Below are positions 1 through 33,856 of a stretch of DNA of 33,856 nucleotides, one piece after another; position 1 is the stretch's first letter; the number at the start of each line of letters is the position of its first letter. The translations under genes and the position numbers were made by a program. This DNA comes from Borrelia coriaceae (GTDB taxonomy: Bacteria > Spirochaetota > Spirochaetia > Borreliales > Borreliaceae), in contig NZ_CP075096.1 in NCBI RefSeq assembly GCF_023035295.1, positions 1 to 33,856 on the forward strand, in the 5' to 3' direction. The notes beneath the pieces were generated by a model. It saw nothing but the letters and a program-made list of their open reading frames with translations, made no database searches and was not told where the DNA came from.

Positions 1-26
1 TAGTTTAGTTGTTATTAGTATAAAGC
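1..26. other. Left hairpin telomere of linear plasmid
   Basis: Read inward, the end begins TAGTTTAGTT and then has GTTATTAGTA at positions 11-20, followed by TAAAG. The right end read inward has the same 10-mer at the same distance. The TTAGTATA-type box near the end is the conserved element of Borrelia telomeres recognised by the telomere resolvase ResT. The covalently closed hairpin itself cannot be seen in linear sequence; it is inferred from the motif and the symmetry. Confidence 0.85.
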
Positions 27-51
27 TGGCGCGATCTCTATCCCATTATCT

Positions 52-62
52 CCCCCCCCCCC
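52..62. repeat. Poly-C tract (C11) beside left telomere
   Basis: An uninterrupted run of 11 cytosines lies about 120 bp upstream of the first lipoprotein start, in a locally C-rich stretch (roughly 40-130) that stands out in a very AT-rich replicon. Such runs slip during replication. Whether length changes affect expression of the gene at 182, or the length is an assembly uncertainty, cannot be told from one sequence. Confidence 0.7.
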
Positions 63-165
63 TCAACATCCCCCAACTCCCAATATCACTACTTTTTTTC
101 CTCTCAAACCTAGATTTACCACCCCCATCGCTCTATATTTATTATTTTATACAAATACATATTAT

Positions 166-171
166 AAGGAG
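166..171 (+). promoter_or_regulatory. Ribosome-binding site of lipoprotein gene at 182
   Basis: AAGGAG lies 10 nt before the ATG at 182, which supports this start. AT-rich sequence upstream could hold a promoter, but I see no clear pair of -35 and -10 boxes. Confidence 0.7.
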
Positions 172-181
172 ATTTAATATA

Positions 182-1432
182 ATGTTTAAATTAAAATATT
201 TTTGCTTGGGACTAATCCTATGTCTCATTAGCTGTGATCTAATCCTCAATGGCAATGAAAATACATCTGCTAAGTTACTAAAAAAAGCTTACTCTATCTT
301 GGAGCCAACTCAAAAAAATAATCCTTCAAACAATACTCTACAAGATAATATCATTAACTTTAACACCTCACCTATCATTAATGAAAAATCTACACCTCAA
401 GCTATTAACCAAATTACTGATAATAACAATCAAAATACTAACAATGGCAATAATCATATCACAACAAAAGACCAAAATACTAACAAAGACAGTATAAAAA
501 CTCTTAACTCACCAATTATTACTAACATTAAACCACACACTAATGAAGATAACAAAAACACTCAAACAATCAATACACTAACTCAATCAGAACTTAATAC
601 AAAAATAACTGAAAACCCTACTCCAACAAACACAGATGACACAATTATCTCAAACTCACACACAAATACCCCTCCTACAATACTATCAGGTACAACTAAT
701 AATCTTAACAGCATAAGTGGTGAATCATCTATTAACTATGAATATAATAATTATATTCCATCAACAACAAAATCAGGTTCATACTCAGGACCTATGACAA
801 CCATAGAAGATGACGAAGAAGACAATGACGATGACTATGAAGATGACGAAGAAGACAATGACTATGATGAAATTGAAAAAAATCACCAAGAAATTGACAA
901 CGAAGATGAAGACGAGGATGAAGCTCAATTAAATAGAGAATACAAATCACGTTTAATAAAAACCAAAAATAGCGTTAAGAACGCTCTTAAATTAGCTAAA
1001 AAAATAAACAAACACTGGGAAACCATTAAGTTTAATGAAATAAAAATAAATCCTATTTATGGAAAAAACCCGAAGAATCTGAAAAACAAAAAATCTCAAG
1101 ACATATTACATAAATTTACAAAAAACAAATTAACCAAAAAACTCACAAAACTCTCAAACGCAATTCAAGAAAGTCTAAGTGATGCTATACATCTTACTAC
1201 TAATGATTTTGGATACCCTGGCAACCTCCAAAAAGACCAAAAAGCAAAAACAAAATTAGATACAATTAAAACAGAAGTAAACATTTTATTATCAAAAGTG
1301 CAAAAAAGTCATCACAATGATTACAAAGTATACGAAGAATTAAGCTCTCTCAGAGGCATATTGCCCCCAAGTACCAAAAGTGAGTTAAAGGAAGTACTAA
1401 GATTACTTTATGGTACCACTGGTGCTAGATAA
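182..1432 (+). CDS. Large acidic-repeat surface lipoprotein, unassigned
   Basis: A 416-residue protein with a basic start, a hydrophobic stretch and a Borrelia-type lipobox (LISC), predicting cleavage and lipidation at Cys19 and a cell-surface or periplasmic location. Residues about 25-200 are a low-complexity region rich in Asn, Thr and Ile, probably unstructured. Residues about 208-250 are extremely acidic, with an 11-residue unit (EDDEEDND..) present twice in tandem from a 33-bp DNA duplication. Residues about 250-416 are basic and predicted helical and look like the folded domain. I do not recognise the family. The gene is the first from the left telomere and is followed by a perfect palindromic terminator, so it is probably monocistronic. 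The charge split, acidic middle and basic C-terminal part, suggests internal or partner electrostatic contacts (inference). Confidence 0.8.
   Translation: MFKLKYFCLGLILCLISCDLILNGNENTSAKLLKKAYSILEPTQKNNPSNNTLQDNIINFNTSPIINEKSTPQAINQITDNNNQNTNNGNNHITTKDQNTNKDSIKTLNSPIITNIKPHTNEDNKNTQTINTLTQSELNTKITENPTPTNTDDTIISNSHTNTPPTILSGTTNNLNSISGESSINYEYNNYIPSTTKSGSYSGPMTTIEDDEEDNDDDYEDDEEDNDYDEIEKNHQEIDNEDEDEDEAQLNREYKSRLIKTKNSVKNALKLAKKINKHWETIKFNEIKINPIYGKNPKNLKNKKSQDILHKFTKNKLTKKLTKLSNAIQESLSDAIHLTTNDFGYPGNLQKDQKAKTKLDTIKTEVNILLSKVQKSHHNDYKVYEELSSLRGILPPSTKSELKEVLRLLYGTTGAR
806..862 (+). repeat. 33-bp tandem duplication coding acidic repeat
   Basis: A 24-nt string beginning GAAGATGACGAAGAAG occurs at 806 and again at 839, a 33-bp period. 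It encodes two copies of an 11-residue Asp/Glu-rich unit inside the lipoprotein at 182-1432. Being a multiple of three, copy-number change would keep the frame. Confidence 0.85.
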
Positions 1433-1472
1433 ATCTTTATATTTAAAAACAATTACTTAAATAAACACTAAT

Positions 1473-1496
1473 AAGATAGGCTTATAAGCCTATCTT
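1473..1496 (+). terminator. Palindromic terminator after lipoprotein gene
   Basis: A perfect 24-bp palindrome centred on GGCTTATAAGCC, about 40 bp after the stop at 1432, followed by a T-rich run. As RNA it forms a stem with a very small loop, consistent with intrinsic termination. Confidence 0.75.
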
Positions 1497-1555
1497 TCTT
1501 TTATATGCTCAAAAAACTTTTCTCACAAATTTGATAATTTCACTTTTATGATATA

Positions 1556-1581
1556 TACTTATTATTAAATAATAATAAGTA
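1556..1581. repeat. Inverted repeat upstream of second lipoprotein gene
   Basis: Perfect 11-bp arms (TACTTATTATT / AATAATAAGTA) separated by 4 nt, about 47 bp before the ATG at 1628. It shares a 17-nt core with the palindrome at 26684-26702 in front of the replication genes. Could be an operator or simply AT-rich symmetry. Confidence 0.55.
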
Positions 1582-1627
1582 TTAATTGATAATTAGTGCT
1601 CTGAAATTTAAAAAGGAAAATATTTTT

Positions 1628-2512
1628 ATGACAAATCCATTAGTTTCATTACTAACCTTAGGAGTAATATCTTGCAATATTACTCCTATATCAAGTCAAG
1701 AACACACGTTAAGTTATATGCAAGATCATAACTTACAAGACAAAAAAATAGATACTTCTATATATCCTAAAGAAGATAAAAAAGAAAATACTATTCAAGT
1801 AAAACACGAAAAACTAACACAAGAGAATATAAAAAGCTTACAAGAGTTTCTCATTGATTCCAAAGATTACTATACTAATCTAAACACTATTTACAATCAT
1901 TATATTCAATATATAGATCAAATTATGACCTATATTCAGTGTAATGAGTCAAGCATAGATTTTTGCATTAGCAATACAAATTCTACAATACGAAAAGAAG
2001 CTATTGAAAAACTCAATAACTCTAACCTAATCAAAGATTTTCAAACTTTAGCTGCATCTTTAAAAAATACTAATCTAGAAGGATTCAATAACTCAATTAA
2101 AAACTTAAAACAAGTTATACACCAAACCTATCTTGCAAAAGAGCAAACCACTACCAATACATTGAAAACTGTCAAAAATACAGCTGATGCTTTTATAACT
2201 GCTATAAATAGTTCAGTAACAACTTATATTGATGCCTTTGTTAACACTGTTTCTAACTTTAACTCTAACACTTTCATCTCTGCTGCTCACAATTTTGCTA
2301 ATGCTGCCAAAACTTTAAATAAAGAAGTTAATATTGCAGCTCTTACGCCTATTATTGGTACACTAAGAATTATGACTTTTCAATTAGACAACTCTATAGA
2401 ACAACTAAAACAATATGCTATCAATTTAGATGATTATGAATATACTGGAGGAACAATTTTCGCTAACGCCATTGATACACTAATTTCTGCTTATAAACAT
2501 GCTACTAATTAA
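1628..2512 (+). CDS. Putative lipoprotein, helical, unassigned
   Basis: The open frame reaches back to a TTG at 1586, but the ATG at 1628 is preferred because AAGGAAAA sits about 10 nt upstream. The resulting product is 294 residues. The N-terminus is short and hydrophobic and ends in VISC, a Borrelia-type lipobox (Cys16), although the usual basic residues are missing, so export is likely but not certain. The mature part is Asn-, Thr- and Ser-rich and mostly helical, with two cysteines about 10 residues apart (near QCNESS.. and DFC). I do not recognise a family. The arrangement of two close cysteines followed by a helical domain with an LKN.NL motif resembles the exported protein at 32372-33121 at the other end of the plasmid; this is a weak similarity by eye. 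A stem-loop follows the stop codon. Confidence 0.75.
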   Translation: MTNPLVSLLTLGVISCNITPISSQEHTLSYMQDHNLQDKKIDTSIYPKEDKKENTIQVKHEKLTQENIKSLQEFLIDSKDYYTNLNTIYNHYIQYIDQIMTYIQCNESSIDFCISNTNSTIRKEAIEKLNNSNLIKDFQTLAASLKNTNLEGFNNSIKNLKQVIHQTYLAKEQTTTNTLKTVKNTADAFITAINSSVTTYIDAFVNTVSNFNSNTFISAAHNFANAAKTLNKEVNIAALTPIIGTLRIMTFQLDNSIEQLKQYAINLDDYEYTGGTIFANAIDTLISAYKHATN

Positions 2513-2533
2513 ACATCAAATAATAAAATAAAT

Positions 2534-2560
2534 AAGGATCTCTATATAATAGAGATCCTT
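2534..2560 (+). terminator. Stem-loop after gene 1628-2512
   Basis: Perfect 11-bp arms (AAGGATCTCTA / TAGAGATCCTT) with a 5-nt loop, 21 bp past the stop codon. There is no good T tract, so intrinsic termination is likely but not textbook. Confidence 0.55.
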
Positions 2561-2697
2561 GCCAATTAAATGCTTATACATACTTTTAAACATAAAGTTC
2601 ATGATAAGGATACATAGAATATAAACCCTGTTATCAAAAAAGCTTTGTCCAAACGCTCATCCGCAATTTAAAATTCCATCCTTACAGACAGTTTGAA

Positions 2698-2767
2698 AAT
2701 ACCTTTGAAATTTGGTGATGTCATTTACTTTATTTACTTCATGACATCACCAAATTTGAAAGGTATT
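2698..2767. repeat. 27-bp inverted repeat with 16-nt loop
   Basis: Left arm 2698-2724 and right arm 2741-2767 are reverse complements over 27 bp with one mismatch; the arms contain GGTGATGTCAT. It lies between convergent genes. It is much longer than the terminators elsewhere on this plasmid and neither side has a clear T tract. It may be a bidirectional terminator, a structured 3' RNA end, a protein-binding site, or the scar of a lost mobile element. Confidence 0.8.
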
Positions 2768-2869
2768 CATATAAACAAAAATAGAATCTAATAAAATTAG
2801 ACCCTATCTCACTCTAAAAAATAATTAAATTATTAATCACATACTAATTCACCATAAATATGTTATATA

Positions 2870-3706
2870 CTATTTCTTTTTAACTGCTAATAATGCTTCA
2901 TATGCACTCTTTAACCCAGCAAAATCTTTATCCGCTTTTTGTCTCTCAACTCTAAGATTATCTAACTCCGATTCTACTTTCTTAAACATACTTTCTGCTT
3001 TACTCAAGCTAAGCTGCGCATTTGATATATTATCTATCATAAGCTGCACATAATAATAACCGCTCAACCTTGCCTGTGCCGATTCACCTAAAGCAGACTT
3101 AATAAGACCCTTTGCATACTCAGCATCAGCTTTTACATGTTTTAATGCATGAAATTGCTCATTATACCCTACTACTGCAACATGTCTACTATCTTTAACT
3201 GTCTTAATTGCTTCATCTAAATAAGGCAAAGTGTTCGTTACATGATTATTTCCAGGAACACCTCTTCTTGCCTCATTAAAATCAGACTCAGCTCTTATAA
3301 CAAAAGCTTCCATATTCTTAAGTTCTGACAATGATTTCTCCAACTCATCATAAATTGCATTTACCGCAGCTAAATTAACATCAATTTTTTTCTTAATTTC
3401 ACTGGCCTCAGCATCCTTACCAGTAAGATAAGATTCTTGAACCGCAGTTAATTTAGGTTGAGATAAGTTAATACTTTTTTCCCTAAAGTCTTTATTTCTT
3501 ACTACATCCCTTTTAACCTTTGAAACATCTACCTTATTTTCTTTATCCTCTTGATTTTCTTCTTTAGAATTTAAACCTTCTGCATTATCGGTTTCTTCTA
3601 AAAATTTTTCTCTTGCTTTGCCTAACAATTCATCAAGAAAATTTATATCACATGATACCAAACACATTAGTGTTAACACACATATTGCTAAAACATTCTT
3701 ATTCAT
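2870..3706 (-). CDS. Surface lipoprotein with helical domain, unassigned
   Basis: A 278-residue product. The leader is basic then hydrophobic and ends in LVSC, predicting lipidation at Cys19. Residues about 20-75 are a charged linker rich in Glu, Lys and Asp, as in many Borrelia surface lipoproteins that hold the folded domain off the membrane. Residues about 85-278 are almost entirely helical with coiled-coil character and no further cysteine. The start is supported by GGAGAGG just upstream of the ATG on the minus strand (about 3710-3718). I do not recognise the family; Borrelia proteins of this build often bind host complement or matrix proteins, but nothing here proves that. It lies just beyond the left edge of the vlp archive and reads in the same direction, without the vlp leader or flanks. 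Confidence 0.8.
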   Translation of the reverse strand: MNKNVLAICVLTLMCLVSCDINFLDELLGKAREKFLEETDNAEGLNSKEENQEDKENKVDVSKVKRDVVRNKDFREKSINLSQPKLTAVQESYLTGKDAEASEIKKKIDVNLAAVNAIYDELEKSLSELKNMEAFVIRAESDFNEARRGVPGNNHVTNTLPYLDEAIKTVKDSRHVAVVGYNEQFHALKHVKADAEYAKGLIKSALGESAQARLSGYYYVQLMIDNISNAQLSLSKAESMFKKVESELDNLRVERQKADKDFAGLKSAYEALLAVKKK

Positions 3707-3966
3707 ATTTCCTCTCCTAGATTATCTACATTACCCAAACATTAAATCTCAATATCTAAATAAAAATAAATAACTAATATCAAATATACACCGTTTATAT
3801 TAACATTAAATAAATTCACTAAAATATACCTAGTTACTCTTTTACTAATTAAAGTTAATCTTATAAAGATTATCTATATCTAACTACAAAGCCTTAGCAA
3901 TGAAACAATTTCCTATAATATTGTTTCTTAGTGCAAACTTTAATGACTCAAACTCCAGTAAACATA

Positions 3967-4140
3967 TCAAAAAAAGGAAATAAAAACAGTTAAGAAGTCA
4001 TTACCTAAATTAGCTAGTGAGGAGAAGAAATTATTTCTCTTCTCAAGTTCTTCTATTCCATTATTACAAGAAAGGAATAGAGAGATAAATAATATTGCAC
4101 AAATACTTTTTATCCTAATATTTTTAATATTTATTTTCAT
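3967..4140 (-). pseudogene. vlp: Truncated vlp 5' end at archive edge (group A)
   Basis: The ATG at 4138-4140 begins the standard vlp leader with lipobox LFLSC, followed by group A residues ([11 protein letters not shown]), then stops after 57 codons at 3967. Beyond the stop, sequence similarity to group A genes fades within about 30 nt. This is the 5' stub of the last cassette in the transcription direction and marks the archive's left edge. The ribosome-binding site is the GGGTGC variant. Confidence 0.85.
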
Positions 4141-4190
4141 AATTACGTGCACCCTCTTATTCCATTCCTTAAATAAGGAGGTTAGACACT

Positions 4191-4233
4191 AAAAAAGGAA
4201 AACAGCCTTTCATATAAAGAAGTGTTTTCCTTT
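4191..4233 (-). terminator. vlp cassette terminator
   Basis: Perfect 10-bp arms (AAAGGAAAAC at 4194-4203, GTTTTCCTTT at 4224-4233) with a T run on the minus strand, just after the stop of the vlp at 4272-5339. First member of a hairpin family found between nearly all cassettes. Confidence 0.85.
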
Positions 4234-4271
4234 AATGAGTTTATTATTTTGTTTATTTATTATCTTATTAT

Positions 4272-5339
4272 TTATTTAGCAACAGTATTAGCTTCAAAAG
4301 CCACAGGATTATCATTAGGATTAATTTTCATAGCTTCTTTAACAGCTTTAAGTCCTGCATCAATTGTATTTTTCATTGCTACAGTTAATGTATTTAGTGC
4401 TTTAGTAACAGCACTTATAACTGATACTCTGACTCCAGCAGTGTAGTCAGTTTCAGCTGTAGTAACACCAGTATTAACCCCAGGGAATTTACCACTTTTA
4501 GTCATAGCTCTTAATGCTATAGCTCCTGCTATTGTTGCATCTGTAGCATTAGCTTCAGCAGCCTTAGTAGCAGTAGCTTCACCATTTGTAACTATAGCTT
4601 TCAGTATATCAGCACCAGTTACGGCCCCAACTGCTTTTAACACATCTGCTGCAGCCCCCTTTGCATGGGTGTCACTAGTACCAACTCCAGAACTAGCTGA
4701 ACTAGCAAATAAATTTCCTGCCTCACCGTTAGTTTGAATACTACCACCTTTTCTTGCACTAAGATCAGAAGCCTTTTTGTCTGTTCCAGCCTCATGATTT
4801 CCTACATTTTCCAGTACCACATCTACAATTGATTTAATTCCTTTTACTAAACTAGCAACTTCTGAACCTGCATCACCCCCTTTAGTCTTAGCAGCAACAT
4901 TAGCAATTGGTTCACTAGCAGGAACATCCTTTAAAGCATCACTAGCAGTCTTAGCTCCCTGAATTATCTTAGTAAGTTTTTCACTTAAAGTTGTTACAGC
5001 AGTCTCAGTTGCAGCAGCATTATGATTGCCTTCTCTCTTCATGTTCTCAACAATTGTATTAAGCTTATCTTTAGTCCCTTGTACAGTATCATGAATTTTT
5101 TTAAAATAAGCTGCAACATCAGATTTTTTAGTTTCAGTATTAAACCCTAAAACAGTACCTGTCATCTCACCAAAAGAAGTAAAGACAGATAAGAAGTCAT
5201 TACCTAAATTAGCAAGTGAGGATAAGAAAGTATTTTTCTTTTGAAGTTCTTCTATCCCATTATTACAAGAAAGGAAAAGAGAGATAAATAATATTGCACA
5301 AATACTTTTTATATTTATATTTTTAATATTTATTTTCAT
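4272..5339 (-). CDS. vlp: Archival variable large protein, group A
   Basis: A 355-residue Vlp, the abundant outer-surface lipoprotein that relapsing-fever Borrelia exchange to escape antibodies; homologous to VlsE of Lyme Borrelia. Visible parts: signal peptide with lipobox LFLSC (Cys25), group A block [16 protein letters not shown] near residue 73, variable middle, [12 protein letters not shown], and residues about 267-285 ([15 protein letters not shown]), which correspond to the invariable IR6 region of VlsE. The C-terminal part is helical ([10 protein letters not shown]). The frame is intact and has a GGAGG ribosome-binding site 10 nt before the ATG, but a terminator of the preceding cassette lies about 50 bp upstream with no visible promoter between, so I infer a silent donor copy. 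It departs from the group in having AMKNT where most have AIRKT. Confidence 0.93.
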
Positions 5340-5390
5340 ATATTACGTGCCTCCTTTTTTCCCATCCTTTAATTAAAAGAGGCCAGATAC

Positions 5391-5432
5391 AAAAAAGGAA
5401 AACAACTCCTATACAAGAAGTGCTTCCCTTTA
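5391..5432 (-). terminator. vlp cassette terminator
   Basis: Stem of 11 pairs including G-U pairs (AAAGGGAAGCA with TGTTTTCCTTT on the minus strand) followed by a T run; terminates the vlp at 5462-6571. Confidence 0.8.
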
Positions 5433-5461
5433 ATAACTTTATTATTTAGTTTACTTGTTAC

Positions 5462-6571
5462 TTATTTAGCAATAATACCAGATTCAGTAGTTACATGAGT
5501 ATCATTAGCACTTATATTCATAGCATCTTTAACAGTTTTAAGTCCTGTATCAAGGGTTTTTCTTATTTCTATAGTCAATGTATTTAGTGCCTTAGTTACC
5601 GCACTAATAGCTGCATATTGTATCTGTTGTTTTGCTCCACCATCACTACCACCAGACTTATTAGAGAATTTACCACCCTTAGCTATTGATCGTAAAACTA
5701 TTCCTCCTGCTATAGTTGCATCTTTTGCATCACCAGCAGAAATAGGCTGACCATCTGAAAGAGTTTTATCGTTAATAGCCAACTTAGCGGAATTACCACC
5801 AACTTGAGCCATAGCTTGTAATATATCAGCACCAGTTACTGCGCCAACAGCTTTAGCTGCATCTTTAGCGGCTTTACCAACACCAGCAGTAGTACCAATA
5901 GCTTTCTTAGCAAAAAGAGCTATGGCTCCATTATTGGTGTTATCATCAGCATCAACATTTCTTGCACTACCATCGGCACCGCTAGTATCGACAGCAGGAT
6001 TTTTATTATCACCAGAATCGGCTTTACCTTTTCCTTTGAGTACTATATCCGAAATTGTTTTAATTCCTTCAGTAATGGATTGCACTACTTTTGAATCACC
6101 TGCAACACCAACTCCATCACCACCTCCACCAAAATCAACAATAAGACCATTATCAGTATCACCAATAGCATCACTAACAGTCTTAGCACCCTCAATTATC
6201 TTGCTAAGTTGTAAATTTAAAGTTGTTACAGCAGTACCTGTAGCCTCTGCATTAGGATTATTTTGATTTTTCATATCAGTAACAATTTTATTAAGACCTG
6301 TTTTAACCCCTTGTACAGTCTCTTGAATCTTTTTAAAGTACTCACCAACCTTAGACTTTGTAGTAGTCTTATCAAAAGCTAAAACACCCCCAAATGAATC
6401 GCCAAAAGAAGTGAAGACAGATAAGAAGTCATTACCTAAATTAGCAAGTGAGGATAAGAATTGATTTTTCTTTTCAAGTTCTTCTATTCCATTATTACAA
6501 GAAAGGAATAGAGAGATAAATAATGTTGCACAAATACTTTTTATCTTAATATTTTTAATATTTATTTTCAT
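5462..6571 (-). CDS. vlp: Archival variable large protein, group A
   Basis: At 369 residues this is the longest intact Vlp here. The extra length lies in the variable middle, which has a glycine-rich stretch (DFGGGGDGVGVAGD) and a second Asn/Asp-rich insert, both typical of exposed loops. The lipobox cysteine is Cys25. The IR6-like region (about 284-302) reads IAGGIVLRSIAKGGKF, a divergent version in which ALRAM has become VLRSI. The C-terminus has TIEIRKTLDTG. A GGAGG ribosome-binding site lies before the ATG. The two copies of the motif [15 protein letters not shown].. seen in the family are reduced to one with QAMAQ instead of KAI. Confidence 0.92.
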   Translation of the reverse strand: MKINIKNIKIKSICATLFISLFLSCNNGIEELEKKNQFLSSLANLGNDFLSVFTSFGDSFGGVLAFDKTTTKSKVGEYFKKIQETVQGVKTGLNKIVTDMKNQNNPNAEATGTAVTTLNLQLSKIIEGAKTVSDAIGDTDNGLIVDFGGGGDGVGVAGDSKVVQSITEGIKTISDIVLKGKGKADSGDNKNPAVDTSGADGSARNVDADDNTNNGAIALFAKKAIGTTAGVGKAAKDAAKAVGAVTGADILQAMAQVGGNSAKLAINDKTLSDGQPISAGDAKDATIAGGIVLRSIAKGGKFSNKSGGSDGGAKQQIQYAAISAVTKALNTLTIEIRKTLDTGLKTVKDAMNISANDTHVTTESGIIAK

Positions 6572-6624
6572 ATATTACGTGCCTCCTTTCTCCCTATCCT
6601 TTAAATAAATAAACTACACACAAC

Positions 6625-6662
6625 AAAAGAGAAACAACTCCTATACAAGAAGTGTTTCTCTT
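6625..6662 (-). terminator. vlp cassette terminator
   Basis: Perfect 10-bp arms (AAGAGAAACA at 6627-6636 and TGTTTCTCTT at 6653-6662). Both arms carry the same compensating change relative to the family sequence (GAG/CTC for GGG/CCC), which argues that the stem itself is maintained. Follows the vlp at 6682-7758. Confidence 0.8.
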
Positions 6663-6681
6663 AAATGCTTTATTATTTAGT

Positions 6682-7758
6682 TTAACGAGTTTTTATTATA
6701 TTATTTTTTTCTTGAGGACTTTTTACTTTACTATCACCTAATATCTGTGCTGTTTGTTCTAGACACTGCTTCACTACTACTTGAACAATATTTTCGATTG
6801 CGTTTAATAGTTTATTTACTGCAGTTACTCCTACCCCGTTAACTGCATTTATATTGGCTGCTGTTGAGGCTGCATCTAGCTTGCCACCCTTAAGCAAAGA
6901 ACGTAGAGCTATTCCTCCTGCTACTGCGACTTTACTTGCACGTTCTGCAGTTTGTGTAGTTTTTGCTGCACCTGTTACTGCAAGTTTCACTGCATGCTCT
7001 GGAGCAGTTGCATTAGCTATGGTAGCTTCAGCAACAACATCTGTTTCATTAGCTAATGCTATTGCGTATAGAATGTCTTCACCTCTTACCGAATTTACTA
7101 TTGCTAAAGCCTTAGCTGCATTTTCTTCTATTGCTGTTCCTCCCCCTGTTGTATTTAGTACTTTACCTCCGTTTGTATCTCCACTAGATACTGTGTCGGT
7201 TTTAGGCTTAATTTTTTTATTGGTATTAGCATCAACTATACCCTTTAATGCTTTTACTGCTGCTTGCACATCTTCTATACTCGCACCTGTTCCTTGTACT
7301 TGTGATGCTGAGTCTGCTTTAACACCACTTACTACTTCACCATCATTAGTCAAAGTCTGCAAAGAAGTAATATGCTTTTTTAATTCATCAAGTGTTTTCT
7401 TTGCTTGTCCTACGCCTCCATCTTTATCATCTTCAATATTAATTCCTGCTTTGTTTGCTGCTTCCTGTACCTGACCAATCGCTTTCTCAATTGAACTTGC
7501 TAAATTTTTGAACTTATCTGATACATCACTTTTTTTTGTTGAACTAGTAACTGATATACCCAAAGTATTTGCTATTAAATCAACAAATGAAGAAAAGACA
7601 GACTTAGCAGTGTCACCTAATTTTAGACTTTCAGCTGCTTGTCTCTCAGCTTCACTAGCTACTTCAATCTCCCCTGAATTATTACAAGAAAGGAAAAGAG
7701 AGATAAATAATGTTGCACAAATACTTCTTACTCTAATACTTTTAATATTTATTTTCAT
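6682..7758 (-). CDS. vlp: Archival variable large protein, group B
   Basis: A 358-residue Vlp of a second group (B). After the shared leader (Cys25) the N-terminal domain reads SEAERQAAESLKLGDTA and GISVTSSTKKSDVS, quite unlike group A. The gene keeps a helical core with NSVRGEDILYAI in place of GAVTGADIL, and an IR6-like stretch VAVAGGIALRSLLKGGKL ending near residue 294. The C-terminus is distinctive: VVVKQCLEQTAQILGDSK with one cysteine (about 332), then KSPQEK. The ribosome-binding site is the weaker AGGGTGC form. Its closest relative in the window is the frameshifted copy at 10362-11431. Confidence 0.92.
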   Translation of the reverse strand: MKINIKSIRVRSICATLFISLFLSCNNSGEIEVASEAERQAAESLKLGDTAKSVFSSFVDLIANTLGISVTSSTKKSDVSDKFKNLASSIEKAIGQVQEAANKAGINIEDDKDGGVGQAKKTLDELKKHITSLQTLTNDGEVVSGVKADSASQVQGTGASIEDVQAAVKALKGIVDANTNKKIKPKTDTVSSGDTNGGKVLNTTGGGTAIEENAAKALAIVNSVRGEDILYAIALANETDVVAEATIANATAPEHAVKLAVTGAAKTTQTAERASKVAVAGGIALRSLLKGGKLDAASTAANINAVNGVGVTAVNKLLNAIENIVQVVVKQCLEQTAQILGDSKVKSPQEKNNIIKTR

Positions 7759-7807
7759 ATATTACGTGCACCCTTTTTCCTATCCTTTAAATAAAGAAGC
7801 TAAAAAC

Positions 7808-7850
7808 AAAAAAAGGAAAACTACTCTTATATATAGCAATAGTTTCCCTT
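7808..7850 (-). terminator. vlp cassette terminator
   Basis: Arms AAAGGAAAACT (about 7812-7822) and AGTTTCCCTT (7841-7850) pair with one G-U, followed by a T run on the minus strand; follows the vlp at 7903-8937. Confidence 0.8.
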
Positions 7851-7902
7851 AAATCATTTTACCTAGTTATATATATCGTATAAACTTTATTGAGTTGCGA
7901 TA

Positions 7903-8937
7903 TTAGTTTTTAGCTTCAATAGTTACAGGAGTAGTTTCAGGATTAAGTTTCATTGCTTCTTTAACAGTTTTAAGTCCCTCATCAATTGTCTTTCTTATTG
8001 CAATAGTTAGGGTATTTAATGCCTTAGTTACTGCACTTGTTACTGCTCTTTTAATTTCAACAGCAATACTGGAACTAGCATTAGCAAAATGACCATTCTT
8101 AGCCATAGCTCTTAATGCTATACCACCTGCAACTGCTGCATCTTTAGGAGCAGTAACACCAACAGTAGAAATAGCGGCATTATGTTTAGCTAACTTGCCA
8201 GCATCACCACCTTCTTTAATTATAGCTTTTAGGATATCAGCACCTGTTACTGCTCCAACTGCTTTAACTGCATCGTTTGCTGATTGTTTTTCATTACTAG
8301 CAATTCCCATACTACCATCAAACAATTTACTTGCACCATCATTACTTCTTTGGGTAGAATTATCATCGGCTATTTTATTATCACCAGCTTCAGCATTTCC
8401 TTCTTTAGCATCAAGTACTACTTCCACAATAGTCTTAATTCCTTGTACTAAATTTTCAATATCACCACCAGAACCTTTAGTATTACCACTAGCAACATCA
8501 CCAAGTAGGTCACTAGTATCAGTACCAATAGCCTCATTAACAGTCTTTGCCCCTTGAATTATTTTATCAAGTGTATTTTCAATTAGTGTTTTTACAGCTG
8601 CAGCAGTAGCTTCAGCATTAGGATTTCCTTTATCTTTCATATTAGAAACAAGTTGATTAAGCTTATCTTTAGTATTTTTTACGGCATCATGAATTTTTCC
8701 AAAATATTTCCCAACCTCGGACTTTGTAGTTTTATCATTAAACCCTAAAACACTCCCAATTGAATCGCCAAGAGAAGTAAAGACAGATAAGAAGTCATTA
8801 CCTAAATTAGCAAGTGAGGATAAGAAAGTATTTCTCTTTTCAAGTTCTTCTATCCCATTATTACAAGCAAGGAAAAGAGAGATAAATAATGTTGCACAAA
8901 TACTTTTTACTCTAATATTTTTAATATTTATTTTCAT
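7903..8937 (-). CDS. vlp: Archival variable large protein, group A
   Basis: A 344-residue group A Vlp with intact frame, Cys25 lipobox (FLAC, with Ala for the usual Ser before Cys), [23 protein letters not shown] and an IR6-like stretch at about 266-284 in which the usual GKF is GHF. The C-terminus ends in PVTIEAKN. The 3' end of this gene closely matches the isolated vlp 3' tail at 22456-22545, so the two came from the same kind of cassette. Group A ribosome-binding site GGAGG is present. Confidence 0.93.
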   Translation of the reverse strand: MKINIKNIRVKSICATLFISLFLACNNGIEELEKRNTFLSSLANLGNDFLSVFTSLGDSIGSVLGFNDKTTKSEVGKYFGKIHDAVKNTKDKLNQLVSNMKDKGNPNAEATAAAVKTLIENTLDKIIQGAKTVNEAIGTDTSDLLGDVASGNTKGSGGDIENLVQGIKTIVEVVLDAKEGNAEAGDNKIADDNSTQRSNDGASKLFDGSMGIASNEKQSANDAVKAVGAVTGADILKAIIKEGGDAGKLAKHNAAISTVGVTAPKDAAVAGGIALRAMAKNGHFANASSSIAVEIKRAVTSAVTKALNTLTIAIRKTIDEGLKTVKEAMKLNPETTPVTIEAKN

Positions 8938-9102
8938 ATATTACGTGCCTCCTTTTACCTACCCTTTAACTAAAAAGACAATATAGATACTCTCTAAATC
9001 ATAATCTTTAAACTAAGCGAAAGCTTGATTGTAGCTAATCACATAAAAATCAATAATAATTTTACTGATTAAACCGATTTAAATAGAAATATTCTATAAT
9101 AC

Positions 9103-9134
9103 AAAAAAACAGAAATACCCATAAGGCATTCCTG
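9103..9134 (-). terminator. Group C-specific vlp terminator
   Basis: On the minus strand a 10-pair stem (CAGGAATGCC, loop TTAT, then GGGTATTTCTG) is followed by seven T. It differs in sequence from the hairpin family used by the other cassettes and recurs only after the other group C gene (20029-20060). Confidence 0.85.
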
Positions 9135-9196
9135 CATATAAAACTTATAAAATATAAATTTTGCTCTAATTAATAATTTAAGCACACTACATTATA

Positions 9197-10234
9197 CTAT
9201 TTAGATTTTACTTCACTAGTAGAATTTTCTTTTATGCAATCACTAACATCTTTTAAACATCCATCCACTGTTCTTCTTATAATAGATATAATCTCATTTA
9301 CAGTCTTCCCAACTACTCCTATTAATATTGCATTCACTTCTTTTTCTTTAGCATTAGTACTATGGGTTGCTAATTTACCACTCTCAGCCATAGCCCTTAA
9401 TGCTAAACCTGCGGCTATTACTGATGCATTTGTTTGAATACTAGCATGAGTATTTCCGTCACTCTTAGTAGCAATTGCAATTTCATAAGCATCTTGAGCT
9501 TGATCAATAGTTTTTTCTTTACCATCTTTATTAGCTGCTTTAATTGCTGCTAATATATCTGCACCACTAGCTGCAATTACTGCTCTGTGAGCCCCTTTCA
9601 GTGCATCAGCCCCACTGGTATTAGCAGTACTGTTAGTATTAAATAGTTTGCCAACTGCTTTAGAATCCTCAATCTCTTTACTAGCATCTTCTTTTGCAAG
9701 ACCTTTAGCATCCTTTGCTGCACCATATATCATGCTAATTCCTTCAACAAGACCCTTTACACTTTTTGTTTTCGCTGAATTTGCATCACCATCACTATCA
9801 GAATTACCAATTTTATCAGTAGCACTAGAAGTAGCTTCCTTAATCTTATTTGCTCCATCAACGATCTTTCCCAACGTTTCAATTACCTTAGCAATTACAC
9901 TCTCAGCTTTGTCTTTTATTAAATCGTAGCCACTATCTGATTTTATACTTTCTAATTTGTCTTTAACTGATTTAACTGCATCACCAATCTTACCTAATTG
10001 TTCTCCAATATCAGATTTTTTAGTATCCTTATTAAAGCCCAAAACAGTACCAAGAGTATCCCCAAAAGAAGTAAAAACATCTAAGAAACCTTGTCTTAAA
10101 TTAGATATAGAGAGTATATAATCCCTTTGTTTTTCAAGTTCTTCTATTACTCCACTATTACAAGAAAGGAATAAAGAAATAAATAATGTTGCACAAATAC
10201 TTTTTACTCTAATATTTTTAATATTTATTTTCAT
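9197..10234 (-). CDS. vlp: Archival variable large protein, group C
   Basis: A 345-residue Vlp of a third group (C). The leader is standard, but the mature N-terminus reads VIEELEKQRD and SISNLRQGFLDVF, and the gene has SGADILAAIKAANK rather than TGADIL. The IR6-like region is IAAGLALRAMAESGKL ending near residue 288. The last 57 residues have a helix TVNEIISIIRRTVDGC with two cysteines (about 326 and 333, spacing CLKDVSDC), shared with the gene at 20108-21154 and absent from groups A and D. The ribosome-binding site GGAGG is followed by TAAGTAATAT instead of CACGTAATAT. The 3' flank of about 190 bp is unlike other cassettes. Confidence 0.92.
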   Translation of the reverse strand: MKINIKNIRVKSICATLFISLFLSCNSGVIEELEKQRDYILSISNLRQGFLDVFTSFGDTLGTVLGFNKDTKKSDIGEQLGKIGDAVKSVKDKLESIKSDSGYDLIKDKAESVIAKVIETLGKIVDGANKIKEATSSATDKIGNSDSDGDANSAKTKSVKGLVEGISMIYGAAKDAKGLAKEDASKEIEDSKAVGKLFNTNSTANTSGADALKGAHRAVIAASGADILAAIKAANKDGKEKTIDQAQDAYEIAIATKSDGNTHASIQTNASVIAAGLALRAMAESGKLATHSTNAKEKEVNAILIGVVGKTVNEIISIIRRTVDGCLKDVSDCIKENSTSEVKSK

Positions 10235-10280
10235 ATATTACTTACCTCCTTCTTTCCTCAACTAAAGAGACTAAACATAC

Positions 10281-10322
10281 AAAAAGGAAAACATCTCTTA
10301 TCACAAGAAGTGTTTCCCTTAA
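10281..10322 (-). terminator. vlp cassette terminator
   Basis: Ten-pair stem (AAGGGAAACA with TGTTTTCCTT, minus strand) then a T run; follows the frameshifted vlp at 10362-11431. Confidence 0.8.
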
Positions 10323-10361
10323 ATAATTTTATTAGTTAATAATATTAATGCTTTTATTACA

Positions 10362-11431
10362 TTATTTTTTTTCTTGAGGGCTTTTTGATTTACTATCACC
10401 TAATATTTGTTGTGTCTGTTCTAAACATTGCTTTATTATCACTTGAATAACGTTTTCTATTGATTTTAATAGTCTATTTGCTGCACTTACTTCTAAACTC
10501 CCATTAACTGCCATTGAATCGGCTGTTTGTGAACCTACATTTAGCTTACCACCTTTAAGCAAAGAACGTAATGCAATTCCTCCTGCCACTGCGACTTTAC
10601 TTGCATTTTCTGCAGTGTCCGAAGAAGTTGCTGATCCTGTTACTGCAAGTTTTACTGCGTGTTTTGGATCAGTTGCATTAGTTGTAGTAGCTTCAGCAAC
10701 AACGTCTGAGTTCTCATCAGCTGATGTTATAGCGTATAGCATGTCTTCACCTGTTACTGAATTTACTATTGCTAAAGCTTTAGATGCATCGGCTGCTGTT
10801 GCTTCCCCTGATGATGTTGTCTTTAGTACCTTACCTCCGTTTGTATCACCACTAGATACTGTGTCTTTTGTAGGCTTAACTGCTTTATTAGTATTAGCAG
10901 CAACTATTCCCTTTAGAGCCTTTACTGTTTCCTTCACATCTTGTACACTGACACCTGACCCTGCTACTTGTGATGCTGAGCCTGCTGTAACACCACTTAC
11001 TACTTCACCAACATTAGTCAAATTCTGCAAAGAAATAATATGATGCTTCTTTAATTCATTAAGTGTTTTCTTTGCTTGTCCTACGCCTCCAACTGAAGAA
11101 TCTTTTCAATATTAATTCCTGCTTTGCTTGCTGCTTCCTGTACCTGACTAATCGCTTTATCGATTGAACTTGCTAACTCTTTAAACTTATTTGATACATC
11201 ACTTTTTTGTGTTGAACTAGTAACTGATATACCCAAAGAATTCGTTATTAAATCTATAAATGAAGAAAACAGAGACTTAGCCGTTTCTCCTAACTTTAGA
11301 CTTTCAGCAGCTTGTCGATCGGCTTCACTAACTATTTCACTCTCTCCTGAACTATTACAAGCAAGGAATAGAGATATAAATAATGTTGCACATATACTTT
11401 TTATACTTATACTTTTAATATTTATTTTCAT
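10362..11431 (-). pseudogene. vlp: Frameshifted archival vlp, group B
   Basis: The N-terminal frame (11431 down to 11081, 116 residues) and the C-terminal frame (to 10362) join to a full group B Vlp if one base is restored in the T run at about 11103-11106 (an A run on the coding strand). The repaired product would be 356 residues, against 358 for the group B gene at 6682-7758, and continues smoothly into GGVGQAKKTLNELKK. Everything else looks intact: Cys25 lipobox, IALRSLLKGGKL, IIKQCLEQTQQILGDS. The region before the ATG lacks GGAGG (it reads GATTCAGGTAATAT). A homopolymer sequencing error is a real alternative; as a donor for gene conversion a frameshifted copy could still supply the part on one side of the lesion. 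Confidence 0.9.
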
Positions 11432-11477
11432 ATATTACCTGAATCATTTCCCTCAACTAAAGAAGCTAAATATAAAC

Positions 11478-11517
11478 AAAAGGGAAACATCTCTCATATA
11501 GAAAAGTGTTTCCCTTT
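11478..11517 (-). terminator. vsp cassette terminator
   Basis: Perfect 11-bp arms (AAAGGGAAACA at 11479-11489, TGTTTCCCTTT at 11507-11517), after the vsp at 11589-12269. Same hairpin family as the vlps of groups A, B and D. Confidence 0.82.
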
Positions 11518-11588
11518 AATGACTTTATTTTTTCTGTTACTTACCAATTAAAGTTATTCTTATAATAAGCTCTAAAATCACTTGTCTC

Positions 11589-12269
11589 TTAGTTAACTTT
11601 AGCAGCAAACTCTATCTTTACAGGTTCTGCAATCCCTTTGATTGTCTCTTTTAATACATCTTTAGCAGTCTTCATTAAAACAGTAACCGCTGCATATAAT
11701 TCAGCAAGTTCTTTTGCCCCGTGTGTTCCATTACTGCCATGAGTCTTCCTATCTATAGCCTGTTGTGCATTAGTATCAGTAGTACCACTGCTAGATCCTA
11801 AATCAGTATGTTGATTAGTCAACTTATTCTTAAATGCTTCAGCCTTAGTTTTAACCGTATCAACTTTTGTCTGTAAATCTCTATCTCCCAAAGATTCTCC
11901 GACTTGCAAGTTTTTTGCCTTAGTTTCTATAAGTAATGCAACTTCATAAACCCCTGCCATCAATCCATTATTTTTATTATTATGAGTACTTTCAGTAGCA
12001 ATACCAGAAGAAACAATTTTTTTCCCAATACCTTTAGCAAGCCCATCCAATGAATCAACTAAGCCTCCTATTTCTTTAACACCTACAGCGAACTCACTAG
12101 CCTCTTTTATCTTTTTACTTACTGTCTTTAAATCAATAACTGTCCCATCAGCAGTAGCTGCTTGCCCCTCTCTAATCTCTGGTCCTCCATTATTACAAGA
12201 AAGGAATAGAGAAATGAATAATGTTGCACAAATACTTTTTACTTTAATATTTTTAATATTTATTTTCAT
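11589..12269 (-). CDS. vsp: Archival variable small protein (OspC family)
   Basis: A 226-residue Vsp, the small counterpart of the Vlps and a homologue of OspC; helical surface lipoprotein, usually a dimer. It uses the same leader as the vlps (lipobox LFLSC, Cys25). Family features: KTVSKKIKEASEFAVGVKEI near residues 47-66, the GLMAGVYEVALLIETK helix, the long KVDTVKTKAEAFKNKL helix, and the C-terminal VLMKTAKDVLKETIKGI. The C-terminal tail (VKIEFAAKVN) is longer than I would expect. It sits as a single 0.84-kb unit among 1.2-kb vlp units, with the same terminator and the same 5' block, so recombination could exchange it with vlps. The ribosome-binding site is AAGGAAG rather than GGAGG. Confidence 0.93.
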   Translation of the reverse strand: MKINIKNIKVKSICATLFISLFLSCNNGGPEIREGQAATADGTVIDLKTVSKKIKEASEFAVGVKEIGGLVDSLDGLAKGIGKKIVSSGIATESTHNNKNNGLMAGVYEVALLIETKAKNLQVGESLGDRDLQTKVDTVKTKAEAFKNKLTNQHTDLGSSSGTTDTNAQQAIDRKTHGSNGTHGAKELAELYAAVTVLMKTAKDVLKETIKGIAEPVKIEFAAKVN

Positions 12270-12312
12270 ATATTACTTGCTTCCTTTTTAACTAAAGAGG
12301 CTAAACACAATT

Positions 12313-12351
12313 AAAGGAAAACTACTCTCATATAGAAGGGCGTTTCCCTTT
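12313..12351 (-). terminator. vlp cassette terminator
   Basis: Arms AAAGGAAAAC (12313-12322) and GTTTCCCTTT (12342-12351) pair with one G-U; the T tract after the stem is short. Follows the vlp at 12406-13440. Confidence 0.72.
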
Positions 12352-12405
12352 AATAATTTTATTATTTAGTTATGTATATCGTATTAACTCTACTTAGTTA
12401 TGATA

Positions 12406-13440
12406 TTAGTTTTTAGATTCTGTAGTTACAGGAATATCATTAGAATTAATTTTCATTGCTTCTTTAACTTTCTTAAGTCCTGAGTCAATTGTTTTTCTTA
12501 TTGCTATAGTCAATGTATTTAACGCCTTAGTAACTGCACTAACAACTGCATCTCCTACTATTTTCTTTACATAAGCATCATTATTACTCTTATTAGCGAA
12601 TTTACCCTTTTTAGCCATTGCTCGAAGTGCCATAGCCCCTGCTATAGTTGCATCTTTAGGCCTTTCAGCAGCAGTACCACCAGTTTTTTCTAACTTAACA
12701 GCATCTCCATCATTTTTAATCATAGCTTTTAGGATATCAGCACCAGTTACTGCTCCAACAGCCTTAGCTGCATCAGTTGCTGATTCCTTTTCATTAGAAC
12801 TTATATCAGAAGTAGAAAATAATTTCCCTGCATCACTAGCAGCAGCTGAAGCAGTTCTTTGAGTAGTACCATCTTTAGCCTGTTTATCATCACCAGCCTC
12901 AGGATTTCCCTCTTTTGGTCCAAGTACCACTTCCACAATATTCTTAATTCCCTCTACTAATTTACCAACATCTTCAGCAACAACACCAGCCCCATTACTA
13001 TTAAAATCAGCAATAAGACTAGAATCATTGACTATAACCTCACTAACGGCTTTTGCACCATCTATGATCTTAGCAAGTTTTTCACTTAAAGTTGCTACAG
13101 CTGCTTCTGTTCCAACAGCATTAGGATTATTTTCAGATTTCATATTTTGGACAATTGTATTAAGCCTTGTCTTTATTGTTGTCAAGCTATCTTCTATATT
13201 CTTAAAATATTTTCCAACATCAGACTTTTTAGTTTCAGTATTAAAACCTAAAACACCACCAAGTGAATCCCCAAAAGAAGTAAAAACATCTAAGAAGTCA
13301 TTACCTAAATTAGCAAGAGAGGATAAGAAAGTATTTCTCTTCTCAAGTTCTTCTATCCCATTATTACAAGCAAGGAATAAAGAGATAAATAATGTTGCAC
13401 AAATACTTTTTACTTTAATATTTTTAATATTTATTTTCAT
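12406..13440 (-). CDS. vlp: Archival variable large protein, group A
   Basis: A 344-residue intact group A Vlp. The lipobox ends FLAC (Cys25), as in the gene at 7903 and at 17190. The middle has a DSSLIADFNSNGAG stretch and a charged, Thr-rich loop (GDDKQAKDGTTQRTA) that marks the variable region. [14 protein letters not shown] is followed by the IR6-like segment at about 263-281 (ATIAGAMALRAMAKKGKF). The C-terminus ends VTTESKN. Good GGAGG ribosome-binding site; the junction reads AATTATG where most cassettes have ATATATG. Confidence 0.93.
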   Translation of the reverse strand: MKINIKNIKVKSICATLFISLFLACNNGIEELEKRNTFLSSLANLGNDFLDVFTSFGDSLGGVLGFNTETKKSDVGKYFKNIEDSLTTIKTRLNTIVQNMKSENNPNAVGTEAAVATLSEKLAKIIDGAKAVSEVIVNDSSLIADFNSNGAGVVAEDVGKLVEGIKNIVEVVLGPKEGNPEAGDDKQAKDGTTQRTASAAASDAGKLFSTSDISSNEKESATDAAKAVGAVTGADILKAMIKNDGDAVKLEKTGGTAAERPKDATIAGAMALRAMAKKGKFANKSNNDAYVKKIVGDAVVSAVTKALNTLTIAIRKTIDSGLKKVKEAMKINSNDIPVTTESKN

Positions 13441-13493
13441 AATTACGTGCCTCCTTTTTTTTCTCTACCATTTAACTAACATAGGCTAGATAT

Positions 13494-13537
13494 AAAAAAA
13501 GAGAAACATCTCTTCATATAGAAAAGTGTTTCCCTTA
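13494..13537 (-). terminator. vlp cassette terminator
   Basis: Stem AAGGGAAACA with TGTTTCTCTT (one G-U) and a run of seven T on the minus strand; follows the vlp at 13578-14648. Confidence 0.82.
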
Positions 13538-13577
13538 AATAACTTTATTATTTAATTCACTTATCTTTTACTAATAT

Positions 13578-14648
13578 CTATTTAATAGCATCACTAACTT
13601 CACTAGTTATAGGAGTATCATTAGGATTAATTTCCATTGCTTCTTTAACAGTTTTAAGTCCTGTACCAATTGTTTTTCTTATTGCCACAGTTAATGTATT
13701 CAATGCCTTAGTTACTGCACTTGTTGCTGCTCCTTTAATCGCATCATCAACACTATTACTACCATTGGCAAATTTACCACCTTTAGCCATAGCTCTTAAT
13801 GCTATTCCTCCTGCAACTTCCGCATCTTTAGGAGAAGTGACACCAAGACTACCATGAGCAGCATTATTAACAGCTAATTTAGCAGCTTTTCCACTAACAC
13901 CTATAGAAATAGCTTGTAATATGTCAGCCCCAGTTACTGCCCCAACAGCTTTGGCTGCATCGTTAGCTGCTTTTTTATCATCCGTAGAAGAAGGTCCAGT
14001 AGTACCATCAAATAGTTTTCCTACTTCACCAGCATTAGAACTCCTTGCGCTTCTATTATCTTCAGCCTTTTTATCATCCCCAGCCTCATGATTTCCAATA
14101 GTCTTCCCTTTGTCGTCTTTAAGTACCACTTCTATAATCTCTCCAAGACCTTTAACTATATCATCAACTTTATCACCAGCATTACCTCTAGAACTCGCAC
14201 TAGCAACATCACCAAGTGGTGTTTCACCTGTAGTACCAATAGCCTCACTAACAGCTTTTGCTCCGTTAATTATCTTATCAAGTTTTTCACTAACTAATTT
14301 GTTAACAGCAGCCTCAGTTGCTGCAACATTAGGATTATTTTCCCTTTTCATATCAGCTACAATTTTATTAAGCTTATCCTTAGTTCCTTGTATAGTCTCT
14401 TGAATCTTTTTAAAGTAATCTCCAACCTCAGACTTTTTAGTATCCTTATTAAATCCTAAAACACCCCCAAATGAATCACCAAAAGAAGTGAAGATATTTA
14501 AGAAGTCATTACCTAAATTAGCTAGTGAGGATAAGAAAGTATTTCTCTTCTCAAGTTCTTCTATTCCATTATTACAAGAAAGGAATAAAGAGATAAATAA
14601 TGTTGCACAAATACTTTTTATATTTATATTTTTAATATTTATTTTCAT
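13578..14648 (-). CDS. vlp: Archival variable large protein, group A
   Basis: A 356-residue intact group A Vlp. The first about 67 codons and the ribosome-binding site are indistinguishable by eye from those of the gene at 15977-17056, a block of about 220 bp, while the rest differs; this looks like recent gene conversion or duplication. The region around residues 115-120 has an extra pair (NKLVSEKLDKI) shared with the gene at 14774. IR6-like segment at about 275-293 ([17 protein letters not shown]). The C-terminal SEVSDAIK differs from neighbours. Confidence 0.93.
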   Translation of the reverse strand: MKINIKNINIKSICATLFISLFLSCNNGIEELEKRNTFLSSLANLGNDFLNIFTSFGDSFGGVLGFNKDTKKSEVGDYFKKIQETIQGTKDKLNKIVADMKRENNPNVAATEAAVNKLVSEKLDKIINGAKAVSEAIGTTGETPLGDVASASSRGNAGDKVDDIVKGLGEIIEVVLKDDKGKTIGNHEAGDDKKAEDNRSARSSNAGEVGKLFDGTTGPSSTDDKKAANDAAKAVGAVTGADILQAISIGVSGKAAKLAVNNAAHGSLGVTSPKDAEVAGGIALRAMAKGGKFANGSNSVDDAIKGAATSAVTKALNTLTVAIRKTIGTGLKTVKEAMEINPNDTPITSEVSDAIK

Positions 14649-14703
14649 ATATTACGTGCCTCCTTTTCCTCTATCCTTCAACCAAGGAGGCCAGACACAA
14701 ACA

Positions 14704-14739
14704 AAAGGGAAACACTTCTATATAAGAAATGTTTCCCTT
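14704..14739 (-). terminator. vlp cassette terminator
   Basis: Perfect 10-bp arms (AAGGGAAACA at 14705-14714, TGTTTCCCTT at 14730-14739) with a further TTCTTA/TAAGAA pairing possible inside the loop; follows the vlp at 14774-15853. Confidence 0.8.
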
Positions 14740-14773
14740 AAATAAATTTATTACTCTATTTACTTATTTTCGA

Positions 14774-15853
14774 TTAATTTTTAGTTTCTGTAGTGACAGG
14801 AGTATCATCAGCATTTATGTTCATAGCTTTTTTAACTTCCTGAAGTCCTGTATCAATGGTTTTTCTTATTGCTATAGTCAATGTATTTAACGCCTTAGTT
14901 ACTGCACTTACTGCTGTTCCTTTAATTTCAGCAGCAACAGCCCCATTGTTCTCAGCACTAGCATTAGCGAATTTGCCATTTTTAGCCATTGCTCTTAAAG
15001 CTATAGCACCTGCAATAGTTGCATCTTTAGCTCTACCAGTAGTGTTAACAGATGCAGCATTATTCTTAGCTAACTTAGCCGCATCACCACCATCTTTAAC
15101 TATAGCTTTTAGAATATCAGTACCAATTACTGCTCCAACAGCTTTAGCCGCATCGGTTGCTGACTTCTTAGTTTGATCGGCATCACCAGCATTACCAGCA
15201 CCAACAAACAATTTAGTTGCCTCCCCATTACCAGGATTGTCACTAGTCCTTTGACCACCATCCTCAGCCTTTGTATCAGTACCAGCCTCAGCATTTCCCT
15301 TATCCTTAAGTGCTATACCTACAATTTCCTTAATTCCCTTTACCAAGCTTTCAACGCTTTCAGATTGAGCACCAGCACCATGAGCAGCATTACCACCAGC
15401 ACCTTTAGAAGCAATATTACCAAGCAACTCACTAGCATTATCAATGGCCTCACTAGCAGTCTTTGCTCCACCAATTATATTATCAAGCTTTTCACTAACT
15501 AATTTGTTTACTTCAGTCTCTACACTAGTAGCATTAGGATTATTTGCAGCTCTCATGTTATCAACAATTTTATTAAGCTTATCTTTAATGATTTGAACAG
15601 TGTCTTGGACTTTTTTAAAGTAATCTCCAACCTCAGACTTTTTAGTTTCCTTATTAAACCCTAAAACAGTACCTGTCATCTCACCAAAAGAAGTGAAAAC
15701 AGTTAAGAAGTCATTACCTAAATTAGCAAGTGAGGATAAGAACTGATTTCTCTTCTCAAGTTCTTCTATTCCATTATTACAAGAAAGTAATAAAGAGATA
15801 AATAATGTTACACAAATACTTTTTACTTTAATATTTTTAATATTTATTTTCAT
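14774..15853 (-). CDS. vlp: Archival variable large protein, group A
   Basis: A 359-residue intact group A Vlp. Leader differs slightly (ICVTLFISLLLSC, Cys25). The middle carries long Gly/Ala/Asn/His-rich loops (KGAGGNAAHGAGA, DNPGNGEATKL). The gene has GAVIGTDILKAIVK where the family has [11 protein letters not shown]6-like segment at about 277-295 is the consensus form [18 protein letters not shown]. Ribosome-binding site is the GGGGTGC variant. The N-terminal segment [11 protein letters not shown] matches the gene at 4272, while the C-terminal half matches others, a mosaic pattern. Confidence 0.93.
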   Translation of the reverse strand: MKINIKNIKVKSICVTLFISLLLSCNNGIEELEKRNQFLSSLANLGNDFLTVFTSFGEMTGTVLGFNKETKKSEVGDYFKKVQDTVQIIKDKLNKIVDNMRAANNPNATSVETEVNKLVSEKLDNIIGGAKTASEAIDNASELLGNIASKGAGGNAAHGAGAQSESVESLVKGIKEIVGIALKDKGNAEAGTDTKAEDGGQRTSDNPGNGEATKLFVGAGNAGDADQTKKSATDAAKAVGAVIGTDILKAIVKDGGDAAKLAKNNAASVNTTGRAKDATIAGAIALRAMAKNGKFANASAENNGAVAAEIKGTAVSAVTKALNTLTIAIRKTIDTGLQEVKKAMNINADDTPVTTETKN

Positions 15854-15899
15854 ATATTACGTGCACCCCTGTTTCCATTACTAAAAGAGGCAAAATACA

Positions 15900-15939
15900 A
15901 CAAAAAGGAAACCACTCCATACAAGAAGTATTTCCCTTT
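15900..15939 (-). terminator. vlp cassette terminator
   Basis: Arms around AAAGGAAACC and TATTTCCCTTT form an imperfect stem with a T run on the minus strand; follows the vlp at 15977-17056. A weaker member of the family. Confidence 0.7.
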
Positions 15940-15976
15940 AATGACTTTATTATTTAGTCCACTTATTTCTTATTAT

Positions 15977-17056
15977 TTATTTAGTAGCAACACCAGCTTC
16001 ACTGCTTACAGTAGTATCACTAGCATTAATTTTCATAGCATCTTTAACAGTTTTAAGTCCTTCATCAAGAGTTTTTCTTATTGCTATTGTGAGTATATTT
16101 AACGCTTTAATTACTGCACTTACTGCTACTCTTTTAACCGTAGTGGTCACATTAGCCTTAGAAGAATCAGGACCAGAAAACTTACCATCTTTAGCCATTG
16201 CTCTTAGTGCTATAGCTCCTGCTATAGTTGCATCGTTAGCACCAGCAGCAGCAGATACACTAGCAGCAGCATCAGAAGTATTTTTAGCTAAATTAGCAGC
16301 TTTTCCACCATCTTTAACCATAGCTTGTAATATGTCAGCACCAGTAACTGCTGAAACAGCTTTTGATGCATCTCTTGCTACTTTAGCCGCCACACTACCA
16401 GCAGCACCGGCATTATCTCTAGCAAATAATTTGCCTGCATTATCATTACTACTACCAGTTCTCGTATCGCCAGCAGTACCATTATCTTGAACGGGACCGT
16501 TAGTATCCCCCGCATCAGGTTTACCCACATTTTCAAGTACTACTCCTACTATACCCTTAATTCCCTCTACCAGATTATCAATTTCCTTACCAGCAGCCCC
16601 AGCATTCTGATCAGCAACATTAGCAATTAGATTACTATCAGAACCAATAGCCTCACCAGCAGTCTTAGCCCCTTTTATTATCTTATCAAATATATTAGTC
16701 ACCAAGTTATTTACAGCAGTCTCAACACTAGCAGCATTAGGATTATTATCATTCTTCATGCCAGTAACAATGTTATTAAGCTTATCTTTAGTTCCTTGTA
16801 CAGCATCTTGCACTTTTTTAAAGTAAGCCCCAACATCAGACTTTTTAGTTTCAGTATTAAATCCTAAAACACCCCCAAATGAATCACCAAAAGAAGTGAA
16901 GATATTTAAGAAGTCATTACCTAAATTAGCTAGTGAGGATAAGAAAGTATTTCTCTTCTCAAGTTCTTCTATTCCATTATTACAAGAAAGGAATAAAGAG
17001 ATAAATAATGTTGCACAAATACTTTTTATATTTATATTTTTAATATTTATTTTCAT
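15977..17056 (-). CDS. vlp: Archival variable large protein, group A
   Basis: A 359-residue intact group A Vlp. Its 5' 220 bp matches the gene at 13578-14648 (see there). The middle has repeated Ala/Gly/Asn/Asp loops ([25 protein letters not shown]) and the gene has [14 protein letters not shown]6-like segment at about 275-293 is [18 protein letters not shown], the closest match in the window to VlsE IR6 (IALRGMAKDGKF). C-terminus reads [15 protein letters not shown], with Ile for Thr at two family positions. Confidence 0.93.
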
Positions 17057-17105
17057 ATATTACGTGCCTCCTTTCTCCCTTACTTCAACTAAAAAGGCTA
17101 GACAC

Positions 17106-17147
17106 AAAAAAGGGAAACAACTCCTACATAAAAGATTGTTTCCCTTA
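17106..17147 (-). terminator. vlp cassette terminator
   Basis: Perfect 11-bp arms (AAGGGAAACAA at 17110-17120, TTGTTTCCCTT at 17136-17146) and a T run; follows the vlp at 17190-18251. Confidence 0.85.
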
Positions 17148-17189
17148 AATAACTTTATTATTCTGTTATTATTTAATTTGACAACTTAC

Positions 17190-18251
17190 TTATTTAACAA
17201 CAGTACCAACCTCTGTAGCTACAGGATTATCATTAAGATTAATTTTCATAGCTTTTTTAACTTCTTTAAGTCCTTCATCTATTGTCTTTCTTATTGCAAT
17301 AGTTAAAGTATTTAGTGCCTTAGTTACTGCACTTAGAGCTACCTTTTTAACAGCAGTAGAAATATCATTGCCAAAATTACCATTAGCAAATTTACCATCT
17401 TTAGCCATAGCTCTTAATGCTATAGCCCCTGCAATAGTTGCATCTTTTGCATTATTAGCAGCAGCAGCAGTACTAGCACTATTAGTCGCCAACTGAGCAG
17501 CTTTTCCATCATTACCTTGAGAAATAGCTTTTAAAATGTCAGCACCTGTTGCTGCCCCAACAGCTTTTGCTGCATCAGTTGCAACTTTTTTAGCATTAAC
17601 ATCACTTCCAGCACCATTAGACCCACTAACAAACAACTTAGCTACACCAGTACTATCAGTTCTTGATGCATTGCCATCTTCTGCTTTTTTATCATCACCA
17701 GCATCAGGATTTCCTTCATTTGTACCAAGTACTATACCCACAATCTTTCCAATCCCTTCGATAAGCGACTTAACTGAAGTGTCTTCAGCTTTTGCACCAG
17801 CACTACCAGCATCAGCAATATTACCAATTGACTCACTATCTCCTACACCCTTTATAGCATCACTTGCGCCTTCAATTATCTGATCAAGTTTTTTATTTAA
17901 ATCTGCTACAGCAGCCTCTGTTCCAGAAGCATTAGGGTTTCCTTCTCTTTTCATATTCTCAATAATTGCATTAAGCTTACTCTTAATTCCTTCTACAGTT
18001 TCCTTTACTGTATTAAAATAAGTTCCAATCTCAGACTTTTGAGTATTAGTATTAAATCCTAAAACACCACCAAATGATTCACCAAAGGAAGTAAAGACAT
18101 TTAAAAAGTCATTACCTAAATTAGCAAGTGAGGATAAGAAAGTATTTCTCTTCTCAAGTTCTTCTATCCCATTATTACAAGCAAGGAATAGAGAGATAAA
18201 TAATGTTGCACAAATACTTTTTATATTTATATTTTTAATATTTATTTTCAT
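17190..18251 (-). CDS. vlp: Archival variable large protein, group A
   Basis: A 353-residue intact group A Vlp with FLAC lipobox (Cys25). Markers: LGFNTNTQKSEIG (Gln for Lys), a shorter central region (IKGVGDSESIGNIAD), [15 protein letters not shown] (Ala for Val), and consensus IR6-like segment [18 protein letters not shown] at about 270-288. The C-terminal NPVATEVGTVVK recalls the gene at 4272 ([12 protein letters not shown]). Ribosome-binding site is the GAGGGTGC variant. Confidence 0.93.
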   Translation of the reverse strand: MKINIKNINIKSICATLFISLFLACNNGIEELEKRNTFLSSLANLGNDFLNVFTSFGESFGGVLGFNTNTQKSEIGTYFNTVKETVEGIKSKLNAIIENMKREGNPNASGTEAAVADLNKKLDQIIEGASDAIKGVGDSESIGNIADAGSAGAKAEDTSVKSLIEGIGKIVGIVLGTNEGNPDAGDDKKAEDGNASRTDSTGVAKLFVSGSNGAGSDVNAKKVATDAAKAVGAATGADILKAISQGNDGKAAQLATNSASTAAAANNAKDATIAGAIALRAMAKDGKFANGNFGNDISTAVKKVALSAVTKALNTLTIAIRKTIDEGLKEVKKAMKINLNDNPVATEVGTVVK

Positions 18252-18298
18252 ATATTACGTGCACCCTCTTTTCCTTTAACTAAAGAAGCTACATATAC

Positions 18299-18337
18299 AA
18301 AAGGAAAACTACTCCTATAAAAAGAAGCGTTTTCCTT
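18299..18337 (-). terminator. vlp cassette terminator
   Basis: Perfect 9-bp arms (AAGGAAAAC at 18301-18309, GTTTTCCTT at 18329-18337), short T tract; follows the group D vlp at 18380-19444. Confidence 0.75.
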
Positions 18338-18379
18338 AAATGACTTTATTTTTTAATTTACTTATTTCCTATTATTTAT

Positions 18380-19444
18380 TTAGTTTTTACCTTCACTTGT
18401 CGCACCAACAGTTTCTGAATATTCTATTCCCCTAAGTGCCTCTCCTATCTTATCTAGTTTTTTTACTACTATTTTCCTAATTATTTCGTCTAGCACTCCT
18501 AATACCTTATTTACAGCACTTACTGCTGCCCCTTTCACAGCTCCAGCTTCATTTTGAGCAGCGCTAAATCTACCGCCTGCGGTCATGGCCTTTAGTGCAA
18601 CAGCTGCTGCTAAGTCTGCATTAGTCTTTGCTCCAGCACCATTATTATCAGCAGCCTTAGTACCAGTAGCTAATGTTCCAGCATCTTTATCGTTACCAGA
18701 AAGAACAGACGTATTAGTTGTAGAATTTTTAATCTTATTAATCATTGCCCATGGATCTGCTTTAGCTACTTCATCTGCTAACAAAGAACCAGCTTTAGCA
18801 TTAGCAACAGTACTAGCAGCAAGTGCAGCAGGAGCAGTAGCATCACCAGACTTAACTGCAGCACCATCACTGCCTGGTTCAATCTTTACTCCAGACTGCT
18901 CTGCAACTTCAATAATACTTTTAACTTCCGCAATAATAGCTTTAACGCTAGCTTCATTAGCTGGAAGGGCTCCTGAGCTATGATCATTGTCACCAATATT
19001 ACCATCAGCTTTAGTTACACCAGCTAGTTTAATTACAGAGTCAATTAGCTTCGAAATCACTTCATCAATAGCTTTTTTAATCGCTTCTTTAACAGCCCCA
19101 ACACCTATAGTATCAGCATGAGGAGCAGAAGCTATTTCCTTTGCTAAACCATCTAATTTACCCTTAATATCTTCTAATCCCTTTTTTACCTTATCAAAAT
19201 GAACACCTACTGCACTTCTCTTATCTTCTGATGTAACAGCATTAAATCCTAATGTCCCAGCAATTATATCTCCAAAAGAAGTAACAATATCTAAGAACCC
19301 TTGTCTTAAATTAGATATAGAAAATATAGAATCCTTTTGCTTCTGAAGTTCTTCTACTATTCCATTATTACAAGAAAGGAATAAAGAGATAAATAATGTT
19401 GCACAAATACTTTTTACTCTAATATTTTTAATATTTATTTTCAT
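18380..19444 (-). CDS. vlp: Archival variable large protein, group D
   Basis: A 354-residue Vlp of a fourth group (D). The N-terminus (IVEELQKQKD, SISNLRQGFLDI) resembles group C, but the core differs: LIDSVIKLAGVTKADG near residue 140, LADEVAKADPWAMINKIK near 220-239, and IR6-like ADLAAAVALKAMTAGGRF ending near 293. DPWAMI..IK is the clearest group marker and is also in the gene at 21289. The C-terminus is IIRKIVVKKLDKI and ends SETVGATSEGKN. No cysteine beyond the lipidated Cys25 and the leader Cys14. Good GGAGG ribosome-binding site. A group C-like head joined to a group D body suggests past recombination. Confidence 0.92.
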   Translation of the reverse strand: MKINIKNIRVKSICATLFISLFLSCNNGIVEELQKQKDSIFSISNLRQGFLDIVTSFGDIIAGTLGFNAVTSEDKRSAVGVHFDKVKKGLEDIKGKLDGLAKEIASAPHADTIGVGAVKEAIKKAIDEVISKLIDSVIKLAGVTKADGNIGDNDHSSGALPANEASVKAIIAEVKSIIEVAEQSGVKIEPGSDGAAVKSGDATAPAALAASTVANAKAGSLLADEVAKADPWAMINKIKNSTTNTSVLSGNDKDAGTLATGTKAADNNGAGAKTNADLAAAVALKAMTAGGRFSAAQNEAGAVKGAAVSAVNKVLGVLDEIIRKIVVKKLDKIGEALRGIEYSETVGATSEGKN

Positions 19445-19515
19445 ATATTACGTGCCTCCTTTCTTCCCATCCTTTAACTAAAGAAAGACTAAACATAATT
19501 AAAGAGGCTAGATAT

Positions 19516-19560
19516 AAAAAAAAGGAAAACTACTCCTATCACAAGGAATGTTTCCCTTTA
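19516..19560 (-). terminator. Terminator after vlp remnant
   Basis: Arms AAAGGAAAAC (19521-19530) and GTTTCCCTTT (19550-19559), with a run of eight T on the minus strand. The remnant upstream (19607-19955) has kept its 3' flank. Confidence 0.8.
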
Positions 19561-19606
19561 ATGACTTCATTAGTCAATTTATTTAGTTTACATTAATTCT
19601 AATTAC

Positions 19607-19955
19607 TTACTTATTAACACCAGCTTCAGTAGTTAAAGGAGTATCATTAGGATTAATTTTCATAGCATCTTTAACAGCTTTAAGTCCTGCATCTATTGTT
19701 TTTCTTATTGCTATAGTTAAAGCATTTAATGCCTTAATTACTGCTCTTATTGATGCACCTTTAACTGCATTATCAAAATCAACTTTAGCGCCACCAGTAA
19801 AACAAGAAAATTTACCACCCTTTGCCATTGTTCTAATGCCATAGCTTCTGCCACAATTACATCTCGAGGGAAAACACTGAAATCAGAAATGCTTTCTAAC
19901 GAATTTTTATCAAACTTAAATAGCATTACCATTATTCTCAACATTATGATCATTG
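19607..19955 (-). pseudogene. vlp: vlp 3' remnant, group A, frameshifted
   Basis: Only about the last 115 codons of a group A vlp survive. From 19828 to 19607 the frame is open (MAKGGKFS.. [15 protein letters not shown] ..DAMKINPND). Upstream, a second frame encodes [14 protein letters not shown], which matches the start of the IR6-like region once one base is restored near 19834-19840. Still further upstream stops accumulate and similarity ends near 19955. The 5' two-thirds of the cassette, including leader and ribosome-binding site, are gone, so this cannot be expressed as is. A cysteine in GKFSCF is unusual for group A. Confidence 0.87.
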
Positions 19956-20028
19956 GTTAAAAATAGGAAATTAGCTTTACATAATAATAAAAATGATCAA
20001 AAAACTGAATATATAACATAGTAAAGCT

Positions 20029-20060
20029 AAAAAAACAGGAATACCCATAAGGCATTCCTG
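20029..20060 (-). terminator. Group C-specific vlp terminator
   Basis: Minus-strand stem CAGGAATGCC, loop, GGGTATTCCTG, then a T run. Nearly the same as the hairpin at 9103-9134 and unlike all others; follows the group C vlp at 20108-21154. Confidence 0.87.
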
Positions 20061-20107
20061 CATTTCAAAACTAACTCAATAAACAATTTAACCAACTATG
20101 TCTATAC

Positions 20108-21154
20108 TTATTTGGATTCAGCTTTTAATTCACTAGTAGAATCCACCTTAATACAATTACTAACATCCTTTAAACATCTATCAACTGTTCTTCTTATAGT
20201 AGAGACTATCTCATTTACAGTTTTATCCACTATGCCTATTAATACTGTATTTACTGCTTGCCCTGGGGCATGAGTAGCCTTGGTTGCTAATTTGCCACCC
20301 TTAACCATAGCTTTTAATGCTAAACCAGCTGCTATTGCTGATGCATTTGTGTTAACCTCACCATCACTAATATTGGAATTACTTTTATTAGCAATGGCGA
20401 TGTCATAAGCATCTTTTGCATTTTGTATGTCAACAGCAACAGCTTTTTTATCCTTAACCACTCTAATTGCTGCTAATATATCAGCACCGCTAGCTGCACT
20501 TACTGCTCTGTTGATTCCATCTAGTGCCTTAGTATTACTATTAACATTGCTAGTTAGATTAAATAACTCTGCTACCTCTTTAGAGTCAGCAATTTTTTTA
20601 TTATTATTCCCTTTTGGAGCAGTACCAACTCCTTTTGATACTTCATAGATCAAGTTAATCCCTTCAATAAGACCCTTTACACTTTTTTCTTCTGCCGGCT
20701 CTGCATTCTCAGTATCAGTAACCTTACCACCAACTGGACTATCATCAACAGTAGCATCTTTAATTTTAGTTGCTCCATCAACTATCTTTCCCAAAATATC
20801 AATTGCCTTAGTAATTGCTTTATCAGCTTTATCTTTTATTAGATCGTAGTCACTATCTGATTTTATGCTTTCTAATTTATCTTTAACTGTTTTAACCGCA
20901 TCGCCAATCTTACCTAAATGTTCTCCAACTTCTTTTTTAGTTGTAGTTGAAGTAATACCAAAAGCATTAGAAATCACATCAAAAAAAGAAGTAAAGATAT
21001 CTAAGAAGTTTTGTCTTAAATTAGATATAGAGAGTATAGAATCCCTTTGCTTCTCAAGTTCTTCTATTACTCCATTATTACAAGAAAGGAATAGAGAGAT
21101 AAATAATGTTGCACAAATACTTCTTACTTTAATATTTTTAATATTTATTTTCAT
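20108..21154 (-). CDS. vlp: Archival variable large protein, group C
   Basis: A 348-residue intact group C Vlp, partner of the gene at 9197-10234. Shared: VIEELEKQRD, SISNLRQ, EHLGKIGDAVKTVKDKLESIK, SGADILAAI, IAAGLALKAMVKGGKL (ending near 289) and the C-terminal helix with CLKDVSNC (cysteines about 327 and 334). It differs in NFLDIFTSFFDVISNAFGITSTTTKKEVG, where the GFN/KKSD segment has been replaced. It also has the group C terminator. The ribosome-binding site is AGAGGCACG. Upstream lies the standard cassette hairpin at 21209-21247. Confidence 0.92.
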   Translation of the reverse strand: MKINIKNIKVRSICATLFISLFLSCNNGVIEELEKQRDSILSISNLRQNFLDIFTSFFDVISNAFGITSTTTKKEVGEHLGKIGDAVKTVKDKLESIKSDSDYDLIKDKADKAITKAIDILGKIVDGATKIKDATVDDSPVGGKVTDTENAEPAEEKSVKGLIEGINLIYEVSKGVGTAPKGNNNKKIADSKEVAELFNLTSNVNSNTKALDGINRAVSAASGADILAAIRVVKDKKAVAVDIQNAKDAYDIAIANKSNSNISDGEVNTNASAIAAGLALKAMVKGGKLATKATHAPGQAVNTVLIGIVDKTVNEIVSTIRRTVDRCLKDVSNCIKVDSTSELKAESK

Positions 21155-21208
21155 ATATTACGTGCCTCTTTTACTCCCTACCCCCTAAATAAAAGAGGCT
21201 TAATATAG

Positions 21209-21247
21209 AAAAAGGAAAACATCCCCTATACAAGAAATGCTTCCCTT
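21209..21247 (-). terminator. vlp cassette terminator
   Basis: Arms AAAGGAAAACA and ATGCTTCCCTT form an imperfect stem with G-U pairs; follows the group D vlp at 21289-22359. Confidence 0.72.
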
Positions 21248-21288
21248 AAATAACTTTATTTAGTTTATGTAAGCTTTATAAATTGCAA

Positions 21289-22359
21289 TTAGTTCTTACC
21301 TTCACTTGATTCACCAGTAGTCTCTGAATATTGTATTCCCTTAACAGCTTCTCTTATTTTTTCTAGATGTTTTACTACTGTTTGCCTAATTATTAAATCG
21401 AGTATTCCTAATACCTTATTTACAGCAGTAGCAGCAGCTGCTTTAACTGCAAGAGCTTCATTAGCATTATTAGCACTAAATGTACCAGTTTTAGTCATTG
21501 CTTTAAGAGCAACAGCAGCTGCTAAGTCAGCAGTAGTTTTAGATCCAATATTGTCACCACCAGTAGCAACAGAAGTAGCCAATGTTCCTACTTCATTATT
21601 ATCGTCTTGATTAAGAGCAGCACCAGTCTTCGTAGCACTTTTAATCTTATTAATCATTGCCCATGGATCTGCTTTTGATACTACTTCAGCTAATAGAGAA
21701 CCAGCATTAGCATCAGCTTTAGCACTATTTTTACCAACAAGTGCAGCAGTGGCATCAGCTCCAGATTTATGTGGTACTTGATCACCATCAGTTCCTTTTC
21801 CAATTTCTACACCAGACTTGGTAGTAGCAGTGTCAATTATTTCTTGAACTCCTTCAATAAATATATTGACATCAGCAGGAGGTGCACCTTTATTAGCATT
21901 AGTTATATTAACCTCACCAATCTTATCAGTCGCTTTAGTTACCCCAGCTAATTTTTTTACAGATTTAATTAGTTGATCAAAAACATCATTTGCTCCTTTA
22001 ATTGAATCCTCAATACCTTTAGTATCAGCATTAGGAGTAGAAGATATTTTTATTGCTAACTCATCTAATTTAGTCTTAGTATTCTTTAAGCCCTCTCCTA
22101 CTTTTTCAAAGTGTTTTCCTACCTTATCTCTATTATCATCAGGTTTAATAGAACCAAATTCTAATGCATCTCCCATAGTATTGCCAAAGAAACCTAATAT
22201 TTCTTGAAAACTATTACCTATTTTGAGGAAAGAATCAAAGAAAGTATTTCTCTTCTGCAGTTCTTCTATTCCACTATTACAAGAAAGGAATAGAGAGATA
22301 AATAATGTTGCACAAATACTTCTTAATTTAATATTTTTATGAGTGTTGTTTTGCCGCAT
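21289..22359 (-). CDS. vlp: First archival vlp, group D, altered leader
   Basis: A group D Vlp of 356 residues when started at the ATG at 22357-22359; the frame is open back to a TTG at 22401 but the ATG has a purine-rich GGAAGGGAAAG just upstream. This is the most upstream cassette. The leader begins MRQNNTHKNIKLRSIC instead of MKINIKNI..; identity with the other cassettes starts only at about the eighth codon, and the usual GGAGGCACGTAATAT is missing. Lipobox LFLSC with Cys27. Group D markers: LIKSVKKLAGVTKATD, SKADPWAMINKIK (about 231), ADLAAAVALKAMTKTGTF, and terminal SETTGESSEGKN. The central FDSFLKIGNSFQEILGFFGN differs from the gene at 18380. No promoter is evident upstream, so probably silent too. 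Confidence 0.9.
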   Translation of the reverse strand: MRQNNTHKNIKLRSICATLFISLFLSCNSGIEELQKRNTFFDSFLKIGNSFQEILGFFGNTMGDALEFGSIKPDDNRDKVGKHFEKVGEGLKNTKTKLDELAIKISSTPNADTKGIEDSIKGANDVFDQLIKSVKKLAGVTKATDKIGEVNITNANKGAPPADVNIFIEGVQEIIDTATTKSGVEIGKGTDGDQVPHKSGADATAALVGKNSAKADANAGSLLAEVVSKADPWAMINKIKSATKTGAALNQDDNNEVGTLATSVATGGDNIGSKTTADLAAAVALKAMTKTGTFSANNANEALAVKAAAATAVNKVLGILDLIIRQTVVKHLEKIREAVKGIQYSETTGESSEGKN

Positions 22360-22399
22360 CCTACTTTCCCTTCCTTTAACTAAAGAGGCCACATATAAC

Positions 22400-22442
22400 A
22401 AAAGGGAAACCGCCCCCTCTTCAAGAGAAGTGTTTCCTTTTA
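22400..22442 (-). terminator. Terminator of vlp tail remnant
   Basis: Family hairpin with a GC-rich loop (CCGCCCCCT on the plus strand) and slightly bulged arms (AAAGGGAAAC / GTTTCCTTT). It belongs to the cassette whose coding tail survives at 22456-22545. Confidence 0.7.
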
Positions 22443-22455
22443 AATGACTTTATTA

Positions 22456-22545
22456 TTTAGTCATATATGTATGACTAATTCCGAGTATTGATTTTTAGCT
22501 TCAATAGTTACAGGGGTATGATGAACATTAATTTTAATAAATTAT
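22456..22545 (-). pseudogene. vlp: vlp 3' tail remnant, group A
   Basis: On the minus strand the sequence encodes KINVHHTPVTIEAKN and then reads through the usual stop (TAA changed to CAA) for nine more codons. It matches the end of the vlp at 7903 (PVTIEAKN) and the bases after it. Only about 20 codons and the terminator survive. Together with the decayed 5' end at 26190-26591 it may be the two edges of one cassette interrupted by the restriction-modification locus. Confidence 0.8.
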
Positions 22546-22981
22546 TTAATAACTATCCCTATTAAAGACTCAATAAGTTTGTAAGTTTCGATAAATTTAA
22601 GATCACAGACACATTTAAACATGTACACACTGATCTTGAAAAATGCACAAATAATACTAACAGCAAAAACAAATTAAAAACACCGTAAAAGCATATTTCA
22701 GAACAATGGATTAAAAATGTAATAATTTTTAAATCAATGTTAAAAGTCATTTAAGCAAGAACAATGCAATTAAGTATCGCACATCAAAATCACAAAAGAA
22801 AGAATACACTCATCACATCTCTTAAACACCTTAAATTTATAAAGTATACTCTACCCCTTTTACGTACTAATGTTTTCTTATATTATAAGGCCTAACATCA
22901 CAAGTTTAAGACTTCTAACCTGAAAATTAGTAAAAATCAAAAAAATTTGAAAAAACTTAAAGTAAAAGCCATACTATATGA
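22546..22981. other. Intergenic region before restriction-modification gene
   Basis: This 436-bp stretch has no supportable gene. A short plus-strand open stretch (about 22566-22690, FDKFKITDTFKHVHTDLEK) has protein-like composition but no start or recognisable family; it may be a fragment. No clear promoter or Shine-Dalgarno sequence precedes the gene at 22982. Confidence 0.5.
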
Positions 22982-25900
22982 ATGGATAAAAAATTAATTA
23001 AAGAATACATACATAACCTAAAAAACACTGCTATAGAAGATAAGACAGAATTTACTGATAGAGCATATTTGGAAAAGCTGCTTAATGAAATTAAACCAAA
23101 TCCAAACATCCAAATTCAACACGAACCCAAGCGCCACAAAGAAAGTTTAGGCGCTCCCGATTTTATTATTAGAAATAACGGAAACATAATAGGCTATATT
23201 GAAGTAAAAAAAATTGAACAAAATTTGGATGACACATTAAAGAGCCCTCAAATTGACAAATACAAACAATTATCAAATAATATTTTACTTACAAATTATA
23301 TTGAGTTTATATGGATAAAAAATGGAAATATTAACTTAAGAGAAGTTTTAGTATTTAAAACTGATTTAGAAAAAATCAATACAAAAATCGATCAAACTAA
23401 ATCAGACACAGTTATAAGTATTTTAAACGAATTTTTTAAAACCTCTGTTGAAAAAATCGAAAACGTTGAAAAGTTAGCTAGTTTACTTGCAAAAAGAACA
23501 AAAACTTTAAAAGATTTAGTAGAACAACATTTGAATTTGTATATAGACTTAAAAAAACAAAGTACTTTAGTAGGCACCTATAATATCATTAAGGAGAATA
23601 TATATAACAATGAGCTTAAAGTTAACGAGTTTGCAGACTCAATTGCACAAACTATTACATATGGATTTTTTCTTGCTAAATTAAATAATACAAATAATTT
23701 AATAATTGATTTTGACAATATTAAAAAATTCATACCTAATAATTTTACATTAATACAAGATATACTAAAACTCATTGATAATATTGCAATTAGTAGTGAA
23801 TATGGTAATATAAGATGGATCTTAGAAGAACTTATTAATATTGTTAATAACATTGATTCTAAGACGATTTTTGAGCAATTTTCATTTACTCAAAATAAAA
23901 ACTCAAATGGTGAACATACAAAAGACCCATATCTATATTTTTATGAAGACTTTTTAGTTAAATATGACAAAAGCTTAAGAAAAAGTAAGGGGGTATATTA
24001 CACACCACACTCCGTTGTTAATTTTATTGTGAGTAGTTTGAATAAAACTTTAAAACGCAATTTTAATTTAGAGAATGGTTTTGCAAATAGGAATAAGGTC
24101 ACTGTGCTAGATTTTGCTACTGGTACTGGTACATTCTTGCTTGAAGTCATTAAATGCATTTTAAAAGAAATTCCAAAGCAAACCGGAAAACAAAAAGACT
24201 ACATCAATGAACATGTGCTTAAGAATATATACGGTTTTGAATATTTAATGGCTCCATATGCGGTTGCTCATTTGAAATTATCTCAATACCTAAGAGAGGT
24301 TTGTAATTTCAAATTTGAAAGCGAACAGGCAAGATCACAAATATTCTTAACAAATACTATTGATTTAACACCTGTTTCAAATCAAGAAAGTTTCAAAGCC
24401 TTTTTCCCTGCAATCAGTGAAGAGAATAAACTTGTTAATGAGATTAAAAACAAACCCATTTTGGTAATTCTCGGCAATCCTCCTTATAATGCAGGATCAA
24501 AGAATAATAATGCTTATATCCTAAAATTAATTAAAAGTTATAAAACAATAGACAATATACCACTCAATGAAAAGGCAATAATTTCATTAAATGATGATTA
24601 TGTAAAATTTATTAGATTTTCAGAACATAAGATTGAAAATGCTGATGAAGGTTTATTAGGTATTATTACTAATAATGGATTTTTAGATAATATAATATTT
24701 AGAGGAATGAGATATCATTTACTTAAAACTTTCGATGAAATTTATATTATTAATTTGCATGGTAACTTAAGGAAAAAAGAACAAACAGATGATGGTAATA
24801 ATGATGAAAATGTATTTGATATACAAACAGGTGTGGCGATTAGTATATTTGTTAAATATAAAGATTCAACTAAGAAACATGCATTTGCTAATGTCTTTTA
24901 CAAGAGCCTTAAAGGAAAGAGATTGAAAAAATATGAATTTTTAAATACAAATGATATCTTTAGTATTGAATTTGAACAACTTAATGTTAAAACTCCTTAT
25001 TACTTCTTTGTTAAAAACAATTTAGATGATGAAAATTCTTATAAAGAAGGAATCTCAATTAAAGAGATATTTAAGGAATATAAAATTGGAGTAGAAACCC
25101 AAAAAGATAAAATAGCAATTGATTTCACCAAAGAAGAACTTTTAAATAAATTAAATGACTTGGCTTACCTTGATGAACAAACCGCAAGAAATAAATATGA
25201 TTTAAAAAAAGACTCTAGAGATTGGAGATTGCCAATTGTTCAACAATTTTTAAAAGCTACAAATATAGATGAAAAGTATGTTAAAAATATAGCTTATAAA
25301 CCATTCGATAATAGATTTACTTACTACACTAACAGCAAAGGTGTTGTAAGTTGTCCATGTTATAAAATAATGAAACACATACTAAATATTGATAATAATA
25401 TAGGTTTAGTTACAACAAGAATCCTGTCAACAAATAGATTTAAACATGCTTTCATTTCTTCTATCCTTGTCAATAGAGATTGTATTTCCAGTAAATCTTA
25501 TTTTTTTCCATTATTTCTTACAGAAGAACAAAAATCTTTAGAAAGTTCCCTAAAAGAAAATTTCAAAGAAAGTTTTAGAAAATTTATTAATGATAAATAT
25601 CCTAAACAATTTAAGCCACAAGAAATATTAGGGTACATTTATGCAATACTCAATTCAAATATCTATAGAGTTAAATTTTATGAATTTTTAAAAATAGATT
25701 TTCCAAAAATCATTTTTGTAGATTCAGTTGAAACCTTTGAAAAACTTAGTCATTTAGGAACTAACTTAATAAACGCGCACTTACTAAAAAATACGAATAA
25801 ATTAGATAAAAGTATTGGTACGCATATATCAAACAGCAATGAAAAACATATTGTACAAAAAATTGAATACCTAAAAGAAACAAAAGAACTTAGTTATAAT

Positions 25901-26119
25901 AATAACAGCAAATTTACACATGTACCTTGCAATGTATATGAATTTGTTATCGGAAATTATCAAGTAATTAAAAATTATTTAAAGTACAGAAAAGGCAGAG
26001 AATTAAGTATTGATGAAATTGAACACCTTGAAAAGGTTATTCGAGTGATTCATTATACAATTGATATTCAAAATCAAATTGACTTAACAACTTGTAAACT
26101 TCAAGAAATTAATACTTAA
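22982..26119 (+). CDS. Type IIG-like restriction-modification enzyme
   Basis: A 1045-residue single-chain enzyme expected to both cut DNA and methylate adenine. The N-terminal nuclease motif is visible: P59-D60 and, about 14 residues on, E74-V75-K76 (PD-(D/E)xK fold). The N6-adenine methyltransferase part has the SAM-binding motif VLDFATGTGTF (D377) and the catalytic NPPY at 499-502. The remaining C-terminal part probably reads the target sequence. Length and order fit the Borrelia plasmid family that includes BBE02 and BBQ67 of B. burgdorferi, which lower transformation by foreign DNA. The frame is intact and all catalytic residues seen are present. The start is ATG at 22982; no Shine-Dalgarno is visible. 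It reads opposite to the archive and sits between two vlp fragments, suggesting insertion or replacement. Confidence 0.92.
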   Translation: MDKKLIKEYIHNLKNTAIEDKTEFTDRAYLEKLLNEIKPNPNIQIQHEPKRHKESLGAPDFIIRNNGNIIGYIEVKKIEQNLDDTLKSPQIDKYKQLSNNILLTNYIEFIWIKNGNINLREVLVFKTDLEKINTKIDQTKSDTVISILNEFFKTSVEKIENVEKLASLLAKRTKTLKDLVEQHLNLYIDLKKQSTLVGTYNIIKENIYNNELKVNEFADSIAQTITYGFFLAKLNNTNNLIIDFDNIKKFIPNNFTLIQDILKLIDNIAISSEYGNIRWILEELINIVNNIDSKTIFEQFSFTQNKNSNGEHTKDPYLYFYEDFLVKYDKSLRKSKGVYYTPHSVVNFIVSSLNKTLKRNFNLENGFANRNKVTVLDFATGTGTFLLEVIKCILKEIPKQTGKQKDYINEHVLKNIYGFEYLMAPYAVAHLKLSQYLREVCNFKFESEQARSQIFLTNTIDLTPVSNQESFKAFFPAISEENKLVNEIKNKPILVILGNPPYNAGSKNNNAYILKLIKSYKTIDNIPLNEKAIISLNDDYVKFIRFSEHKIENADEGLLGIITNNGFLDNIIFRGMRYHLLKTFDEIYIINLHGNLRKKEQTDDGNNDENVFDIQTGVAISIFVKYKDSTKKHAFANVFYKSLKGKRLKKYEFLNTNDIFSIEFEQLNVKTPYYFFVKNNLDDENSYKEGISIKEIFKEYKIGVETQKDKIAIDFTKEELLNKLNDLAYLDEQTARNKYDLKKDSRDWRLPIVQQFLKATNIDEKYVKNIAYKPFDNRFTYYTNSKGVVSCPCYKIMKHILNIDNNIGLVTTRILSTNRFKHAFISSILVNRDCISSKSYFFPLFLTEEQKSLESSLKENFKESFRKFINDKYPKQFKPQEILGYIYAILNSNIYRVKFYEFLKIDFPKIIFVDSVETFEKLSHLGTNLINAHLLKNTNKLDKSIGTHISNSNEKHIVQKIEYLKETKELSYNNNSKFTHVPCNVYEFVIGNYQVIKNYLKYRKGRELSIDEIEHLEKVIRVIHYTIDIQNQIDLTTCKLQEINT

Positions 26120-26189
26120 AATTGAAAATTTTAAACTAAGCTATCATTTTATAACAAAATAATAATATAAATACCTTATAAAACATCAC

Positions 26190-26591
26190 TCTAAATAACA
26201 ACACTACTTGCAACCCCGCTTACCAATTCTTGAACGGCTTCAATTACATTATCAAGTTTTCATTCAATAATTTGCTTACAATGGCATCAACTGTAACAGC
26301 AGTAGGATTACTTCCTTTCTTCATATCAATAACAATTCTCTCAAAAGCTTCTTTCATTTTTTTGTACAGTCTCTTTAATCTTTTTAATAAGAAATATTCT
26401 AACCTCAAATTTTCTATAAAAAATTGAAACCCAAAATATTCACGAACCTATTCCAAAAGAAGTAAAAACATCTAATAAGTCATTAACTAATAAATTAGCA
26501 AGTGAAGATAAGTATTGATTTTTTTCTCAAATTTTTCTACTCCATTATTACAAAAAAAGAATAAAAAATAAATTTTTAGTTTAATCTTCAT
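26190..26591 (-). pseudogene. vlp: Decayed vlp 5' half, group A
   Basis: On the minus strand an ATG at 26589-26591, preceded by GAGGTGGCACATAATT (a mutated vlp ribosome-binding region), starts a leader that is frameshifted and partly deleted. Further on, CNNGVEKFEK, then remnants of LANLxxDLLDVFTSF, and later sequence corresponding to the KKI.ETVQK, VIDMKKG.NPTAVTVDA and KLDNVIEAVQELV parts of group A are recognisable by eye, with many stops and indels. Similarity is lost near 26190. It is the most decayed vlp in the window. Confidence 0.8.
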
Positions 26592-26683
26592 AATTATGTG
26601 CCACCTCTTATGTTATTTTTAATAAATTTGGAAATAAAAATTATTTTTTATTAAATTATGATTTACTTATTCATAATAATTGA

Positions 26684-26702
26684 GTTATTATTAAATAATA
26701 AC
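26684..26702. repeat. Palindrome upstream of replication gene
   Basis: GTTATTATTAAATAATAAC is a perfect inverted repeat (9-bp arms, one central base), 37 bp before the ATG of the PF57 gene. It is placed between possible promoter elements (TTGAGT at 26680, TATAGT at 26706), so it could be an operator for self-regulation or part of the origin. The core also occurs at 1556-1581. Confidence 0.55.
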
Positions 26703-26738
26703 AAATATAGTCGCAAGTATAATAAAGAGGTTTAAACG

Positions 26739-27848
26739 ATGAAAAATCAACAAGCTAAAAAGCTTAAAACATATCAAAACAAATATCAACATAAACTAAT
26801 AGTACTAACTTCAACAATCAACTATACAAATCAAAAACATAAAAAATACACGCAAAACAATTTACTTTACTATTTTAATGGAAACTTAAAACGCAACGGA
26901 GGAAAAGAAACCACTATAAAAACACTACAAAAATACTTATATCAATTAAACAAAGAACTTAAAATAACTAACAATTATTACAGACATTTGGGTGTCAACA
27001 TGGGGACTGAAGTCTACTATGAACTTAAATACCCTAAAAAGGAATGTCATCGATTAATAAATGAATATTTCAAAGTTAAAAAAGAAGAAAAATTTCAGAA
27101 ACGTGTAAATGATTACCTTAAAATAAAATATGATAAAAAGAGGAATGTAGAAAAATCAGAATGTAATAATAATAATAATAATAATAAAGAAAAAGAAGAG
27201 GAAAAACTCACTAGCAAAATCGAAGACCTACAAACAAAAAAGTACGCAAGAAAATGCAACTTCAAAACAAATCTCTTCTTGCAAATTTTAAACTTAAATT
27301 TAAAAAAAAATACAAAAATTCATTTGTTAAAAATGCTAAAAAGTTCTGAAAATCTTATCAAAAAAGACTATAGCAAGAAACATGAAAAAGTTAATAACAA
27401 TCACATGTCTCTCAAAGAAAAACAAGAAAAACTTTTATCAATACTTGAAAATGTAAAAATAAATTTAAAAAAAGAAGGATATAACGAAATAATTTTAGAC
27501 ACAAAAATAAAGCTCGAATATGAAAAATACAAAAACAAACCACATTTCATTTTGGAGCATAATAAATATGAAGATTTAAATAAAATTGTTAATCATTTTA
27601 AAAAAACCGTTAACAAGACAGATACTTCATTAATTAAAGACAATATATTCAGCATATTACTTGAACAACTGCGTCCTAAAGTAGAAATTAACACCTTAAT
27701 ACCAATACTAAAACAATACCTAAAGCAACAGAAAAAGTTAGGGTATAGCAAAATATTTAATAATCAATACTACTATAACATCTTAGAATTAATAAAAAAA
27801 CAAAAAATTTATTTAAATCATAAGGAACTTAAACAAACTACTATTTAG
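26739..27848 (+). CDS. Plasmid replication protein, PF57/62 family
   Basis: A 369-residue, very Lys-, Asn- and Glu-rich protein whose position and character fit the Borrelia PF57/62 family, the protein thought to act at the plasmid origin; in B. burgdorferi minimal replicons a member of this family is required. It starts at ATG 26739 with AGAGG nine nt upstream. Features: basic helical N-terminus with KLIVLTSTINYTNQKHKKYTQ, and YYRHLGVNMGTEVYYELKY near residues 80-100, the most family-like part; a seven-Asn run (about 143-149) from an AAT repeat; and a charged C-terminal half. It is first in the PF57-PF50-PF32-PF49 cluster, and the stop codon overlaps the ribosome-binding site of the next gene, so translation is probably coupled. 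Confidence 0.88.
   Translation: MKNQQAKKLKTYQNKYQHKLIVLTSTINYTNQKHKKYTQNNLLYYFNGNLKRNGGKETTIKTLQKYLYQLNKELKITNNYYRHLGVNMGTEVYYELKYPKKECHRLINEYFKVKKEEKFQKRVNDYLKIKYDKKRNVEKSECNNNNNNNKEKEEEKLTSKIEDLQTKKYARKCNFKTNLFLQILNLNLKKNTKIHLLKMLKSSENLIKKDYSKKHEKVNNNHMSLKEKQEKLLSILENVKINLKKEGYNEIILDTKIKLEYEKYKNKPHFILEHNKYEDLNKIVNHFKKTVNKTDTSLIKDNIFSILLEQLRPKVEINTLIPILKQYLKQQKKLGYSKIFNNQYYYNILELIKKQKIYLNHKELKQTTI
27165..27185 (+). repeat. AAT trinucleotide repeat in replication gene
   Basis: Seven tandem AAT units encode seven consecutive asparagines in the PF57/62 protein. Being in frame, slippage would change linker length, not the frame. Confidence 0.8.
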
Positions 27849-27857
27849 GAATTTATT

Positions 27858-28418
27858 ATGAATTGCAAGTTAGAAAACTTAGAAAAGAAAAAAATAAAAC
27901 TAATACAAAAAGAAGAAAAACCTCTCTTTATCAAAATAGAAGAAATTGAAGATAGAAAAATATACCATACTAAAATCATGATGGATTTATATACATTCAA
28001 GATAAAAGAAAATCGAAGACATAAATTTTTTATTTCATTTAGGGGATTATTTAATCAGAATAAAATAGAATATTTTCACTTATTTCCTATAAAAGAAGGA
28101 GATAAATTTTTAGGCATTCGTTATGGATATAGAAAACCAATAAAGAATATTCTAACAAAATATCAAGAAAATGGTGTTACCAAATCGTATATTTTGTCAA
28201 AAGCGTACTATATAGAATTCAAATTTAAAAAAGGAAGTGTATTTTGCTATCTAAGAAGGCTTGCTTATTTGCTTAGAAAAGACGTGACACATAAACAATA
28301 CTATAAAGTTTTAATTAATATGTTAGTAAAATTAGAAAGACAAGTATATAAATTTTACAATAAAAACCTACCGGATGGAGGAATTATAACTAAATGGATA
28401 GAGAAAAACCAAAAGTAA
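27858..28418 (+). CDS. Plasmid partition-cluster protein, PF50 family
   Basis: A 186-residue basic protein, second in the cluster, of the size and position of the Borrelia PF50 family (DUF226). Visible: a Lys-rich start (KLENLEKKKIKLIQKEEKP), then FFISFRGLFNQNKIEYFHLFPIKEGDKFLGIRYGYRKP (spread over about residues 54-93), which is the conserved part of the family, and a basic C-terminal helix with RRLAYLLRKDV. Role in maintenance is known from genetics but not its biochemistry. It starts at ATG 27858 after AGGA, which overlaps the upstream stop; its end overlaps the parA-like gene by 25 nt, so the three are very probably co-transcribed. Confidence 0.87.
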   Translation: MNCKLENLEKKKIKLIQKEEKPLFIKIEEIEDRKIYHTKIMMDLYTFKIKENRRHKFFISFRGLFNQNKIEYFHLFPIKEGDKFLGIRYGYRKPIKNILTKYQENGVTKSYILSKAYYIEFKFKKGSVFCYLRRLAYLLRKDVTHKQYYKVLINMLVKLERQVYKFYNKNLPDGGIITKWIEKNQK

Positions 28419-29173
28419 TAACAGTTGCATCAATCAAAGGTGGAGTTGGAAAAAGTACAAGTGCTATTGTACTTGCAACTTTATTGGCAAAAGAATATAA
28501 GGTCCTTCTAATAGACATGGACACACAAGCGTCTACTACTAGTTATTTCTACGAAAAAATAAAGGATCAGAGCATAGACCTAAGAAAAAAAAATATATGT
28601 GAAGTTATAAAAAACAATTTGGATATAATTGAATCAATTGTTCATATTAGTAATAATTTAGAATTAATACCTAGTTATTTAACGTTGCATACTCTTAACG
28701 GAGAATTTTATTGTAGGAATAGACATGCTTTCATTGAGCTTAAGCTAAGTAGAGAATTAAAAAAATTAAAATCAAAATATGATTACGTACTGATTGATAC
28801 TAATCCAAGCTTGGATTTTACTTTAACTTGTGCTTTATGTACCACTGATTACTTAATAGTTCCGATGACATCTGAAAAATGGACACTTGAAAGTTATGAT
28901 CTATTAGAATTTTTTATTAAAGAATTGAAAAGATTAATACCGATCTTCTTTATTATAACCAGATTTAAAAAAAATAATACTCATAGAGAACTGTTAGAAT
29001 ATTTACAATCTAGAAAAGGATTTTTGGGACTTGTAAATGAACGAGAAGATTTGAATAGGAAACTTGCAAGAAATGAAACTTTTGATCTTAACAAAGATTA
29101 TATAGAAGAATATAAAAAAATATTAAACGCTTTATTAATTAAAGTACAGAAAAATTATACTAATAAATTTTAG
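28394..29173 (+). CDS. ParA-like partition ATPase, PF32 family
   Basis: A 259-residue ParA/Soj-type ATPase that moves plasmid copies apart at cell division. The deviant Walker A motif is KGGVGKST at residues 15-22, with the signature lysine at 15; Walker A' is LLIDMDTQAS; Walker B lies in YVLIDTNPSLD. The Borrelia PF32 protein decides plasmid compatibility, so its exact sequence sets which other Borrelia plasmids this one can coexist with. The start ATG overlaps the PF50 gene and is preceded by GGAGG at a rather long 12-nt spacing. It is followed after about 50 bp by the PF49 gene, with a small TTCCA/TGGAA hairpin (29189-29202) between. Confidence 0.93.
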   Translation: MDREKPKVITVASIKGGVGKSTSAIVLATLLAKEYKVLLIDMDTQASTTSYFYEKIKDQSIDLRKKNICEVIKNNLDIIESIVHISNNLELIPSYLTLHTLNGEFYCRNRHAFIELKLSRELKKLKSKYDYVLIDTNPSLDFTLTCALCTTDYLIVPMTSEKWTLESYDLLEFFIKELKRLIPIFFIITRFKKNNTHRELLEYLQSRKGFLGLVNEREDLNRKLARNETFDLNKDYIEEYKKILNALLIKVQKNYTNKF

Positions 29174-29188
29174 TTTTTTCTAAAAAAA

Positions 29189-29202
29189 TTCCACTACTGG
29201 AA
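29189..29202. repeat. Small hairpin between PF32 and PF49 genes
   Basis: TTCCA-CTAC-TGGAA forms a five-pair stem with a four-base loop in the 56-bp gap. It is too weak for a terminator. Could tune expression of the downstream gene or be a partition site, neither shown. Confidence 0.35.
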
Positions 29203-29229
29203 ACTTAAATAAATTAAGGAGGTTTGCAA

Positions 29230-29808
29230 ATGCAAGAAGAAAAAGATAGGAAAATATCAATTAATCCTAGAAATTTAGACAATGAAAAAAGTTCTATTCT
29301 AATAGTGGATGATAGTATTGTGGATGAAGCAAAAGAAAGGTTTAATCTTTTAAAAATTAAATTAAAGGACAATATAAAAGAGGATATTTCCAATAAAATA
29401 GAAACTATGTATATTTTGCAAGAGATCAAGGAAAAAGAATATTATAAATTAGACGGTTATAAAAGCTTTACTGACTTTTCAAAAGTATACAGTTTAGCAA
29501 AATCACAAGCATATAATTATTTAAAGATAGCATCTGCTATTCAAGACGGAATTTTAGAAGAAAGATTTTTGCTTGAGAATGGGTTTAATCAAACATTAAA
29601 CTTTATTAAAATTAAAGAAAGTGAGAAATTCAAAAAATCAGGGAAAACTCCACTAAAACCATTAAGATTTCAGCTTAAAAGTCAAGAAGCCTATGATTTT
29701 TATAAGAGAAGTTCAAAGTTTACTAGCTTTATTTTAGAAGATATGTTTCAAAATGATAAAAAGTTTTTAGAGGATAAACTTTTAAAATATAAAAATACCA
29801 AAATATAA
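29230..29808 (+). CDS. Partition-cluster protein, PF49 family
   Basis: A 192-residue protein, last in the cluster, matching the Borrelia PF49 family in size and place. The open frame extends to a TTG at 29224, but AAGGAGG at 29216-29222 is seven nt from the ATG at 29230 and only one nt from the TTG, so 29230 is chosen. Residues about 75-120 (YKSFTDFSKVYSLAKSQAYNYLKIA) look like a helix-turn-helix, suggesting DNA binding as a ParB-like partner of the PF32 ATPase (inference; a ParB role for PF49 is proposed for the family). The middle and C-terminus are Lys-rich. A strong terminator follows. Confidence 0.87.
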   Translation: MQEEKDRKISINPRNLDNEKSSILIVDDSIVDEAKERFNLLKIKLKDNIKEDISNKIETMYILQEIKEKEYYKLDGYKSFTDFSKVYSLAKSQAYNYLKIASAIQDGILEERFLLENGFNQTLNFIKIKESEKFKKSGKTPLKPLRFQLKSQEAYDFYKRSSKFTSFILEDMFQNDKKFLEDKLLKYKNTKI

Positions 29809-29967
29809 TCAATATAAATCAAATGTATGTTTGCATTCTTTCTAATTGAATAAAAAAATTAGTATTTGTTAACAATAGAATTGATTTTCTTTAAAAAGTA
29901 ACTTATACTTATTGTTAAGTATTGTTGTTTAAACTTTACTTATATTTGTGAACGATATTAGGGCCAT

Positions 29968-30018
29968 TAGAGCTTAGTAAAGGGTTCTGTTAAGAGTTTT
30001 TTACTAAGCTCTATTTTA
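29968..30018 (+). terminator. Terminator of replication/partition cluster
   Basis: Fourteen-base-pair perfect arms (TAGAGCTTAGTAAA at 29968-29981 and TTTACTAAGCTCTA at 30000-30013), an 18-nt loop and a following T-rich stretch, about 160 bp after the PF49 stop. The best intrinsic terminator in the window. Confidence 0.85.
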
Positions 30019-30260
30019 TTTGTTTTTTTGCTTACTTTTATTTTTTTGTTATTGATCGATGTTAGTAAACTTTTGTTTACTTCGTCTACTATTAGTGGTA
30101 ATAAAACTCAAATAAAATTAATTTATTTCATATTCATTTACCTTATTTTATGATCTATTCTATTGGCAATTTATAGTAAGTCCTTTTGAGTGTTGATTAT
30201 TATTCTCATTGCATATAAATTTATTTATAAGAGTCTCAAATATCTCTTTATGAGTAAGTT

Positions 30261-30510
30261 TTAAGCTATGTTATCCATAATACACCTAAAAAACTGTTCT
30301 ATTTTATTATTAATATTTTCGTATTTACCATCGTTGTTGCAGTTATTTTTTGTGCTTTATAATTAATAGTATTGCTTATGTATTGATTGAAGTTTTTATA
30401 AAGTGCTTTGGCTTGTCCTCCTTTTTTAAGGGGTCATAAGTTTCTTTTAAAAGTATTAATTTGTTTAAATAAGTTTTGCAGAAGCCAATCTACAAGGTTT
30501 GTTCATTTTC
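30261..30510 (-). pseudogene. Decayed gene of unknown family
   Basis: On the minus strand one frame reads KTYLNKLILLKETYDPL, then KKGGQAKALYKNFNQYISN, and after a frame change GKYENINNKIEQFFRCIMDN, with in-frame stops before and after. The composition looks like real Borrelia protein while the plus-strand frame over the same bases does not. I recognise no family and see no start or ribosome-binding site. It may instead be chance coding-like AT-rich sequence. Confidence 0.35.
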
Positions 30511-30925
30511 TGTTGTTATCGTTTTTGATACTTGCCAATTTAATTGTTTGCTTTATTAATTACTTTTTAAAACATGCATTTAAAAAAGTAAAACTCCTTT
30601 TATTCATCAGTGGTTGAAGTGATAATTTTTTTTGTGTTTCTTGAGCATTTTTTCTTGTAAGTTATTCAACTTTTTACTATCTTGATTGTGAGACTGAGCT
30701 TTAGTAGTGTTGTTCGATACTCATTTATATTCTTTGTGACAATATAGTAGCAATATACTTAAGAATATTGCTAATTTTTACCCATTTCAGTTTTTTTATA
30801 TTTAATCTTTATATTTAAAAAATAAATTTCTTTTTTTGCGATTTATATATAATTCTTTTGTAAAAGATATTATTTTATTGTAATGTTTATGTTGATTAAA
30901 TATAATTTTTTGTGAACTTATTTAT

Positions 30926-30966
30926 TAATTTGTATTAACCTAATCATATTAGGTTAATACAAATTA
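30926..30966. repeat. Perfect 19-bp inverted repeat
   Basis: Arms 30926-30944 and 30948-30966 are exact reverse complements (core GTATTAACCTAAT) with a three-base loop. No gene ends nearby on either strand, so a terminator role is not obvious; it is about 214 bp upstream of bdr. Cruciform-forming site, regulatory site or remnant of a mobile element are possible. Confidence 0.85.
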
Positions 30967-31114
30967 TTTGATATAATTATGTTGTGTATATTTTAGGAAA
31001 ATGTAAGCTTAAGTGAGTATTGCAAGAAAGATGAGCGTATCAAGAGTGAGTTTAATTAAATCTTTAAGTTGTTTATTTCCTCTTTTTGAATATTTAAACT
31101 TTTTATCAAAACTG

Positions 31115-31144
31115 TTGATTTTAGTAAAATAAGTTTCTTATAGT
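31115..31144 (+). promoter_or_regulatory. Candidate bdr promoter
   Basis: TTGATT (31115-31120) and TATAGT (31139-31144) are separated by 18 nt and lie 35 bp before the ATG, in the right place for a sigma-70 promoter. In such AT-rich DNA this could be chance. Confidence 0.4.
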
Positions 31145-31179
31145 GGATAATATATTATATAATAAATAAGGAGAGTTTT

Positions 31180-31734
31180 ATGGGACTTGCACAATCCGTA
31201 ATTACGCAACAGATGGTGATATCTGAGCTAATTAAAGCAGGGATTAATAGGGAGATTGCTATTGATCTGTCTTACAGATATTATAAAAATGAGCTTACGT
31301 ATAAAGACCTTGAGTATTTGGAAAATACGTTTAATCTTATGCTTGACAAGGTTGAGGCACTTTTACAATCTGAGATTAAGGCAGTCAAGATAGATCTAGA
31401 TAATAAGATAGAAAATGTAAAAAGTGAATTAAAATCAGATATAAAAGACCTTGATAATAAGGTTGATAATTTAGAGATTAATTTAAATGTAAATATAGAG
31501 AATATAAGAAGTGAATTAAAATTAGATATAAAAGATCTAGATAATAAGATAGAAAATGTAAGAAGTGAATTAAAGTCAGATATAAAAGATCTAGATAATA
31601 AGATTGATGTCAAATTTAATGAACTTGATATTAAAATTAATAATTTAGAAAAGAATAATAAGTGGATCTTTGGACTAACTTTTGCATTATGGTTAACAGT
31701 TTTGGGAGGTTTTATAGCCTTAATATTTAAGTGA
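31180..31734 (+). CDS. bdr: Bdr family repeat membrane protein
   Basis: A 184-residue Bdr (Borrelia direct repeat) protein, a family carried on many plasmids of all Borrelia. The conserved N-terminus is present (SVITQQMVISELIKAGI, then AIDLSYRYYKNELTYKDLEYLE). Residues about 65-150 are a long coiled coil built from repeats of the type SELKSDIKDLDNK, with an 18-residue (54-bp) unit near the end and a 29-residue spacing before it. Residues about 162-184 (WIFGLTFALWLTVLGGFIALIFK in two halves) are a transmembrane helix, so it is probably anchored in the inner membrane with the coil in the cytoplasm. The ribosome-binding site AAGGAG lies seven nt before the ATG. Function of Bdr proteins is unknown; copy number of repeats varies among alleles. 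Confidence 0.92.
   Translation: MGLAQSVITQQMVISELIKAGINREIAIDLSYRYYKNELTYKDLEYLENTFNLMLDKVEALLQSEIKAVKIDLDNKIENVKSELKSDIKDLDNKVDNLEINLNVNIENIRSELKLDIKDLDNKIENVRSELKSDIKDLDNKIDVKFNELDIKINNLEKNNKWIFGLTFALWLTVLGGFIALIFK
31423..31610 (+). repeat. Direct repeats within bdr
   Basis: AGTGAATTAAA followed by a GATATAAAAGA(T/C)CT motif occurs at 31423, 31510 and 31564, spacings 87 and 54 bp, both multiples of three. Repeat number changes would preserve the frame. Confidence 0.8.
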
Positions 31735-32371
31735 ATTATTAGTGTTAATCTTTGATTGTAAATTAATAATTTATATGAAGCATGATGATAATACGTTTCT
31801 GAGAATTGGTTGATTTGAATTTTTTGAAGGGCTTTCTTTTGAAGGTTGTAATCAACTTAATAGATTAATTGATTATTTTAGTATTTATTTATGTAATAAA
31901 TGCTTTCGATTAGTGGTGTATATGATTGTATTTGTAGATGGGTTGAGCTTGATATTGAATAGTAGAAACTTATTGGTAGGCATTTATGTTGTATTAAGGA
32001 TTTAACATAAGGATATTATTCCAATTATAAATTTTTATTTGATATTTAATATAAGAAGGAGAATATACTATTTTAAGTCAATACGATTTTTAATAGCGAA
32101 TAGTGCAGTAGTGTTTAGTATAATAGAGAGAGTATAAAATATTGTTTAGCATAGATTATTAGATAATTTTTTTAGTCTGTATTAAGAAATATTAAATATA
32201 AATTAGTATATATTCTGTATTCAGTTATATATTTTTAGTGAGTATATTTTGATATAAACTTTATTTTGAATATTAGTAATAAAAATATTTATTAAAATAT
32301 ATATTTGGAATATTTAGGTACTTAATAAAGGATATGGATGGATTAGGGTATGGATATTTAATTTTTATGTT
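31735..32371. other. Gene-free region between bdr and exported protein
   Basis: No supportable gene in about 640 bp. It contains one copy of a diverged direct repeat (32203-32265). No terminator is clear for bdr or for the convergent gene at 32372. Confidence 0.6.
32203..32265. repeat. Diverged direct repeat, copy 1
   Basis: Begins TTAGTATATATTCTGTATTC and continues TATATTTTTAGTGAGTA; aligns over about 60 bp with 33246-33306. The two copies bracket the gene at 32372-33121. Confidence 0.6.
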
Positions 32372-33121
32372 TTATAATATTGTGGATGTTAATTTGGTGC
32401 AATATGGATTGATGCTTTCTGGTATTGATGATCCACTGTCTATGCATTTAAAGCGAAGGTTATCCATGTTGAAATACACATGAGTAACGAGTTTATGAGT
32501 TTCTACGAATTTAAGCATAAATTTGCAGAAATTATTGTCAGTATAATTGTGTGTAAGTATATTGAGAGTTAAGTTGTAATCATGTTTTGCCTTTGAATAA
32601 ATATCTTTAAGTTTTATGAAAATGGGCTTATATTTGTTATAACGTTTTAAGAATTCTTGTATCCTAGGGTAATTGAACATGACTATAGTTTCGCTTGTAT
32701 GACTTAATATCGCTCCCAATTCAGTTATTTCATATATGATATAAGCAGCTTGGTCAAGATTTTTATGTTTGAGAGTATTAATAAATGTGTGGTAATGTTT
32801 AATTATGTCGTGGTATCGAAATGCTACATTGTTTGATAGTGGGGTACATGTGTTACTGTTTGGCTTGTATTTACATTCTAGAGATAATTCTTTATCAGAA
32901 AGGCTAAGTACAGATTTAATCTTTTCGATTTGGTGTGTGAAGTATACTCCTAAATTTGTCAAGTTATTAAAATTAGTTTTCCAGTTTTTTACACGAACTA
33001 GTTTTCTTTTTAAGTAGCGGTATTTATCATAATCATAATATTTTGTGTTTTCTTTTTTTATATTTTCACATATAGAGAATGTGTTAGTTGTAATAGTGAT
33101 GAGCAGTATTAATTTTAACAT
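32372..33121 (-). CDS. Putative exported protein, unassigned
   Basis: A 249-residue protein with a hydrophobic leader (LILLITITTNTFSIC). Cys18 could be a lipidation site: the lipobox (FSIC) is loose, but Borrelia tolerates this. The start ATG has AAGG eight nt upstream. The mature protein is helical, Tyr-, His- and Lys-rich, with a cysteine pair about 10 residues apart (LECKYKPNSNTC) and two further cysteines near the end (NFC.. and FKC, plus PYC). I recognise no family. It is the last gene before the right telomere and reads away from it. Possible distant relative of the lipoprotein at 1628-2512 (weak, by eye). An even cysteine number after the leader would fit disulfides outside the cytoplasm (inference). 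Confidence 0.75.
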   Translation of the reverse strand: MLKLILLITITTNTFSICENIKKENTKYYDYDKYRYLKRKLVRVKNWKTNFNNLTNLGVYFTHQIEKIKSVLSLSDKELSLECKYKPNSNTCTPLSNNVAFRYHDIIKHYHTFINTLKHKNLDQAAYIIYEITELGAILSHTSETIVMFNYPRIQEFLKRYNKYKPIFIKLKDIYSKAKHDYNLTLNILTHNYTDNNFCKFMLKFVETHKLVTHVYFNMDNLRFKCIDSGSSIPESINPYCTKLTSTIL

Positions 33122-33245
33122 TCTTTAACCTTAGTAGAAGGATAGTCTATTTATAGTAACAATGCAAGTGAATAGAGGTAAAAAATATTTTTAATTGATT
33201 TAAATAAATACAGATATTTTATTTGGTTTAAATTTTAACTATCAC

Positions 33246-33306
33246 TTAGTATATATTTGTATTCGATTGTATACTTTTAGTTAGTACATTTTTGCATGAA
33301 TTTTAG
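33246..33306. repeat. Diverged direct repeat, copy 2
   Basis: Begins TTAGTATATATTTGTATTCG and continues ATACTTTTAGTTAGTAC; partner of 32203-32265 at about 1.04 kb distance. Note the TTAGTATA string, also seen at the left telomere. Confidence 0.6.
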
Positions 33307-33385
33307 TTCAAAAAAATATCAATATGTATACTGTCATGGATCTTGAAAGTAAGTAATAAAATTATGTGAAATATAAATATTTTTT

Positions 33386-33423
33386 CTAAAGCATTTTTCA
33401 AAATTTATGCTTTAGAAAATTTT
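33386..33423. repeat. Hairpin near right end
   Basis: TTTTCTAAAGCAT and ATGCTTTAGAAAA are perfect 13-bp arms about 13 bp apart, followed by a T run on the plus strand. It has the form of an intrinsic terminator, but no plus-strand gene ends near it. Confidence 0.7.
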
Positions 33424-33640
33424 TTTGCTTATTATTAATAACTTAAAAATCGATATAAAAAATATTATGAGAGTTTTAAATTATTATTTGATTTGCCTGT
33501 ACGTTATAAAGAATGTTATCTGTTGTAAAGTTAGAGATAGTAAGATTTTTGTTATTGGGTTTTGTACTATTTGATATTAAGACGTAATTTTGTTGGGCTT
33601 TATTGTGAATTAGTCCGTAGTGGATTTGAATATAAAAAAA

Positions 33641-33820
33641 TGTCAACTTTGGTATATTTTCGGGACAACTATTGTATAGTTTTGTGGCAACTTTGCTCAT
33701 TTTAGGTGCAACTCATAAAAATAAAAAATCTTAAGAGACAACTTTGTGCATTTTCATGGCAACTATGTATAGAATTGAGGTAGCTATGTTTTTATTTGAG
33801 GAAACTTTGTTCATTATTAT
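33641..33820. repeat. Degenerate ~21-bp subtelomeric tandem repeats
   Basis: The motif (G)GCAACTTTG, or a close variant, recurs at about 33644, 33666, 33688, 33709, 33739, 33760, 33781 and 33802. Spacings are 22, 22, 21, 30, 21, 21 and 21 bp; the 30-bp unit has an A-rich insert. Eight units end about 36 bp from the right end. Not seen at the left end. Confidence 0.85.
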
Positions 33821-33830
33821 TAGCCAAATA

Positions 33831-33856
33831 CTTATGTACTAATAACAAATTATATA
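33831..33856. other. Right hairpin telomere of linear plasmid
   Basis: Read inward the end is TATATAATTTGTTATTAGTA, which is close to published Borrelia telomere ends as I remember them. GTTATTAGTA occupies positions 11-20 from the end (33837-33846), exactly as at the left end. Confidence 0.88.

Follow-up and report, generated by a model that had tools for sequence, protein, structure and literature searches.

What does an array of short direct repeats do beside the hairpin telomere of a Borrelia plasmid? The wider subject is the protection of bacterial hairpin telomeres and what distinguishes them from breaks, for which a worked case is phage TelN; passages of PMC12624138 describe protection of hairpins by TelN without need for catalysis. 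The DNA analysed here (the window, 33,856 nucleotides) is one entire contig, C21, of a 24-contig relapsing-fever-type genome (G000), and it carries such repeats at its right end. The reading that we favor, at a probability of roughly 0.45, is that of a telomere-phased candidate protein-binding array, which belongs to a module of hairpin, array, promoter and PF-88 gene and which would act both as the scaffold of an end complex and in the autoregulation of PF-88.

Anatomy of the array at the right end of the window

An earlier note, made from the letters of the window, had described eight degenerate repeats beside the right telomere. They were found where it had placed them, as eight copies of an 8-bp core with the consensus CAACTTTG (Table 1). 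Counted from the C of the consensus, the cores start at 33644, 33666, 33688, 33709, 33739, 33760, 33781 and 33802, with core-to-core steps of 22, 22, 21, 30, 21, 21 and 21 bp. The near-constant spacing of 21–22 bp given in the note therefore holds for six of seven steps and fails for one, the 30-bp step from copy 4 to copy 5. Its statement that the cores lie on the same side of the DNA agrees with the resultant of 0.92 obtained from the core positions at 10.5 bp per turn. The core-chain score was 30.9 in the window and was reached in none of 200 Markov shuffles (shuffle maximum 8.2); as the weights were set by hand after the array had been seen, this score is a sanity check and not a blind test.

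Towards the tip, the array is followed by a short spacer, a box 3-like TACTAAT and the tip AACAAATTATATA; the last core stops 27 bp short of box 3 and 47 bp short of the sequence end. Both the box 3-like motif (as quoted in passages of PMC6945570 and PMC12958805) and the box 1-like motif (as defined in a passage of PMC4370689) are present at this tip, as in a Borrelia telomere. No inverted pair of at least 12 nt had both arms inside the array. The array looks like a telomere-linked protein-binding array.

Table 1 Features at the right end of the window.
Feature	Position	Strand	Basis or remark
Next gene inward, 249 aa (MLKLILLIT...)	32372..33121	-	Family near several telomeres of the genome; transcribed away from the hairpin
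PF-88 remnant	33491..33550	-	tblastn; inner part, NNKNLTISNFTTDNIL, convincing
TTGACA (reverse complement of TGTCAA), the -35-like hexamer in the B. hermsii PF-88 promoter	33641..33646	-	Overlaps the first core
Core array, CAACTTTG-like	33644..33809	+	Core reading, chain score against shuffles, recurrence at other ends
Spacer of the lone 30-bp step, core 4 to core 5	33717..33738	.	Chain reading
Spacer, last core to box 3	33810..33836	.	35 bp start to start
Box 3-like motif TACTAAT, preceded by TG	33837..33843	+	Sequence; reverse complement of a TAGTATA-like motif
Telomere tip AACAAATTATATA, with box-1-like TATAAT on the opposite strand	33844..33856	+	Presumed hairpin; the contig stops here

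Two other readings of the repeats were weighed. T-tracts in helical register could bend the end by intrinsic DNA shape, with no sequence-specific protein involved, and the units do contain T-rich runs at a period of two turns. In the information profile, however, the strongest constraint falls on CAACT (up to 2.7 bits) and not on the T-run positions (at most 0.39 bits), with moderate values of 0.66–0.78 bits at positions -4, -2, 6 and 7; one wrong step in the units entered for B. miyamotoi lp23 adds noise to this profile, and the core/spacer percentages of that end were ignored. Bending by shape is thus very unlikely to account for the array. The other reading, a decayed heptad-coding sequence, had been suggested in the earlier note, and over one stretch the 21-bp steps do give a seven-residue periodicity. 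The successive 22-bp steps shift the frame, though, and stops occur in all three minus-strand frames; on the plus strand, two frames have clear stops and the third is stopped too, and steps that are not triplets recur in relatives. Given the frame-breaking steps and the stops, a coding origin was rejected and keeps virtually no probability.

Elsewhere in the window, a terminator-like inverted repeat followed by a T-run lies inward of the array (33375–33426). There are also 54- and 87-bp tandem repeats (31408–31643) within a 184-aa ORF (31180–31734) that has the look of a Bdr-type repeat protein, and a 1045-aa ORF (22982–26119) resembling a combined restriction-modification enzyme.

Arrays at one telomere type in the source genome

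The left end of the same plasmid (C21L) has no counterpart of the array, as the earlier note had said, but 14 other ends of the genome do. A three-core pattern had 35 matches in the 1.79-Mb genome, all of them within 163 bp of a contig end and spread over 15 ends, against 3 matches of a reversed control pattern. By DNA similarity and reading of the ends, arrays of seven or eight cores were assigned to these 15 contig ends in two classes. Class A has eight cores (such as CAACTTTG or CAACTATG) and comprises 11 ends (C8L, C9R, C12L, C12R, C13R, C15R, C16R, C18R, C19L, C20L and C21R), nine of which have the steps of the window; C15R has one 22 in place of 21, and a recount of C8L by eye gave 22, 22, 21, 28, 21, 21 and 21 bp. 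Class B has seven CAACTATT cores at steps of 21, 21, 31, 21, 21 and 21 bp (one 22 at C22R) and comprises C11R, C20R, C22R and C17L, the last on a contig cut before the hairpin. Vestiges of two cores were seen at C10R and C23L, and of one core at C1R (the chromosome) and C23R. The chain search misplaces some cores (core 4 of C8L and of B. nietonii) and adds one at C16R and at some turicatae-type ends.

Of 19 tips of this genome with a box-1-like TTATA, 14 have a full array, whereas none of its 16 other telomeric ends has one; the ends are not independent of one another. C2R and C4R, which have only a chance telomeric motif and look circular, were left out of the 16, and C13L, without any core, does not affect the count by tip type. 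Five of the box-1 tips lack a full array: two of them have a single core, and three carry repeats of another kind. A third repeat type, with cores near GTATACTTA and a weak period (z 1.9–2.3), was found at C10L, C19R and C22L and was not counted as array. All three ends have a box-1 tip, their repeats show a weak 21-bp period, and a PF-88 relative lies some 250 bp in from the tip; the GTATACTTA-like repeat is similar to the telomere box TATACTAAT.

As a separate observation, the right ends of the chromosome (G000:C1 918010–920509) and of C23 (36567–39066) have their last 300 bp almost exactly in common, and within this stretch a single core-like copy stands 35 bp away from box 3.

Recurrence in relapsing-fever and Lyme species

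The earlier note would have been refuted by loss of the array or of its phasing at related plasmid ends. Both recur, at plasmid ends of relapsing-fever as well as Lyme species; the exceptions are two B. burgdorferi plasmid ends (lp28-5 and lp28-6) and a B. maritima end, at which no chain scored better than shuffles. Terminal matches to the three-core pattern were found in genomes G002, G003, G004, G005, G007, G009, G010 and G017. Interior matches resembled chance (for example in G008, G013, G015, G024 and G028), and those in G019 and G021 are low-complexity heptamer repeats. At 13337–13500 of G002:C13, an array-like layout inside the contig runs into coding-looking sequence and is possibly the scar of a telomere fusion.

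Six named relapsing-fever species have the same array layout, as read at the ends of B. hermsii DAH lp28, B. nietonii lp89, B. miyamotoi lp29-2-2 and lp23, B. turicatae lp24, B. parkeri lp28 and B. puertoricensis lp39. Common to both genera is one step of about 30 bp (20 bp in some), followed by four cores. This odd step stands at the same place and measures 30 bp in class A (28 at C8L), 31 bp in class B, 30 bp at Lyme ends, 29 bp in B. miyamotoi lp29-2-2 and 20 bp in the turicatae/parkeri/puertoricensis type. Read towards the tip, the Lyme ends have TAAAGTTT cores, the reverse complement of AAACTTTA, where relapsing-fever ends have CAACTTTG. The Lyme pattern matched 16 times, in 6 of the 18 genomes of the Lyme genus and in none of the 18 of the other genus, and its control had 0 matches; 14 of the 16 are close to contig ends, and the remaining two stand on either side of a head-to-head palindrome in G022:C5, where the assembly runs through a hairpin. 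B. garinii and B. afzelii have steps of 21, 30, 21, 22 and 21 bp, with four cores after the 30-bp step. Array ends of this kind were found by DNA similarity in several named Lyme species, while B. valaisiana gave a weak chain only.

Confinement of the array to relapsing-fever plasmids or to vmp plasmids is excluded by the arrays at Lyme ends and by B. hermsii DAH lp28 (NZ_CP073145.1), an array-bearing linear plasmid that is phage-like, with annotated tape measure, portal and terminase genes. Being phage-like, lp28 was also dismissed as the vmp expression plasmid, and the published end replacement of the expression plasmid, as described in passages of PMC6011951, is for that reason no test of the dispensability of the array. 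The likelier expression plasmid is lp26, which has a Vsp gene near its right end; no array was found in the terminal 290 bases there, on a contig that stops before the telomere box.

Helical register and sequence constraint

From the start of the last core to box 3, the distance is mostly 35 bp at relapsing-fever ends (range 33–36, with 32 at one short chain). Of the Lyme ends, five have 24 bp and one has 37 bp. Across five array types, the resultants were 0.92–0.99 at 10.5 bp per turn compared with 0.02–0.29 at 9.5 bp, and the mean phases at 10.5 bp were 3.1 bp (class A), 3.3 bp (class B), 4.4 bp (turicatae type), 2.7 bp (G018) and 3.2 bp (B. garinii), each computed from one idealised step list per type; for the G018 list, 10.3 bp fitted slightly better than 10.5 bp. 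The replacement of the 30-bp step by 20 bp in the turicatae type and the 11 bp by which Lyme arrays stand closer to box 3 are both shifts of about one helical turn. Since the distances to box 3 in relapsing-fever and Lyme ends are about one turn apart, the cores hold nearly one rotational phase to the hairpin. The array lineages are related, so the register is to be read as a pattern and not as a count of independent events.

These data bear on whether the array might be a passive passenger, that is, an old and functionless repeat homogenised by end exchange and gene conversion. Ends that are nearly identical between replicons (C21R, C15R and C19L), the end common to the chromosome and a plasmid (C1R and C23R) and the fall of copy number by deletion to three cores at G004:C11L would all fit such a history. 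Yet phase and architecture are kept across genera despite differing spacers and core strand, length changes of about one turn preserve the register, and the array is tied to one telomere type. Moreover, the cores vary less than the spacers: among eight non-redundant class A ends, variable columns numbered 11 of 63 in the cores and 39 of 102 in the array spacers (P 0.005; three near-duplicate ends excluded). Pairwise comparison within class A gave identities of 0.935 for the core, 0.849 for the array spacer, and 0.807 and 0.560 for two inner blocks. We consider a passenger unlikely.

The three-core array at the left end of G004:C11 (L106, a B. hermsii genome) retains the 35-bp register to box 3 and looks as if its middle had been deleted between repeats.

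The PF-88 gene and its promoter

Inward of the array, relatives have a gene of about 250–270 aa that reads away from the tip, for which one database name is PF-88. In most cases the array has the hairpin on one side and the promoter of this gene on the other. Whether it falls inside an expressed gene of relatives had been raised by the earlier note; in the ends read it does not, but stands upstream of the start codon. By eye, the B. hermsii promoter TTGACA-N16-TATATT overlaps core 1 and is followed by a start codon 8 nt after the -10 hexamer, and the B. garinii promoter TTGCAA-N16-TATAAT has its start codon 6 nt after the -10. The same reading of relatives showed the first core overlapping or abutting a promoter-like TTGNNN, with the -10 some 6–8 nt upstream of ATG. 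The PF-88 start may be leaderless.

A profile search found PF-88 in 28 of 36 genomes. There were 46 long matches, 12 of them at unknown distance; 30 of the 34 others start less than 350 bp from a contig end and run inward, some of these contig ends being cuts and not telomeres. The non-terminal exceptions are C11 and C22 (987–988 bp, with an intervening gene), G013:C6 (1,248 bp) and G004:C5 (22 kb inside), and two further matches at the G022:C5 palindrome were set aside. The eight genomes without PF-88 had no terminal array, three of them being single contigs and little informative. At the 11 class A ends, PF-88 fragments were present at seven and no match at E 0.01 at three. In the window, tblastn aligned residues 12–90 of P0004 with 33491–33703 (26 of 79 identical, E 4e-6), the outer part of the match probably being an overrun of the alignment into the array, and inspection by eye found no correctly spaced -10 or start codon left beside TTGACA.

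In the ends that were read, the genes next to the array are PF-88, Bdr or members of the MLK family, and a Bdr gene follows next inward of PF-88 in relapsing-fever and Lyme ends (L127:1158–1907, L125:127–762 and L130:336–893). The PF-88 proteins P0011 (B. parkeri) and P0012 (B. turicatae) are Lyme-like in their first part and nearly identical to the relapsing-fever type in their last part, a mosaic as if from gene conversion.

If the array were merely an operator or upstream activating region of PF-88, its proximity to the hairpin would be incidental, PF-88 being the last gene. The direct adjacency of array and promoter in B. hermsii and B. garinii (by eye) and the conservation of PF-88 in both genera (40% identity between the proteins of these two species) speak for it. 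It is hard to reconcile, however, with the class A ends, where C13R alone has an intact adjoining PF-88 and the cores are nevertheless more conserved than spacers and flank, or with C11R and C22R, where another gene stands between array and PF-88. Eight-core arrays also occur at the left end of B. hermsii lp26 and the right end of G004:C12 with no PF-88 match at E 1e-6, the distance kept is that to the telomere box, and in B. burgdorferi lp28-5 and lp28-6 the array has decayed while the promoter is still there. A role in transcription alone is therefore doubtful, and a promoter element as the sole reading was rejected on these points.

A predicted resolvase-like fold in PF-88

The predicted fold of PF-88 is that of the catalytic domain of the telomere resolvase ResT, with model residues from 27 on matching ResT from 163 on; absence of other folds from this structure comparison is no evidence against them. 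The residues Arg198/199, Lys224/225, Arg296, His324 and Tyr335 of the genome's own ResT, which we take to be the catalytic ones, occupy invariant positions. Opposite Arg198-Arg199, PF-88 has Ile and a gap, in a residue-by-residue alignment that covers the first half of the active site, and no Arg, His or Tyr is among the 22 invariant columns of 28 PF-88 proteins. On this model, PF-88 apparently lacks the catalytic residues of a resolvase. PF16684 was absent among the 17 families listed in a Pfam scan of the 28 members, and scans of Pfam, NCBIfam and PHROGs together with a PDB sequence search gave no credible family.

Proposed role at the telomere

In the reading that we favor, the array would be a cis-acting element of Borrelia hairpin telomeres that offers up to eight sites on one DNA face in near-fixed register, within a module whose PF-88 gene points away from the tip. 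Its anatomy is compatible with a single protein species being loaded along one DNA face beside the tip. Copies of this protein may load side by side on the cores and build a nucleoprotein stack at the hairpin. A resolvase-like protein without catalysis is, by analogy, a natural candidate binder, and our best guess would be PF-88 itself, otherwise ResT or another factor. The stack might label the end or shield it, or guide how telomeres are resolved or paired; as it would also cover the PF-88 promoter, PF-88 could regulate its own expression. In the window, where the PF-88 gene is dead, the persisting array would presumably be bound by protein from other copies. Many ends have no array, so it is not essential for every end. 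The array may also bear on the ready exchange of Borrelia plasmid ends.

Comparison with known systems

The array shares the replicon ends with the Borrelia telomere boxes (box 1 and box 3, used by ResT), to box 3 of which it keeps a near-fixed register, and in the source genome full arrays occur exclusively at box-1-like tips. Unlike the boxes, which are no more than about 20 bp from the tip, it forms a separate 166-bp block that starts 27 bp further in, and it is missing from many telomeres.

Iteron-type arrays consist of several direct repeats of about 17–22 bp in helical register. With its steps and with resultants of 0.92–0.99 at 10.5 bp, the array resembles those of plasmid origins and operators, having direct repeats about two turns apart beside the gene of a possible binder. 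It differs in its place, about 220 bp or less from telomeres, and in having no replication-initiator gene as its direct neighbour.

Another subtelomeric element is the vmp downstream homology sequence (DHS) of B. hermsii, which passages of PMC6011951 describe as an element of 214 bp that contains a 31-bp inverted repeat and flanks vmp genes. That description sets the array apart, since it is made of direct repeats with no internal inverted pair and is present also in Lyme species.

The earlier note did not know the array as a described element. We likewise found no description of it in the open-licence PMC papers searched, where its sole trace is a passing remark in PMC5870499 on 21-bp imperfect tandem repeats near bp 100 of lp17 in B. 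afzelii K78 and B. spielmanii A14S. Judged by the wording of that passage, these repeats are probably the same element. They are given there as a strain difference, and the passage links them to no motif, phase, telomere or gene.

PF-88 resembles ResT, TelA and TelK in the predicted fold of the catalytic domain and in a weak colinear sequence match, and differs from them in having no resolvase catalytic residues at aligned or invariant positions and no counterpart of the N-terminal domain. TelN in turn binds a site at the tip, and the passages of PMC12624138 on it mention no repeat array; what it has in common with the proposed system is a resolvase guarding hairpins without catalysis. A full telomere-capping counterpart, in which PF-88 as a dead resolvase paralogue loads on the phased sites, autoregulates and marks or protects a subset of ends, and which arose before the relapsing-fever and Lyme lineages parted, is a bold version that we put forward as a lesser possibility. 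The array and the resolvase-shaped gene that often adjoins it suggest a protein cap or a control site of bacterial telomeres that had not been described. A conserved phased array, tied to one telomere type and with a resolvase-like neighbour, is a concrete candidate for a telomere-bound complex in a bacterium whose replicons have dozens of hairpin ends.
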